Shown here: positions 1 to 64,000 of the stretch, in pieces
Layout of the letters: each line of letters starts with the position of its first letter
Position numbering within the stretch: position 1 is the first letter of the stretch
NCBI RefSeq assembly: GCF_009759685.1
Contig: NZ_CP046654.1
Coordinates: 1,550,001 to 1,614,000 of the forward strand
Source of the DNA: Acinetobacter baumannii
Lineage (GTDB): Bacteria > Pseudomonadota > Gammaproteobacteria > Pseudomonadales > Moraxellaceae
Direction of reading: 5' to 3'
DNA: 64,000 bases
Position numbers and translations under genes: made by a program
Notes under the pieces: model-generated
What the model saw: only the letters and a program-made list of their open reading frames with translations
Databases searched by the model: none
What the model was told of the DNA's origin: nothing

Positions 1-231
1 GTTAGCGGCATCACGAACGATATAAAAAACATTACCATTTTTTAATTCAGTTTTATTTTGTGTAGCTGTGATTTCTTGTTGAGAGTCATCAGCTTGTTCT
101 GATATTTGATCGTTAGTCTGAACGGATTCTTGTTCCTTTGCATGGTCTTGTGCCTGATCACATCCAAGTAACAACATACCTGAAGCAAAAATCACAAATG
201 GGAAAAATGCACCTTGTAAAACTTTTTTCAT
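1..231 (-). CDS. Putative lipoprotein, N-terminal part only
   Basis: The gene runs off the left edge, so only the first 77 residues are visible. They begin MKKVLQGAFF and have a hydrophobic stretch ending in the lipobox LLGC (Cys24), which marks a lipid-anchored envelope protein. Next comes an acidic, Gln/Glu/Asp-rich linker (about residues 25-60), typical of a tether leading to a folded domain, and then the start of a more ordered segment (NGNVFYIVRDAAN). I do not recognise the family. The start is the only ATG that gives a complete signal peptide. Confidence 0.7.
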   Translation of the reverse strand, partial: MKKVLQGAFFPFVIFASGMLLLGCDQAQDHAKEQESVQTNDQISEQADDSQQEITATQNKTELKNGNVFYIVRDAAN

Positions 232-333
232 AACTACAAACAATACCAACTGAAGCAAGTAGGTACTATATGCATAAAATATGTAGAAATAAGGTATTGT
301 TGCAAATGAACAACATTTTGAGTAGACAATAAA

Positions 334-360
334 AAAGGAGTGCTATAGCACTCCTTTTAT
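334..360 (-). terminator. Intrinsic terminator after the glutathione peroxidase gene
   Basis: A perfect 24-base palindrome (334-357, core GGAGTGCTATAGCACTCC) has A/T runs on both sides. It lies 17 bases past the stop of the minus-strand peroxidase gene and could stop transcription in that direction. Confidence 0.75.
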
Positions 361-376
361 TAGTTTGATGCAAAAA

Positions 377-922
377 TTATTTAGCTAATTCCGCTTCAAC
401 TGCTTTTACAATTTGTTCATCGTCTGCCGTTAAGTTAGGAGCAAAACGCGCAACAACTTCACCGTTTTTATTTATTAGGAATTTCTCGAAGTTCCATAAC
501 ACTTCAGGGGCAGGGTTAGTAGGAATACCTAAACCTTCTAAGCGCTCACGGAAAGGACCTTCTCCAATACGTTCTGGTTGAGCTGTTGTTAGCACTTGAT
601 AAAGTGGATGTTTATCTTCGCCAGCTACAGAGATTTTAGAGAAAAGTGGGAAATGAACATCGTAGTTTAATGAGCAGAACTGTTGAATTTCTTCATCCGA
701 ACCAGGCTCTTGTTCTTTAAAGTTGTTTGCAGGGAAGCCTAAGATTTCAAGACCTTGATCTTTCTTTGCTTGATACAGCTTTTCTAAACCTTCGTATTGT
801 GGAGTTAAACCACATTTAGACGCTGTGTTTACGATTAATAAAACTTTCCCTTTATATTGGTCAAGGTCAACCGTTTCGCCTGAAATAGCTTTTACTGGAA
901 TATGATATACAGATTGAGTCAT
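377..922 (-). CDS. btuE: Glutathione peroxidase family thiol peroxidase (BtuE type)
   Basis: The product (181 aa) reduces hydrogen peroxide and organic or lipid hydroperoxides. Bacterial BtuE-type enzymes usually draw electrons from thioredoxin or glutathione. The thioredoxin-fold signatures are clear: NTASKCGLTPQYE with the peroxidatic Cys37, LGFPANNFKEQEPG with Gln71, and WNFEKFL with Trp143. The active residue is Cys, not selenocysteine. The reading frame extends 24 codons further upstream, but the start chosen here has an AGGAAAG ribosome site 4 bases before it and matches the length of E. coli BtuE (183 aa). The gene stands alone between a terminator and the AraC regulator. No signal peptide is present, so the enzyme should be cytoplasmic. 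Confidence 0.9.
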   Translation of the reverse strand: MTQSVYHIPVKAISGETVDLDQYKGKVLLIVNTASKCGLTPQYEGLEKLYQAKKDQGLEILGFPANNFKEQEPGSDEEIQQFCSLNYDVHFPLFSKISVAGEDKHPLYQVLTTAQPERIGEGPFRERLEGLGIPTNPAPEVLWNFEKFLINKNGEVVARFAPNLTADDEQIVKAVEAELAK

Positions 923-1044
923 GAGTCTTTCCTGAAGATTGTAATTGATATCAAGTAACGCATTTGTTTTAACTGCTATTCTTGAGTAGTGCAATAATAT
1001 TCGTGTTCAAAAAATAAAAAGATATACAAAAGCAGTTTTACTAT

Positions 1045-1809
1045 CTAATTATTTCTGATTTGAACAGGTGTTTGGCCTGTATATCTTTTAAAAAATTCGA
1101 TAAAACTTGAGCTGTGTTGATATCCTAAATCGTATGCTAGGCGTTTAATCGGTGTTCCTTGACGGATCTGATGAATGGCGTAAACAATTTTGGCTCGATT
1201 ACGCCATTCGGATAGTGAAAGTTGTAGTTCTTGTTGGCTTAAGCGTAATAAATGACGATCACTGACAGAAAAGTTCTGAAGTAGCTGCTGTAAAGAGAGA
1301 TTAAAAAGTAATGGGTCTGAAAGCTTTTCTAAAATTGGCAGTAAAACAGGATGCCGTGTTTGTGGTAAATAATGAGAATAGGCGGGTGCTTGTTGTAATT
1401 GATCGAATAAAACCTGTAAAAGATGTTCTAAATATTCAGGCTTTTCCGTTTGTTTTTGCTGTTCCAATATTTGTAAAACTAAGGTTCGAAAGAAGGGCTG
1501 AATACTAAAGCATCGGCAGATATCTCCTAAAATAGAGCAAAGCCGAGGATGTAAACGAATGCAGATATAATGAATTTCATGATCGATATGGGTAGATTGA
1601 TGAACCGTTTGAGGGGGAATCCAAAGCCCATAGCTTGGAGGAGACAAGTATATTTGCTCTTCTACCTGTATTTCTAAAATACCATTTAAACTAAAATTGA
1701 AATCGCCCCATAGTGAAGCATGAGGACGAACAATATCTTCTTTCTCGTATAGAAATTCATGAACTTCTATACTCTCTAATAAAGAAAATTGTTGGTCCTC
1801 ATTTTTCAT
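1045..1809 (-). CDS. AraC-family transcriptional regulator
   Basis: A 254-aa regulator with an N-terminal cupin-like sensing domain (about residues 10-130, with PPSYGLWIPPQTVHQ resembling the AraC arm and barrel) and a C-terminal pair of helix-turn-helix motifs (about 155-254). The second motif reads RLAYDLGYQHSSSFIEFFKRYTGQTP, the classic AraC/XylS signature. It lies 21 bp after the MFS transporter gene on the same strand, so the two are probably one transcript and the regulator may control the exporter or itself. The inducer cannot be read from the sequence. Confidence 0.85.
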   Translation of the reverse strand: MKNEDQQFSLLESIEVHEFLYEKEDIVRPHASLWGDFNFSLNGILEIQVEEQIYLSPPSYGLWIPPQTVHQSTHIDHEIHYICIRLHPRLCSILGDICRCFSIQPFFRTLVLQILEQQKQTEKPEYLEHLLQVLFDQLQQAPAYSHYLPQTRHPVLLPILEKLSDPLLFNLSLQQLLQNFSVSDRHLLRLSQQELQLSLSEWRNRAKIVYAIHQIRQGTPIKRLAYDLGYQHSSSFIEFFKRYTGQTPVQIRNN

Positions 1810-1830
1810 GGGTCTACTCTAAGTAATATT

Positions 1831-3045
1831 CTAATTTTCACATGTTGCTTTGGGATTGTTTAAACCTTTGGCTAAGGTAAATGTACTAATTAAAGCTAAG
1901 GCAACGAAGCTTAATACCCCATAAATTAGAGTATTTTCATTGAAATGATCAACTACATAACCACCTAATAATGATCCTGTAGCAATCATGACTTGGAACA
2001 TACCAACAAAAAGCGGCATACCTTTTTCTACAGCATGAGGTGCGTGTACAAACATCCAAATATTGGCAGAGGTAGGGAATGCGCCAAATGCGAAGCCCCA
2101 TAATGCTGTAAGGACAATGGCACCAAACTCATGGATAGCAAAGATTGGGAAGCCAAAGAATACAATGGCAAAACATGTTCCAACGAAAGCTAAGGTATAC
2201 CGAACATTTAAATTACCACTGTACCCTGCAAATGCATTGCCAAAAATACCGGCTATTCCGTAAAGCAATAATAATGAGCTAATAGTTGTGCCATTAAACC
2301 CGGCTACATTTTTAAAGAAAGGGGCTAAATAACTATATGCACAGAAGTGAGCAAGCCCAATTAATAAAACAATAAGCATGCCGCTACGTGCTTTAGGTGT
2401 GCGTAATAATGCAGGTAAATCGCGAATATGTATTGCTGACTCTGGTAAAAGTTTTGGTAAGAAAATAAGCTGAAGCACTAATACAACAAGACCGATAGCA
2501 GCTGTAATTCCAAAGGCACTGCGCCACCCATAAAACTCACTTAACCATGTTCCAATCGGTACACCTAGTACAGTGGCGAAAGTTACACCAGCCATTACTA
2601 CAGCAGTTGCTTTGGCAATAGGTAAATTTGCAGGTGCGAGCTTACCGCTTAAGGCAATTGCTGTTGCCCAGAAGCCACCAATTGAAATCCCTAAAATCAA
2701 ACGGCTCAATAATAAAACATGAAAGTTTTCTGCAAAAGCCGTAATGGTATTGGCAATCACCATAATAGCAGTCAGTAAAATAAGCACATAACGACGGTCG
2801 AGTTGCTTTACTGAAACGGGTAATAGAGGGGCTGCAATCGCTGCCATAATGCTGGGTACTGTAATAATAAGACCTGCTGTACCTACAGAAATGTGTAAAT
2901 CGGCTGCAACGCTATTTAAGACACCAACAGGTAAAAATTCACTCGTTACCAAGGCAAAGGCTGCGATGGCAACAGCCAAAATAGCAAACCAGCTCCCTTG
3001 TGTGGAAGTCATGGGTCGTGCTTTAGAGGTAGTAGATTGGTCCAT
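1831..3045 (-). CDS. MFS transporter, DHA1 family
   Basis: A 404-aa inner-membrane protein with about 12 hydrophobic segments. It has the sugar-efflux/AraJ-like opening (ALVTSEFLPVGVLNSVAADLHIS) and the loop motif LDRRYVLI between helices 2 and 3. DHA1 proteins are proton antiporters that export drugs, sugars or purines; the substrate here is unknown. The first ATG has AAGGA 9 bases upstream, so it is preferred over the internal Met12. The gene is divergent from a TetR-type regulator, with two palindromes in the shared intergenic space, which suggests repression by that regulator. An AraC-type gene follows 21 bp downstream. Confidence 0.85.
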   Translation of the reverse strand: MDQSTTSKARPMTSTQGSWFAILAVAIAAFALVTSEFLPVGVLNSVAADLHISVGTAGLIITVPSIMAAIAAPLLPVSVKQLDRRYVLILLTAIMVIANTITAFAENFHVLLLSRLILGISIGGFWATAIALSGKLAPANLPIAKATAVVMAGVTFATVLGVPIGTWLSEFYGWRSAFGITAAIGLVVLVLQLIFLPKLLPESAIHIRDLPALLRTPKARSGMLIVLLIGLAHFCAYSYLAPFFKNVAGFNGTTISSLLLLYGIAGIFGNAFAGYSGNLNVRYTLAFVGTCFAIVFFGFPIFAIHEFGAIVLTALWGFAFGAFPTSANIWMFVHAPHAVEKGMPLFVGMFQVMIATGSLLGGYVVDHFNENTLIYGVLSFVALALISTFTLAKGLNNPKATCEN

Positions 3046-3101
3046 AAAGAAATCCTTACTTTGCTAAATTCGAAGTGAAGAAAGGCAAATTTATAATTAA
3101 C

Positions 3102-3170
3102 TAACGATCATTATGAAAATAAAATAGTTGATAAAAAATTGAACGTCAATTAATTTAATAACGATTGTTA
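3102..3170. promoter_or_regulatory. Pair of operator-like palindromes between the MFS and TetR genes
   Basis: Two related 12-mers, TAACGATCATTA (3102-3113) and TAACGATTGTTA (3159-3170), are each near-palindromic and lie 57 bp apart in the divergent intergenic region. TetR-family repressors usually bind such sites in their own promoter region. The first site sits on the MFS side and the second on the TetR side. That the TetR protein binds them is an inference. Confidence 0.5.
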
Positions 3171-3190
3171 TAAAAATAGATGTGATCTTT

Positions 3191-3832
3191 ATGACAAATA
3201 GGCATGAAACAGATCTTGTTAATGAGGACACGTTAAAAAAGAAGCGTGGACGCCCTAAATGCTTTGATGAGCAGCAAGTGTTAGAGAAAGCTATGTTACT
3301 TTTTTGGGAACATGGCTATGAAGCCACCTCTATTAGTGACTTAACACATGCTTTAGAAATTACAGCGCCGAGCCTATACAGTGCTTTTGGCGATAAGGCA
3401 GGTTTGTTTTACAAAAGTATTGACTACTATCTCGCTCATGAAGCATGTCCTATTGAAACGATATTTTTAGAAGCAAAAACTGCAAAAATTGCTTTTGAGT
3501 TATATCTTTATGACAATGTAAAACGATTGGTTCAACCTAATAAGCCAGCAGGTTGTATGTTGGTAGTTGCTGCTATGAACTGTTCTGATGCCACACAAGA
3601 GGTACAGCAAAATCTTTTAGATAAGCGAATAAAGACCAAAGAAAAATTATTAAAACGTCTCGAACAAGGTGTAGAGCAGGGCGATTTGCCTACTAATGCC
3701 CCTCTACAAGAAATGACTGATTTTTATGCGACTGTTATTCAGGGGCTTACCATTCAGGCCAGAGATGGTGCAAGTACCGAACAATTACATAAAGTGGTAG
3801 AACATGCCATGAAAGCTTGGACATTATTTTAA
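3191..3832 (+). CDS. TetR/AcrR-family transcriptional regulator
   Basis: A 213-aa one-component repressor. The N-terminal DNA-binding domain contains KKRGRPKCFDEQQVLEKAMLLFWEHGYEATSISDL followed by the recognition helix ITAPSLYSAFGDKAGLF. The all-helical C-terminal half (about residues 80-213) should bind a ligand and dimerise. The frame also allows a GTG start 9 bases upstream (3182); neither start has a convincing ribosome site, and ATG was chosen. It is divergent from the MFS exporter gene, the usual layout for a repressor that controls an efflux pump and itself. The ligand is unknown. Confidence 0.85.
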   Translation: MTNRHETDLVNEDTLKKKRGRPKCFDEQQVLEKAMLLFWEHGYEATSISDLTHALEITAPSLYSAFGDKAGLFYKSIDYYLAHEACPIETIFLEAKTAKIAFELYLYDNVKRLVQPNKPAGCMLVVAAMNCSDATQEVQQNLLDKRIKTKEKLLKRLEQGVEQGDLPTNAPLQEMTDFYATVIQGLTIQARDGASTEQLHKVVEHAMKAWTLF

Positions 3833-3937
3833 AAAATAAATGATGTCTTAAGTTCAATATCAATGTCGGAAATACGATATTTCAATTTATTAAGACATTC
3901 TTCAAAATAAAGTCTCTTTTGTAGTTGGTGTATTACT

Positions 3938-4858
3938 ATGAGTCAGGTCATGAAATATCACAAATGGGCATTTATTTTTCCCATTCTGGCAGTACTGATT
4001 TGGTCTTTAAATATTGTAGTCACCCGCTATGTCTCGGACTATATTTCTCCGGTAAGTATCAGCTTTTATCGGTGGTTAATCGCTTTTATTATTTTGACTC
4101 CATTTATGTTTTTGTCTGTTTGGAGACAAAGACGACTAGTAATACCCTATTTACCTAAGCTTGCTGTGTTAAGTGCATTTGGGATGGTGCTTTATCAAGG
4201 CTTGGCTTATACGGCTGCCCATTATACTAGTGCAACCAATATGGGGATTGTGAATGCATTTATTCCCATCTTTACGATCTTTGTTTCGCTTGCCATTTTA
4301 AAAGATGTGCCTAATCGCTTTGCAGTTTTTGGCAGTATTTTGTCTTTTGCTGGTCTGCTATACGTTATGTCCCAAGGAAATATTAATAAGCTTTTAAGTG
4401 GTGGCGGGCACCTTGGCGATGCATTGATGATTATTGCCGTATTCTTCTATGCATTTTATGGAGTTTTCTTAAAGAAATGGCAGCTCCCACTTCCAATTAT
4501 GACAAGCTTATACGTTCAGATTGGGTTTTCCGTGCTGTTCCATCTTCCTTTAATTTTCTGGTTTGGTCTGGATGCCTTAAATGCACAAAATGCGCCAAGT
4601 GCAATTTATGCCGGTGTATTTGCTTCACTCATTGCGCCGCTAGTTTGGATGTTAGCCGTACAACAACTTGGGCCAAATAGAACCAGTATCTTTATGAATC
4701 TTGTGCCAGTGTTCACCGCCATTATTGCAAGTATCTGGTTATCTGAACAATGGACCATATATCACACCTTCGGCGGAATTATGATTCTGGTGGGCATTAT
4801 CATGGCACAAAAGAAGGTTAATTCTAAAAAATCAGATCTTTTGCCAGAGCAAAATTAA
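3938..4858 (+). CDS. DMT-superfamily exporter (EamA family)
   Basis: A 306-aa inner-membrane protein made of two EamA repeats (about residues 10-145 and 160-295) with ten predicted helices. Family landmarks include FPILAVLIWSLNIVVTRYVSD near the start and the second-repeat segment GPNRTSIFMNLVPVFTAIIAS. Relatives export amino acids or other small metabolites; the substrate here is unknown. A Lys/Ser-rich tail follows the last helix. A second ATG lies four codons in, and neither start has a strong ribosome site. The gene stands alone, before the small RNA candidate. Confidence 0.85.
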   Translation: MSQVMKYHKWAFIFPILAVLIWSLNIVVTRYVSDYISPVSISFYRWLIAFIILTPFMFLSVWRQRRLVIPYLPKLAVLSAFGMVLYQGLAYTAAHYTSATNMGIVNAFIPIFTIFVSLAILKDVPNRFAVFGSILSFAGLLYVMSQGNINKLLSGGGHLGDALMIIAVFFYAFYGVFLKKWQLPLPIMTSLYVQIGFSVLFHLPLIFWFGLDALNAQNAPSAIYAGVFASLIAPLVWMLAVQQLGPNRTSIFMNLVPVFTAIIASIWLSEQWTIYHTFGGIMILVGIIMAQKKVNSKKSDLLPEQN

Positions 4859-5051
4859 GAATCATAAAAAAACTATGGCATATTTTTAAAAAAAGTGATG
4901 AAAATATGCCAGTTTTTTATCAATCTAAGCTTTTCTATATGATTTATAAATATATTTATGAAAAGATTGTGTAACATAAATATTAAAAAAGGCCAATAAA
5001 AATATTAATATAATTTTAATTCAACTGCTAAAAACGCCAAATTCCCTACAC

Positions 5052-5080
5052 TTTTCATGCTTTTTTTAGAGAAATAATAT
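5052..5080 (+). promoter_or_regulatory. Sigma-70-like promoter of the structured small RNA candidate
   Basis: TTTTCA (5052-5057) and TAATAT (5075-5080) are separated by exactly 17 bp, placing a transcription start near 5087. No protein gene follows on this strand before the terminator at 5208-5241, so the transcript would be noncoding. Confidence 0.5.
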
Positions 5081-5086
5081 ATTTCT

Positions 5087-5241
5087 CACATTAAGTCTCT
5101 TGCCACATAATAGCGACCACTACGAAAGATGCTCTTTTAAGCAATTTTTCTTTCGTTCCAGAGATATCCAAACCCTCTGGATGTGGTATATACCCATCCT
5201 TTTTTATGCTCAGTTATCCCTATATAACTGAGCTTTTTTTT
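5087..5241 (+). ncRNA. Candidate structured small RNA with a three-way junction
   Basis: This part of the 391-bp gap between the EamA exporter and tsaC folds by eye into a compact multibranched structure. A closing stem pairs 5101-5108 with 5181-5188 (core CCACAT/ATGTGG). It encloses hairpin A (5122-5129 with 5149-5156, ACGAAAGA/TCTTTCGT) and hairpin B (5158-5163 with 5175-5180, CCAGAG/CTCTGG). Hairpin B abuts the closing stem with no unpaired base. A linker and an intrinsic terminator (5208-5241) end the transcript at about 155 nt. No ORF lies inside, and the next gene is on the opposite strand, so this is not a riboswitch leader. It does not resemble 6S RNA, the SRP RNA or tmRNA as I know them. 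The rest of the gap (4859-5051) is AT-rich and otherwise empty. Confidence 0.6.
5208..5241 (+). terminator. Intrinsic terminator of the small RNA candidate
   Basis: A perfect 10-bp stem (GCTCAGTTAT / ATAACTGAGC) with a 6-base loop is followed by eight T residues on the plus strand. On the minus strand it is followed by A residues, so it does not serve tsaC. Confidence 0.85.
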
Positions 5242-5249
5242 GTCTGGAA

Positions 5250-5819
5250 TTAAGGACGTATCACTTCACCAGTTAAGGCGTTAATGATGCGGCTTGGCTG
5301 TTGGCTTTGGCCTAAATCACCATTGAGATAGTTTAATTGTGAACCAAAGTATTGGCAGGCATCTTGTAAAGAATGTGCAGGTTCTTGTCCACTAGGGTTG
5401 GCACTCGTCGATACAATAAAACCATGAAAAGCATTGCATAAAGCGACACATAAAGGATGTGTCGTTACACGTACTGCAACAAGAGGATGCTCGCCTTTAA
5501 TCCATGAGGGGATGTGTTGATCAGCAGGTAATAGCCAAGTTGTGGCTCTTTCTGATGGTTGATGGTTTGTCCAGCAATCAATAATTTCTTGCTGAGTAGT
5601 TTGCGGTAAGGAAGTTAGTAGATGTTCTACTTGACTAATATGGCCAGCCAATAAAATGACGCCCTTTTCAATAGGACGCTGTTTCAATTCAAGAATTTTT
5701 TGAAAAGCTTGTTCATTAAATGGATCACAGCCTAGTCCCCAGACTGCCTCAGTTGGATATGCCAAAACTTGACCTTGTTGTAAACATTCGGCTGCTTCGG
5801 TCACTGAGGTCGTAATCAT
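5250..5819 (-). CDS. tsaC: Threonylcarbamoyl-AMP synthase (TsaC/YrdC)
   Basis: The 189-aa product makes threonylcarbamoyl-AMP from threonine, bicarbonate and ATP, the first step in forming the t6A base at position 37 of tRNAs that read ANN codons. The YrdC fold is visible in VLAYPTEAVWGLGCDPFNEQA, the ELKQRP motif, KGVILLAG, and HPLVAVRVTTHPLC with the later STSANPSG. The length matches the short TsaC form (E. coli 190 aa), without the extra Sua5 domain. It lies 50 bp after dprA on the same strand, and the dprA-tsaC pairing is common in gammaproteobacteria. Confidence 0.93.
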   Translation of the reverse strand: MITTSVTEAAECLQQGQVLAYPTEAVWGLGCDPFNEQAFQKILELKQRPIEKGVILLAGHISQVEHLLTSLPQTTQQEIIDCWTNHQPSERATTWLLPADQHIPSWIKGEHPLVAVRVTTHPLCVALCNAFHGFIVSTSANPSGQEPAHSLQDACQYFGSQLNYLNGDLGQSQQPSRIINALTGEVIRP

Positions 5820-5869
5820 GGTAATACTTTCCTTTCAATCAAACAGAATCGCTATTGTGCGCTCTAATA

Positions 5870-7021
5870 CTAAGAACGACAACGTAAATACAGCCCTGAT
5901 TGTTGCATACATAAACCGAGTAGTTCTAGTTCCATTAGTGAAGAGGTCAGTTCAGAAACTGGAATATTATGGTGAACTACAAGTTGGTCAATATTTTGTC
6001 CCACCCAGTCTAAAGACTGATAAAGGTCAATCAAATGCTCAGGAATTTCTGGAGTATTCGTATTAGCTTCTTCAGTTTGATTTTGTTGCTGACTTTGCCA
6101 TTGGGTTGGTAAAGCAAGATCCTCAATAATCTGTTCAGGATGGTCGATTAAAATTGCACCTTCACGGATAAGTTGATGGCATCCTTGATGAAACTCGCTA
6201 TAAATATGGCCCGGAATCGCGAATACGGTTTTACCTTGTTCAGCAGCTTTATTGGCCGTGATGAGTGAGCCACTTTTTAATGTCGCTTCTACCACCAAAA
6301 CGCCTAAACTCAAACCGCTGACAATTCGGTTTCTACGTGGAAAATGCTGTTGTAATGGCGGTGTACCCGGTAAAAACTCAGTAATAATGGCGCCGTTTTG
6401 AGCCAAAATATGTTCTGCAAGTTTTTTATTTTGAGCTGGATAAGTAGTGTCTAAGCCCGTACCCGTCACTGCAATGGTACGTTGATGAGTAGATGCACCT
6501 TGATGAGCGGCTTCATCAATGCCATAAGCCAGACCACTACTAATGAAAAAGCCCTTTTCACTTAAGTAGTAAGCAAAATCATAAGCGACCTGTCGTCCAT
6601 GTGGGCTTGGCTTTCGGCTACCGACAATCGCAATTTGAGGTTGCAATAAAGCTTGCGCTTGACCTTTCCCAAAAATAATAGGTGGGTGATCTGTATAAGG
6701 AAGTAATTGAGTGGGATAGCCAGAGTCATCCGGCGTTAAAATAAAATCCGTATGCTGACGAACTTGTTGTACAAGTTGTTCAAACTGCGCTTGACCTTGG
6801 GGCGTTTGAAATTCGTTTACACGCTTTAAGTGATTAGCATGTAGCCCCAGAGAGGACCACTTTGCTAAACCATCAGGTTGAGTGGCTTTTTCACAATTTC
6901 CAAAATAATCAATAATTTTTTTAAAGCTGACTAAAGAGTGCTGCACCAAATACCACACTTTAAGTGTGTGGTAGTGGTGTGAAGAAAGTTGAGTGAGCAT
7001 TGTAAAAGGTACATCCAGCAT
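5870..7021 (-). CDS. dprA: DNA-processing protein DprA
   Basis: The 383-aa product binds incoming single-stranded DNA during natural transformation and loads RecA on it in the cytoplasm. The Rossmann-like core is marked by AIVGSRKPSPHGRQ (GSR at 134-136), SSGLAYGIDEAAHQGA, and IVSGLSLGVLVVEATLKSGSLITA. The N-terminal SAM-like region (1-90) and the C-terminal winged-helix-like region (about 310-383) are both present, so the protein looks complete. The start codon overlaps the stop of the upstream LysM gene (TAATG), which suggests coupled translation. An alternative ATG lies seven codons in. Together with intact comM elsewhere in the window, it fits a naturally competent Acinetobacter. Confidence 0.93.
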   Translation of the reverse strand: MLDVPFTMLTQLSSHHYHTLKVWYLVQHSLVSFKKIIDYFGNCEKATQPDGLAKWSSLGLHANHLKRVNEFQTPQGQAQFEQLVQQVRQHTDFILTPDDSGYPTQLLPYTDHPPIIFGKGQAQALLQPQIAIVGSRKPSPHGRQVAYDFAYYLSEKGFFISSGLAYGIDEAAHQGASTHQRTIAVTGTGLDTTYPAQNKKLAEHILAQNGAIITEFLPGTPPLQQHFPRRNRIVSGLSLGVLVVEATLKSGSLITANKAAEQGKTVFAIPGHIYSEFHQGCHQLIREGAILIDHPEQIIEDLALPTQWQSQQQNQTEEANTNTPEIPEHLIDLYQSLDWVGQNIDQLVVHHNIPVSELTSSLMELELLGLCMQQSGLYLRCRS

Positions 7022-8175
7022 TAATCATTAAATTGAGGTGGCTGAATGCTTGAACCAACCTTAATTGGTAAATCGCTCTCTAAAACATAAGCATAACTTA
7101 GCTGATCAAAAGTTCTAAAAACCATTAGACTGCCAATTTGTTGGCCAGGAAGTTGAATTACTTCTTTGGTTTTAGGGTCGCGAATTGATTCACCTTGTTG
7201 GGTAATATCAAAAACTTGGCCTACTTGAACGCCTTGGGTTGTACCGCGGTCCAAAGTCACTACACTATTTTTTGCAGCTCTACCAATTGAACCCATGACA
7301 CGAATAATCTTGCCACTATCCGTCACTTGCTTCGCATCTACTGGGTAAAATAATGTTGGCAAAGTAGCTTGCTCTTCAGGCATAACACGATCACCACGAC
7401 GAACTTCAGCGTTATAACTATCTGTTAGTTCTAATGTAGTAATATCTTTTTCAGAAGATACCGCAACACCTGAAGCAACCTGTAGTAACTCAATCCCTAA
7501 ACTATGCTTTTTACCTTTATTGTCTGTGAAATAGTAAGGTTCACCTTCTCGGTAGACTGCATAACGCTGCCCATTAATTAAGCCTTGTCCTCGTGCATAA
7601 ATAGTCTGGCCTTTTCCTGCAAGAACACGTTGATCGGCTGTACCAACAATATAAGGTGTGTTGGTAATTGAGTCGGCTGGTAAAATAGTACTGTTCTCTA
7701 ACCACTGTTTAATATGTTCAAGTGGAATAACCGGAACGCTATTATTTAATGCTTCGACGCGAACTTGTGGTTGTAGGTTTGTGGTTTGACCTGTATAGCG
7801 GCGAATAATACCGACACAACCATCGCCCTCATCTTTACCGACTAAAGGACGCCCATCTAGGTTACATAATAGTAATCGGTCACCCGGATAGATCCAGTGT
7901 GGATTTTTAACATGTTGGTTGCTCGCCCAGATTTCAGGCCAACGCCATGGTTTATTTAGAAAATGTCCTGAAATATCCCATAAAGTATCCCCACGTTTTA
8001 CAACATATACATTGGGTGCATTACTTTTAAGTGAGGGTGGATTATGGTTCGGACTGGTTGCATGAACCTCTGCTATCGTACCGATTGTGACACCTGTACA
8101 GAGCGCCAAAGCAAGTAAATGCTTCTTTATCCCCAAGGCATGAAAATTAACCATGCCGTCAAAAACCTTTTTCAT
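7021..8175 (-). CDS. Secreted LysM-domain peptidoglycan-binding protein
   Basis: A 384-aa exported protein. Residues 1-39 form a signal peptide ending in EVHA. A LysM domain follows (about 55-103, VYVVKRGDTLWDISGHFLNKPWRWPEIW), which binds the glycan strands of the cell wall. The remainder (about 110-384) is a conserved region of unknown function seen in the LysM proteins encoded next to dprA in many gammaproteobacteria. The start has AGGAATT 7 bases upstream. It is the first gene of a LysM-dprA-tsaC transcript divergent from def. No catalytic residues were recognised, so a structural or scaffold role is more likely than a hydrolase. Confidence 0.88.
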   Translation of the reverse strand: MKKVFDGMVNFHALGIKKHLLALALCTGVTIGTIAEVHATSPNHNPPSLKSNAPNVYVVKRGDTLWDISGHFLNKPWRWPEIWASNQHVKNPHWIYPGDRLLLCNLDGRPLVGKDEGDGCVGIIRRYTGQTTNLQPQVRVEALNNSVPVIPLEHIKQWLENSTILPADSITNTPYIVGTADQRVLAGKGQTIYARGQGLINGQRYAVYREGEPYYFTDNKGKKHSLGIELLQVASGVAVSSEKDITTLELTDSYNAEVRRGDRVMPEEQATLPTLFYPVDAKQVTDSGKIIRVMGSIGRAAKNSVVTLDRGTTQGVQVGQVFDITQQGESIRDPKTKEVIQLPGQQIGSLMVFRTFDQLSYAYVLESDLPIKVGSSIQPPQFND

Positions 8176-8211
8176 TATGATAATTCCTAAAAATTATGTG
8201 TGCAGTTGCGT

Positions 8212-8217
8212 TATAAT
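8212..8217 (+). promoter_or_regulatory. Minus-10 element upstream of def
   Basis: A perfect TATAAT lies 81 bp before the def start codon in the intergenic space shared with the LysM gene. No good minus-35 hexamer was found at the right distance, so this is a partial promoter call. Confidence 0.4.
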
Positions 8218-8297
8218 GGGCGGCTTACACACAATTTTTCGATGAAGTATTTCCTTCATTTGGTTTTTCAATCAATGGCATAAGTGAGGACGACAGT

Positions 8298-8828
8298 ATG
8301 GCCTTATTACCTATTTTAAGTTTTCCTGATCCCCGTCTTCGTACCATTGCTAAGCCCGTTGAAGAAGTTACTGATGAAATTCGTCAACTTGCAGCAGATA
8401 TGTTTGAAACCATGTATGCGGCACCAGGTATCGGTTTAGCAGCTTCTCAGGTCGATCGTCATATTCAGCTTATCGTCATGGATTTGTCTGAATCTAAAGA
8501 TGAACCTATGGTTTTCATTAACCCCAAAGTAACTCCGCTGACTGAAGAGACGCAGCCGTACGAAGAAGGCTGTCTATCAGTGCCACAAATATACGACAAA
8601 GTTGATCGCCCGTCACGCGTGAAAATTGAGGCAATTAACCTTGAAGGTCAAGCATTTGAGATAGAAGCTGACGGACTTCTCGCTGTTTGTATCCAACATG
8701 AAATGGATCACTTAAATGGCAAATTGTTTGTGGATTATTTGTCGCCACTTAAGCGTCAGCGTGCGCGTGAAAAAGTCGAAAAAATTGTTCGCCAACGCGA
8801 ACGTGAAAAAGTTGCGGTAAAACGTTAA
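8298..8828 (+). CDS. def: Peptide deformylase
   Basis: This 176-aa metalloenzyme removes the formyl group from the initiator methionine of new proteins as they leave the ribosome. All three signature motifs are present: GIGLAASQ (44-51), EGCLSVP with the metal ligand Cys92, and HEMDH with ligands His134 and His138 and catalytic Glu135. The length is normal for the class 1 enzyme. A GAGGA ribosome site precedes the ATG. The usual partner fmt is not next to it here; instead the gene is followed after 36 bp by a DUF2946 protein gene, with no terminator seen between them. Confidence 0.96.
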
Positions 8829-8864
8829 TATTTTTCAAACACCAATATAGTGTGGATGTGATTT

Positions 8865-9293
8865 TTGGTTTTTCGTAGTGGTTTGCTGCTTGCCTGTGCA
8901 GCAGTATTTTTACAGATTGCGGTATTTCTACAGCCGCTATTACCGAAGCAATATCAAATTGCTCCGGTCTGTGAAACTATTACCCGTGCTTTGCTTAAAC
9001 CTAAAGCACAGTCGGAAGCCATGTCACATGCCATGCACCATTCACATCACCAGCATCATATCGAACAGGCACAAGTACCTGACCATCATGATCACCATGA
9101 TGCGAACCATCAGTGTCAATATTGTACCGTTTATGCCAATCTGGTTTTACCACCTGAATTTGGCGTAAAAGAGGTGCTTGTTCGTATACAAGTTCGCTTA
9201 GTCGCGTATCAACAAGCTTTCCGGCATGTTTACTTTGCGCTACAGCGACTTTTCCTACTCCCGCAAGGACGTGCGCCGCCTCTATTTGCATAA
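8865..9293 (+). CDS. DUF2946 family His-rich envelope protein, copper-linked
   Basis: A 142-aa protein with an N-terminal hydrophobic segment (about residues 5-26, GLLLACAAVFLQIAVFL), a very His-rich middle (HAMHHSHHQHH and DHHDHHDANHQ, residues 55-87) and a CQYC motif. This is the DUF2946 pattern, often encoded beside metal-uptake receptors. His clusters and the Cys pair suggest metal binding in the periplasm. No ATG or GTG fits the frame; TTG at 8865 with GGA 8 bases upstream is the best start, so the exact N-terminus is uncertain. It lies 36 bp after def and 72 bp before the copper receptor gene. The precise function is unknown. Confidence 0.7.
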   Translation: MVFRSGLLLACAAVFLQIAVFLQPLLPKQYQIAPVCETITRALLKPKAQSEAMSHAMHHSHHQHHIEQAQVPDHHDHHDANHQCQYCTVYANLVLPPEFGVKEVLVRIQVRLVAYQQAFRHVYFALQRLFLLPQGRAPPLFA

Positions 9294-9365
9294 ATAAAAG
9301 CAATTTTTGTTGGGGTCTTAACTGACTTCGATATCACTTTATTTATGTTTTAGAGCGTATAAAAA

Positions 9366-11480
9366 ATGCCACATTCTAAATTTTTACTACAACCTTTATG
9401 GGTTGCGATGCTTGCTGTCTCTCATTCGGGTCTAGTGTTTGCCGAATCAGAAAAAAATGATGCCGAAACCAACACACTTCATTCATTAGCACCTATTGTT
9501 GTTACAGCACAGCAAGGCAATGATGCAAACGGTTTGATCGTACACGCAGATCCAAAGCAACCGATTCAGCCAGTCCCTGCCACAGATGGCGCAGACTATC
9601 TGCAAAGTATTATGGGTTTTAATTCAATTCAAAGCGGTGGAACAAATGGTGATGTGACATTCCGAGGTATGTTTGGTTCACGTATTAAAATTCTAACGGA
9701 TGGCACAGAGAACTTGGGCGCCTGCCCAAACCGAATGGATGCTCCAACTTCTTATATTTCACCAGAAAGTTATGACCGGATTTCTGTGATTAAGGGACCA
9801 CAAACGGTTCAATATGCCAATACTGGTTCAGCTGCAACAGTTCTATTTGAACGTCAGCCTGAAAAGCTTACTTCTGAAAAACCTTATCGCGGTCAAGCGA
9901 GTGTCTTGCTAGGTTCATATGGGCGTATTGACCATAATGTTGAAGCGGCCATTGGCGATGAGAAAAAATATATCCGTTTAAATGCCAACCGTTCAGAATC
10001 GAATAGTTATCAAGATGGTGATGGCAATACCGTGCCATCAGCATGGAAAAAGTGGAATGCTGATGTAGCGCTTGGCTTTACTCCAGATGAAAACACGTGG
10101 GTCGAAATCACGGGTGGGAAATCTGATGGTGAATCGCTTTATGCTGGACGTTCAATGGATGGTTCTCAGTTTGCGCGTGAAAGTTTAGGGCTTCGTTTTG
10201 AAAAGAAAAATATCACTGATGTGATCAAGAAAATTGAAGGGCAAGTGAACTATAGCTATAACGACCATATTATGGATAACTTTAGCTTGCGTACACCACC
10301 ATTAGTTGAAATGAATCATGGTGGTATGACCATGCTGATGCCAAATGCAATGGCCATGCAAGTGACACGCCGTACATTAAACTCACGTTTGGCAATGACT
10401 TCTGAATGGAACAAATGGAGTTTGACCACAGGCGTTGACTCTCAATTTAATAAACATGGTGGCAGCATGTCATCGCCAACAATGCCTTCTATGAATGTTC
10501 CATATCGTCAAGATATGCGTTTTCAATCATACGGCGCTTTTGGTGAACTTGGTTATCAATGGAACGATCAAAATAAGCTGGTTACAGGTGCACGTTTAGA
10601 TCGAGTCACAGTTGAAGATGAACGTACTGATTCTCAAGCAAAAGGCTTTAACACGAAGCTTGAAAAGACTTTGCCAAGCGCATTTGTTCGCTGGGAAAAT
10701 CAACATCCTGAGCATGACCTAAAAAGTTATATTGGTTTAGGTTATGTAGAGCGTATGCCTGATTATTGGGAACTTTTCTCGCCTAAACATGGTAATGCGG
10801 GTTCAACCAATACTTTTAACGGTGTGAATCCTGAGAAAACACTACAGTTGGACCTGGGTTTTCAGCAACAACATGGTGCTTTAAACACATGGGCTTCTGC
10901 CTATGCAGGTTTAGTAGATGACTACATATTAATGAGTTACCACCATCACCCAAGTATGGGAATGGATGGACATGATATGAGCCATGATATTACTGCGGGA
11001 GCCAAAAATGTCGATGCAACCATCGCTGGTGCAGAAGCGGGTATTGGGTACCAATTCACTGACCGTATTCAGGCAGATTTGAGTGCGATGTATGCGTGGG
11101 GCAAAAACACCACAGATGACAAACCTCTACCTCAAATTTCACCTTTAGAAGGTCGTTTAAATATTCGCTATGTGGCTGACAAATATAACTTAGGTCTGTT
11201 ATGGCGAGCTGTTGCTGAGCAAAAACGTGTGAGTCTACATCAAGGTAATATCGTGGGATATGACCTAAAACCAAGTAAAGGTTTTTCAACACTTTCTTTA
11301 AACGGAAGTTATAACCTTCGTAAAGATATTGATGTCTCTGTTGGCATTGATAATGTATTAGATAAGACCTATACCGAACACTTAAATAAAGCGGGTAGTG
11401 CAGGCTTTGGATTTGCGAGCGAAGAGCAGTTTAACAATATCGGAAGAAATTACTGGGTTCGTATGAGTATGAAGTTTTAA
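9366..11480 (+). CDS. oprC: TonB-dependent copper receptor (OprC type)
   Basis: A 704-aa outer-membrane receptor that should take up copper with energy from TonB-ExbBD. It has a signal peptide (1-26, ending LVFA), a TonB-box-like stretch (APIVVTAQ, 42-49), a plug domain (about 65-175) and a beta-barrel ending in a typical C-terminal aromatic strand (NYWVRMSMKF). The plug contains CPNRMDAPTSYI, with Cys120 and Met124. This matches the CxxxM copper-binding site known from Pseudomonas OprC. Several loops are rich in Met and His (MNHGGMTMLMPNAMAM and MSYHHHPSMGMDGHDMSH), which fits soft-metal binding. Its neighbours, a His-rich DUF2946 protein and a short Met/His-rich membrane protein, support a copper role. 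Confidence 0.92.
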   Translation: MPHSKFLLQPLWVAMLAVSHSGLVFAESEKNDAETNTLHSLAPIVVTAQQGNDANGLIVHADPKQPIQPVPATDGADYLQSIMGFNSIQSGGTNGDVTFRGMFGSRIKILTDGTENLGACPNRMDAPTSYISPESYDRISVIKGPQTVQYANTGSAATVLFERQPEKLTSEKPYRGQASVLLGSYGRIDHNVEAAIGDEKKYIRLNANRSESNSYQDGDGNTVPSAWKKWNADVALGFTPDENTWVEITGGKSDGESLYAGRSMDGSQFARESLGLRFEKKNITDVIKKIEGQVNYSYNDHIMDNFSLRTPPLVEMNHGGMTMLMPNAMAMQVTRRTLNSRLAMTSEWNKWSLTTGVDSQFNKHGGSMSSPTMPSMNVPYRQDMRFQSYGAFGELGYQWNDQNKLVTGARLDRVTVEDERTDSQAKGFNTKLEKTLPSAFVRWENQHPEHDLKSYIGLGYVERMPDYWELFSPKHGNAGSTNTFNGVNPEKTLQLDLGFQQQHGALNTWASAYAGLVDDYILMSYHHHPSMGMDGHDMSHDITAGAKNVDATIAGAEAGIGYQFTDRIQADLSAMYAWGKNTTDDKPLPQISPLEGRLNIRYVADKYNLGLLWRAVAEQKRVSLHQGNIVGYDLKPSKGFSTLSLNGSYNLRKDIDVSVGIDNVLDKTYTEHLNKAGSAGFGFASEEQFNNIGRNYWVRMSMKF

Positions 11481-11533
11481 TAAGCTTTAGCGAATTAAAG
11501 AACTGAAATTATTAATTTAATGAGAGAAATGAA

Positions 11534-11740
11534 ATGACTAATAAATTATCGCCTGAACAGTCTTGGTGGGGATGGAAGTTACTTATTGTGGCTTCTATCT
11601 TGAGTGTATTGTTTATGATTATTTTTTACTTGGCCATCAACAATGAGCCTGACTACATGCCAAGTCAAAAAAAGAAGCAGATGATGGAGTCACATGAGCA
11701 AATGAATCACGCTGAAATGCATAGTTCATCAGCTCAATAA
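11534..11740 (+). CDS. Short single-pass membrane protein with a Met/His-rich tail
   Basis: A 68-aa protein with one membrane helix (about residues 14-33, KLLIVASILSVLFMIIFYLA). Its hydrophilic tail holds repeated Met and His residues (MMESHEQMNHAEMHSS). A GAGAGAAATGAA ribosome site precedes the ATG. It starts 54 bp after the copper receptor gene and is followed by a terminator, so it is probably the last gene of that transcript. The tail resembles metal-binding tails of copper-handling proteins. I do not recognise a named family, and a role as a copper chaperone or sensor is an inference from composition and context. Confidence 0.75.
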   Translation: MTNKLSPEQSWWGWKLLIVASILSVLFMIIFYLAINNEPDYMPSQKKKQMMESHEQMNHAEMHSSSAQ

Positions 11741-11755
11741 GGTTCTTAATAGTTG

Positions 11756-11790
11756 AAAATGGAAGTCTGGATAACGGGCTTCCATTTTTT
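11756..11790 (+). terminator. Terminator after the copper module
   Basis: A 10-bp stem (AAAATGGAAG / CTTCCATTTT) with a 12-base loop is followed by T-rich sequence, 16 bp past the stop of the small membrane protein gene. Confidence 0.7.
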
Positions 11791-11809
11791 GCTTTTTTAG
11801 ATTCCAGAA

Positions 11810-13024
11810 TTATTGATGCATACTTGCTAAGGTTTTTGCCTTACCTTGATTCTGATAAAGCGTTAAGCCAAGTTTTTGTATATTACGGCCTGATTTAGAT
11901 AAAAACTTTTCAACTTTTGGTGAAAGCTTTGCGCCATTATAAAGTAGTAAATTACGCACAATTAAATAATAAGCAAACCATGAGGCAGATTGCTGAGGCA
12001 ATCCGAGTAGTTTCATTCTTTTCTTACCAATAAAAAATTGGGTAAGTTCTAAATGTTGTCGATAAGCAAGTTTCTGCTGTAAAGAGCGTAAATGCAGATA
12101 TTTTCTCTCAAAAGGTTCTTTCGACAAGCTCAATCCTAATTCAATACTGCTGTGATCGGAGCGGGGATGAGCAAACTGCATCCAGTAAAGTAACCTCCAA
12201 CCCTCAGGTTCAGACTGAATAAGCCATTTTTCATCAATACCCATTAACCAACCAACATAACGCCAGAAATGTAAAAAACTCTTTGCCTCTTGTTTTGTTG
12301 GCCATATACCTAAAGCTCTAATACCGAGTAAAACGACACTGCTAAAAGCCAAATTAGTCATTGCTAAATCAAATTGATTAAGAGGAATTCCCCAAACCTC
12401 ACTATCCCAACGGTCAGACTTTTTTAATTGCCGGCGAACGAGTGCATGAATAAAGCGAACATAAATCGTTGACGTAAAACCTGCACTCAAACGAGAAAGC
12501 CCTTGGGGTTCAGTAATATCCACCCACCATTTTGTGGTTTCTGCTAAACGTGTTCCCGCTTCTTTTTTTAATGCACCCGTTAAAATTAGGGGTTGATTAA
12601 ATCCTGGATATAAATATCCCGCCATTAAGGATAAATCTCTAAGAATAAAACCATTATTTATTCCTAAACGATGGGTAAATTTAACAGCCTCATCGATTTG
12701 GCGCTGATCTAACCATTCAGGCTTTTGTTCAATGTAATTAAAGAAATTCTCTAACTCAGTAGGTATAGGCTCAGAGAGTTCATCACGGCCTTGAAATAAT
12801 ATCTTCTCAAAAATTATTCGGTGATCTTTGGGATTTTGCATAATCCAATCAATCACCTTGTCCATTTCAATATCCCCTTCATAAAGGGCATGTTGTAAAG
12901 ACACATATTCCGTATAGCTTGGTTGTACTGGTTTTTCACAACAGATATTTAAAAACTGAGTAAAGAAATTACTGTCTTGCATGTCATTAAAAGAAGCAAG
13001 TCGAGTCGGGCTAATCATTTGCAT
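11810..13024 (-). CDS. MpaB/DUF2236-family oxygenase-like protein
   Basis: A 404-aa all-helical protein of the MpaB (DUF2236) superfamily, which includes the heme-dependent rubber oxygenase Lcp. The family signature is visible as GFTSTIYVRFIHALVRRQL (His193) followed by WGIPLNQFDLAMTNLAFS. The conserved Arg and His are the kind of residues that hold heme in Lcp. No signal peptide is seen, unlike secreted Lcp. The gene is divergent from a TetR regulator 87 bp away, a layout often seen for this family. The substrate is unknown. The start has a second in-frame ATG two codons later. Confidence 0.8.
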   Translation of the reverse strand: MQMISPTRLASFNDMQDSNFFTQFLNICCEKPVQPSYTEYVSLQHALYEGDIEMDKVIDWIMQNPKDHRIIFEKILFQGRDELSEPIPTELENFFNYIEQKPEWLDQRQIDEAVKFTHRLGINNGFILRDLSLMAGYLYPGFNQPLILTGALKKEAGTRLAETTKWWVDITEPQGLSRLSAGFTSTIYVRFIHALVRRQLKKSDRWDSEVWGIPLNQFDLAMTNLAFSSVVLLGIRALGIWPTKQEAKSFLHFWRYVGWLMGIDEKWLIQSEPEGWRLLYWMQFAHPRSDHSSIELGLSLSKEPFERKYLHLRSLQQKLAYRQHLELTQFFIGKKRMKLLGLPQQSASWFAYYLIVRNLLLYNGAKLSPKVEKFLSKSGRNIQKLGLTLYQNQGKAKTLASMHQ

Positions 13025-13067
13025 ATCGTTACTTACTTATTGAACTGAATAATAAATAGGCTAATAT

Positions 13068-13102
13068 GAATAATTATTCGCATTCAATTCGCATTTAACG
13101 AA
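13068..13102. promoter_or_regulatory. Operator-like repeats between the MpaB and TetR genes
   Basis: A perfect 12-bp palindrome GAATAATTATTC (13068-13079) is followed by repeated ATTCGCATT units (13076-13084 and 13087-13095) and an inverted CGAAT just before the TetR start. Such a cluster in a divergent promoter region is a likely binding site for the adjacent TetR regulator; this is inference from position. Confidence 0.45.
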
Positions 13103-13111
13103 TAAAAAACG

Positions 13112-13708
13112 ATGAGAAAAGTCCCACAGCAACAGCGTTCAAAAATTATTGTTGACCATATTTTAGAGGCGACACAGCAGTGTATCGCCCAGTATGGATT
13201 ACTACATACGACGACACCTAAAATTGCAGAGAAATCTGGAGTAAGTGTTGGGTCGATTTACCAATACTTTGAGAATAAAGATCAAATCATAGAAGAACTA
13301 TTGCGCCGTAAAAGCGAATTGCTGGGGCAACAACTTAAAGAATTAGTTGTGCGACAAGGAAATATTCCTTTAGAGCTGCTCATTCCCTTAGCAATAGAGT
13401 TGGGATTTAATGCATTAAAAGCCGATCATGGATTTTTTATAGAAGTGCTGAAACACTGGCATGACTATAGTCATTCGCAAGCTGCTCAGATTTTAGAAAA
13501 GCATTTTTTTGAAGTAGGGCTATATACATTCAGTAGAAATCCTCATCAGTGGGACTTCGAACAGGTAAAGTATAAATCCTTTGTAATTATTAATAGTACG
13601 CTTTTTACGATGATGCGTTATGTAAGCCAAAACAATTTTCTTATCTCAGAACAACAACTTAAGCGAGAATTATCAAGCATGATACTGGCTTATTTAAGTC
13701 AAAAATAA
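13112..13708 (+). CDS. TetR-family transcriptional regulator
   Basis: A 198-aa regulator with a clear N-terminal TetR helix-turn-helix: ILEATQQCIAQYGLLHTTTPKIAEKSGVSVGSIYQYFENKDQI (about residues 17-60). The C-terminal half is helical and should form the ligand pocket and dimer face. It is divergent from the MpaB-family gene and probably represses it. The effector is unknown. Confidence 0.87.
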   Translation: MRKVPQQQRSKIIVDHILEATQQCIAQYGLLHTTTPKIAEKSGVSVGSIYQYFENKDQIIEELLRRKSELLGQQLKELVVRQGNIPLELLIPLAIELGFNALKADHGFFIEVLKHWHDYSHSQAAQILEKHFFEVGLYTFSRNPHQWDFEQVKYKSFVIINSTLFTMMRYVSQNNFLISEQQLKRELSSMILAYLSQK

Positions 13709-13799
13709 AAAATTAAAATAATTATTTATATAAAACAAAGGCTTAACATTGGTGTTGATTTAAAAATAAACGCTCGAGTCATTAAATTTTAATTTTCGC

Positions 13800-13827
13800 T
13801 TGCAAAGGGAGAGAGATGGTCTATAAT
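13800..13827 (+). promoter_or_regulatory. rRNA operon promoter P1
   Basis: TTGCAA (13800-13805) and a perfect TATAAT (13822-13827) are 16 bp apart, about 375 bp before the 16S gene. The region 13709-14201 holds no gene; it contains the rRNA promoters and leader. Confidence 0.7.
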
Positions 13828-13962
13828 GCACATCCATCGGCGGTGATGCAGATAGAAACTTGTTGAAAAACAGTTACTTGTGATTAGATTGGTTGCTTTA
13901 AGTGATGAATTTGATGGTAAGTTGGTTTAGAGAATGAGTTTTAAAAATATCGAAATTACCTG

Positions 13963-13990
13963 TTGACTTTTAAGAGATTAAGAGTAATAT
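13963..13990 (+). promoter_or_regulatory. rRNA operon promoter P2
   Basis: TTGACT (13963-13968) and TAATAT (13985-13990) are 16 bp apart, downstream of P1. Two tandem promoters are usual for rRNA operons. Confidence 0.7.
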
Positions 13991-14042
13991 AGCCGACCTA
14001 GCTTGCTGGTGACGAACCAGTAAGAAGATCATTAAGAGAATT

Positions 14043-14191
14043 GAAGAACAACTTGTGTGGATTTTTACTGATTGATTAATCGAAATAATTTTCATTGATT
14101 GATTGGTTTAAATTACTCGAAGTTTATTTGAGCGAAATTTAAGTCAGTAATTGATGAGCCAGAATTGGCACCTTGTCTATAAATAAGGTGC
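14043..14191 (+). other. 16S leader with processing stem
   Basis: Positions 14043-14068 of the leader are nearly perfectly complementary to 15757-15783 just after the 16S gene (GAAGAACAACTTG pairs with CAAGTTGTTCTTC). They form the long stem in which RNase III releases the 16S precursor. A second local hairpin, GCACCTT/AAGGTGC, lies at 14168-14191 just before the mature 5' end. Confidence 0.75.
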
Positions 14192-14201
14192 AAAATGATT
14201 T

Positions 14202-15738
<1,537 letters not shown>

Positions 15739-15797
15739 ACGAAAGATTGACGATTGGTAAGAATCCACAACAAGTTGTTCTTCATAGATGTATCTGA

Positions 15798-15874
<77 letters not shown>

Positions 15875-15929
15875 TGACTTTGACTGGTTGAAGTTATAGA
15901 TAAAAGATACATGATTGATGATGTAAGCT

Positions 15930-16005
15930 GGGGACTTAGCTTAGTTGGTAGAGCGCCTGCTTTGCACGCAGGAGGTCAGGAGTTCGACTCTCCTAGTCTC
16001 CACCA
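15930..16005 (+). tRNA. tRNA-Ala (anticodon TGC)
   Basis: A 76-nt cloverleaf with acceptor stem GGGGACT/AGTCTCC (one G-U pair), anticodon loop TTTGCAC (anticodon TGC), T-loop GTTCGACTC and an encoded CCA. It is the second spacer tRNA of the operon. Confidence 0.98.
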
Positions 16006-16344
16006 GAACTTAAGATAAGTTCGGATTACAGAAATTAGTAAATAAAGATTGAGATCTTGGTTTATTAACTTCTGTGATTTCATTATCACGGTAATTAGTG
16101 TGATCTGACGAAGACACATTAACTCATTAACAGATTGGCAAAATTGAGTCTGAAATAAATTGTTCACTCAAGAGTTTAGGTTAAGCAATTAATCTAGATG
16201 AATTGAGAACTAGCAAATTAACTGAATCAAGCGTTTTGGTATGTGAATTTAGATTGAAGCTGTACAGTGCTTAAGTGCACAGTGCTCTAAACTGAAATGT
16301 TGAAGTTACTAACTTGTAGGTAACATCGACTGTTTGGGGTTGTA
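16006..16344 (+). other. Spacer between tRNA-Ala and 23S
   Basis: An AT-rich transcribed spacer of about 340 bp with no gene. Its end (16339-16352) is complementary to 19230-19243 after the 23S gene (GTTGTATAGTCAAG pairs with CTTGACTATACAAC), forming the 23S processing stem. Confidence 0.8.
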
Positions 16345-19239
<2,895 letters not shown>

Positions 19240-19422
19240 CAACACCCAAGCAGTTGTATATGAAGCATCAATCGATTCTTAAATATGCAAGACAACTTGA
19301 TTTAGTTATACCTCTAGCTAAAATGAACAGATAAAGTAAGATTCAATCAGCCCAGTCTGTTACAGATTTGGAAAACGCTTCGGCATCAAATAAGACCCAA
19401 GCAAGTATCCATAAACAGTTGT

Positions 19423-19537
19423 GCTGGCGACCATAGCAAGAGTGAACCACCTGATCCCTTCCCGAACTCAGAAGTGAAACCTCTTAGCGCTGATGGTAGT
19501 GTGGGATTACCCATGTGAGAGTAAGTCATCGCCAGCT
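19423..19537 (+). rRNA. rrf: 5S ribosomal RNA
   Basis: A 5S rRNA of about 115 nt whose ends pair (GCTGGCGA / TCGCCAGC) and which contains the conserved CCGAACTCAGAAGTGAAAC loop. It is the last gene of the rRNA operon. Confidence 0.97.
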
Positions 19538-19546
19538 CATTATTCT

Positions 19547-19584
19547 AAACACCCCAATCTCAAAAGAGGTTGGGGTGTTTTTTT
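19547..19584 (+). terminator. rRNA operon terminator
   Basis: An 11-bp stem (AAACACCCCAA / TTGGGGTGTTT) is followed by a run of T residues directly after 5S. Confidence 0.92.
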
Positions 19585-19700
19585 ATATGGGAAAGCAATC
19601 AATAAAGAATTATTAAAACTAAAATAATGGAATAAAGAATAATTTCATAATATTCCAATATTTGCTTAATCTATAAATAGTTCAAATTGAGTTTTCATCT

Positions 19701-20243
19701 ATGCAGTTCAAAATTATCGCAGCCCAAGATCTAGATAGAAATCAACGTCATCAGATTGCTGAGTTATGTTTTTCTGCTTTTGATGAAGATCCTTGGACTC
19801 AATATGCTTTTATGCAAAAAGCTATTCATGTCGCTGGTATATTAAACAATCAAATTGTCTCACATGCCTTATGGACGGATAGAGTTTTTACCATAAATGG
19901 TAGTTCCGATGTGAAAACTGCTTATGTAGAGTATGTGACCACTGATTACACGATGAGAGGTAAGGGGCTTGCATCACAATTATTAAAATATTTAGTAGAC
20001 ACATTAACTCATCTGGAATATGGGCTTGCTGCATTACAACCAGAAGATGAAGCATTTTATGAAAAATTAGGATGGACTGTTTGGAAAGGAAATTTATCTA
20101 TCAAACAAAACACTTTCAGTTATCTAACGGATGAGTATGAAATTATGCTATATTCTTTAAATATTCAGATGAAAGACCAGCTATCAAATAGTTCAGAAGA
20201 GGACACTATTTGTGCAGATTGGCGAGAAGGTGAACTTTGGTAG
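19701..20243 (+). CDS. GNAT acetyltransferase resembling aminoglycoside AAC(2')
   Basis: A 180-aa GNAT enzyme that transfers an acetyl group from acetyl-CoA. The acetyl-CoA loop is TMRGKGLASQLL (Arg86 to Ala91, fitting RxxGxA), preceded by the strand AYVEYVTTDY. Three features match the AAC(2')-I family of aminoglycoside acetyltransferases as I remember it: the YVE motif before the loop, the FYEKLGWTVWKG segment, and above all the C-terminal end ADWREGELW (compare CDWREGDVW in mycobacterial enzymes). Length also matches (178-195 aa). It could instead acetylate a native amino sugar or peptidoglycan precursor, as suggested for AAC(2')-Ia. It is a single gene just after the rRNA operon terminator. 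Confidence 0.75.
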   Translation: MQFKIIAAQDLDRNQRHQIAELCFSAFDEDPWTQYAFMQKAIHVAGILNNQIVSHALWTDRVFTINGSSDVKTAYVEYVTTDYTMRGKGLASQLLKYLVDTLTHLEYGLAALQPEDEAFYEKLGWTVWKGNLSIKQNTFSYLTDEYEIMLYSLNIQMKDQLSNSSEEDTICADWREGELW

Positions 20244-20407
20244 TAATTATACTTGGGCTTTAATGCTGCAGCGAAAGTTTACTTTGGATTGGATACTATA
20301 TATTTTAAGTATTTGATTTTACTATTTTTATATCTTTTTATTTTTAATGTAAATTCCATTTTTTATTTTACTTCACTTTTTCTACTTTCCTGTTTAACTG
20401 ACAAGCC

Positions 20408-20427
20408 TATAATGATTCAGAATCATT
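20408..20427 (+). promoter_or_regulatory. cysK promoter minus-10 box abutting a 17-bp palindrome
   Basis: TATAAT (20408-20413) overlaps a perfect 17-base palindrome, AATGATTC-A-GAATCATT (20411-20427), 23 bp before the cysK start. The palindrome covers the expected transcription start, where a bound protein would block RNA polymerase. The half-sites resemble part of a Fur box but do not fully match it. Confidence 0.5.
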
Positions 20428-20449
20428 CCAAATCTAATAAGGATATAAC

Positions 20450-21448
20450 ATGTCTACTGATCCACAATTCCCAACACCCAATAATTTAGGTATCGCAGTT
20501 TATTCAAATAATGCCGAAGCTATTGGTAATACACCTTTAGTACGTATTAACCGTTTGATTAAAACGGGCGCAACCGTTTTAGCCAAAGTAGAAAGTCGTA
20601 ACCCAGCTTTTTCTGTGAAATGTCGTATCGGGGCGGCGCTTATTGCAGATGCGGAAAAACGTGGTGTGCTAAAAGAAGGCATGCATATTGTTGAACCAAC
20701 CAGTGGTAATACTGGTATTGCTTTGGCGTTCGTAGCGGCGGCAAAAGGTTATTCCATTACTTTAACTATGCCTGCAAGCATGAGCCTTGAGCGTAGAAAA
20801 GTGTTAAAAGCACTCGGTGCTAATTTAGTCCTAACCGAACCAGCGAAGGGAATGAAAGGTGCAGTTGATGAAGCTGTGCGATTAGCAACTGAACAGCCAG
20901 AAATTTATTTCTTGCCACAACAGTTTGAAAACCCAGCTAATCCACAAATTCATGTTGATACAACTGGACCAGAAATCTGGCAAGCAACAGGTGGGCAAGT
21001 TGATATCTTGGTAGCTGGTGTAGGTACAGGAGGTACGATTACGGGTATTTCTCGTTATTTTGAACAAGTTCAGAATAAGCCATTGTACTCAGTAGCAGTT
21101 GAACCTGCTGAGTCTCCAATTATTACTCAAACAAAAAAAGGTGAGAACATTACACCAGCACCGCATAAAATTCAGGGAATTGGAGCAAACTTTATTCCAA
21201 AGAATCTTGATTTAGATCTGGTTGATGAAGTCTTACCAGTGAGTAGTGAAGAAGCAATTCAATGGGCGAGAAATTGTGCCACCCAAGAAGGTATTTTAGT
21301 GGGTATTTCAAGTGGTGCTGCATTGGCAGCAGCGGCTAAAATTGCAGAACGTCCTGAAAATGCAGGTAAAACAATTGTTGTTATTCTTCCAGATAGTGGG
21401 GAACGCTATTTATCTTCTGTTTTATTTGAAGGTTTATTTGACGAATAA
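20450..21448 (+). CDS. cysK: Cysteine synthase (O-acetylserine sulfhydrylase A)
   Basis: The 332-aa PLP enzyme makes cysteine from O-acetylserine and sulfide. Lys57 in [11 protein letters not shown] carries the cofactor, TSGNTG (84-89) binds substrate, and [10 protein letters not shown] binds the PLP phosphate. The NPAFSVKCR context matches CysK rather than CysM (which has NPGGSVKDR). The AAGGATATAAC ribosome site supports the chosen ATG. The gene is a single unit ending at a strong terminator. Confidence 0.93.
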
Positions 21449-21460
21449 AATTAATCGTAT

Positions 21461-21490
21461 AAAAAAGCCCATGAATAAATGGGCTTTTTT
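21461..21490. terminator. Bidirectional terminator between cysK and the transglycosylase gene
   Basis: AAAAAAGCCCAT and ATGGGCTTTTTT pair around a short loop, with T runs on both strands; it serves the two convergent genes. Confidence 0.88.
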
Positions 21491-21503
21491 ATTTAATCTT
21501 AAT

Positions 21504-22112
21504 TTATAAAGCACTTTTTAAAGTTTTCTGATGACGTTTCACAGATCGAGCATATTTTTTTGCTTTGTGGCGTGTCCAGAAACTTCGTTCATATCCTGTT
21601 GGACCAACATTATAATATGCTGTCGCTTTGAACCAGCTATCTGCTGTCTGATAGTAATGATTTAAAATATAAGCACCACATTGGATGTTGGTAGATTCAT
21701 CATACAAGTTACCAGCACAAGTTTGTTGCCAATAACTGGGAATAATTTGTGTTAACCCAATAGCCCCGGTGGGAGAGCGAGCATTACTATTATAGCTAGA
21801 CTCTTGCCTGATCACGGCTGCCAATAAAAGCGGTGGAACATTATATCTATCAGCGCTTTGAATAATCATTGGAGATAGGCGATTTGCTGTACTTGGCGGA
21901 ACGGAATAAGCTTTTTGTAAGCCAGACGAAAGCTTACTTGAGCGCCAAGAAAATGAACCGCTATTAGGGCCTAAACTTGTACATCCCGTCATTATTGTCA
22001 TCAACGCAATAATAAAAAATTTGAGACTAAGGCGCTGTAATTGTGATGGTGCAAAATGATCTTGAGCTAAAGATGAGGTAAGCAAAATACAAAACCAATA
22101 ATCAAATTTCAA
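21504..22112 (-). CDS. Lytic transglycosylase lipoprotein (SLT domain)
   Basis: A 202-aa enzyme that should cleave peptidoglycan glycan strands and leave 1,6-anhydro ends. The SLT fold is clear: LLLAAVIRQESSYNSNARSPTGAIGLTQIIP with catalytic Glu104, then AYILNHYYQ and ATAYYNVGPTGY. A hydrophobic stretch ends in MTGC (Cys44), a plausible lipobox, so it should be anchored in the envelope. The start is uncertain: the ATG at 22112 leaves an unusually long 30-residue lead before the hydrophobic segment, and no ATG lies between it and that segment. A Rsm-like RNA candidate lies just upstream on the same strand, separated by that RNA's own terminator. Confidence 0.85.
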   Translation of the reverse strand: MKFDYWFCILLTSSLAQDHFAPSQLQRLSLKFFIIALMTIMTGCTSLGPNSGSFSWRSSKLSSGLQKAYSVPPSTANRLSPMIIQSADRYNVPPLLLAAVIRQESSYNSNARSPTGAIGLTQIIPSYWQQTCAGNLYDESTNIQCGAYILNHYYQTADSWFKATAYYNVGPTGYERSFWTRHKAKKYARSVKRHQKTLKSAL

Positions 22113-22205
22113 ATGAAATGATGGTATTCAGCCGTATTTATCGGATCAATATAAGTTCTGTTGCTCAGCCCAAGCAAAAAGTAAGATTTTTGTATTATTG
22201 AAATG

Positions 22206-22232
22206 AAAAAACCCCGACATCCTGTCGAGGTT
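22206..22232 (-). terminator. Intrinsic terminator of the Rsm-like RNA
   Basis: An 8-bp stem (CCTCGACA / TGTCGGGG, one G-U pair) with a GGA loop is followed by T6 on the minus strand. It doubles as the fourth GGA hairpin. Confidence 0.85.
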
Positions 22233-22319
22233 TCTTCGTATTCAGCTTTATGTAGCTAACTCCTGTCAACTACCGCTTCCTGCGTTCTTATTCTTCTTCA
22301 ATGAGACTTCCTGTCTCTC
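22206..22319 (-). ncRNA. Candidate Rsm/CsrB-type small RNA with GGA hairpin loops
   Basis: On the minus strand the 305-bp gap between the transglycosylase and flavodoxin genes encodes a row of four hairpins, each with GGA in its loop. In transcript order they are: GAGAC-AGGAA-GTCTC (22317-22303); CGC-AGGAA-GCG (22284-22274); a 9-bp stem GTAGTTGAC/GTTAGCTAC around AGGA (22273-22252, two G-U pairs); and CCTCGACA-GGA-TGTCGGGG followed by six T (22230-22206), which is also the terminator. The single-stranded parts are A/G-rich. This is the layout of RsmX/Y/Z RNAs (about 110-130 nt), which bind and titrate the regulator CsrA/RsmA. A GacA-box-like palindrome lies upstream. The 5' end is inferred from a TATAAA at 22325-22330. 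No ORF overlaps it. Confidence 0.75.
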
Positions 22320-22324
22320 TATGA

Positions 22325-22330
22325 TTTATA
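22325..22330 (-). promoter_or_regulatory. Putative minus-10 box of the Rsm-like RNA
   Basis: TATAAA on the minus strand lies 5-6 bases before the proposed RNA start. No clear minus-35 hexamer is present, as expected for a promoter that depends on an activator. Confidence 0.45.
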
Positions 22331-22379
22331 TGTTATGAAAAAATACTCAAGTTGAATATCCGTTAATGACCCCAAATTT

Positions 22380-22397
22380 TGTACGTTTTAACTTACA
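22380..22397. promoter_or_regulatory. GacA-type upstream activating sequence
   Basis: TGTACG-TTTTAA-CTTACA matches the known GacA box TGTAAG-N6-CTTACA at 11 of 12 defined positions. Its centre lies about 70 bp upstream of the inferred start of the Rsm-like RNA, the distance typical of rsmY/rsmZ promoters. It lies between the flavodoxin stop codon and the RNA. Confidence 0.7.
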
Positions 22398-22417
22398 GGT
22401 ATTTTTCAACTATGGTG

Positions 22418-22984
22418 TTAAGTCCCTTGATAAGCATTTAAGGTCAATGCAAAATTTTCACCAAATTGTTGAGCAGTTTTAATATCTCCTTCATCAAAAC
22501 CATCTGCATTACTAGCATGTTCAGCCTGAGCCATTAAACCTGACCATGAACCGAGTCGGTTAGCTGCTTGTGTATAGGCAACACCTTGATGCTGTTCTGG
22601 TAGAATTGGGTTACCTACCCATAACATGCCGTGTTGCATGCAAAAAGTAAAAATTGAAATTAGTGTGGATTGTTTATCACCAGCAGGAAGAGATGAAACG
22701 GTAAACCCAGCCGCTAATTTTCCTTTAAAACTTTGTTTTTTCCATAATGGACCAGTTGCATCCATGAGCTGTTTTAACTTGGAAGATACACCACCTAAAT
22801 AAGTGGGAGATCCCCAAATTAATCCGTCATATTGGATAAGAATTCCTGAGCGCTCGATAAGATCCTCGGCATTGAGTAAATCTGCTTTAATATTGTGATG
22901 GCTCAAGACGCCAATTTGAATTTGCTGAGCAATAAATTGAGTATGGCCTTGGCGGCTATGGTAAATAATGGCAACAGTTTTCAT
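22418..22984 (-). CDS. Flavodoxin-like NAD(P)H-dependent oxidoreductase
   Basis: A 188-aa FMN-binding protein with the flavodoxin fold. The N-terminal YHSRQGHTQFIAQQI binds the FMN phosphate, and WGSPTYLGGVSSKLKQLMDATGPLW is the flavin-flanking segment seen in WrbA-like quinone reductases. A role in two-electron quinone reduction or related redox protection is likely; the substrate is not known. It lies 16 bp after the DUF2938 gene in the same direction, divergent from a MerR regulator, so the pair is probably induced together by redox or electrophile stress. Confidence 0.82.
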   Translation of the reverse strand: MKTVAIIYHSRQGHTQFIAQQIQIGVLSHHNIKADLLNAEDLIERSGILIQYDGLIWGSPTYLGGVSSKLKQLMDATGPLWKKQSFKGKLAAGFTVSSLPAGDKQSTLISIFTFCMQHGMLWVGNPILPEQHQGVAYTQAANRLGSWSGLMAQAEHASNADGFDEGDIKTAQQFGENFALTLNAYQGT

Positions 22985-23000
22985 GGAAGTTTCCCTTTAT

Positions 23001-23486
23001 TTAAATTTGAAATAGTTTTGCAGTGAGATATAAACCACAGCCAAAAACACTATGGTTCAGCAAACTTTTCAGACAGTTCAAAAAAGGATGAGGTGTTTTT
23101 GATGAGGCAAAACCACTACCCATAGCTGGTTGCATAATAAAAAAAGGAATAAGAACGGTGACCAAACCAAACAGTAGTGCTGAGTAAAACTGAGGGTGGT
23201 CGAGCCAAGTCGAACCTACAATTAAAAGAAAGCTCAATGCGAAGATAATTCCGACACTATAGTGAGCAATCCAGCCTAATAAATATTCCCCCTTCATTGG
23301 AGGACTTTTAGCAATAGATTGATGGACAAGTTTTCCTTGAAATATCCAGCCCACCCAACGTCCAAGAAAGGCAAAGTTTAAAGTCGGGACATTAAATATT
23401 TTTAGTATTAATAGCCATATATCCAGAACGATGGTTGCACCAATACCAAGACATAAAGCTTGAAAGAACAGAGTGGAGGTATTCAT
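23001..23486 (-). CDS. DUF2938 family membrane protein
   Basis: A 161-aa protein with four predicted membrane helices. It matches the DUF2938 pattern (LCLGIGATIVLDIWLLILKIFNVPTLNFAFLGRWVGW near the start and HYSVGIIFALSFLLIVG in the middle). No function is known for the family. It is the first gene of a two-gene unit with the flavodoxin-like oxidoreductase and is divergent from a MerR regulator. A role as a membrane partner of the oxidoreductase is possible but is only inference. Confidence 0.78.
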   Translation of the reverse strand: MNTSTLFFQALCLGIGATIVLDIWLLILKIFNVPTLNFAFLGRWVGWIFQGKLVHQSIAKSPPMKGEYLLGWIAHYSVGIIFALSFLLIVGSTWLDHPQFYSALLFGLVTVLIPFFIMQPAMGSGFASSKTPHPFLNCLKSLLNHSVFGCGLYLTAKLFQI

Positions 23487-23537
23487 TTTTACACCTTGCT
23501 TTTATACGTATGAAACGTGATAAATTTATTGTGCAAG

Positions 23538-23553
23538 TTCAAGTTCACTTGAA
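23538..23553. promoter_or_regulatory. MerR-type operator palindrome
   Basis: A perfect inverted repeat, TTCAAGT-TC-ACTTGAA, lies in the 81-bp divergent promoter region between the MerR and DUF2938 genes, 15 bp before the MerR start codon. MerR proteins bind such dyads between the minus-35 and minus-10 boxes. Confidence 0.55.
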
Positions 23554-23567
23554 GTCAAGAGGATGTT

Positions 23568-23972
23568 ATGGATATTGGTGAAGTTTCTAAAAAGGCAAAA
23601 GTCACAACCGCTACACTACGTTTTTATGAAGAGAAAGGACTAATTAAATCGATAGGGCGGCAAGGTTTGCGTCGGCAGTATGGTAAGCAGGTGCTTGATC
23701 AACTGGCACTTATTGCTTTAGGACGTGCTGCAGGTTTTTCTTTAAATGAAATTGCTACAATGTTTGGGCAAGATGGTAAGCCTGATCTTGACCGTCAAAA
23801 ACTAAAAGATAAAGCTGAACAATTAGAGCAAATGGCAAAGCGATTGCATTTTATCAGCCAGGGATTAGAACACGCTGCTGTATGTCCTGCTGAAAATCAT
23901 ATGGAATGTCCCACTTTCCAAAAATTTTTAAAAGCAGCAATTGCTGGAGAATATCAGCCAACAAAACTTTAA
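23568..23972 (+). CDS. MerR-family transcriptional regulator
   Basis: A 134-aa regulator with an N-terminal winged helix (DIGEVSKKAKVTTATLRFYEEKGLI), the linker RQYGKQVLDQLALIALGRAAGFSLNEI, a dimerisation coiled coil (about 80-110), and a C-terminal segment with two Cys residues (CPAENHMECPTF). The Cys pair might sense a metal, electrophile or redox state, but it is not the four-Cys cluster of SoxR. An AGAGGATGTT ribosome site precedes the ATG. It should control the divergent DUF2938-flavodoxin unit and itself through the palindrome between them. Confidence 0.85.
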   Translation: MDIGEVSKKAKVTTATLRFYEEKGLIKSIGRQGLRRQYGKQVLDQLALIALGRAAGFSLNEIATMFGQDGKPDLDRQKLKDKAEQLEQMAKRLHFISQGLEHAAVCPAENHMECPTFQKFLKAAIAGEYQPTKL

Positions 23973-24119
23973 TTAGCTTTACTAACAAGTTCAGTTTTCT
24001 ATTGGGTGCTAAACAATAGGCTTGTCATATTTTCGCCATAAAGATTTCATATTTTTGAAGCAAAAACTTCATACAAGCTTGATTAAATTTGCTTAATTTT
24101 TTACCAATTGTATAAAATC

Positions 24120-25379
24120 ATGAGCAAAAAAACTTTAATCGCATTATTATGCTGTGCCAGTTTAGGATTGACGGCATGTAACGATGATAACGATCAAGAT
24201 CAAACTTCGCCTACTGAAAACGTTACCGAACCAACTCTAATTTCTTTTGCTAAGTTACCTGTAGAAACTTATGCTGCTGGACCAGACTCAGGGGCATATG
24301 TGAAAGGTGCAAATGGAATTTATCCTCCGTTTAAAGGTCAACCTGTACAGGGATTTTCTGCTGCATTAAAAAATGAAGATGGCAGTTATATGGCAATGGC
24401 CGATAACGGTTTTGGGACTCAAGATAATTCATCAGACTTTTTACTTCGTATTTATAAAATAAAGCCTGATTTCAAAACTAAAACTAAAGGCACCGGTCAA
24501 GTTACTGTACAAAGTTTTATCCAACTGCGTGATCCGAATAAATTAATTCCATTTAATATCATCAATGGTAATACGCCTGAGCGTTTATTAACGGGTGCTG
24601 ATTTTGACCCAGAGTCGATGCAGCGTACTAGTGATGGGACTTACTGGATTGGAGATGAATTTGGTCCATACTTACTCCATTTCTCAGCAGATGGTGTACT
24701 TTTAGACGCTCCGATTCCTTTACCAAATCCATTAAATCCAACTCAAGAATTACGTTCACCACAAAATCAATTTAATAAAGCACAAATTAATTTTGTGGAA
24801 CCTCTTGTTCAACAAAGTGGCGGTTTTGAAGGAATGGCGATTTCACCAGATGGACAATATCTCTATCCGCTTATAGAAAAGCCAATTAAATCAATTCGGG
24901 AAACAGAAAGACAACTGTTGATTTCCCAATTCGATATTAAGAAAAAAGCGTATACAGGAAAATATTATTGGTTCCAGTTAGACAGTAAAGCAACCAATAT
25001 TGGTGATTTCCAACTTTTTAATAATAATGAGGGTATTATTATTGAACGTGATGCCACGCAGAATAATTTAGGCGGCTATAAAAAATTAATTCGTATTAAA
25101 TTAATTGAGTCAGGCCAGCTGGTCAGCCGCGAAGACTTAGTCGATTTAATTAAAATTGCTAACCCGAATATGTTGTATGGCACAGCTAGAGCAGGGGATA
25201 TTAGTACGGGACAGGTTTTTGCCTTCCCATTTGAAACCATTGAAGATGTAATTATTGAAAATGGTACAACACTGACGGTTTTCAATGATAATAACTTCCC
25301 TGGGTCGACGGGACGTAATGCAAAGTTGGCCGATGATAACGAGATTATTCAGATTCGTTTACCAAAAGCTCTCTTCTAA
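24120..25379 (+). CDS. Phytase-like/esterase-like lipoprotein
   Basis: A 419-aa exported lipoprotein: residues 1-20 are a signal peptide ending in the lipobox LTAC (Cys20). The mature part is a beta-propeller-like domain of the esterase-like/phytase-like family (PF13449 type), with landmarks VQGFSAALKNEDGSYMAMADNGFG, DFDPESMQRTSDGTYWIGDEFGPYLLHFSADG, and GFEGMAISPDGQYLYPLIEKP. The family is loosely tied to phosphoester hydrolysis; true phytase activity is unproven. The frame extends to a TTG four codons upstream, but the ATG gives the standard signal peptide. It is a single gene. Confidence 0.82.
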   Translation: MSKKTLIALLCCASLGLTACNDDNDQDQTSPTENVTEPTLISFAKLPVETYAAGPDSGAYVKGANGIYPPFKGQPVQGFSAALKNEDGSYMAMADNGFGTQDNSSDFLLRIYKIKPDFKTKTKGTGQVTVQSFIQLRDPNKLIPFNIINGNTPERLLTGADFDPESMQRTSDGTYWIGDEFGPYLLHFSADGVLLDAPIPLPNPLNPTQELRSPQNQFNKAQINFVEPLVQQSGGFEGMAISPDGQYLYPLIEKPIKSIRETERQLLISQFDIKKKAYTGKYYWFQLDSKATNIGDFQLFNNNEGIIIERDATQNNLGGYKKLIRIKLIESGQLVSREDLVDLIKIANPNMLYGTARAGDISTGQVFAFPFETIEDVIIENGTTLTVFNDNNFPGSTGRNAKLADDNEIIQIRLPKALF

Positions 25380-25406
25380 GTCATATAAATAAATGAGTTC
25401 GATCTG

Positions 25407-25426
25407 CGGCGGATTTTATTCCGCCG
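25407..25426 (+). terminator. Hairpin after the phytase-like gene
   Basis: A CGGCGGA/TCCGCCG stem with a 6-base loop lies 28 bp past the stop codon. The T-run after it is interrupted, so termination may be incomplete. Confidence 0.5.
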
Positions 25427-25593
25427 TATTTAATCTAAGAATAAAATATTGAGTAAACTTTAATCAAATTAATTTCTATATTGTTGTTTTCGCGTGTTTT
25501 ATAAACAAGGAAAATGAATGAAATTCATGTTAAAATGATCGGCTTTCATCTTTAGATGTCTCTCCTCCATCTGCTAGCCGAGATTCGCAAGCC

Positions 25594-27972
25594 ATGTCTA
25601 CCGCTTATACTATGCAAACTGCGCCAAAAGCGTTGTTTGATTACGACAAATATTGGGCGTCGTGTTTTGAACCAGCGCCATTTTTGCCGATGTCACGAGA
25701 AGAAATGGACCAACTCGGCTGGGATGCGTGTGACTTTATTTTAGTCTGTGGCGATGCTTATATTGATCATCCATCATTTGTATCGGGTGTGATTGGACGG
25801 GTATTGGAAGCGCAAGGTTTCCGTGTCGGTATTATTGCACAGCCAGACTGGACCAATGTTGAAAGTTTCCGTGTATTGGGTAAGCCAACGATTGCTTGGG
25901 GAGTGACTGCGGGCAATATGGATTCGATGATCAACCGCTATACGGCAGATCGTAAAATCCGTTCGGATGATGCATATTCTCCTAATAACGAACCAAATAA
26001 ACGCCCTGACCGTGCGGCAACGGTTTATTGCCAACGTTGTCGTGAAGCATTCCCAGATGTACCTGTACTATTAGGTGGTATTGAGGGTAGTTTACGTCGT
26101 ATTGCGCACTATGATTATTGGTCAGACAAAGTCCGTCGTTCAATTTTGATGGATTCAAAAGCCGATATGCTTATGTATGGTAATGGTGAACGTGCCATTA
26201 TTGATGTGATGCACCGTTTGGCTAAAGGTGAAAAAATCCACGAGATTACAGATGTTCGTGGTACAGCATTTATTATTAATAAACATAACAAAGCGGCTAA
26301 AGCAAAATTTGTTGAAATTGCCAGTAATGATGTAGATACGATTGGGCGTGTTGACCCAATTATTAACCCATATGTCATGACTGAAGATATTGATGGTTGT
26401 GAAATTGAGAAAGATAAAGGCAACACACTAGCTCAATATCAAGGTTTTCAAAAAGAAATTGTTGCAAATCCGATTGTACGTGAAGGCGACCAACTTGATG
26501 AAAATACTCAGATTGTTCAGCTAAAGCCTGCTCAGTCAAAAGCGATTAAACACAAGTTACCTCCGCGAGAATTGGCTGTAATTCGTTTACCTTCTTTTGA
26601 AGAAGTGGCGAATGATCAAGTACTTTATGCACATGCAAACCGTATTTTGCACCTTGAAACCAACCCGGGTAATGCACGTGCTTTGGTTCAACGTCATGGT
26701 GAGCGTGATGTCTGGATCAATCCACCTCCAATTCCTCTAACCACAGAGGAAATGGATTATGTATTTGATTTGCCATATGCACGTTTGCCGCATCCTGCAT
26801 ATGGAGATGCGCGTTTCCCTGCATTTGATATGATCAAATTCTCGGTCAATATTATGCGTGGCTGTTTTGGTGGTTGTACATTCTGTTCGATTACAGAACA
26901 TGAAGGCCGTATTATCCAAAACCGTTCGGAAGATTCGATCTTACGTGAGATCGAGAAAATTCGTGATACAGCGCCGAACTTCACCGGTATTATTTCAGAC
27001 TTAGGTGGTCCAACAGCAAACATGTACCGTTTGCATTGTAAAGACCCTGAAATTGAGAAGAACTGTCGTAAACCTTCTTGTGTATATCCGGGTGTTTGTC
27101 AAAACTTGCATACCGATCATGCACCTTTAGTACAGCTTTATCGTAAAGCACGTGCGATTAAAGGGGTGAAGAAGATTCTGATTGGGTCGGGATTACGTTA
27201 TGACCTTGCAGTATTGAACCCTGAATATGTCAAAGAGCTAGTACAACACCATGTTGGCGGTTATTTAAAAATTGCACCAGAGCATACTGAACAAGGCCCG
27301 TTATCTAAGATGATGAAACCGGGTATTGGTACGTATGACCGTTTCAAACAAATGTTTGATCGTTTTAGTAAAGAAGCAGGAAAAGAGCAATATTTAATTC
27401 CTTACTTTATTGCTGCACACCCAGGTACTTCTGATTATGACATGATGCATCTTGCGATCTGGCTGAAGAAGAATGGTTTCCGTGCCGATCAGGTACAGAC
27501 GTTCTACCCATCACCGATGGCAACTGCGACAACCATGTATTATTCAGGGAAAAACCCACTCGCAAAAGTGGCGCGTTACACTGAAAATGTAGACATTGTA
27601 AAAGGTGAAAAACGCCGTCGTCTGCACAAAGCATTCTTACGTTACCACGATCCAAATAACTGGCCATTACTTCGTGAAGCACTTAAAGAAATGGGCCGTG
27701 CTGATTTAATTGGTAATTCAAAGCAACATTTAATTCCAACTTATCAACCGAAAGGGGCGGAAGGAGAATATAAATCTGCACGTAAGAAGAACTCGACTGT
27801 TGCGGGCGATTCAGTGAAGCGTTCAGGTCAAACAGTTCAAAATAAAAATCAGCATAAACGACCGCAAAAAGGGCAGGTACTGACTCAACATACGGGTCTA
27901 CCACCTCGTGAGACAGGTGAAAAGAGACCATTTGGTGGTAAAAGTAAACCAAAATCAAAAGCTCGTGGATAA
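25594..27972 (+). CDS. YgiQ-family radical SAM protein
   Basis: A 792-aa iron-sulfur protein. The radical SAM cluster motif is [18 protein letters not shown], with Cys424, Cys428 and Cys431. An N-terminal YgiQ domain (about 30-330) precedes the radical SAM core (about 415-680), and a Lys/Arg-rich tail ends the protein (about 740-792). A second Cys group ([20 protein letters not shown]) suggests further metal binding. The reaction of YgiQ is not established. The start ATG was preferred over upstream codons in another frame. The gene is followed by a strong terminator and stands alone. Confidence 0.9.
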
Positions 27973-27976
27973 CGAT

Positions 27977-28006
27977 AAAAAAGGCTCTGTTTAAGAGCCT
28001 TTTTTA
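27977..28006 (+). terminator. Terminator after the YgiQ-family gene
   Basis: AAAAAAGGCTC and GAGCCTTTTTT pair around a 6-base loop, 5 bp past the stop codon. The remaining 280 bp up to the DUF2726 gene hold only a weak GGCT/AGCC hairpin and no gene that I can support. Confidence 0.88.
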
Positions 28007-28285
28007 TTTTTAAAGTGAGTGGATAAATCATATGGTGAGATTTCTGAGCATTTTTTATGTAAAAAGTGTAATGAAAAATGATAAATCCTAAAAATCTGAC
28101 GAGCTGCACTTGATTGTTGCTGAGTCTGTGTTTATAAATAATGTGAGGGTGGCTAAATTTAAGCCAAGCTTGATAACTACAAGTGAAATTACTAAGTGAA
28201 CCTTTTAAAGAACGGCTGTGTCGTTATCAATTAAAACAAAGCGTGATCTAGCAAAATCATTATAAAAAACTTAAAGGATGGACCC

Positions 28286-28786
28286 ATGTACTATTTAATT
28301 ACAATCTTATTACTATTTTTGACCGTTGTTATGGCGGCGAAAAGCCTCTCAAGAAAGCATCAACAAGACAGTGCTTTAAAGCGCCGTGCCGTGTTAAGTA
28401 GTCATGAACAAATGACATTAACTCGTTTACAGACAGTATTGCCTAAATTTACTGTGTTAGCTCATGTTTCATTTGATGCATTATTAACAACGAAATATGC
28501 TCACACTCGTCGCAAATATCAAAATATGACAGCTGACTTTGTTGTGCTTGATCAAAATTATCAGGTTGTTGTAGTGGTTATGCTTGAGGAAAGTGGTTTA
28601 CGCCGAGCACATCAACAATATGAACGCCGTTTATTACAGCTTGCGGGCTATCGTGTATTAAGTTACAGCACTGTGCCAGATTATCATGAGTTAAGAAGAG
28701 ACTTATTAACCCCTGAATCAGAGATGGCAACTTTACATGCAACGCCTCAGCTAGAAAGAATTTCAAATGCTTTTGTAAAGTCTTAA
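28286..28786 (+). CDS. Membrane-anchored DUF2726 protein
   Basis: A 166-aa protein with one N-terminal membrane helix (about residues 2-18, YYLITILLLFLTVVMAA). A soluble DUF2726 domain follows (about 40-145), with TADFVVLDQNYQVVVVVMLEESG and YERRLLQLAGYRVLSYS. DUF2726 resembles the restriction-endonuclease fold, but the usual acidic catalytic pattern is not obvious here, so nuclease activity is doubtful. An AAAGGATGG ribosome site supports the start. Function is unknown. Confidence 0.72.
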   Translation: MYYLITILLLFLTVVMAAKSLSRKHQQDSALKRRAVLSSHEQMTLTRLQTVLPKFTVLAHVSFDALLTTKYAHTRRKYQNMTADFVVLDQNYQVVVVVMLEESGLRRAHQQYERRLLQLAGYRVLSYSTVPDYHELRRDLLTPESEMATLHATPQLERISNAFVKS

Positions 28787-28870
28787 AAATTAGGTCTTAC
28801 AGTAATTTAATTTTAAGCCTCATTAAATAAGATTTTAAAAAATGCTGATATTATCAACTTTAAAAATATA

Positions 28871-28911
28871 AAAAACTGAGCACTATCATGATCAATATTG
28901 CTCAGTTTTTA
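28871..28911. terminator. Bidirectional terminator between the DUF2726 and RidA genes
   Basis: AAAAACTGAGC and GCTCAGTTTTT pair around an 18-base loop between two convergent genes. Confidence 0.75.
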
Positions 28912-28931
28912 TTAATTAAAATTAATAAGAA

Positions 28932-29285
28932 TTAAGGGAGTACCGCAACAACGGTCATTTCTACAAGTACATCAGGTGCATAAAGTTTAGATTCAACACA
29001 GGTACGAGCAGGTGGATGCTCTTTGCTAATCCATGCATCCCACACTGCATTCATAGCTGCATAGTCCTTATCAATATCCTTTAGAAAAATCATGACAGAC
29101 AGGATATGACTTTTGTCAGTTCCAGCTTCAGCAAGTAAGCGATCAATATTGTCCAAAGTTTGTTGAGTTTGCGCCGTAATGTCTACACTGGTGTCATCAG
29201 CGAGCTGCCCTGCTAAATGGACTAAATTACCCGAAATCGCCACTTCACAATATCTTGAAGTTACGTGTAAGCGTTTTACCGTCAT
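28932..29285 (-). CDS. RidA-family enamine/imine deaminase
   Basis: A 117-aa cytoplasmic protein of the RidA/YjgF family, trimeric enzymes that hydrolyse reactive enamines released by PLP enzymes such as threonine dehydratase. The catalytic Arg94 (PPARTCVES) and Glu109 (VEMTVVAV) are present. Sequence differences from canonical RidA (no typical N-terminal TxxAP motif) place it in a less-studied subfamily. It is convergent with the DUF2726 gene and has no clear operon partner. Confidence 0.85.
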   Translation of the reverse strand: MTVKRLHVTSRYCEVAISGNLVHLAGQLADDTSVDITAQTQQTLDNIDRLLAEAGTDKSHILSVMIFLKDIDKDYAAMNAVWDAWISKEHPPARTCVESKLYAPDVLVEMTVVAVLP

Positions 29286-29388
29286 AAAAATGCTCTAAAG
29301 TGTCTTTATTGAATAGTTCGATTTTATGAATAGTTCGTAGGCAGGTGCAAGCAAGTGCAAAAGAATTTCAGTAGATTATTGTTGTGAT

Positions 29389-29496
29389 TTATAAGAACGG
29401 GCAAGCTCCATGTACTTTAAGTGCCCTGTAATATTCGGATTTGGTCGTCACGCCAATCACAGGACGATATGCCGAAAGTAAAGGTTGCTTTGGCAT
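29389..29496 (-). CDS. Possible 35-residue small protein
   Basis: This 320-bp gap between ridA and dinB has one short reading frame with protein-like composition, starting MPKQPLLSAYRPVIGVTTKS and ending HGACPFL. It has no clear ribosome site and no recognised family, so it is a weak call. It may also be the remnant of a longer gene. Nothing else was seen in 29286-29605. Confidence 0.3.
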   Translation of the reverse strand: MPKQPLLSAYRPVIGVTTKSEYYRALKVHGACPFL

Positions 29497-29605
29497 GTTG
29501 CAAATACATGGGTAATGAATATGCGCTGATTAGATTACTTCAAACTTTAAGCAAAAGGGAACTGTTTTTGTTTAAAACTTGTTCTTTTGTATAAAAAAAC
29601 AACAC

Positions 29606-30661
29606 TTACCATAAGGACAACTGAAAGTCGTCAGCTTTAGTTTGTAATTGATAAACTCCAATACCAATGAGCCGAAATTGGAAGTTTTCGGGAATATGCA
29701 TCTCATTTAAAAGTAAGAATAAAACTTGAATCAGGTCTTGTTGAGAATGAATTGGGTTTTTAAAACTTTTACTGTGTTGCAAAGTCTGGAAATTCTTAAG
29801 TTTGAGCTTAATATTTACGCCTCGGGCATTCAGTTGCTTTTTCTCTAAACTTTGCCAGACTTTTTCGGCTAGACCATGCCAGTAGGGTTGGCACTGAGCT
29901 AAAGTAAAGTCACTATCAAATGTGGTTTCTTTCGAAATTTGCTGTCGGGCACGTTCAGCTTGAACGGGCCGGTTATCGATGCCTTGAGCGTATAAATAAA
30001 GCTGTTGGCCATATTTACCGAAGTGGTGAACTAAAACAGCTTCTTCAATTTTTTGTAAGTCACCTAGCGTATGTAACTCAAGCTGTTGGAGCTTTTCTTG
30101 GGTAACTTTGCCTACTCCTGGAATTTTTTTTAAGGGTAAGTCCTGAATAAAACTGGCTACTTGAGAAGGTTTTATAACAAACAGGCCATTCGGTTTATTC
30201 CAGTCGGACGCAACTTTTGCCAAGAATTTATTAGGTGCTACACCAGCCGAGGCTGTCAGTCCGGTTTGCCTGAAAATATCTTCCCGAATATGCATAGCTA
30301 CTTCGGTCGCACTCGCGATTTGTTTTAAATTTTCAGTGACATCAAGATAGGCTTCATCTAAAGATAAAGGCTCAATAAGAGTAGTGTATTGTTGAAAAAT
30401 ACTATGAATTTGAGCCGAGATGGCACGATATTTTTCGAAATTCGGCTCAATAATAACAACTTGAGGGCATAGTTTTCTTGCTTGGCTCATGGACATGGCA
30501 GAGCGTAAACCAAACTCACGAGCAGGATAAGAAGCAGCTGCAATTACGGCGCGCGGGTGATGCGATGAAATAACTACCGGGAGATGCCTTAGATCAGGAC
30601 GTTCTCGCAATTCGACCGATGCATAAAAGGCATCCATATCGATATGAATGATTTTGCGCAT
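29606..30661 (-). CDS. dinB: DNA polymerase IV (Y family)
   Basis: The 351-aa translesion polymerase copies past damaged bases with low fidelity. Catalytic carboxylates are visible: Asp8 in [12 protein letters not shown], and Asp102-Glu103 in [10 protein letters not shown]. The thumb/helix-hairpin-helix segment ([14 protein letters not shown]) and the little-finger domain (about 240-345) complete the protein. The end does not show a canonical beta-clamp motif to my eye. It begins one base after the stop of the GH25 lysozyme gene, so the two are probably cotranscribed. No LexA-type SOS box was seen, as expected in Acinetobacter, which lacks LexA. Confidence 0.94.
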
Positions 30662-30662
30662 A

Positions 30663-31421
30663 TTATTGTGCTTTCACGATGCCTTGCTGCTGTAAAAATT
30701 GGTGCCATTCTTTGACTGAACCTTCATAAACATTTAAGTCTACTGGCTTGGTCATGCCTTCAATTTTACCTTGATTACTATGCTGCCAAAAGAGCCATTT
30801 TCGCTTGTCTTTCAGCTCAGGTTTCCCTTCGTAATCTCTGACCCAAAGAGGAGTATTAGGGAAACTCCCTATTAATACAATGTGGTAAAAAGTTTTGGAA
30901 ATATAAAAGATAGGCTGTTTACCATAATGATGCTTTAAGCTGTCATGCATGATGCCTATTTCTTTAAGTAATTGTTCTTTGGTATGGGAATTAATACAGC
31001 TGCTGTCATATTCCAGATCAATAACGGGAGGAAGGGCATCAACTTTGTTGGGTACAGTTGCAATAAAATTTTCAGCTTGTGTTTTACCATCACGACATAA
31101 ACGGTAAAAATGATAAGCCCCGACATGAAAGCCATGTTCGCGTGCTTTTAACCAGTTTTCTTGAAATTTTGGATCTTTATAATCACCACCTTCGGTCGCT
31201 TTTAAATAGACGAACTGAAATTTTTGGGGTGATATTTTTTTCCAGTTGATATTTTCTTGATGGTGAGAGACATCAAAGCCTTGAACTGGATAATCTTGAG
31301 CAATAGCTTTTTGCTGGTAGAACAGACCGAAGTAGGTGAGAACCCCCATAACACAAGCTAAAACAATCCCGATTAGGGTGTTGTAGCGTGGTGTAGAAAA
31401 GGTTTTTGCCAGCTTGGTCAT
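30663..31421 (-). CDS. Membrane-anchored GH25 lysozyme
   Basis: A 252-aa muramidase-type hydrolase. An N-terminal membrane helix (about residues 14-34) tethers it to the inner membrane facing the periplasm. The GH25 barrel follows, with active-site residues Asp50 (QGFDVSHHQ), Asp135 and Glu137 ([10 protein letters not shown]), and the C-terminal [23 protein letters not shown] that closes the site. It should cleave the MurNAc-GlcNAc bond of peptidoglycan. It is the upstream gene of dinB, one base apart. GH25 enzymes are common in phages, but the membrane anchor and the context point to a chromosomal housekeeping enzyme. Confidence 0.88.
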
Positions 31422-31498
31422 GCAAAACTCAGTATCAATATGAAGCTCACATCATAGTGTGATTCGTGAATGAGAAACCACGCTAAAAATGCAACTGC

Positions 31499-32890
31499 TT
31501 ACACAGGCGTATTTTTGGGAATTTGCCAAAAGATCAGTGCGGTAATGATATTAATACAACCTAAACAAATGAGGGTGACATGGAAGGCAGTTGTCACATG
31601 TGCTGTACCATAGTAATCAGTAAATATATTAATGAGTGTACCTGCCAGTGCAACACCAATACTCATTGAAAGCATCATAATCATTGATAAGAAACTATTA
31701 CCGCTACTTGCATCTTGTTGAGGCAAATCTTTTAAGGTAAGTGTATTCATTCCCACAAATTGTAATGAGTTTAATGTACCAAATAAGAAAAAGTGTAAGG
31801 CTCTAAACCAAGTTGGGGTGTCGACAGTCATAATGGCAAAAGACGCAATACATAGACCAACTAAAGTTGTGTTAATTAACAGAAAGCGGCGATAACCCAT
31901 TTTCTGAATAATCGGTCTAACAATCGGTTTGGAGAAAAGCGACCCTAACACTAGCGGAATCATCATTAATCCCGCAATGAATGGCTCAAAGCCAAAAGCG
32001 ACCTGTAGCATGAGCGGTAAAACAAAAGGTAAGGCATTACCACCAAAGCGGGCAAAGAAATTACCTAAAATACCAATCGCGTAAATCTTGTTTCTAAAGA
32101 GTCGGCTGCGGAACAATGCATTTTTATGGGTATGTGAATGGTAGGCATACCAAAGGGTTGCGACTACCCCGACCACTAATAAAGAAATACTAAACCATTT
32201 GGAATATTCAGGTGAGGCAAGATGTTCAATACCCAAAGACCAGCCAATCATTGCGACGACTAAGAGCACAAACCCAATAAGGTCAAATGTTTTAACGGTA
32301 GGCTCTTTTACATTTGGCATGACCTTTAATGTCATTAATATACCTAATACTCCCATTGGAATATTAATAAGAAAGATCCAATGCCACGTTGCAACTTCAA
32401 CGAGCCAACCACCGAGTGTTGGACCAGCTAAAGGGCCTAGTAAACCTGCCAGACTCATGAGGCTCATGGCTGCCAAAAATTGAGTTCGGGGAATAATTTT
32501 TAAAAGTGATAAACGACCAACAGGGAGTAATAACGCACCTCCTACCCCCTGAATGACACGGAAAAATAAAAGCTGATTTAGGCTTTGAGAAAGGCCACAA
32601 CCTAAGGAAGCAAGCGTGAAAATAATGATTGCTGATAAAAACGTATTTCTAACACCAAAACGGTCAGCCAACCATCCACTTAAAGGAATACAGGCCGCTA
32701 CAGACAAAACATAAGCCACCACTACGCTATGCATACGTAATGGATCTTCATTTAAATGGTGTGCCATTGCAGGAATGGCAGTATTTACAATTGTTGTATC
32801 TAATGCCTGCATAAAAAAGCCAATGGAAACCAAAAGAACCAATAGGCGATATTCGGGTTGCAAGGCTTGATGGGTTGGCGTGGCATTCAT
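31499..32890 (-). CDS. MFS drug exporter, DHA2 family (MdtD-like)
   Basis: A 463-aa inner-membrane transporter of the EmrB/QacA type. Landmarks are the opening FFMQALDTTIVNTAIPAMAHHL, the helix 2-3 loop GWLADRFGVRN, and motif C GLLGPLAGPTLGGW. It has about 14 hydrophobic segments. Such proteins export lipophilic drugs or metabolites by proton antiport. The sequence resembles MdtD of E. coli, but no baeSR or mdtABC genes are nearby, so the substrate is open. It is a single gene. Confidence 0.85.
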   Translation of the reverse strand: MNATPTHQALQPEYRLLVLLVSIGFFMQALDTTIVNTAIPAMAHHLNEDPLRMHSVVVAYVLSVAACIPLSGWLADRFGVRNTFLSAIIIFTLASLGCGLSQSLNQLLFFRVIQGVGGALLLPVGRLSLLKIIPRTQFLAAMSLMSLAGLLGPLAGPTLGGWLVEVATWHWIFLINIPMGVLGILMTLKVMPNVKEPTVKTFDLIGFVLLVVAMIGWSLGIEHLASPEYSKWFSISLLVVGVVATLWYAYHSHTHKNALFRSRLFRNKIYAIGILGNFFARFGGNALPFVLPLMLQVAFGFEPFIAGLMMIPLVLGSLFSKPIVRPIIQKMGYRRFLLINTTLVGLCIASFAIMTVDTPTWFRALHFFLFGTLNSLQFVGMNTLTLKDLPQQDASSGNSFLSMIMMLSMSIGVALAGTLINIFTDYYGTAHVTTAFHVTLICLGCINIITALIFWQIPKNTPV

Positions 32891-33046
32891 AACATTTGAA
32901 AATTAACGTTTTCGCCTAGTGTAAAACAAATTGAATTTAAAAAAAGTAAGTCAATGTTGAATAAACGCTTTGTAAGTTTAACTTCTATTATTTAGAGCAG
33001 CTATATAACCGGACTTTCAAGTGAATGAGTATAAATAGATAAAAAT

Positions 33047-33073
33047 AAAAAAAGCGGAAGAATCCGCTTTTTT
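33047..33073 (-). terminator. Terminator after the LOG-family gene
   Basis: AAAGCGGA and TCCGCTTT pair around AGAA with A and T runs on either side, 16 bp past the stop of the minus-strand gene. It could act in both directions. Confidence 0.85.
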
Positions 33074-33088
33074 GTTGAGGTAGAGAGC

Positions 33089-33712
33089 TTAAACAACAAA
33101 TCTCTTTGGCATTTTTAAGTTTTTAATGACGTTATAAATTTGGTCGATTTCTTCACATACAATTAATTTAGCTCGATGCTGAAGAGGAAGGAAGCCTTCT
33201 TGTACAGCATGGTCTAACTGAGCAATTAACGCATTATAAAAACCATTTACGTTATATAAAATCATGGGTTTTTGGTGCTGGTTGAGTTGACCCCAAGTCG
33301 CAATTTCCAAAATTTCTTCGAATGTACCTAAACCGCCAGGTAGCGCGATAAAAGCACTCGCGCGCTCTGCCATCATGGCTTTACGCTCATGCATGGTTTC
33401 TACTACATGCAACTCGGTCAGTCCTGCATGCGCCACTTCATAATCAAGCATAAATTCGGGAATGACCCCTACAGCTTCTCCACCATGTGCAAGTACACTT
33501 TCTGCGACTTGTCCCATTAAACCAATACTGGCACCGCCGTAGACCAAACCAAAACCTTGTTCAGCAATTCCACTGGCTAATTCAATTGCCTTTTCGCGAT
33601 AAATCGGGTTATTTCCTGCTCGTGAGCCACAATATAATGCAATAAGAGGTTGTGTTGTTTTTACAGATGTTATTGGTGAATCATTTACTGCCATTGTTAA
33701 TACGCTATTCAT
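33089..33712 (-). CDS. LOG-family nucleoside 5'-monophosphate phosphoribohydrolase
   Basis: A 207-aa Rossmann-like protein of the LOG family (TIGR00730). It carries both signature motifs: PGGLGTFEE (125-133) and the upstream METMHERK-like segment (MHERKAMMAER, 107-117). Family members release the base from cytokinin-type or other nucleoside monophosphates. A bacterial role in purine salvage is likelier than hormone synthesis. An AGGTGAAAATAAAGCA ribosome site precedes the ATG. Confidence 0.88.
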   Translation of the reverse strand: MNSVLTMAVNDSPITSVKTTQPLIALYCGSRAGNNPIYREKAIELASGIAEQGFGLVYGGASIGLMGQVAESVLAHGGEAVGVIPEFMLDYEVAHAGLTELHVVETMHERKAMMAERASAFIALPGGLGTFEEILEIATWGQLNQHQKPMILYNVNGFYNALIAQLDHAVQEGFLPLQHRAKLIVCEEIDQIYNVIKNLKMPKRFVV

Positions 33713-34038
33713 TGCTTTATTTTCACCTTATCACGTTCATATTTCTTGTCTACACTAAGCAAAAAATATGACAACTTTATAAGCAGTTTTATAGGAAAGA
33801 TTCATGTTTTGTATGGGTTTGGTGAATACATATAATGATCAAATAAAAATGATGAATTTATGTTAAATCTTGCCTATACTGAAAATTCGTTTAACAACAT
33901 ATGAACAAATATGGGTAGTGGTTGTAGTCGCTCCGTTTTAATTTCTTGTCCTAAAAAAACATTATTCCCCCTTTGTCTAGGCATGCCTTTTGCGTTGCCC
34001 AATAAAGATAAAATCCACCCAGCACAGGAGCAGGATCA

Positions 34039-35631
34039 ATGATCTTTGAATGGATGTCTGATCCGTCTGCTTGGGTAGGCCTAGCGACATTAATTGTTCT
34101 TGAAATCGTACTAGGGATCGATAACCTCGTCTTTATTGCCATTTTGGCTGAAAAGCTGCCACCAGAACAACGTACTAAGGCACGTATAGTGGGTTTAATA
34201 CTCGCTTTGGGAATGCGTCTTATCCTCTTAGCTTCAATTGCTTGGGTCGTGACACTCACCCAACCACTTTTCCATATTTTTAGCCATCCATTCTCTGGCC
34301 GTGATTTGATTTTATTGTTCGGTGGTGTGTTCTTGCTCTTTAAAGGCACCATGGAATTGCATGAGCGAATGGAAGGTAAACAACTTCATAAAGAAGATAA
34401 TCCTGTTCATGCTGCGTTCTGGATGGTCATCGTTCAGATTGTTGTGCTTGATGCCGTATTCTCATTAGACAGCGTAATTACTGCTGTAGGTATGGTGAAA
34501 GAACTGTCAGTCATGATGGTTGCTGTTGTGATTGCTGTGGGTATTATGCTGTGGGCTTCAAGACCACTCATGGACTTTGTGAATAAACACCCAACAGTAG
34601 TTATTCTATGTCTTGGCTTCTTGATGATGATTGGTTTCTCTTTGGTGGTGGAAGGTTTTGGTTTCCATATTCCGAAGGGTTATTTATATGCTGCGATTGG
34701 TTTCTCAATTTTAGTCGAAATGATCAACCAAACCATGCGTCGCAACCAAGAGAAGCTAGTGACTACTACAGATTTACGTTATCGCACAGCTTCTGCGGTT
34801 TTACGTATGTTAGGCAGTAAAAATAGCGGTTCTACTTCAGACGCTCAAACGGCTGATAAAGAAGATGTATTGGCAACTCAAGCTTTTGCTGATGAAGTCT
34901 TTGATGAAGAAAATGGCGCTTACCATAGTGTGCTTGTACAAGGTGTACTTGGTTTATCTGAACGTCCAGTAAAGTCAGTGATGACACCAAGACCTGAGCT
35001 TGAATGGATTGATTTAGACGAAGAACCAGAAGTTTTAAAAGAACGTTTAATGTCGATGACACATTCACGTTTAATTGTTGCTCGTGGTGAACTTGATAAT
35101 ATTGAAGGTATTGCGCTTACACATAAAGTTTTAAATGGCTTTATTGAAACAGGCGTTATCGATTTTCAAAAGCACTTACGTGAGCCAGTTATTGTGCATG
35201 AAAATGCTCAAGTGCTTATGGTGATGGAGCAATTACGTCAAGCTCCTTTACAAATGGCGATTGTTCTAAATGAATATGGTTCAATTGAAGGTATTGCCAC
35301 ACCAATTGATATTTTAGAAGCAATTGCGGGTGAGTTCCCTGATGAAGACGAACTAGATGCAGCAGCAGAAAGTTTAGAAGACGGTTCGTTAATACTTGAG
35401 GGTTCAACCGATATTCGCCATGTATCGCTTTTACTTGGTCGTGACTTAGTTGATGAAAGTGAACAATATTCTACTTTATCGGGTTATTTGTTATTCCATT
35501 TAGGTCGTTTACCTGAAAATGGTGAAACTGTTGAAGCGGATGGTTATCGCTTTGAAGTTGTAACCATGGAAGGCCATAAAATCGAGAAAGTTCATATTGT
35601 TTCTATCGAACAGGGTGAATCGAAAGATTAA
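34039..35631 (+). CDS. TerC-family membrane protein with CBS and CorC/HlyC domains
   Basis: A 530-aa protein. Residues 1-235 form a TerC membrane domain of seven helices, with the conserved acidic motifs GIDN (26-29) and FSLDSVITA. Residues about 300-430 hold a CBS pair ([14 protein letters not shown] starts it), and about 445-525 a CorC/HlyC domain. This is the YoaE/YegH architecture. TerC relatives export manganese or support metalation of secreted proteins, and CBS domains sense nucleotides. The exact ion is unknown. The AGGAGCAGG ribosome site fixes the start. The 326-bp upstream gap (33713-34038) has no recognisable riboswitch or other gene. Confidence 0.87.
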
Positions 35632-35657
35632 ATTGCGTGTCAGATTTAGAAACATCA

Positions 35658-35686
35658 TAAAATAGCTCAACTTTGAGCTATTTTTT
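35658..35686 (+). terminator. Terminator after the TerC-CBS gene
   Basis: AAAATAGCTCAA and TTGAGCTATTTT pair around a short loop with T6 following. It lies between the TerC and YchJ genes. Confidence 0.88.
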
Positions 35687-35702
35687 ATTTGAGAAGTACC
35701 AA

Positions 35703-36170
35703 ATGACCCAACAAACTTGTCCATGCGGAAAAGGCAGCTATGCAGAATGTTGTGAACCTTTACATTTAGGCACAGCAAAAGCACTCACCGCAGAGCAGCT
35801 TATGCGTTCACGTTATAGTGCATTTGCATTGCAGCAAATTGATTATATTGTGCAAACGACGGCTTTAGGTCAGCAAACTACTCTTGATAAAGAGGCTATT
35901 GCGGAATGGAGCAAACAAAATCAATGGTTGGGTTTAGAGGTGGTTAACGCCAACGAAAAATTAGATAAAACCCATGCACAGGTAGAGTTCAAGGCCCATT
36001 ATCATGATGGTAAAAGCGCTCAAATTCATCATGAAGTTTCACATTTTGTATTTCATCAGCAACAATGGTTTTTCCTTGATCCGACGGTCGATATGCAGGT
36101 CACCATGAAACAACCTTGTATATGTGGTTCAGGAAAAAAATTTAAGCAATGCTGTGCACAATTCCTATAA
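35703..36170 (+). CDS. YchJ-family protein with SEC-C zinc motifs
   Basis: A 155-aa protein with an NTF2-like middle domain between two SEC-C zinc-binding motifs. The first is CPCGKGSYAECCEP (Cys6, Cys8, Cys16, Cys17) and the second CICGSGKKFKQCC (Cys139, Cys141, Cys150, Cys151). This is the YchJ/UPF0225 layout. SEC-C motifs are best known from the SecA tail, where they bind SecB and ribosomes; the YchJ function itself is unknown. The frame extends ten codons upstream, but those codons overlap the terminator; the ATG here has GAGAAG upstream and starts at the conserved Cys motif. Confidence 0.87.
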   Translation: MTQQTCPCGKGSYAECCEPLHLGTAKALTAEQLMRSRYSAFALQQIDYIVQTTALGQQTTLDKEAIAEWSKQNQWLGLEVVNANEKLDKTHAQVEFKAHYHDGKSAQIHHEVSHFVFHQQQWFFLDPTVDMQVTMKQPCICGSGKKFKQCCAQFL

Positions 36171-36215
36171 CTTTATCTTAAAATACGCCCACCGTTTGGC
36201 CTGAGGGAAAGGGCA

Positions 36216-36860
36216 ATGTTACTCACCGTTATTTATATTATTGCGATTACTGCCGAAGCCATGACTGGTGCATTGTCTGCTGGGCGACGGAGTATGGACT
36301 GGTTCGGTGTTGTACTAATTGCCTGTGTGACGGCCTTGGGTGGTGGCTCTGTACGTGATGTACTACTTGGACACTATCCTTTAACGTGGGTAAAACATCC
36401 TGAATATTTAGTTTTAACGTGTTGTGCTGCATTTGTTACCATCGTTATTGCTAAATGGATGCGTCATTTACATAACATTTTCTTGGTGCTCGATGCGTTA
36501 GGCTTAATCGGATTTACCATTATTGGTTGTCAGATTGCCTTACAGATGGGACATGGCTTTGTTGTGTCGGCGGTAGCAGGCGTTTTAACAGGAGTTTCGG
36601 GTGGTATTTTACGTGACATTTTATGTAACGATGTCCCGTTTGTTTTCCGCCGTGAGCTTTATGCAAGTATTTCTTTTGTTGCAGTTATTTGTTATTGGGT
36701 CTGTCTGGATTTAGGTTTAAGTTTAGAACTTACCGTTATTTCAACCTTAGTATTTGGTTTTACGCTTCGTTTAATTGCCATTTATTTTGGTTTAGAAATG
36801 CCTAAATTTATTTATAAAGATGATGATGCGGAGTCGGCTTCTTCAACCGACGAACATTAA
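36216..36860 (+). CDS. TRIC-type cation channel family protein (YicG/UPF0126)
   Basis: A 214-aa inner-membrane protein with seven helices built from two repeats. Each repeat carries the conserved glycine motif: GGGSVRDVLLGH (about 42-53) and SGGILRDILCNDVP (about 128-141). These GGGxxRD motifs are known from the prokaryotic TRIC trimeric channels, which conduct potassium and other monovalent cations. A short acidic tail follows. It lies 45 bp after ychJ on the same strand and may share its transcript. Confidence 0.87.
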   Translation: MLLTVIYIIAITAEAMTGALSAGRRSMDWFGVVLIACVTALGGGSVRDVLLGHYPLTWVKHPEYLVLTCCAAFVTIVIAKWMRHLHNIFLVLDALGLIGFTIIGCQIALQMGHGFVVSAVAGVLTGVSGGILRDILCNDVPFVFRRELYASISFVAVICYWVCLDLGLSLELTVISTLVFGFTLRLIAIYFGLEMPKFIYKDDDAESASSTDEH

Positions 36861-36942
36861 TCATGCAGAATTTTATGTGGGCATGATATAACAATTCTAT
36901 ATATGGTCTTGTCCACTTATTCTTTCCAGTAGAGTTAATCCT

Positions 36943-38262
36943 ATGGATCTGGTTTCACGTATACAAAATCTTCCAATTGGCAAATTTCACTACACGCTTT
37001 TATGGGTAGTGGGTTTAGGCTGGATGTTTGATGCGATGGATACCGGCATTATCGCTTTTATTATGACCACCCTTGTTAAAGACTGGTCATTAACACCAGT
37101 TGAAAGTGGCTGGATTGTCAGTATTGGCTTTGTAGGTATGGCTATAGGCGCAGTTTGTTCTGGTGCCTTGGCAGATCGTTTTGGCCGTAAAACTGTCTTT
37201 GCGATGACAATGGCAATTTATAGTATTGCGACTGCGTTATGTGCTTTTGCCCCTGATCTAAAGTGGCTATTAATTTTTCGGTTTATTGTTGGGTTGGGGC
37301 TAGGTGGTCAATTACCTGTAGCAGTCACGCTGGTCAGTGAATATGTGCCTGCTCATGTTCGTGGAAGATTTATCGTTCTACTTGAAAGTTTTTGGGGATT
37401 AGGCTGGCTAGTTGCTGCGCTCATTTCTTATTTTATTATTCCTAAATTTGGTTGGCATATTGCCTTTCTTATAGGCGGTCTTCCACTTATTTATATTTTA
37501 GTGATTTGGAAAAAAGTTCCTGAGTCGATACCGTATTTGATTAACCGTGGTCGTATTGAAGAAGCGCATGCACTGGTACAAAAACTAGAAGCCGAAGCAT
37601 GTGTGCAAATTGTTCACCATATTGAAGTCGTGCCTGTGGCGATGCGACAAAAAGTTTCATTTAAACAGCTCTGGAGTGGTCAATTTGCTCGTAGAAGTTT
37701 AATGCTCTGGCTAATCTGGTTTGGCATTGTGTATTCCTATTACGGCATCTTTACGTGGTTGCCGAGTTTATTGGTGAAACAAGGCTATGACATTGTCAAA
37801 TCATTTGAATATGTATTGCTTATGATTTTGGCGCAGTTACCGGGCTACTTGGCGGCCGCTTGGTTCGTTGAGCGTTTAGGTCGAAAAATTACACTTGCCG
37901 CATTTATCGGTTTTTGTGCGTTGTCGGCATATTTCTTTGGACAAGCCGACAGTGTAAATAGCATTATGTTTTGGGGCTGTCTCATGTCATTCTTTAATTT
38001 GGGTGCATGGGGAGTCTTATATACCTATACACCAGAACAATACCCAGCCAATATTCGAGCTTTCGGGTCAGGCTGGGCATCGGCAATGGGGCGTATCGGT
38101 GGAATTGTCGCGCCAATGGTCGTGACACATATGATGGTTGCTAAAAACGGCTTTAGTCACGTTTTTATGATGTTTACTGTGGTTTTACTTGCCGTAGCTT
38201 TAGTGATTTTGATATTAGGTGAAGAGACTCAAGGTAAAAGACTAGAGTCGATTGGGTTATAG
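36943..38262 (+). CDS. niaP: Niacin transporter NiaP (MFS)
   Basis: A 439-aa MFS permease closely resembling NiaP of Bacillus subtilis (YceI) through most of its length. Matching segments include GLGWMFDAMDTGIIAFIM, VGLGLGGQLPVAVTLVSE, VLLESFWGLGWLVAALISYF, SFEYVLLMILAQLPGY and GAWGVLYTYTPEQYPA. NiaP proteins import nicotinate and nicotinamide for NAD synthesis. The gene stands alone between yicG-like and parC genes, with no NAD salvage gene nearby. No NiaR- or NrtR-type operator was recognised upstream. A related aromatic-acid substrate cannot be excluded. Confidence 0.82.
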   Translation: MDLVSRIQNLPIGKFHYTLLWVVGLGWMFDAMDTGIIAFIMTTLVKDWSLTPVESGWIVSIGFVGMAIGAVCSGALADRFGRKTVFAMTMAIYSIATALCAFAPDLKWLLIFRFIVGLGLGGQLPVAVTLVSEYVPAHVRGRFIVLLESFWGLGWLVAALISYFIIPKFGWHIAFLIGGLPLIYILVIWKKVPESIPYLINRGRIEEAHALVQKLEAEACVQIVHHIEVVPVAMRQKVSFKQLWSGQFARRSLMLWLIWFGIVYSYYGIFTWLPSLLVKQGYDIVKSFEYVLLMILAQLPGYLAAAWFVERLGRKITLAAFIGFCALSAYFFGQADSVNSIMFWGCLMSFFNLGAWGVLYTYTPEQYPANIRAFGSGWASAMGRIGGIVAPMVVTHMMVAKNGFSHVFMMFTVVLLAVALVILILGEETQGKRLESIGL

Positions 38263-38415
38263 TTTTTGCCTAACTTTATAGCAAGTAACTAAAAATATAG
38301 AGAGATAAGACACAATTTGACGCTCAGGTGACAGAGTCCCCCTTGTGTCTGTAACATAGCCCACTTAGCATAATACACACTTAAAATAACGACTGATTTG
38401 GAAGATAAGCTGACT

Positions 38416-40635
38416 ATGACCAGCCTTGCGCATCATGCGACAGAAAACCGCTCTGTAGCCGAATTTACTGAACAGGCTTACTTGAATTATGCCATGTACG
38501 TCATTATGGACCGTGCATTGCCGCATATCAGTGATGGCTTAAAGCCCGTACAGCGCCGTATTGTCTATGCCATGAGCGAGCTAGGCTTAAAAAGCAGTGG
38601 CAAGCCAAAAAAATCAGCGCGTACAGTGGGTGATGTACTTGGTAAATACCACCCACATGGTGACTCGGCATGTTATGAAGCCATGGTACTCATGGCTCAG
38701 CCATTTAGTTATCGTTATCCGCTAATTGAAGGACAGGGGAACTGGGGTTCACCAGATGATCCTAAATCTTTTGCTGCGATGCGTTATACCGAAGCCAAAC
38801 TCTCGGCTTATAGTGAATTATTGCTGAGCGAATTAGGTCAGGGTACTAGCGAATGGCAAGATAACTTTGATGGTTCTTTAAAAGAACCGATCACTTTACC
38901 TGCACGTGTACCTAATATTCTTCTTAATGGTACGACAGGTATTGCTGTCGGGATGGCAACTGATATCCCGCCACATAATTTGCGTGAAGTTGTAAAAGGC
39001 ACAATTGCTTTAATCCGTAATCCGCAAACCTCGGACGAAAAATTAGCTGAATATATTCCGGCTCCGGATTTACCAACCAAAGCTGAAATTATTACCCCGC
39101 CAGAAGAATTACTCAAAATCCAGACCACTGGTCGTGGTAGTTACCGTATGCGAGCGGTATATACCATTGAGAAAAATGAAATTGTAATTACTGAGCTCCC
39201 ATATCAAGTCTCTGGTTCTAAGGTAATTACCCAAATTGCTGACCAGATGCAGGCTAAAAAGCTGCCATTAGTCGTTGATGTGCGTGATGAATCGGATCAT
39301 GAAAACCCGACACGACTCGTGATTGTACTGCGCTCTAACCGTATTGATGCGGAAGCAGTAATGAGTCACTTATTTGCGACCACCGATTTAGAATCAAGCT
39401 ATCGTGTGAATTTAAACATGATTGGTGAAGATGGCCGTCCTCAGGTGAAATCAATTCGTCGTATTTTGCTTGAATGGATCGAGATCCGTAAAAAAACGGT
39501 AACTCGTCGTTTGCAGTACCATTTAAACCGTATTGAAAAGCGCCTGCATATTTTGGCAGGTCTTTTAATTGCTTATCTCGATATTGATACAGTCATTCGT
39601 ATTATTCGTGAAGAAGACCAGCCTAAGCCAGTCTTGATGGAACACTTCAATATTGATGAGATACAGGCCGAAGCGATTTTAGAGCTTAAATTACGTCATT
39701 TGGCAAAGCTTGAAGAGATGGAAATTCGTCATGAACAAGATGAGCTTTCCGCGAAAGCTGCCATTATTCGTGAACAACTCGAAAATCCTGAATCTTTAAA
39801 AAACCTGATTATCAGTGAATTAAAAGAAGATGCGAAAAAGTTCGGTGATGAGCGCCGTTCTCCAATTGTTGCACGTGCTGAAGCGGTTCAAATTAAAGAA
39901 CAGGATTTAATGCCAGCTGAAACGGTAACAGTCGTTTTATCTGAAGCAGGCTGGGTTCGTGCGGCAAAAGGTGCGGATGTGGATGCTGAAAATCTGAACT
40001 ACCGTGCTGGGGACCAATATTTAAGTCATGCTGTCGGGAAAACCAATCAGCGAGTTTACTTCCTTGATGAAACAGGGCGCAGCTATGCCTTGCCAATTAG
40101 TAACTTACCTTCAGCAAGAGGCTTGGGGGATCCATTAAGTTCTAAATTATCACCAGCAAGTGGCGTATCGTTTATTCAGGTTTATTTAGATGATGATGAG
40201 TCTGAGTTGATTGCTGCAAGTTCGGCAGGTTATGGTTTTAAAACGCAAACCAAGCAATTAGATACCAATGCGAAAGCCGGTAAGACATTCTTAACGGTTC
40301 CGGATAAGGCAAAGGCTTTACCACTCATTTCTGCCCAAAACATGACGCATTTGGCTGTACTGAGCTCAGCAGGGCGTTTGTTAATTTTAGATTTGGCAGA
40401 GCTACCAAATTTAAATAAAGGTAAAGGTAATAAGTTGATACAACTTGAAGGAAAAGAGCAAATTTTATCCATGACAACCCTGAACTTAGATGAAATAATT
40501 CAGGTGGTTGCAGGTCAACAACATCTCAAATTAAAAGGTGATGATCTACAAAAATACATGGGTAAACGTGCTTCGAAAGGTCAGCTCTTACCACGTGGAT
40601 ATCAAAAAGCAAATAAACTGTTGATTCAGAGATAA
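38416..40635 (+). CDS. parC: DNA topoisomerase IV subunit A
   Basis: The 739-aa subunit breaks and rejoins DNA to unlink daughter chromosomes, together with ParE. The catalytic Tyr124 lies in [11 protein letters not shown]. The quinolone-resistance region reads [12 protein letters not shown] with Ser84 and Glu88 (often called S80 and E84 in E. coli numbering), both wild type. The N-terminal winged-helix core, the long coiled coil (about 350-460) and the C-terminal beta-pinwheel (about 490-735) are all present. A TTG six codons upstream is in frame, but this ATG is the normal start. Confidence 0.95.
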
Positions 40636-40735
40636 AGCTAGCGTCTGGCAACATAAATACGCTATATATGGCAACATGTTCAAGCAATGAACTGAACTTG
40701 TTGGTATTGAATAATGATTAAAAGGGCAGCAATTT

Positions 40736-40756
40736 GGAGTACGTAATTTGTACTCC
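40736..40756 (+). promoter_or_regulatory. Inverted repeat upstream of fadD
   Basis: GGAGTAC and GTACTCC are separated by 7 bp in the 297-bp gap between parC and fadD, about 180 bp before the fadD start. It could be an operator or an RNA hairpin; it does not match a known fatty-acid regulator site (PsrA or FadR) that I know. No other feature was seen in this gap. Confidence 0.35.
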
Positions 40757-40932
40757 ATGCAAAAAATTTGGCAGGCTTAAATTGTCAAAACTTCTGTCTC
40801 ATAATCTTGTTCGAAAGTGTCATGAATGTGCCAATAAGTTTTAAATATGTTCTGGCACCAAGAAGCTAAAGAATAGCTGGGGCATTGAATAACAGTTATT
40901 ACTAAGGATTACGAATCGGAGATAATGGCATT

Positions 40933-42612
40933 ATGGAAAAGATTTGGTTTGCAGAATACCAAAAGACAGGGATTCCAGAAACAGTAGCATTGCCTGCAGA
41001 AAATACCTCACTTGTTGATATTTTTGAGCGTAATTTCCAAAAATTTGGTTCTCGTGATGCCTTTATCTTTATGGATAAAGCCATGTCATTTAACGAGTTG
41101 GAGCTTGCAAGCCGTAAGTTCGCGACCTATTTGCAAAATTTGGGGTTAGCAAAAGGTACGCGTGTGGCAGTAATGATGCCAAACGTGCTGCAGTATCCTG
41201 TAGTGGCATTGGCAGTCTTACGTGCAGGCTTGGTTTTAGTGAATGTTAACCCACTATATACTGCGCGTGAACTTGAGCATCAGTTGAATGACTCAGGTGC
41301 AGAAGTGCTCGTTATTATCGAGAACTTTGCAAGTGTTTACCAAAGCATTTTGGGTAAAACTCCAGTGAAGCATGTAGTTGTTGCTTCTGTCGGAGATATG
41401 CTAGGTACACTGAAAGGTACTTTGGTGAACTTTGTTTTACGTAAAGTCCGTAAACAAATTCCAGCTTGGAATATTCCTGGGCATGTTAAATTTAACAGTG
41501 CATTAAATAAAGAAAATCCAAGCAATTATAAACGTCCGACTTTAACTTTAAGTGATACTGCCGTGCTTCAATATACCGGTGGTACAACGGGTGTTTCAAA
41601 AGGTGCTGAGCTGACTCACCGCAATTTGGTTGCCAACCTTTTACAGTGTGACGGTATTTTCCAAAGCAAATTCGGTGCAAACGATGGTGCTAAAGGCGAT
41701 CGTATTGTTTGCGCATTACCGCTTTACCATATTTTTGCGTTCATGGTTTGTGCGATGTACGGTATGTACAAAGGACAGGCAAATATCTTAATTCCGAACC
41801 CGCGTGACTTACCGGCTGTGATTAAGGAATTACGTAAATATCAACCTTCTTTCTTCCCTGCAGTAAATACATTATTTAATGCCTTGGTGAATAATGAAGA
41901 GTTCAAGCAACTTGACCATAGCAACTTAAAAATGGCAATGGGCGGTGGTATGGCAGTTCTGCCATCTACAGCAGAAGCTTGGAAGAAAATTACTGGTACC
42001 ACCATTATTGAAGGTTATGGCTTATCAGAAACTTCACCAGTTGCAACTGCAAATCCACCTGCATCTACTGAATTTAGTGGCACCATTGGTATTCCATTAC
42101 CGTTAACTGAGGTTGCAATTTTAGATGATGACGGAAAAGAAGTACCTTTGGGTGAACAAGGGGAGATCTCAATTCGTGGTCCTCAAGTCATGAAAGGCTA
42201 TTGGAACCGTCCAGATGAGACTGCTAAAGTCATGACAGCAGATGGTTTCTTCCGTACCGGTGATATTGGTGTAATGGACAGCCGTGGATACGTCAAAATT
42301 GTAGACCGTAAAAAAGATATGATTTTGGTTTCTGGCTTTAACGTTTACCCAAGTGAAATTGAAGAAGTGATTGCTAAACATCCAAAAGTATTGGAAGTTG
42401 CTGCAATTGGTGTTCCAGATGAAAAATCAGGTGAAGTGCCAAAACTCTTTATTGTGAAGAAAGATCCAAGCTTAACCACAGAAGAGGTTTTGAACTTTGC
42501 TAAAGAAAACTTAACAGGCTATAAACGCCCTCGTTATGTTGAGTTTATGGATGAATTACCAAAATCAAATGTAGGCAAAATTTTACGTAAAGATTTACGT
42601 AAGCCTGCGTAA
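40933..42612 (+). CDS. fadD: Long-chain fatty-acid CoA ligase
   Basis: The 559-aa adenylate-forming enzyme activates imported long-chain fatty acids with ATP and CoA for beta-oxidation. Motifs seen are the P-loop YTGGTTGVSKGAELTHRN (from Tyr214), GYGLSETSP, the TGD-type segment FFRTGDIGVMDSRGYVKIVDRKKDMI, and the C-terminal catalytic lysine region KSNVGKILRKDLR. Length and motifs match E. coli FadD (561 aa). It is a single gene followed by a strong terminator. Confidence 0.93.
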   Translation: MEKIWFAEYQKTGIPETVALPAENTSLVDIFERNFQKFGSRDAFIFMDKAMSFNELELASRKFATYLQNLGLAKGTRVAVMMPNVLQYPVVALAVLRAGLVLVNVNPLYTARELEHQLNDSGAEVLVIIENFASVYQSILGKTPVKHVVVASVGDMLGTLKGTLVNFVLRKVRKQIPAWNIPGHVKFNSALNKENPSNYKRPTLTLSDTAVLQYTGGTTGVSKGAELTHRNLVANLLQCDGIFQSKFGANDGAKGDRIVCALPLYHIFAFMVCAMYGMYKGQANILIPNPRDLPAVIKELRKYQPSFFPAVNTLFNALVNNEEFKQLDHSNLKMAMGGGMAVLPSTAEAWKKITGTTIIEGYGLSETSPVATANPPASTEFSGTIGIPLPLTEVAILDDDGKEVPLGEQGEISIRGPQVMKGYWNRPDETAKVMTADGFFRTGDIGVMDSRGYVKIVDRKKDMILVSGFNVYPSEIEEVIAKHPKVLEVAAIGVPDEKSGEVPKLFIVKKDPSLTTEEVLNFAKENLTGYKRPRYVEFMDELPKSNVGKILRKDLRKPA

Positions 42613-42620
42613 TGATGAAT

Positions 42621-42649
42621 AAAAAAGCGCCGTAAGGCGCTTTTTTTAT
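42621..42649. terminator. Bidirectional terminator after fadD
   Basis: AAAAAAGCGCC and GGCGCTTTTTT pair around GTAA, between fadD and a convergent small membrane protein gene. Confidence 0.92.
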
Positions 42650-42650
42650 T

Positions 42651-43034
42651 TTAATGGTTTTTCATAAACCAACGATCTACATAAGGACGACCAATTCCGA
42701 CCATACCAACAAAAACTAACATGGTACCGAGTTGTAGACGTAAGTGAGTTATATCAAGTTGACCATAACTGAGGTAATTATCTACAAGACAATATATGGT
42801 AATCACAATGAGCCAGTGCCACAAAGGAAGTCTTTTGACACCCACAGCAATAAAGGTCACTGTTAAGATCACGAAGGTACCCAGTGTAGATTGCCAATTG
42901 AAATTCGCACAAATTACACTCAGTAAAAAAGCGACGATCGGTAATACTATTTTGAATATACGATCTACCTGAAGCTGGTTCTTCTTTTGCTTTTCTAAGA
43001 CCTCGAACAATTCTTTTTGATCAGGTTGTTGCAT
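42651..43034 (-). CDS. Small membrane protein of unknown function
   Basis: A 127-aa protein with a charged N-terminal segment (MQQPDQKELFEVLEKQKKNQ, residues 1-20) and four hydrophobic helices (about 26-44, 49-65, 70-88, 100-115). I do not recognise a family. It is convergent with fadD and divergent from a MAPEG gene. The frame is intact and reads as a real membrane protein. Confidence 0.65.
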   Translation of the reverse strand: MQQPDQKELFEVLEKQKKNQLQVDRIFKIVLPIVAFLLSVICANFNWQSTLGTFVILTVTFIAVGVKRLPLWHWLIVITIYCLVDNYLSYGQLDITHLRLQLGTMLVFVGMVGIGRPYVDRWFMKNH

Positions 43035-43140
43035 ACATAGCCCTATAAATCAGTGATGACATGCGGTTGCATAAAATTTCAGGTAAAAACGATGAGTTAT
43101 GATAGCATGATCAACAGTATTTTCAGTGATGGATGGCACT

Positions 43141-43539
43141 ATGCACGGCATCAGCAGCATTATCTATATTATTTTAGTGGCATGTTTGCTGCCATACGCA
43201 TTTACCGTAATTGCAAAATTTACCGGTGGTTTTCAGCCCGTCGATAATCAGAACCCAAGAGACTTTCTTGCTAATACAAAGGGTATCGCTGCTCGGGCAA
43301 ATGCAGTACAACAAAACAGTTTTGAAAGTTTACCTTTATTTTTAACAGCTATTTTGATGGCTGAATATATGGTGGTCCCTGAATACTTTATTTTAAGATT
43401 GGGCTGGGCCTATATTATTTTACGCGTGATTTATGGCATTTGTTACTTAAGCAATTGGGCAACTTTACGCTCTATTGTCTGGTTTTTATCATTGTTATGC
43501 CCAATATTCTTGTTGATCGTGACAATTAAGTTGACTTGA
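43141..43539 (+). CDS. MAPEG family membrane protein
   Basis: A 132-aa membrane protein with four helices. MAPEG landmarks are NPRDFLANTKGIAARANAVQQNSFESLPLFLTA (residues about 34-68) and the last pair of helices after RVIYGICYLSNWATLRS. Family members include glutathione transferases and eicosanoid enzymes in animals; bacterial members of this short type are mostly uncharacterised. Earlier GTG and ATG codons (43126, 43129) are in frame; the ATG here has GGATGG upstream. Confidence 0.8.
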   Translation: MHGISSIIYIILVACLLPYAFTVIAKFTGGFQPVDNQNPRDFLANTKGIAARANAVQQNSFESLPLFLTAILMAEYMVVPEYFILRLGWAYIILRVIYGICYLSNWATLRSIVWFLSLLCPIFLLIVTIKLT

Positions 43540-43585
43540 GTGTCATTCTGTCACCATTCATATCAACTTTCGCGTGTGCGCATTG

Positions 43586-43623
43586 TATAATCGGCATCAT
43601 TTTGATGATATCCACGTTATAAT
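43586..43623 (+). promoter_or_regulatory. Tandem minus-10 boxes upstream of ppa
   Basis: Two perfect TATAAT hexamers (43586-43591 and 43618-43623) lie 76 and 44 bp before the ppa start. Minus-35 matches are poor for both. Confidence 0.45.
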
Positions 43624-43666
43624 CGAGTGGATTTTACATCTGACTTCATAACGAAAGAGTATTGAT

Positions 43667-44194
43667 ATGAGTTACAGCAATATCCCAGCAGGTAAAGATG
43701 CACCAAATGACATCTATGTCATCATTGAAATTCCTGCAAATGCAGCGCCAATTAAATATGAAATTGACAAAGATTCTGATGCATTGTTTGTAGACCGTTT
43801 TATGGGTACAGCAATGTTCTACCCAGCAAACTACGGCTATGTACCAAACACTTTGTCTGAAGATGGTGACCCATTAGACGTACTTGTTGTAACTCCACAT
43901 CCTGTTGCTGCCGGTTCTGTAATTCGTTGCCGTCCAGTGGGCAAATTAAACATGGAAGATGACGGTGGTATCGACGCGAAATTAATCGCTGTTCCACACG
44001 AAAAATTATCTCCACTTTACAAAGACGTTCAGGAATATACAGATCTTCCTCCGTTATTGATTAGCCAAGTTGAGCATTTCTTTAGCCACTATAAAGATTT
44101 AGAACCAGGCAAATGGGTGAAAATCAGCGGTTGGGAAGGTGCTGACGTTGCTAAAGCGGAAGTATTGAAAGCAATCGAAGCTGCTAAAAAATAA
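43667..44194 (+). CDS. ppa: Inorganic pyrophosphatase (family I)
   Basis: The 175-aa soluble enzyme hydrolyses pyrophosphate to phosphate and so drives biosynthetic reactions. The signature [10 protein letters not shown] holds metal-binding Asp66, Asp68 and Asp71. PIKYEIDKD (Lys30, Glu32) and NYGYVPNT (Tyr56) complete the active site. The length matches E. coli Ppa. It is a single gene followed by a terminator. Confidence 0.96.
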
Positions 44195-44241
44195 GCTCTA
44201 ATTTTTAAGCCTAGAGTGTCACAATTGATTCTGGGCTTAAT

Positions 44242-44278
44242 AAAAAACCTACCTGTGTGACCAGAGGTAGGTTTTTTT
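44242..44278 (+). terminator. Terminator after ppa
   Basis: AAAAACCTACCT and AGGTAGGTTTTT form a 12-bp stem with T7 following. It also lies just past the stop of the convergent porin gene. Confidence 0.9.
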
Positions 44279-44298
44279 ATGCTTGATAAATCTGTGAA

Positions 44299-45615
44299 TT
44301 AGAATAATTTCACAGGAATATCTAAGAAAATACGCCATTCATTGGTATCACCGATGTAAGCGCCTTGGTAAGCATCACTTGCACGGTAGTAAGAGTTACG
44401 AATACGAAGGCTTGCATCTTTAGCAAAACCACTTTGAACTGTGTATTTCACTTGGTTAAAGAATTCGCGTTCTTGAGCATCATCAGTTACATTTCTAACC
44501 TTGATGTCCCAACCATATACAAATGCAGTGGTCCAATTTAAACCAGGTAATACGCCTAACTTGCCAAAATCAACATTGTATTGAATTTGAGCAGATTTCT
44601 CGTGGTTACCGATGAAATCAGACATATAAGAGTTTGGCAAATAAATACTTTGGAAACCATCAGCATTTTGGCCATAGTCGTAACCAACATTACCAGTGTT
44701 TTGTTGATATGCTAACATCACACTATGTGGACCAGTCGCATAAGTTCCTGAAATAGCCCAAATATTATTGGTCTTTTCTTCGCCAGCTATACCATCCGCA
44801 GCATAATTTGGTGCTACAGTTCCAGTTGCTGAATAAGTGTGTGCATTTGCATCAAACTTAGTATGGTATCCACTAAAATCATAAGTTAATGAACTGTCAT
44901 TTGCTAAAGGTTGTTTAAAGTTAACATTAGCATAATGGCGTTCAAGAGCATTTTTGCTGTCTAAGCCATAATAAGATGCATTTAAGTTATCATTAAACTT
45001 ATATTTAGCACCCCAAACAATTGCACGGTCAAGACCTCTGCCAGAAGCATCCGCATCGGTATTGATTTGGTCAGACATTTGGTCTTTAGTAAATTTACCA
45101 GCAACAACCTCAAGGTTCTTGATTTCATGGCTAGTTAATAAAGTACCTGTGAAGTATTCAGGAACCATACGTCCTGTATTACTTGCAAGGACTGGTAAGT
45201 CGAGTACTTGAGTACCGTAACGTACTGTTGTATTCGAGAAACGTGCCTTAACGCTGCCACCACCACGAGCCCAGTGGTCGTAAGCTGAACCATCGTTGTG
45301 TTTTGGAATCATTTGGTTTCCAGCGTTTTTGTTTTCGCCAATTTTAAATGATCCATCACCAACAACGCCTACACCGAAACCAACGATACCAGGGGTAAAG
45401 CCAGATTCGATACTTACAATTGCTGATTGAGCAACTGAGCTGGTATCTTTCGCGCCCTGTTTTTTGTCACGAGTTAGATAACCTGTACGGAAGAGAATAG
45501 AACCGTTCGCATCTTCAACAAATCCTTTTGCCTCACTTTGCTCGCTTGCCTGAGCTGAGGAAATTATTGCCGCAGAAATGAGAACTGCTAATGTAAGTTT
45601 TTGTGCTTTTAGCAT
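44299..45615 (-). CDS. occAB1: OprD-family outer-membrane porin (OccAB1 type)
   Basis: A 438-aa porin. Residues 1-23 are a signal peptide ending in SAQA. The rest is a barrel of the OprD/Occ family, with GFVEDANGSILFRTGYL at the start of the mature part, GFGVGVVGDGSFKIG, the constriction-type segment RYGTQVLDLPVLASNTGRMVPEYFTGT, and a terminal strand EWRIFLDIPVKLF ending in Phe. It resembles OccAB1 of A. baumannii, reported to let amino acids, basic molecules and some antibiotics such as carbapenems through. The gene stands alone, with an AT-rich 0.9-kb region upstream. Confidence 0.82.
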   Translation of the reverse strand: MLKAQKLTLAVLISAAIISSAQASEQSEAKGFVEDANGSILFRTGYLTRDKKQGAKDTSSVAQSAIVSIESGFTPGIVGFGVGVVGDGSFKIGENKNAGNQMIPKHNDGSAYDHWARGGGSVKARFSNTTVRYGTQVLDLPVLASNTGRMVPEYFTGTLLTSHEIKNLEVVAGKFTKDQMSDQINTDADASGRGLDRAIVWGAKYKFNDNLNASYYGLDSKNALERHYANVNFKQPLANDSSLTYDFSGYHTKFDANAHTYSATGTVAPNYAADGIAGEEKTNNIWAISGTYATGPHSVMLAYQQNTGNVGYDYGQNADGFQSIYLPNSYMSDFIGNHEKSAQIQYNVDFGKLGVLPGLNWTTAFVYGWDIKVRNVTDDAQEREFFNQVKYTVQSGFAKDASLRIRNSYYRASDAYQGAYIGDTNEWRIFLDIPVKLF

Positions 45616-45640
45616 ATTTAAAGAACCTCATAAAAACGAT

Positions 45641-45678
45641 AAATCCTGTGCCTTGTTATTATTCAGGGCCTAGGATTT
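45641..45678 (-). promoter_or_regulatory. Hairpin in the occAB1 leader
   Basis: AAATCCT (45641-45647) and AGGATTT (45672-45678) form a stem, with partial inner GCC/GGC pairing, 26 bp upstream of the porin start codon. It could regulate translation or mRNA stability; function is unproven. Confidence 0.4.
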
Positions 45679-46458
45679 CCATCAATTGTATAAGTAATCT
45701 ATAAAAAAGATATATTTTTGTTCATTTTATTTTATATATGCTATGCAGGATTTGATTAATGTGGTAGATAAGTTTAACTAGATTTATTTTTAAATTTTTA
45801 TAGTTAATTTATTGTTTAAAATAAAAAAAGTAATTTATTTTTTAGTTGAATTTTACCATTTTTTCTTATGTGAAAATTTTAAAAATACTTGATTTTTGTG
45901 TTCAATTTTTACTCTTTTTTATTTGATATGTTTACTTTTTAATCTCTTTTTAAGCAATTTTCTTGAGCAATTTTTAGTAATCTCACTCTATATTGTTACT
46001 TTATAACATTTTTGTATCAAAAAATTGATTAAAACAGAGACGAAAGCAACGCCAAAAAACTCCTAGACTCTATCGATCAAATTTAGTGCGATAATTTGCA
46101 TGAAATTTGTGCAATTTATTTTTCATTTATATTTTCGTGCGGAAAAAGCCCAAAATGGTTCATAAATAAAAATAAGGGTTAAATAAAGAGGCTCTGTACT
46201 AATAAATTTATGGAGTTTTTATCTCTTTATATAGAAATGAAATAGAGACTTTACGCCCTACCATTCAATACTACCGATCTCGGCTTGTTTATTTCCGATA
46301 AGGTGTTTTCTCATGTTTTCTTTATATTTTACGCAAACAAAATGTTCATACTTTATTGTTATATATATAAATAATTATTTAGAAGATTTTTATTTTTCGC
46401 GTTGTATAAGTTTTTTAGTCTCTAAATTAATGAAGTGTAGCGATACCAAATATGAACT
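45679..46458. other. Long AT-rich noncoding region between two porin genes
   Basis: No reading frame, RNA gene or clear repeat was found in this roughly 0.8-kb stretch. One element stands out: a 17-base inverted repeat TGCATGAAATTTGTGCA (46097-46113), spaced like an NtrC site (TGCACC-N5-GGTGCA) and about 370 bp before the sigma-54 promoter. It could be an enhancer; this is a weak call. Confidence 0.4.
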
Positions 46459-46473
46459 TGGCACAGCAATTGC
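46459..46473 (+). promoter_or_regulatory. Sigma-54 promoter of the TorF-type porin gene
   Basis: TGGCACAGCAATTGC fits the RpoN consensus TGGCACG-N4-TTGC with one mismatch at the least conserved position. The GG and GC pairs have the required spacing. Transcription would start near 46485, giving a leader of about 55 nt. Confidence 0.75.
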
Positions 46474-46539
46474 TAAAGCTTAAGTAACAAAATTTGTTTA
46501 AGTCATATAAATCGTGCGTTCATTGTGGGGGAGATCAAA

Positions 46540-47352
46540 ATGATGAAGTTTGCACTTAAAGCAGTAACATTCGGCGTACTCACGGCAGGTTCAACCATGG
46601 TTATGGCTGAAGATGCTCCATCTTTTTACGGCATCACCGCAACTGGTAGTGTGGCTGCTACTACAGATTATCGCTTCCGCGGTATTACGCAGTCTTCAAA
46701 TAATCCAGCTATTCAAGGTGGCTTCACTTTCTCTCATAAGTCAGGTGCTTATGTTGCGCTTTGGGGGTCAAGCGTAGACTTTAATACACCTGGTGTTTCA
46801 ACTGAAACTGATATCTCGTTAGGTTATACCAACACCTTAAAACTGTCAGACACACTTGCACCGACTTATGATGTTGGTGTGATCCGTTATGGTTATATTG
46901 GCTCTGATTCAAAATTCACTAATCCATACAATGGTGACACTGGTTTTGACTTTACCGAGTTTTACGGAAAATTAACGTTTGCAGATTCTTTATTTAAAGG
47001 TGATGCCCTTAGTGTCGGCGTGAATTATTCTAACGATTATTGGGGCCACTCTGACGAGTTCTGGTATTTTAACGTGGGTTATTCGGCACCAATTGCAGAC
47101 ACAGGATTTACTGGACTTGCTTCAGTTGGTTATAACAAGCTTAAAAATAAAGATTCTTTACTTGTAGTTGCAGGTGGACCAGGTGAAGATGATAGCTATA
47201 TTGATTATAAAGTCGGCGTAAACTATAACATCTTGGGTATTGTTGCTGAGCTAGATGTTGTCGGTACAGATATTAGTACTTCTGGCATGACTGATGCCCA
47301 GAAAAAACCTTATGACACAGGTTTAGTGTTTAGTTTAACTAAAACATTCTAA
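46540..47352 (+). CDS. TorF-family putative porin
   Basis: A 270-aa outer-membrane protein of the TorF/Gcw_chp family (TIGR02001). It has a signal peptide (1-23, ending VMA) and the family landmarks TGSVAATTDYRFRGITQSSNNPAIQGGF, YVALWGSSVDF, and DISLGYTN. The terminal strand ends in TKTF, as usual for barrels. The GGGGGAG ribosome site lies 7 bases before this ATG. A second ATG follows at once. A frame extension to GTG at 46525 overlaps the ribosome site and was rejected. The sigma-54 promoter suggests control by nitrogen status or another enhancer-binding protein. The transported substrate is unknown. Confidence 0.85.
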   Translation: MMKFALKAVTFGVLTAGSTMVMAEDAPSFYGITATGSVAATTDYRFRGITQSSNNPAIQGGFTFSHKSGAYVALWGSSVDFNTPGVSTETDISLGYTNTLKLSDTLAPTYDVGVIRYGYIGSDSKFTNPYNGDTGFDFTEFYGKLTFADSLFKGDALSVGVNYSNDYWGHSDEFWYFNVGYSAPIADTGFTGLASVGYNKLKNKDSLLVVAGGPGEDDSYIDYKVGVNYNILGIVAELDVVGTDISTSGMTDAQKKPYDTGLVFSLTKTF

Positions 47353-47363
47353 GTTGGGGTTTT

Positions 47364-47393
47364 AAAAAAGCGGGTCAATAAACCCGCTTTTTT
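47364..47393. terminator. Bidirectional terminator between the porin and DapA-family genes
   Basis: AAAAAAGCGGGTT-like and AACCCGCTTTTTT arms pair around a short loop between two convergent genes. Confidence 0.9.
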
Positions 47394-47394
47394 A

Positions 47395-48273
47395 TTAGTT
47401 TTCTATTTCAGAAAGTAGTTGTTTTAACTGATTAAGCTCAATATCCGTGGCTTTGGTCAACGGCTTGCGTGGTGCTCCTGCAGCGACACCTTTTAGTTGT
47501 AAACCTGCTTTAATCGTTTTAGGCAGACCACCACTTACAATAAAGCGTAATAGAGGAAGCTGCTGATAAAATGACTTCTGGGCTTGTTCCAATTCACCAT
47601 TTTTTACATATTCAATAAGCTGTTGAGGTCGTTGACCTAACAGATTGGGTGCTGCTGTACACCAACCGCTTGCTCCTGCGCATAAAGCTTCTAAAGCTAG
47701 AGGGTTACAGCCGTTATAAAACGGAAGTTCACCTTTTGATAGCTCATAAATTTTATGCATGCGCTGAATATCGCCGCTGCTTTCTTTTACCATCATAATA
47801 TTTGCAATGTTGTTAAACATGCGCACCATTAATTCAGGAGACATATCAACACCACTGGTTGCAGGGTTGTTGTACACCATAATAGGTAAAGACGTTGCTT
47901 GAGCAATTGCTTGGTAATATTCAAAAATCTCTTGGTCTGTTAGCTTCCAATAAGATACAGAAATCACCATAAGTGCATCTGCACCATAGCTTTGCGCGAT
48001 TTGGGCTTTTTTGATGGCTTGATCAGTGGTGAGTTCTGAAATCCCAATAATGACAGGTACGCGCTTATTAATGCTTTCAATTGAAGTTTTCGCGACTAAG
48101 CACCATTCATCCCATTCAAGATAAGCGCTTTCACCTGTACTGCCTAAAGGTGCAATCGCGTCGCAGCCATTTTCAATAAGCAAATCCAGCATTTGTTTTA
48201 GTACAGGAAGATTGATGGTGTTGTCATCAGAAAAGGGAGTAACAGGGTAGCCAATAATGCCGTTTAGTTTCAT
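47395..48273 (-). CDS. DapA-superfamily aldolase/synthase
   Basis: A 292-aa TIM-barrel enzyme of the dihydrodipicolinate synthase/N-acetylneuraminate lyase family. The Schiff-base Lys163 (MVKESSGD), Tyr134 (VYNNP) and the pyruvate-binding GSTGES (44-49) are all in place, so a pyruvate-type aldol or lyase reaction is expected. It is unlikely to be the lysine-pathway DapA, since it is paired with a class II aldolase and divergent from a MocR regulator. That context points to catabolism of a sugar acid or amino acid derivative. The substrate is unknown. Confidence 0.83.
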   Translation of the reverse strand: MKLNGIIGYPVTPFSDDNTINLPVLKQMLDLLIENGCDAIAPLGSTGESAYLEWDEWCLVAKTSIESINKRVPVIIGISELTTDQAIKKAQIAQSYGADALMVISVSYWKLTDQEIFEYYQAIAQATSLPIMVYNNPATSGVDMSPELMVRMFNNIANIMMVKESSGDIQRMHKIYELSKGELPFYNGCNPLALEALCAGASGWCTAAPNLLGQRPQQLIEYVKNGELEQAQKSFYQQLPLLRFIVSGGLPKTIKAGLQLKGVAAGAPRKPLTKATDIELNQLKQLLSEIEN

Positions 48274-48288
48274 GGTCGAGGTCTCTTT

Positions 48289-49065
48289 TTAAATACAGTC
48301 AGAATGTTTTTTCAAAGCTTTACGTGCGTAGTAAGCAAAGTTCACTTTGTTGCGTTTATCGGTAGACACCCAATCATGGGCTTCCGCTGCCAAAGCGTGG
48401 GGGATAGGCTGGATTTGTCCGGCAGACATGGCTAAAAGTTGCAGTTGAGCTGCGCGTTCAATTAAAAGCGCCAAGTTGCAGGCTTCTTCAATGGTTTTTC
48501 CTGTGACCAATTGACCATGATGAGACAACAAAACAGCGCGGTTTTTACCCAGCGCGGAAGAAATCAAAAGACCTTCTTCATTACCTACAGGAACTCCCGG
48601 CCAGTGGCCTACAAATGAGCAGTCTTCGTAAAGTGCGCAGACGTCCATTTGGGAAATCATAAGTGGAATCTGTAGCATCGCCAGGGCCGCTACATACGTT
48701 GGATGCGTATGGATAATACAGTTCACTTCTGGGTGTTCTTTATAAATCCATGTGTGGAAACGGTTGGCTGGGTTTGCCATGCCTTCTTGATTGATGGGTT
48801 CTAAGTCCTGATTCACCTCAAGCAAGTTTGAAGCAGTAATTTCATCAAAACCTAAACCGAAACGTTGAGTAATAAAGGTTTCTTTATTTTTACTACGGCA
48901 TGTAATTTGACCCGCTAAACCAGCATCATGCCCATGATCAAATAAAATACGGCAAGTCAGTGCAAGCTTTTGACGGTCTGTTAAATCTAAGTCGCTCATC
49001 CACTTTTGCATGTCTTGCTGTGCGTGTTGCATCAAGTCGTGTTTGTTTACAGAAGCAGTCTTCAT
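48289..49065 (-). CDS. Class II aldolase/adducin-family protein
   Basis: A 258-aa enzyme of the class II aldolase/adducin family, which uses zinc to split or decarboxylate sugar phosphates and related acids. The metal ligands are seen in IIHTHPTYVAAL (His119, His121) and later in LLSHHGQLVTG. AGLAGQITCRSKN matches the conserved loop near the start. The frame extends eight codons upstream, but GGAGAAGAG lies just before this ATG. It lies 15 bp before the DapA-family gene on the same strand and probably forms a two-gene operon with it. Confidence 0.85.
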   Translation of the reverse strand: MKTASVNKHDLMQHAQQDMQKWMSDLDLTDRQKLALTCRILFDHGHDAGLAGQITCRSKNKETFITQRFGLGFDEITASNLLEVNQDLEPINQEGMANPANRFHTWIYKEHPEVNCIIHTHPTYVAALAMLQIPLMISQMDVCALYEDCSFVGHWPGVPVGNEEGLLISSALGKNRAVLLSHHGQLVTGKTIEEACNLALLIERAAQLQLLAMSAGQIQPIPHALAAEAHDWVSTDKRNKVNFAYYARKALKKHSDCI

Positions 49066-49119
49066 CTCTTCTCCAGTCCAGTTGACCAAATTAAGTAGGT
49101 GAAGGCAGAATAAAAAACA

Positions 49120-49143
49120 ACTGGATGGATCAATACATCCAGT
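49120..49143. promoter_or_regulatory. Inverted repeat in the divergent MocR/aldolase promoter
   Basis: ACTGGATG and CATCCAGT form a perfect 8-bp dyad with an 8-bp spacer in the 111-bp gap between the aldolase and MocR genes. A further TCCAGATG lies closer to the MocR start. It is a likely MocR binding site. Confidence 0.5.
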
Positions 49144-49176
49144 TTTTATAAGTTATATGGTCCAGATGGGGCGAAT

Positions 49177-50589
49177 ATGCTAAGACCTTGGCAAATACAT
49201 TTCCGCATTGATGAAAGAGAAGAAAAAACGGTTTTTCTAAAACTGACTAACTTGATTAGTCAGGAAATTTTGAGTGGCCGTTTAGTACAGGGCACTATGC
49301 TGCCGGGGTCTCGCAGCCTGTCAAAAGAATTGGGAATTAATCGAAAAACGGTACAAGCAGTTTATGAAGAATTGGAGGCACAAGGTTGGCTTGTGACTCG
49401 GCCTCGAAAAGGCACATTTGTGGCAGATGTTTTACCGGAAAAAAAGCCTCATATAGAGCCAAGAGCTGATCGAAAAGTTAGTGATAAACCAATAATTCAA
49501 CAAGTTGCTCAGCGGCCCCATAACGATGGTGTGCCAGATCCGAGGCTTATTCCCTATGAATTGTTTTCGAGGGCCTATCGGCACGCACTCATTAAAATTA
49601 CTCAAAACCAGTACATGGGATATGGTGACCCACGCGGTATGGCTGAACTAAGGCAGGCTTTAAAACAAATGTTGTCGATGGAACGTTTCATGAATATTGC
49701 GGAAGATGAGATTTGTATTGTACGTGGTAGCCAGATGGGAATTTTTCTTGCCTCTCGTGCATTACCCAATCGGCAGGGTGTCATCGTCGTTGAGGAATTA
49801 TATTACCCATCTGCTTTTAAAGCATTCCAGTCAAATGGCTTTCAAGTGGTTTCTGTCAAATTAGATGATCAAGGTATTGTTATTGAAGATCTCGAACGGA
49901 TTTTAAAAGAACACTCGGTTGCAGCAATTTATACAACGCCACATCATCAGTACCCTACAACCGTTACCATGACAATGAGCCGCCGTCTTCAACTCTTAGA
50001 ACTTTCAAAAAAATGGGGGTTTTACATTATTGAAGATGACTATGACCACGAATTCCACTATGACAGCCGGCCTATGCCACCCTTAGCAAGTTTGCCCTAT
50101 TCTGAGTTGGTTATTCATGTAGGTTCATTGTCTAAAGTTTTTGCACCCGGTATTCGCTTGGGTTACATCGTGGCAGCTCCAACCATCATTCAAACTATTA
50201 CTGAAGATATTTTATTGATTGATCGGCAGGGCAATAATATTACGGAACTCGCTTTAGCAGATTTAATGCAACGAGGGGAGATCAAGCGGCATATTCGTAA
50301 AATGAAAAAGATTTATCAGTTACGTCGAGACCATGCGTTAGCTGAGTTTCAAAGAGTTTTTGCTGAAAGTATTGAGATACAACCGCCTGCGGGTGGAATG
50401 GCTTTGTGGGTAAAATTTCAGAAATCATTTACTCAAGATCAGCTCATAAAGTTAAAAGAACTCAACATTGATACAGAGCAGAAGTTTAAACAGAAAGAGT
50501 GTGCTAATCATTGTATTCGCTTTGGTTTTGCAGCTTTATCAGAGAAAGAAATCACCTCTCTAATTGAGACCTTAAATGAAGCTCTTTAA
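49177..50589 (+). CDS. MocR/PdxR-type regulator (GntR domain fused to aminotransferase fold)
   Basis: A 470-aa transcription factor. Residues about 20-88 form a GntR winged helix (ISQEILSGRLVQGTMLPGSRSLSKELGINRKTVQAVYEELEAQGW). Residues about 120-465 form a class I aminotransferase domain in which Lys320 (HVGSLSKVFAPGIRLGY) should hold PLP. These regulators use PLP as a ligand or sense amino compounds. It is divergent from the class II aldolase/DapA-family pair and most likely activates it. It is not next to pdxST, so it is probably not the PdxR regulator of PLP synthesis. Confidence 0.88.
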   Translation: MLRPWQIHFRIDEREEKTVFLKLTNLISQEILSGRLVQGTMLPGSRSLSKELGINRKTVQAVYEELEAQGWLVTRPRKGTFVADVLPEKKPHIEPRADRKVSDKPIIQQVAQRPHNDGVPDPRLIPYELFSRAYRHALIKITQNQYMGYGDPRGMAELRQALKQMLSMERFMNIAEDEICIVRGSQMGIFLASRALPNRQGVIVVEELYYPSAFKAFQSNGFQVVSVKLDDQGIVIEDLERILKEHSVAAIYTTPHHQYPTTVTMTMSRRLQLLELSKKWGFYIIEDDYDHEFHYDSRPMPPLASLPYSELVIHVGSLSKVFAPGIRLGYIVAAPTIIQTITEDILLIDRQGNNITELALADLMQRGEIKRHIRKMKKIYQLRRDHALAEFQRVFAESIEIQPPAGGMALWVKFQKSFTQDQLIKLKELNIDTEQKFKQKECANHCIRFGFAALSEKEITSLIETLNEAL

Positions 50590-50595
50590 TAAAAG

Positions 50596-50624
50596 AACAG
50601 CGGACTCATAATCCGCTGTTTTAT
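50596..50624. terminator. Bidirectional terminator between the MocR gene and comM
   Basis: AACAGCGGA and TCCGCTGTT form a 9-bp stem with a 7-base loop and T-rich flank between two convergent genes. Confidence 0.85.
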
Positions 50625-50625
50625 T

Positions 50626-52113
50626 TTAAGAGTGATTACCTCGATAAGAGAGTGCTTCTGTAAGATGAGGACTTTGAATGACCTCACTTTGGGCCAAATC
50701 GGCAATAGTACGAGCAACCCGTAAAACACGATGATAAGCACGAGCAGATAAATTTAAACGTTGCTGAGCCATTTCAATCATTCGCTGTGAAGTACTATCG
50801 AGAACGGCATGTTGTTCTAGTTGTTTTGGTGAGAGCGCCTGATTCAAACAACCCTGTCTTTGCATTTGTTGTTCATAAGCATAAATCACACGTTGTCGCA
50901 CAGTTGTAGAATCTTCTGCAGGCGTTGGGTCTTGCAATTCTTGAGCTTTTAATGGCGGTACATCAATATGTAAATCGATGCGGTCAAGTAACGGTCCCGA
51001 TATGCGGTTTTGATAGCGCTTAATGCTTTCTGGAGAACACTGACAACGGCTATCTTGATTAAATGCATACCCACATGGACAAGGATTCATTGCTGCAATG
51101 AGCTGAAAGTTCGCAGGATAAGTAATTTGCCGAGCCGCACGTGAAATAATGATTTCTTTTGACTCAAGCGGTTGGCGTAAGACTTCTAGAACCTTTCTGT
51201 CAAACTCGGGAAGTTCATCTAAAAATAGAACACCTAAATGAGATAAAGTAATTTCACCCGGTTTAGGGTGTGAACCGCCCCCAACCAGTGCAATTGCTGA
51301 TGCTGTATGGTGGGGCGCGCGAAATGGACGCTGCCCAAAGGTATGTGGTGTATTTGAAATAGAATAAATACTTGCAACTTCAAGAGTTTCTTGAGTAGAA
51401 AGTGGCGGTAAAATGGAAGGCAGGCGTGAAGCCAATAAAGTTTTACCTGTGCCTGGTGGTCCTTTAAAGAGCAGGGAGTGTCCCCCAGCGGCAGCAATTT
51501 CTAGTGCACGCCGTGGCCGTAGCTGACCTTTAACATCTGCAAGGTCAAATTTATAGGGCATTTCATTTGAATGGGCACTTGGCTGCGCATAAGCTAGCTT
51601 TTGTGTGCCTAAAAAGTGCTCGCATACCTCTTTTAAATGGTTAACTGGATAACACTCAAGATTAGGTAAATGGCTAATATCTTGGCTATTATCGACGGGT
51701 AAAACGATTTTATGCTGAGCTTGCTGGCATGCCATTGCTAAAGTTAAGGCGCCTGACACAGGTCTTACATGACCGTCTAGAGCTAACTCTCCAATAAATT
51801 CAAAGTCTTCTGTGCAGTTTTCCGGAACTTGACCAGAGGCAATTAAGATGCCTAAAGCAATTGGTAAATCTAGCCGTGAACCATCTTTGGGCAAATCTGC
51901 AGGAGCAAGGTTAATGGTCAGCCGCTTAGTTGGGAATTGAAATCCACTGTTAATAATAGCTGAGCGAACCCTATCCTTACTTTCCCTAACTGCTGCTTCA
52001 GCTAAGCCTACAATAGTCAGAGAGGGTAAGCCTTGACTCACATGCACCTCAACCTCAATGAGAGGCGCATGTAATCCTAAAAGTCCCCGAGTATAAATTT
52101 TAGAAAAAGACAT
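50626..52113 (-). CDS. comM: ComM/YifB AAA+ helicase of natural transformation, intact
   Basis: The 495-aa protein is a hexameric helicase that widens the joint between incoming and chromosomal DNA during transformation. It has an N-terminal ChlI/Lon-like domain (1-170), Walker A GPPGTGKT (218-225), Walker B LFLDELPEFD, a Cys-rich insert (NPCPCGY, CQC), and the C-terminal Mg-chelatase subdomain. In many A. baumannii strains this gene is split by an AbaR resistance island; here it reads through without interruption. It lies 65 bp after ubiK on the same strand. Confidence 0.93.
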   Translation of the reverse strand: MSFSKIYTRGLLGLHAPLIEVEVHVSQGLPSLTIVGLAEAAVRESKDRVRSAIINSGFQFPTKRLTINLAPADLPKDGSRLDLPIALGILIASGQVPENCTEDFEFIGELALDGHVRPVSGALTLAMACQQAQHKIVLPVDNSQDISHLPNLECYPVNHLKEVCEHFLGTQKLAYAQPSAHSNEMPYKFDLADVKGQLRPRRALEIAAAGGHSLLFKGPPGTGKTLLASRLPSILPPLSTQETLEVASIYSISNTPHTFGQRPFRAPHHTASAIALVGGGSHPKPGEITLSHLGVLFLDELPEFDRKVLEVLRQPLESKEIIISRAARQITYPANFQLIAAMNPCPCGYAFNQDSRCQCSPESIKRYQNRISGPLLDRIDLHIDVPPLKAQELQDPTPAEDSTTVRQRVIYAYEQQMQRQGCLNQALSPKQLEQHAVLDSTSQRMIEMAQQRLNLSARAYHRVLRVARTIADLAQSEVIQSPHLTEALSYRGNHS

Positions 52114-52178
52114 CTTATTGTTCCATTATGGTGCTTCATTTTTAATCGTTGTAAAGTATAAGTGCGCTACGTTGGTGC

Positions 52179-52406
52179 TTATTTTTTATTCTTTAAAGCT
52201 TCTTCTAATAGACTGACTTGTTTTTGTAGCGCTTCTAAACGTTGATTGGCTAAATGAAGGGCTGTTTTTTGTCTTTCGATTTCTTGTTTAGAGACAAGAT
52301 CTAATTTCTCGACAGTTTCATTTAATAATGCACGTAAGTTTTTTTCTAAATCTTTTTTAGGCTCGTCAATTTGTTCCAAGATGGCCTGTAATAGAGTTTC
52401 TAGCAT
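52179..52406 (-). CDS. ubiK: UbiK-family accessory factor (YqiC/BMFP)
   Basis: A 75-aa trimeric coiled-coil protein that helps ubiquinone synthesis in aerobic cells. The family pattern is clear: an N-terminal amphipathic helix (MLETLLQAILEQIDEPKKDLEKNLRALLNETVEKLDLVSKQE) and a C-terminal coiled coil with heptad repeats (about 42-75, RLEALQKQVSLLEEALKN). Size and order match E. coli UbiK. It lies upstream of comM and divergent from glnK. Confidence 0.85.
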   Translation of the reverse strand: MLETLLQAILEQIDEPKKDLEKNLRALLNETVEKLDLVSKQEIERQKTALHLANQRLEALQKQVSLLEEALKNKK

Positions 52407-52628
52407 GAGATATCCAAACTGTTGTATTACCTTATGCTCGCCAGTTTAACACTGCTTGAATCTAGGATATAGGCTTCTTGGCTTTTAGCCATGTCATAAC
52501 GATAAATTGAAATAAAAACAGGACTGAAAATTCATTTTATTTTTAGTTGCTCATCTACATCTTGATAACTAAATAGGTTATAAAGAAAGCTCATGCAAAA
52601 GATTCATATCCTCCAACCTTTGAAATAT

Positions 52629-52643
52629 TGGCATGAAAATTGA
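52629..52643 (+). promoter_or_regulatory. Possible sigma-54 promoter of glnK-amtB
   Basis: TGGCATGAAAATTGA resembles the RpoN consensus TGGCACG-N4-TTGC with two mismatches, one in the normally strict GC pair. It lies 43 bp before glnK, an operon that is NtrC/RpoN-controlled in many proteobacteria. Confidence 0.45.
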
Positions 52644-52649
52644 ACATAA

Positions 52650-53024
<375 letters not shown>

Positions 53025-53081
53025 ATTGGCACAAAGCTTGCTGAGCAATAAATAGCTCGCAAATGAGGTTGGGGGACACGA

Positions 53082-54479
53082 ATGAAAAAAATGCTTATGG
53101 CGCTGAGTTTAACCGGCGCACTTTTGGGTGGTACTGCCGCTTGGGCAGAAGAGACTGTAACAACACCAACATCTGAGGTTACAGCAACATCAACGTCTGA
53201 AGCTCCTGCAACAATTGCAGCGGCACCAGCAGCTGAGGAAACTCCGGCCGCTCCGACACCGACTGCAAAACTCGATACCGGTGATACATCTTGGATTTTA
53301 ATTTCAACAGCTTTGGTTCTGTTGATGACAATTCCAGGCTTGGCGTTATTTTACGGTGGTATGGTCCGTAAGAAAAATGTCTTAAGCACTATGATGTTTA
53401 GCCTTTCTGCTGCAATTTTAGTAAGTTTGCTCTGGGTGATTGCAGGTTATTCAATCGCGTTCTCTGGCACAGGTGCATACTTCGGTGATTTGTCTAAAGT
53501 AATGCTCAATGGCGTCGCTTTTGATGCACTAAGTGGGACAATTCCTGAAAGCCTCTTTGTTATTTTCCAAATGACTTTCGCCATCATTACTGTCGCAATT
53601 TTGAGTGGCTCGATTGCTGATCGTATGAAATATTCAGCTTTCATGGCATTCATTGCAATTTGGGTACTTGTGGTTTATGCGCCAATTACTCACTGGGTGT
53701 GGGCAGCAGATGGCTGGTTATTTAAAGCAGGTGCATTAGATTTCGCTGGCGGTACGGTTGTGCACATTAACTCCGGTGTTGCAGGCCTAGTTGCTGCTTA
53801 TATGCTTGGTAAACGTATTGGTCTTGGCCGTGAATCTATGGCGCCACATAACTTAACTTTAACTGTAATCGGTGCAAGTTTACTTTGGGTGGGTTGGTTC
53901 GGCTTTAACGGTGGTAGTGCTTTAGGTGCTGGTGCCCGTGCAAGTATGGCAATTTTAGTGACTCAAGTTGCTGCCGCTGCTGCTGCGTTCTCTTGGTTGG
54001 TAGTAGAACGTATGATCCGTGGTAAAGCTTCTGTATTGGGCGGTGCGTCTGGAGCTGTTGCTGGTTTAGTTGTGATTACGCCTGCAGCTGGTTTTGTTGG
54101 TGTAGGCGGAGCTTTAGTAATGGGCCTTATTGGTGGCGTAGTCTGCTTCTGGGGTATTACGGCACTTAAACGCTTACTTAAAGCCGATGATGCTTTGGAT
54201 GCGTTTGGTTTACATGCTGTAGGTGGTATTGTCGGTGCGATTTTAACTGGCGTATTTTATAGTGATGAAATCATTAAGGCAGCCAACGTAGCATTAGCAC
54301 CAACATTCGCTGGTCAGTTGTGGGTACAAGTCGAAGGTGTGCTTGCGACAATGGTTTACAGTGGTATCGCAACTTTCATTATTCTTAAAGTGATTGACCT
54401 TATTATTGGACTTCGTGTTAATTCCGATGATGAACGTATGGGTCTGGACTTAAGCCAACATGGCGAACGTATTGAATAA
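53082..54479 (+). CDS. amtB: Ammonium transporter
   Basis: A 465-aa inner-membrane protein. A signal peptide (1-22, ending AWA) is followed by an Ala/Thr/Pro-rich linker (about 23-65) and then 11 helices of the Amt fold. Landmarks are PGLALFYGGMVRKKNVLSTMM, DFAGGTVVHINSGVAGLVAAYMLG with the first pore His, and DDALDAFGLHAVGGIVGAILTGVF with the second. It conducts ammonium into the cell and is regulated by GlnK encoded just upstream. The linker after the signal peptide is longer than in E. coli AmtB. Confidence 0.95.
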   Translation: MKKMLMALSLTGALLGGTAAWAEETVTTPTSEVTATSTSEAPATIAAAPAAEETPAAPTPTAKLDTGDTSWILISTALVLLMTIPGLALFYGGMVRKKNVLSTMMFSLSAAILVSLLWVIAGYSIAFSGTGAYFGDLSKVMLNGVAFDALSGTIPESLFVIFQMTFAIITVAILSGSIADRMKYSAFMAFIAIWVLVVYAPITHWVWAADGWLFKAGALDFAGGTVVHINSGVAGLVAAYMLGKRIGLGRESMAPHNLTLTVIGASLLWVGWFGFNGGSALGAGARASMAILVTQVAAAAAAFSWLVVERMIRGKASVLGGASGAVAGLVVITPAAGFVGVGGALVMGLIGGVVCFWGITALKRLLKADDALDAFGLHAVGGIVGAILTGVFYSDEIIKAANVALAPTFAGQLWVQVEGVLATMVYSGIATFIILKVIDLIIGLRVNSDDERMGLDLSQHGERIE

Positions 54480-54499
54480 TCACTAATAATTCTTATATC

Positions 54500-54559
54500 A
54501 AAAACAGTCTTGTGCTGTGATCAAAGCGATGCTTTGATCTCGGACAGGACTGTTTTTTT
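54500..54559 (+). terminator. Terminator after glnK-amtB
   Basis: An outer stem (AAACAGTC / GACTGTTT) encloses a perfect inner stem (GATCAAAGC / GCTTTGATC) and is followed by a T run, about 20 bp past the amtB stop. Confidence 0.82.
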
Positions 54560-54576
54560 GTCTCATAGAATGCTGG

Positions 54577-54623
54577 TTCTGTAAGTGTAGAAATTTTGCT
54601 ACACTAGGTCAAAGTAATTGACC
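54577..54623 (+). promoter_or_regulatory. nrdR promoter with palindrome
   Basis: TTCTGT (54577-54582) and TACACT (54600-54605) are 17 bp apart. They are followed by the inverted repeat GGTCAA-agtaa-TTGACC (54607-54623), which ends 14 bp before the nrdR start codon and could be an operator or leader hairpin. Confidence 0.45.
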
Positions 54624-54637
54624 CTATTAAGTCCGCT

Positions 54638-55096
54638 ATGCATTGTCCATTTTGCAACGCCGCAGATAGTAAAGTCATCGATTCGCGTCTAGCCGCAGAA
54701 GGTTGTCAGATTCGTCGACGTCGTGAGTGTGTAAGTTGCGGTGAACGTTTTACCACTTTTGAAAGCTATGAAGTGGTGATGCCCCGTGTGATCAAATCGA
54801 ATGGAAAAAATGAACCGTTCGATGAGGCGAAGCTACGTCGTTCGCTTATGCATGCCTTACAAAAACGTCCAGTGACACAAGAGCAGATCGAGACGGTTCT
54901 CAGCGATATTCAGTTGCAAATTCGTCGTTTGGGTGAGCGTGATGTGAAATCCAGAACGATTGGTGAGATTGTCATGCAATCTTTATTTGCACTTGACCAC
55001 GTTGCCTATGTTCGTTTTGCTTCGGTTTATCAAGATTTTCAGGATGTTGAAGCGTTTCGCCGCCAAATTGAGCAAATGCAACAACGTGAGCACTAA
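54638..55096 (+). CDS. nrdR: Ribonucleotide reductase regulator NrdR
   Basis: The 152-aa repressor binds NrdR boxes upstream of ribonucleotide reductase genes when dATP is high. It has a zinc ribbon (Cys3, Cys6, Cys31, Cys34: CPFC and CVSCGERF) and an ATP-cone domain (about 46-136, [24 protein letters not shown]). It is the first gene of a run with ribD, the adenine methylase and ribE, a common nrdR-ribD order. Confidence 0.95.
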
Positions 55097-55111
55097 TCAT
55101 TTGAGATTTTT

Positions 55112-56197
55112 ATGTCTGAGTTAAAACAAGATCAATACTGGATGCAGCAAGCCATTGAACTTGCCAAACGAGGACTCTATTCGACAAAACCAAATCCAAA
55201 TGTCGGTTGTGTCATTGTCAAAGATGATCAGTTAATTGGTGAAGGTTTTCACCCTAAAGCTGGTCAGCCTCATGCGGAAGTTTTTGCATTACGTCAGGCA
55301 GGCGAACAGGCACAAGGCGCAACTGCTTATGTGACGCTTGAGCCGTGTGCTCATTATGGACGAACCCCTCCGTGTGCTGAGGCGCTGGTTAAGGCGCAAG
55401 TTAAAAAAGTGGTAGTGGCATGTCCTGATCCAAACCCGCTTGTTGCAGGTAAAGGTGTTCAGATATTAAAAAATGCCGGTATTGAAGTAGAAATCGGTAT
55501 TTGTGAAGACTTAGCCGCTAAACTTAATCAAGGCTTTTTAAAAGCGATGTCTACGGGCATGCCATATGTACGTTTAAAAGTAGCCTCTAGTCTAGATGGA
55601 CGTACTGCAATGGCATCTGGTGAGTCGAAGTGGATTACGGGTTCTGCTGCCCGTCAAGATGTCCAACATTGGCGTGCCATTTCAGGCGCCGTGATTACAG
55701 GCATTGATACTGTAATTGCTGATGATTGCCAGCTTAATGTACGTTCACTCCATAATATTGATATCGAGACGGTTGCTCAGCCAAAACGAGTAATTCTAGA
55801 TCGGAGAGGACGTTTACCACTCACCGCTAAAATATTAGAAAATCCTGAAACTGTCATGGTGATGGGGCCATATCGTCAGGAACTCGCTGACTTAGGCGTG
55901 ATACAATTAGAAATTCAACCTTTAAAAACGTTATTACAGACCTTATCTAAGCAATACCAAATTTATGATGTGTTGATCGAGGCTGGCGCGACATTATCAA
56001 GTGCCTTTTTGCAAGAAGGGTTGATTGATGAAATGATCAGTTATGTGGCTCCAACTTTATTGGGGCAAAGTGCTAGAGCCATGTTCAATGCAGATTTTGA
56101 ATATATGGCACAGCAACTTCGTTTTAAACTTCTTGATGTAATACAACTTGATCAAGATATACGCTTAAGGTTAATCCCTACGCAAGAGAAAGTATGA
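55112..56197 (+). CDS. ribD: Bifunctional riboflavin deaminase/reductase
   Basis: The 361-aa enzyme does two steps of riboflavin synthesis: deamination and then side-chain reduction of the pyrimidine intermediate. The deaminase zinc site is HAE (54-56) with Cys79 and Cys88 (EPCAHYGRTPPC). The reductase domain covers about 147-355 (YVRLKVASSLDGRTAMASGESKWITG). It starts 15 bp after nrdR, and its stop codon overlaps the start of the methylase gene by 4 bases (ATGA). Confidence 0.95.
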   Translation: MSELKQDQYWMQQAIELAKRGLYSTKPNPNVGCVIVKDDQLIGEGFHPKAGQPHAEVFALRQAGEQAQGATAYVTLEPCAHYGRTPPCAEALVKAQVKKVVVACPDPNPLVAGKGVQILKNAGIEVEIGICEDLAAKLNQGFLKAMSTGMPYVRLKVASSLDGRTAMASGESKWITGSAARQDVQHWRAISGAVITGIDTVIADDCQLNVRSLHNIDIETVAQPKRVILDRRGRLPLTAKILENPETVMVMGPYRQELADLGVIQLEIQPLKTLLQTLSKQYQIYDVLIEAGATLSSAFLQEGLIDEMISYVAPTLLGQSARAMFNADFEYMAQQLRFKLLDVIQLDQDIRLRLIPTQEKV

Positions 56198-57486
56198 ATT
56201 CAGAGCCTTCGGTATACCACAAACGTCGTCATGCAGCCCGCACGACAGACGAATATCTTTTCCATCAGCTTGTCCCGTATTTGGGCAACAAGCGCCGATT
56301 GCTCCACTTGATTTTAGAAGCTCTGGAAATCACAGGGACGCTGAATAGCAAGAAAAAGAACCCCCCGATTTTTGCTGACTTTTTTGCAGGCAGTGGAGTG
56401 GTTTCTCGTTTAGCACGTCAAAATGGATACCGTGTCATTGCCAATGATTGGGAACCTTATAGTCATGCTTTAAATCATGCAATTTTAGCGTGTGTCGATG
56501 CACCTGCTTTTAAAGAGTTGGGTGGCTATCAGAAAGCGATTGATTATTTAAACCGCTTACCCGAGGTTAAAGGCTGGGTAACGCATAACCTTTGCCCTCG
56601 TAATGATGATGTCTATGATCCATCTCGTGATCGTTTATTCTTTAAACGTCGCAATGGTATGCGCATCGATGCGATTCGCCAGCAGATTGCAACATGGCAA
56701 GCGCAGGGTGCAATTAATGATGTAGAAATGAGTGCTTTGCTTGCGCCATTACTCTATTCGGCAAGTTTTGTGAGTAATACTAGTGGTGTATTTAAAAGCT
56801 TCCACCAAGGGTGGGGCGGACGTACACAAACAGCGTTAGAGCGGATTGAATCACTACTTTGGTTAACACCGAGCCGTTTCTGTGAGATTGGCGACCGTAA
56901 ACGCCCCGCTGCTGAAATGTGGTGTGTAGATGCTCAGCATTTAGCAAATCAAATGAGCGGTTTTGAAGTAGATGTAGCCTATCTTGACCCACCTTATAAT
57001 CAGCATGCTTACAGTAGTAACTATCACGTTTTAAATGCATTGACGTTATGGGATCAAGTCGACCTACCTCCACCCGACACTAAGGGTTATAAGAGTGGTA
57101 TTGACCGTGCATGGCGTAAAGAGCGTCCAAGCCCATACAACTCTTCTAAACATGCAAAAGATGCGTATGAGAAATTACTCTCAACGATCAATGCACGTTA
57201 TATTCTGACCAGTTATTCAACCGATGGTAACATTGAGCCGAAAGATTTACTGATGGCCAATCTGGAACGTGGAAAAGTGACTTTACTTACTCAAGATGTT
57301 CCACGTTATCGCGTAAGTAAACAACGTCAGTCAGAGCGTGCACGTGTGCTTGAGTTTATTGTGATTACAGATACTCATGCCAAACCAGGGCCACCGTTAC
57401 GTCAATTGTTAGGCCAGCTTTACCACTTTGCCGAGCTAGGTGGTGTAGATACATCAGGTAATAGTACACAGCTCGCACTTTGGTAA
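56194..57486 (+). CDS. aamA: Orphan DNA adenine-N6 methyltransferase (AamA type)
   Basis: A 430-aa D12-class methyltransferase. It has the alpha-group order: the SAM-binding FAGSGVV motif (Phe64-Val70) comes first, then a target-recognition region, then the catalytic DPPY (265-268). YLGNKRRLL near the start is the D12 motif that precedes it. It resembles AamA (A1S_0222), shown in A. baumannii to methylate adenine within GAATTC; the specificity here is inferred from that. No endonuclease gene is nearby, so it is an orphan methylase. It overlaps ribD by 4 bases and lies 42 bp before ribE, so it should be expressed with the riboflavin genes. Confidence 0.85.
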   Translation: MNSEPSVYHKRRHAARTTDEYLFHQLVPYLGNKRRLLHLILEALEITGTLNSKKKNPPIFADFFAGSGVVSRLARQNGYRVIANDWEPYSHALNHAILACVDAPAFKELGGYQKAIDYLNRLPEVKGWVTHNLCPRNDDVYDPSRDRLFFKRRNGMRIDAIRQQIATWQAQGAINDVEMSALLAPLLYSASFVSNTSGVFKSFHQGWGGRTQTALERIESLLWLTPSRFCEIGDRKRPAAEMWCVDAQHLANQMSGFEVDVAYLDPPYNQHAYSSNYHVLNALTLWDQVDLPPPDTKGYKSGIDRAWRKERPSPYNSSKHAKDAYEKLLSTINARYILTSYSTDGNIEPKDLLMANLERGKVTLLTQDVPRYRVSKQRQSERARVLEFIVITDTHAKPGPPLRQLLGQLYHFAELGGVDTSGNSTQLALW

Positions 57487-57528
57487 GCGCTGCAATTTAA
57501 GCAGTGTAAAAGATTTGGAGATTGAGCC

Positions 57529-58188
57529 ATGTTTACAGGCATTATTGAAAGTTTAGGTAAAGTAGAAAGCCTACAAAGTGTAGGTGGCGATGTGCGTTTA
57601 CGTATTCAAACCGATTTGGATATGTCTGATGTACATTTGGGTGACTCAATTGCAACTAACGGGATCTGTCTCACAGTGATTGAGTGGGGTGATAACTGGT
57701 ATGCGGCTGATGTGTCCCGTGAAAGTTTAAACCGCACGACTTTGGGTAACTGGAAAGTTGGTCAACGTGTCAATGTGGAAAAAGCCATGTTACCGACTAC
57801 CCGCTTTGGTGGACACATTGTAAGTGGTCACGTTGATGGTGTAGGTGAAATTACCCTAGTACGTGAAGATGCCCGCTCAATTTATTTTGAAGTGACTGCG
57901 CCTGTAGAACTTGCTAAATATCTGGCAGAGAAGGGTTCAGTAACTGTAGATGGTATTAGCTTAACGATTAATCATTTACGCGGTAATATTTTAAGTTTAA
58001 ACCTAATCCCACACACAGCAGAGCGTACTAATATTGGAACGTGGCAAGTGGGTAGCAAGGTCAACCTTGAAGTTGATGTTTTAGCACGTTATATCGAACG
58101 CTTATTACTAGGTGATAAAGCTGCTGAACAGAAAACCGAATCAAATATTAGTATGGCTTTCTTAGCTGAAAATGGTTTTTTAAAATAA
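57529..58188 (+). CDS. ribE: Riboflavin synthase, alpha chain
   Basis: The 219-aa enzyme makes riboflavin from two molecules of lumazine. It consists of two similar barrel domains: about 1-97 (MFTGIIESLGKVESL, GDSIATNGICLTV) and 98-195 (GHVDGVGEI, GSVTVDGISLTINHL). A GGAGATTGAGCC ribosome site precedes the ATG. It is the last gene of the nrdR-ribD-methylase-ribE run and ends at a terminator. Confidence 0.95.
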   Translation: MFTGIIESLGKVESLQSVGGDVRLRIQTDLDMSDVHLGDSIATNGICLTVIEWGDNWYAADVSRESLNRTTLGNWKVGQRVNVEKAMLPTTRFGGHIVSGHVDGVGEITLVREDARSIYFEVTAPVELAKYLAEKGSVTVDGISLTINHLRGNILSLNLIPHTAERTNIGTWQVGSKVNLEVDVLARYIERLLLGDKAAEQKTESNISMAFLAENGFLK

Positions 58189-58206
58189 ACTTTTAAATTA
58201 CCAAAA

Positions 58207-58236
58207 TGAAAAACCGGACATACGTTCCGGTTTTTT
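58207..58236. terminator. Bidirectional terminator after ribE
   Basis: AAAACCGGA and TCCGGTTTT pair around a 7-base loop with T6 following, between ribE and a convergent small gene. Confidence 0.85.
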
Positions 58237-58246
58237 ATTTTAAAAA

Positions 58247-58465
58247 TTAATGCTTGGTGAGAGTAACTGAGTGTGTGCCGACCCAAGGTTTATTATGCTG
58301 AGTGCGAGTAATTGAAAATTCGCCTTTTTCCGATGCTCGTGTGAGTAAGATTGAAAGCGAATTAAAGTCGTTATGACTCATATAAAGTTCTTGTGCTGAG
58401 AAGGTCCATTGCTCGCCTTGATTAAGTTGCTCAATTTGCGTTGAAATCTGATGCGGAATGTCCAT
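58247..58465 (-). CDS. Hypothetical 72-residue protein
   Basis: A small soluble protein beginning MDIPHQISTQIEQLNQGEQW, with no membrane segment or known motif. GAGGGTAAGAA just before the ATG is a good ribosome site, and the frame is intact, so it is probably real. It is convergent with ribE. Function unknown. Confidence 0.6.
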   Translation of the reverse strand: MDIPHQISTQIEQLNQGEQWTFSAQELYMSHNDFNSLSILLTRASEKGEFSITRTQHNKPWVGTHSVTLTKH

Positions 58466-58595
58466 TTCTTACCCTCATTAATTTTCATAAATAATCATGA
58501 CTTATTCTTATAATTGCTTGAACCATAAGAATATTATGCATGACCATTTTGTGACAATTAAATGTCATTTTTATGACAGGAAGAATATTAAAACT

Positions 58596-59234
58596 TTACT
58601 TTTCTATTTTTTCATCAGAAAAGTTAGAATTCTTTAAAATATATTCAATTTCTTCTTGAGCCGCAGCATGCAGTTTGGCACGGAAAACTGTTACCGCCTG
58701 TTCAATTAAGCTTTCAGCTTCAAGTTCTAGGCGAACGCGTACACTTTCAAGCTCAGATAAGATTTGATCGTCAGTAATGCTAAGTTTTGTACCAGAAGAA
58801 TAGTCAATTGCTGGCGTTTCAGGGTTTTTTTGATAACGTGCAGTATGTTCAGCAACTTCTTGTTCTAAATGACTGCGTAAAGCCTGCAAAGCTTCCGTTT
58901 GTTCACTAAATTTACGAACTTCGTCAGCTTGTAATTCAGCAGCATAAGCTGCTTCCTTTGCGCGCTTATCTGCAAGAGCTTTTTCTAAAGCAAGTTGGCG
59001 ACGTATTCGCGCTTGCTCGATTAACTCTGCCTTTAAGTCAGCATATGCCTTTTCAATATTTTGTTGTGATTCTAATTGCGCTTTTTCGTCATTTAAAACC
59101 CACAGTTGAATAGGGGTCTGAGGCTCTAATAAATCACAAATACGAGCCAAATCCTGTTGATAAGCATGACGGACAGCTTCAGGCGCATTTAACCATCTTT
59201 TTTTAAAATCTTGCCCGACATTTAATGCCACCAC
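58596..59234 (-). CDS. Hypothetical coiled-coil protein
   Basis: A 212-aa, highly charged Ala/Glu/Gln-rich protein with long predicted coiled coils (about residues 50-135 and 150-195). There is no signal peptide or membrane helix. I do not recognise a family. It lies 38 bp after holC on the same strand, so it may be the last gene of a pepA-holC transcript. Confidence 0.65.
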   Translation of the reverse strand: MVALNVGQDFKKRWLNAPEAVRHAYQQDLARICDLLEPQTPIQLWVLNDEKAQLESQQNIEKAYADLKAELIEQARIRRQLALEKALADKRAKEAAYAAELQADEVRKFSEQTEALQALRSHLEQEVAEHTARYQKNPETPAIDYSSGTKLSITDDQILSELESVRVRLELEAESLIEQAVTVFRAKLHAAAQEEIEYILKNSNFSDEKIEK

Positions 59235-59272
59235 AGTTCTCCTTTGCTCAACAGTATTTACATTTTAGCGCG

Positions 59273-59680
59273 TTATAATTTAAAGGTTCGAGGTTCTATA
59301 CCTAAACGACGATACATTTTAAATTTTTCTCGGCCAATTTGCTTGGCTGCTTCATTATTTTCAACAATTTCTATAATGTGGCTAAAATGATTCACTTGTT
59401 CAAGTGCATGATTGTTAAAATTAAATACCAGCCAACCTTGTTCAGAAGGTTGTTTAGCCGAAATACATACTGCTGCATCTACCTGATCAACGCCATGGGC
59501 AATAAAGCTGGTCGGATCAAAGCTCCACAATTTTTCATCAAGTGTTTGTTGTAACTGCACATCTGGGCAATACCACCAGATTTGTGAATGCTTCAGTAAA
59601 ATTTTTCGACATAAACGGCAAGCACTATCGACTTGCCGTTCTTCACTGGTTTCAAACAGATAAAAGCTAACTTTAGCCAT
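59273..59680 (-). CDS. holC: DNA polymerase III chi subunit
   Basis: The 135-aa subunit links the clamp loader to single-strand binding protein at the replication fork. Landmarks are the opening [26 protein letters not shown], the [16 protein letters not shown] segment, and the C-terminal [19 protein letters not shown]. It overlaps the end of pepA by 8 bases, the conserved pepA-holC order. Confidence 0.92.
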
Positions 59681-61121
59681 TCGTACTTACACGGTTAGCC
59701 AAGAATTGCATAAGTAGCGGTACTGGACGACCAGTTGCGCCTTTTGCTGAGCCTGATAACCATGCTGTTCCTGCAACATCCAAATGAGCCCAGCGATAGT
59801 CACGAGTAAAACGCTCAAGGAAGCAGGCTGCTGTAATTGCGCCGCCATGTGGTCCACCAATGTTAGCGATGTCTGCAAAAGGAGAGTCCAATAGTTCTTG
59901 ATAATCATCAATCACTGGCATGCGCCATACACGGTCAAATGATTGCTCACCAGCTTGTTGGAGTTCAGCTGCCAAAGTATCGTCCGGAGAAAATAAACCA
60001 CTCAGTACTTTACCTAACGCAACTACGCAAGCACCAGTTAATGTTGCGATATCAATCACAACTGCCGGATTGAAACGTTTGATATACGTTAAGGTGTCGC
60101 AAAGGACCAAACGGCCTTCAGCGTCAGTGTTTAAAATTTCAACGGTCTGCCCACTCATGGTTGTTACAATGTCGCCTGGGCGAGTTGCTTTACCTGAAGG
60201 CATATTTTCCGCAGCTGCAATCGCACCCACAACATGGATTGGAAGACGTGCCTCACATAAAGCACGGATTGTGCCGAGTACAGAAGCTGCACCACACATA
60301 TCAAACTTCATTTCATCCATGCCAAGCCCTGGTTTTAAAGAAATACCGCCTGTATCAAAAGTTACGCCTTTACCAACAAGTACGACAGGAGCTTGTTCAA
60401 GCTGTGCTTGGTATTCAAGAGTCACAATACGGCCCGGACGCTCAGACCCTTTGCTGACTGCAAGAAATGCATACATGCCTAAATCAGCCATTTGTTGCTC
60501 ATTTAAGACAGTGACTTTAAGTAAGTCTGGGAATTCTGCAGCTAAAGCTAACGCCTGTTCTGCCAGATATTCAGGGAAACAGATATTACCTGGTCGGTTT
60601 CCTAAGTCACGAGCATAAGACTGACCAGATTGTACGGCATGTACTAAAGCGAGTTGATTTTCATCAAGGTTGGTTTGTGAGCTAATTAAATCAACTTGTT
60701 GTAACACAAATTCATTTTTTTTCGATTTAAACTCATCATAACCATAAGCTGCTTGAGTTAAGCTTAATGCAAATAAATAATGGTATTCGACAGGTAACGC
60801 AGCAATATCAATTGCGATATGCTTAAATTTATTTTGTGCCGACTTGATAATGGTTTGCGCCAATTTTGCTAACTTAGCTGCTTGAAGTTCAGCTGCTTTT
60901 CCTAAACCAAGTAATTGGCTATGGGGCTGAGTGCTAAGTTGACCAAATAATGGCAACGTTTCATTGAAGTTGGCTTTAAATTGAGTTGCTGTAAGAATAC
61001 TTTCTAGATTATTGATTTGATATGTATTGAGATTGCTTTGTAGCTGTTCTGAATCAACTAAAATCCACAAAGATTCATTAGATGTTTGTTCAGGAAAAGT
61101 TGTATAAGTTGTAAATTTCAT
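59673..61121 (-). CDS. pepA: Leucyl aminopeptidase
   Basis: A 482-aa M17 metallopeptidase that removes N-terminal residues from peptides. The metal site includes Lys251 and Asp256 ([17 protein letters not shown]) and the signature [10 protein letters not shown]. In E. coli PepA also binds DNA at cer sites and carAB; whether this one does is unknown. It is divergent from lptF, and its end overlaps holC. The N-terminal half is less conserved than the catalytic C-terminal half, as usual. Confidence 0.94.
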
Positions 61122-61264
61122 GGCTGCCGTGATTGCCTATAGAAAGTTATGTTGGATTAAAACATTGAAACACTTTCAAGCATAGCGTTGCAATGTGCGG
61201 TTTTATATTTTTAACATTCGGGTAAACTAGCGTTCGTCCCGATTAGCCTTTTGGAAGTATTAAT

Positions 61265-62365
61265 TTGATTATTCGGCGTTATCTCGTCAAGCAAGTTGTC
61301 TCTACCTCATTGGTGGTCATTGCATTATTGACCTTAATCATGATGGGTGGTCGTCTGATCAAATACTTTGGTGTGGCGGCACAGGGGCGACTAGATGCCA
61401 GTATCTTGTTTAGCATCATTGGATATCGTTTACCTGAATTTCTAACCCTCATTTTACCACTTGGGTTTTTTATTGGTTTAATGTTGGTGTTTGGTCGTTT
61501 ATATGTTGATCATGAAATGGCCGTATTGAATGGTAGTGGGGTAAGTCGTCATCAGTTAGCGCGCTTACTTATTCCAATGACACTGGTTTACATGGTGTGT
61601 CAGTCCGTACTTATGCTTTGGATGACGCCGTGGGGACTTCGTGAATTCGAAAAATTAACTACAACCCAAGCAGTGCGTACGGGGTTTGACTTGGTGCGAC
61701 CAAGAGAGTTTATTTCTTCTGGACCTTATACGATTTATGCAGGTTCATTGTCGGAAGATCGAAAAAACCTTAAAGATATTTTCTTTTATCAGCGTGCAGC
61801 CAAAGAAGGCAAGCCAGATGTCATGATTTTGGCAAAAGAGGCAACACGTGTTGAGGTCGCGAATGATACAGCTAATGTGGTTGATCTCGTTCAAGGTCGT
61901 CGCTATGAAATATTCCCGGGACAACCAAAATATACACAAGCAGAGTTCCAGTCTTATCGTCTACGTTTAGAAAATGACAAAGATGTTAAGTTTGAGAGTG
62001 GCGATGTAGAAGCACTTTCCACATCAAAACTATTTTCTAAAGCAAATGATCCGGTCGTAAGAAGTGAGTTGGGCTGGCGCTTATTTGGTCCGTTTACCAT
62101 TATTATTGCCTTGATGCTATCTGTGGCATTGTCGGAAGTAAGCCCGCGACAAGGTCGTTATTATCGTCTTATTCCATCTATCTTTATTTTCGCGAGTTTG
62201 ATCGTACTCATGATTGCAATTAAAACTCGTATAAGTAAAGGAGAACTGGATATTTGGGCTTATCCAGTGGCTTTATTGGTTTATGCAATCGCAGCTGCCT
62301 TATTTTCACGTAAGCAGAAATTAGGGCCGAAAATCAAGAAACAGATTAAGCGAGTGAAATTATAA
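61265..62365 (+). CDS. lptF: LPS export permease LptF
   Basis: A 366-aa inner-membrane part of the LptB2FG ABC transporter, which extracts lipopolysaccharide or lipooligosaccharide and pushes it along the LptC-A bridge. Three helices at each end flank a periplasmic jellyroll domain (about residues 120-265). The start is TTG: GGAAG lies 7 bases upstream, MIIRRYLVKQVV is the conserved LptF beginning, and no ATG fits. Its stop overlaps the lptG start (TAATG), indicating translational coupling. Confidence 0.94.
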   Translation: MIIRRYLVKQVVSTSLVVIALLTLIMMGGRLIKYFGVAAQGRLDASILFSIIGYRLPEFLTLILPLGFFIGLMLVFGRLYVDHEMAVLNGSGVSRHQLARLLIPMTLVYMVCQSVLMLWMTPWGLREFEKLTTTQAVRTGFDLVRPREFISSGPYTIYAGSLSEDRKNLKDIFFYQRAAKEGKPDVMILAKEATRVEVANDTANVVDLVQGRRYEIFPGQPKYTQAEFQSYRLRLENDKDVKFESGDVEALSTSKLFSKANDPVVRSELGWRLFGPFTIIIALMLSVALSEVSPRQGRYYRLIPSIFIFASLIVLMIAIKTRISKGELDIWAYPVALLVYAIAAALFSRKQKLGPKIKKQIKRVKL

Positions 62366-63435
62366 TGTTAGCACGTCGAATAGTCGCCAAATATGTGACG
62401 AAAACCACTGCGCTCGCAATGTTTGGTACCACCATTGTTTTGTCTGTTTTGCAAATCCTGTTTACTTATCTGGGTGAATTAGGTGAGCTAAAACCTGACT
62501 ATAATGCATGGCAAGCTTTTATCTATGTGTTATGGGGTGCCCCTCGCTATCTATATGAAATTTTACCTATCTCGGCCTTAATTGGCGCTGTGATTGGGTT
62601 AGGCGCTTTAGCATCCAATAGTGAGCTGATCGTGATGCGTTCGGTCGGGATTAGCTTATGGCGTATTGTAGGTTGGGTTATGCGCTCAGCTTTGCTGCTT
62701 ATTGTTTTATCTTTTGCTCTAAGTGAGTGGGTTGTTCCCTATACAAATGAGAAAGCGCAAAGTGTCAAAAGCCATCGATCAGTTGCTGCTTTAGGTGAAG
62801 TGAAAGGCTATTGGTCACGAGAAGGGCAACGCTTTATTTATATTGATTATGCGAACTCACAAGGAAATTTAAGAGATATACAGGTCGTAGACTTTAACAA
62901 AGACTACCATTTACAGTCTTTAATTAATGCAGAGCAAGGAAAGTTTATCCAGGATGGTCAATGGACTTTACAAAAAGCCAGCCAGATGGACATTCTTACA
63001 GATGGTAATTCGATACTAAATAATCATGATCAGCAGTCTTTAGGTTTGGCTCTACAGCCTAAATATGTACACATGGTGACTTTAGACCCTGAGGACTTGT
63101 CTCCAAGTCAGCTGATTAGTTTTATGCGCTATATGGACGAATATAGCCAAGTGCCGAAAACTTACCAATTAGCTTTTTGGCAAAAAGTCGCTTCTCCATT
63201 TTCACTCATTACTCTTGTATTAGTGGCTTGTTCTTTTATTTTTGGTCCACTACGTCAACAGTCGATGGGTTTCCGTTTGGTGATCGCACTCTTCATTGGT
63301 TTAGGCTTTTATTATTTACAAGACTTCTTGGGCTACGCAAGTTTGGTATACGCGCCTTCGCCAGCTTGGTTTGTACTCATGCCTATTATTTTAATGTTTG
63401 GTGCCGGAAGTTATTTGCTTTATCGGGCCCGTTAA
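62365..63435 (+). CDS. lptG: LPS export permease LptG
   Basis: A 356-aa partner of LptF with the same layout: three N-terminal helices, a periplasmic jellyroll (about 125-265) and three C-terminal helices. MLARRIVAKYVTKTTALAM and the GALASNSELIVMRSVGISLWRI cytoplasmic coupling helix are typical. It overlaps lptF by one base. Confidence 0.94.
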   Translation: MLARRIVAKYVTKTTALAMFGTTIVLSVLQILFTYLGELGELKPDYNAWQAFIYVLWGAPRYLYEILPISALIGAVIGLGALASNSELIVMRSVGISLWRIVGWVMRSALLLIVLSFALSEWVVPYTNEKAQSVKSHRSVAALGEVKGYWSREGQRFIYIDYANSQGNLRDIQVVDFNKDYHLQSLINAEQGKFIQDGQWTLQKASQMDILTDGNSILNNHDQQSLGLALQPKYVHMVTLDPEDLSPSQLISFMRYMDEYSQVPKTYQLAFWQKVASPFSLITLVLVACSFIFGPLRQQSMGFRLVIALFIGLGFYYLQDFLGYASLVYAPSPAWFVLMPIILMFGAGSYLLYRAR

Positions 63436-63450
63436 ATTGAAAGTATATGA

Positions 63451-63486
63451 ATGGCTTTCTCAATGAGGAGCATTGGGGAAAGCCAT
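63451..63486 (+). promoter_or_regulatory. Strong hairpin in the gpmI upstream region, with GGA in the loop
   Basis: ATGGCTTTC (63451-63459) pairs with GAAAGCCAT (63478-63486), and the inner CAATG (63461-63465) pairs with CATTG (63471-63475) around loop AGGAG. There is no T run after it, so it is a poor terminator. It lies between lptG and gpmI. Confidence 0.5.
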
Positions 63487-63560
63487 AGGAAAAAATAGAG
63501 TCTTCACCGAAAATTCGGTAAGATATTGCGATGAAATTGTAGACAAAAGAGAAATTGATT

Positions 63561-64000
63561 ATGACGGATGCAACTGCTGGCAAGATCCCTCACGTTCTGG
63601 TCATTATGGATGGTGTTGGACACCGTGAAGCGATTGAAGATAATGCTTTTCTTGCAGCAAAAACCCCGAATTTAACTGCAATGAAAGCAAAGCATCCAAA
63701 TAGTCTCATTTCTGGTTCTGGTGAAGATGTTGGTTTACCTGATGGACAAATGGGTAACTCTGAAGTTGGTCACATGAACCTTGGCGCTGGCCGAGTGTTA
63801 TACCAAGACTTCACACGTATTACTAAAGATATTCGTACTGGTGCTTTTTTTGAACACGAAGTATTGGTTGATGCCGTAGAAAAAGCAAAAGCAGCGGGTG
63901 GCGCAGTTCATATTATGGGCCTACTCTCTGAAGGCGGTGTTCACTCACATGAAGATCATATTGTGGCGATGTGTGAACTTGCCTTAAAACGCGGTGCGAA
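63561..64000 (+). CDS. gpmI: Phosphoglycerate mutase, cofactor-independent (N-terminal part)
   Basis: The first 146 codons of a gene that continues past the right edge. The enzyme interconverts 3- and 2-phosphoglycerate in glycolysis. The opening [22 protein letters not shown] holds the metal-binding Asp17, and [17 protein letters not shown] contains the phosphorylated Ser67. [10 protein letters not shown] is also diagnostic. The ATG has only a weak GAGAAATTG ribosome site upstream. Confidence 0.93.

Follow-up and report, generated by a model that had tools for sequence, protein, structure and literature searches.

CsrB of the enterobacteria is a much longer RNA than the one described here, with about 18 repeats, and its loop repeat reads CAGGA(U/A/C)G; CsrB and CsrC titrate CsrA, which is the function that we propose here for an RNA of Acinetobacter baumannii. 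The RNAs RsmX, RsmY and RsmZ of Pseudomonas have a size near 120 nt, carry GGA in their hairpin loops and are preceded by a GacA box. GacA drives the Rsm RNAs, which in turn titrate CsrA/RsmA (PMC4950607, PMC9928087). The upstream activating sequence of GacA is given as TGTAAG-N6-CTTACA, the box of P. aeruginosa rsmY is placed at -75, and RsmX is described in several paralogous copies, up to five in some Pseudomonas (PMC4950607). Within the genus Acinetobacter, Table 2 of PMC5568370 lists for A. baylyi ADP1 two RNAs of 119 and 139 nt that are predicted to regulate RsmA, one of them at 25035-24917 on the minus strand. The same paper refers to a previous prediction (reference 12 there), presumably the 2006 prediction paper. 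The latter is also cited in a 2025 paper, where a scheme of A. baylyi includes a 'CsrB-like' RNA (PMC12442408).

The locus analyzed here lies on the minus strand of the window, by which we mean the whole stretch of DNA under analysis (64 kb). The window spans C1:1550001-1614000 of a genome (G000) of 3.99 Mb, whose second contig, C2, has 9,540 bp. The features of the locus, in positions of the window, are the following.

22206..22320, minus strand: body of the candidate RNA, about 115 nt, from the fold and the family alignment
22303..22317, minus strand: hairpin 1, GAGAC-AGGAA-GTCTC, putative CsrA site, from the fold and the alignment
22274..22284, minus strand: hairpin 2, CGC-AGGAA-GCG, weak stem, putative CsrA site, from the MFE fold
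22252..22273, minus strand: hairpin 3, 9-bp stem with loop AGGA, putative CsrA site, from the fold and the alignment
22206..22230, minus strand: intrinsic terminator, hairpin CCTCGAC-AGGAT-GTCGGGG plus T6, from sequence, fold and alignment
22325..22330, minus strand: -10-like element TATAAA, from the sequence and related loci
22380..22397, minus strand: GacA-type upstream activating box TGTAAGTTAAAACGTACA, one mismatch to TGTAAG-N6-CTTACA
22418..22984, minus strand: upstream neighbour, flavodoxin/WrbA-like ORF, with NCBIfam matches all below the curated cut-offs
21504..22112, minus strand: downstream neighbour, lytic transglycosylase-like ORF, with matches below the curated cut-offs (scanned: 21504-22037)

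The RNA start near 22320 is a presumed one, based on the family alignment together with the -10 element. The preliminary description had reported four minus-strand hairpins with GGA loops, the last of them a terminator with T6, and all four are indeed found, both in the sequence and in the MFE fold. The terminator consists of a hairpin at 22230-22212 and the T6 at 22211-22206, and its loop AGGAT constitutes a putative fourth CsrA site. The MFE amounts to -36.9 kcal/mol (z -6.1), a value that none of 200 shuffles reached. The MFE fold closes the terminator loop down to GGA, and the centroid fold is without hairpin 2. The clustering of such loops is rare in its surroundings: at least three GGA hairpin loops occur in 8 of 12,776 windows of 120 nt (overlapping, step 10, both strands of the 64 kb), all eight of which overlap the locus, and of 1000 dinucleotide-shuffled versions of the locus a single one reached four such loops. 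No part of 22206-22397 is covered by an ORF of at least 60 aa. A consensus scan listed no minus-strand terminator at the locus, which it may have missed because the stem continues into the T tract by A-U pairs; the same scan listed two plus-strand terminator-like sites within the locus hairpins. The 195-bp locus is identical in two A. baumannii chromosome records. Elsewhere in the window, at 14202-19537 on the plus strand, lies an rRNA operon (16S, 23S, 5S) together with two tRNAs, and two minus-strand ORFs listed inside its 23S gene are probably spurious.

An initial DNA search covered 38 genomes: the genome itself, 24 others of the genus and 13 from other genera of the order. It found matches in 22 of them, exclusively Acinetobacter and mostly with several matches each. 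Alignment A1 comprises 33 sequences, picked by box, GGA count and terminator, with one copy of the own genome added by hand, and its structure was taken from the first sequence. The covariance model R1 then finds seven places in the own genome with E below 1e-5.

C1:1572203-1572324: the copy at the locus
within C1:1466146-1468128: tandem array of three copies
C1:1079749: single copy
C1:2240878: single copy
plasmid: altered copy

The six chromosomal copies were in the model, the plasmid copy was not. Among 119 Acinetobacter genomes 115 have R1 matches (E <= 0.001), with 0 to 11 copies per genome, a median of 6 and 698 copies in all, and matches are found in 90 of the 94 genomes that are left after removal of the 25 of the initial search, from which the model sequences had come. 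Outside Acinetobacter, 193 genomes of the order yielded no match at E <= 0.001 and a single one at 0.003 (stricter filters). At this search sensitivity the family is Acinetobacter-specific. The RNA of the locus is one member of this multi-copy family and not 'the' Acinetobacter counterpart of the Rsm RNAs for which the preliminary description had taken it; a functional counterpart it may well be, yet as one of several copies and outside the families of Rfam. Small ORFs are situated between the copies of the tandem array (L039 1648-3629), and a match to C4 antisense RNA is found about 1.2 kb beyond it. Six records of the phage collection match a chromosomal copy; all carry the name Acinetobacter phage MD-2021a and are possibly of bacterial origin.

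The proposed comparison with the Rfam models of RsmY/Z and CsrB came out negative. No Csr/Rsm family reached threshold, neither in positions 20000-25000 nor in the locus and six related loci (both searched at relaxed settings), nor in the whole window at gathering thresholds, and the covariance models of RsmY (RF00195), PrrB/RsmZ, CsrB and CsrC did not match this locus. The best Csr/Rsm score was 23.6 bits for RsmY, against a gathering value of 57, and concerned the paralogue L040; the weak hits at the locus itself look like terminator matches. The resemblance to RsmX, RsmY and RsmZ lies in size, GGA hairpin loops and GacA box and, for RsmX, in the presence of several paralogous copies. The differences are the second half of the Acinetobacter box, which is mostly CGTACA or CCTACA (40 loci), the higher number of copies (up to 11), the occurrence of copies on plasmids and the lack of an Rfam match at threshold. 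The last point sets the RNA apart from CsrB and CsrC as well, although the loop repeat of CsrB matches three of the four loops at this locus.

A second claim of the preliminary description concerned a GacA box upstream of the start, and this box is present: TGTAAGTTAAAACGTACA is palindromic, 18 bp long and located 60-77 bp upstream of the presumed RNA start. The locus has no good -35, as might be expected of an activator-dependent promoter, and a sigma-70 consensus scan listed no promoter there. The box alone is not significant in the 64 kb, where 4 matches with at most two mismatches compare with 3.5 expected; its significance comes from the conserved placement across loci, not from its count in the window. 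In the whole genome a box with at most one mismatch is found at 13 places, versus 7 for a reversed control, and by our reading of the sequence a GGA RNA follows seven of the 13, one being the altered plasmid copy. Because the sequences of A1 had partly been chosen by their box, the placement was analyzed separately in 40 loci, hand-picked from the best listed R1 matches of 40 genomes outside the model set. In all 40, several of which are close relatives and which are therefore not 40 independent tests, the best box starts 71-73 nt upstream of the R1 model start, so that the box is kept in relatives as had been anticipated. It has one mismatch in 25 loci, two in 11 and three in 4. Among mononucleotide-shuffled upstream regions 0.7% reach two mismatches or fewer and 8% reach three or fewer, which means that boxes with three mismatches are not rare by chance. 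Seven positions of the box (1-3, 6, 13, 16 and 17) do not vary among the 40 loci, and the commonest forms are TGTA(A/C/G)G-N6-C(G/C/T)TACA. Perfect GacA-type palindromes are also found at G000:C1:1029-1046 and 3394119-3394136, with no comparable GGA RNA within 330 nt on either strand; downstream of the former, near the contig start, one hairpin with a GGA loop is found, with T-rich sequence behind it.

The genomic context deserves separate consideration. The stop of the WrbA-like ORF precedes the box by about 20 bp, on the same strand as the RNA, and one could therefore regard the RNA as the 3' UTR and terminator of that gene, without a promoter of its own, in which case the GGA hairpins may still bind CsrA. 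There is a precedent for such an origin, as RsmW of P. aeruginosa derives from a 3' UTR (PMC4950607). However, members of the family are present at many places with the same distance between box and RNA, and the relatives compared at the orthologous site keep box and spacing though their RNA is further away from the WrbA-like gene: in 20 of 24 named Acinetobacter loci it is found 140-330 bp downstream, compared to 94 bp here. This makes the derivation from the WrbA-like transcript very improbable. A plain terminator of the WrbA-like gene was rejected, as box and spacing are kept at many family sites.

Of the four other loci, two (L066, L067) have the RNA solely at a second site some 0.8 kb further on; in L055 it is found only elsewhere in the fetched stretch, and L056 has none. 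Both sites are occupied in ten of the 24 loci, in one of which, L057, a second copy has lost its box. The 25 non-Acinetobacter loci of the same comparison have no such RNA up to E = 1. Because the position is kept in 20 of 24 named Acinetobacter loci, the copy at the locus is, on this positional evidence, an old and orthologous member of the family; the orthologous RNA is found in A. pittii, A. nosocomialis, A. seifertii, A. calcoaceticus, A. lactucae and others.

The family is not the only set of RNAs behind a GacA-type box. Nine chromosomal candidates were found in the genome, the six R1 copies and three others.

C1:1822665 (box) to about 1822906 (L041 1466-1725), plus strand: longer GGA-rich RNA with a box and eight GGA
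C1:1747170 onward (L044 3171-3395), plus strand: GacA-box RNA candidate with a perfect box
C1:1747617 onward (L044 3618-3845), plus strand: GacA-box candidate directly behind the preceding one, with a GGA-rich 5' end

The RNA at C1:1822665 is single-copy and has no match in Rfam. In alignment A2, which has 19 sequences, three of its GGA triplets never vary, and all 19 loci are preceded by a box that has no more than two mismatches. The corresponding model R2 finds it in 110 of the 119 Acinetobacter genomes, including G063, which is without an R1 match; there is one main match per genome, and a few genomes have an extra weak one. This RNA may be the RsmZ-like main CsrA sponge of the genus. The RNA at C1:1747170 has a nearly invariant 3' region that ends in a terminator, two conserved GGA sites and a box in all 19 usable loci, and may be a GacA-controlled base-pairing RNA. 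(In the comparison of the two other RNA types L193 was left out and L223 was unaligned.) A query spanning C1:1747170 and C1:1747617 matches 24 of 25 Acinetobacter genomes; the first of the two candidates is genus-wide, whereas the second is found at full length in only three relatives of that search (G004, G007 and G008).

In alignment A1 91.4% of the cells form standard pairs, and 18 of the 24 pairs show change on both sides. The covariation score is 0.511; shuffles give a mean of 0.232 (sd 0.014), and slid partners do not exceed 0.119. Kinship of the sequences inflates the shuffle controls, and it is the slid control and the changes on both sides that carry the covariation argument. The number of further pair types, 40, does not exceed that of the shuffles (mean 37.7; 74 of 500 reach 40). 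The RNAalifold consensus contains hairpin 1, hairpin 3 and the terminator and is without hairpin 2, for which some 70% of the cells pair, partly owing to misalignment. The AGGA is invariant in the loops of hairpin 1 and the terminator of the 33 sequences and nearly invariant in the other two, while the stems around it vary. Covarying stems with fixed GGA loops are thus what an alignment across Acinetobacter, suggested beforehand as a check, revealed, and fixed loops on changing stems would be expected of a repeated protein-binding site on interchangeable stems.

Loops that are invariant or nearly so could also be read as seeds, and the RNA, activated by GacA, might then act by base pairing of its AGGA loops with C/U-rich targets instead of binding CsrA. 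The nearly invariant 3' stretch of the GacA-box RNA at C1:1747170, which resembles a pairing seed, is in line with such a possibility. Nevertheless, the same motif recurs in all four loops while the stems vary, as is found for protein-binding repeats, and term searches in the main texts of two papers on the RNA interactome of A. baumannii (PMC12802169, PMC11472050) found such RNAs nowhere mentioned, so that we give base pairing little chance. The idea of a dispersed, mobile-element-like repeat without RNA function, to which the multiple copies, the tandem arrays and the plasmid copies might point, is hardly credible and was rejected in view of the compensatory stem changes with fixed loops, the constant promoter architecture and the orthologous position kept in 20 of the 24 loci.

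The locus very probably encodes a GacA-activated, CsrA-sequestering small RNA. Phosphorylated GacA would bind the 18-bp box and thereby activate transcription of the RNA of about 115 nt, whose four hairpins would present their GGA loops such that a single RNA could bind CsrA at up to four sites. Sequestration of CsrA would then release the mRNAs that CsrA represses (or protects), and the effects of the six chromosomal copies would add up with that of at least one longer GGA-rich RNA. As the loops are penta- or tetraloops, their affinity for CsrA cannot be assumed. Virulence, motility or stress traits, named as outputs in the preliminary description, are plausible.

The protein partners that this mechanism would involve are encoded in the genome. 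One csrA scores over the Pfam cut-off, and its product has L4 and R44, which are key RNA-binding residues of CsrA. A response regulator of the UvrY/SirA/GacA family is encoded at C1:1619339-1619971, about 5 kb beyond the end of the window; it scores 268 bits against a curated NCBIfam cut-off of 280, and the next NCBIfam match has 165 bits. Since a GacA query matches 118 of the 119 Acinetobacter genomes (E <= 1e-60) and csrA was found in 11 of 11 genomes tested, co-occurrence of the RNA with GacA or CsrA cannot discriminate. Three of the 119 genomes (G039, G045 and G090) have neither an R1 nor an R2 match at threshold, yet GacA and CsrA are present; with 71-84% identity, their GacA proteins belong to the most divergent ones, and diverged RNAs are possible in these genomes. 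In the literature csrA has been described as essential for growth of A. baumannii on rich medium (PMC12802169), and GacA as a virulence regulator of Acinetobacter that also affects metabolism (PMC12070743, PMC5295007). In A. baylyi, growth that was gained in part by deletion of gacA was lost upon deletion of csrA too, and the authors of that 2025 study proposed unnamed CsrA-sequestering RNAs (PMC12455638). Such epistasis between gacA and csrA is what the sponge model predicts and provides independent genetic support within the genus.

Whether such an RNA had already been reported was left open in the preliminary description, and the answer is a mixed one: RNAs of this kind have been predicted in A. 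baylyi (PMC5568370), and among the matches listed, titles and the first lines of abstracts name no Rsm or Csr RNA in A. baumannii and mention neither the copy number of such RNAs nor their presence on plasmids. The RNA of the locus may already be included, without a name, among the sRNAs tabulated in a transcriptome study. The RNAs of strain ADP1 resemble the family in genus, size and predicted role; they differ in that the relevant section of PMC5568370 offers a prediction only, with no family model, plasmid copies or A. baumannii loci. Five relatives (G003, G011, G021, G085 and G119) have minus-strand R1 hits 23-26 kb from the contig start, and judged by this position the RNA predicted at 25035-24917 in ADP1 probably belongs to the same family. 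What we describe is a new family, absent from Rfam, of a known functional kind and with unusual copy number and mobility.

This mobility is apparent from the copies on plasmids, which were found at the following places.

L038 (contig C2, pMAC), 2635-2836: plasmid copy of the own genome
L180, L181 and L182, near 2428-2622: copies on other plasmids

The 202-bp stretch around the plasmid copy is identical to A. baumannii pMAC (NC_006877.1, 9,540 bp) and to a plasmid record of ATCC 19606, and the pMAC-type stretch matches 283 plasmid records, 282 of which are Acinetobacter. With a chromosomal copy as query 440 plasmid records were matched, at least one of which is a mis-filed chromosome; 419 are Acinetobacter, and 90 of the 440 cover at least 80% of the query. 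Three of the four plasmids examined, pAB1 (ATCC 17978), pYC103-1 and p255n_1, have the four AGGA motifs in register and a two-mismatch box at the usual distance. The pMAC copy has retained the terminator, the hairpin 3 stem and a box with one mismatch; it has one AGGA hairpin motif only, which is absent from the MFE fold, and its terminator loop reads ATGAC. These sequences suggest that the RNA exists on plasmids in two forms, as an intact sponge and as an altered version. In both pMAC and pYC103-1 the RNA is located just upstream of an annotated pair of a RelE/ParE-type toxin and a helix-turn-helix protein. The 21 non-Acinetobacter plasmid records (Klebsiella, Raoultella, Enterobacter) match parts of a family copy: among the matches listed, the two from K. 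pneumoniae share 44 bp with the 3' part of the query, and one from Klebsiella sp. (match H112) covers 81 nt of it.

A plasmid-encoded CsrA/Rsm-type protein, RsmQ, is known to intervene in the Csr/Rsm system of the host (PMC9928087). The Acinetobacter elements would likewise be plasmid products acting on the host Csr/Rsm system, but as RNA sponges instead of a protein. As a tentative proposal, about which we remain rather doubtful, the plasmids could carry working GacA-driven CsrA sponges that tilt the Csr switch of the host when GacS/GacA is on, and the chromosomal copy number (median 6, up to 11) could represent a genus-wide dosage device that was partly spread by mobile DNA, with the pMAC form looking as if it had been turned to another use. 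If true, the plasmid sponges of Acinetobacter would be the RNA counterpart of RsmQ. With the coordinates of the candidate RNAs and a covariance model at hand, the link between GacS/GacA and CsrA becomes testable, and the copy number together with the plasmid copies raises a new question, that of dosage and horizontal control.
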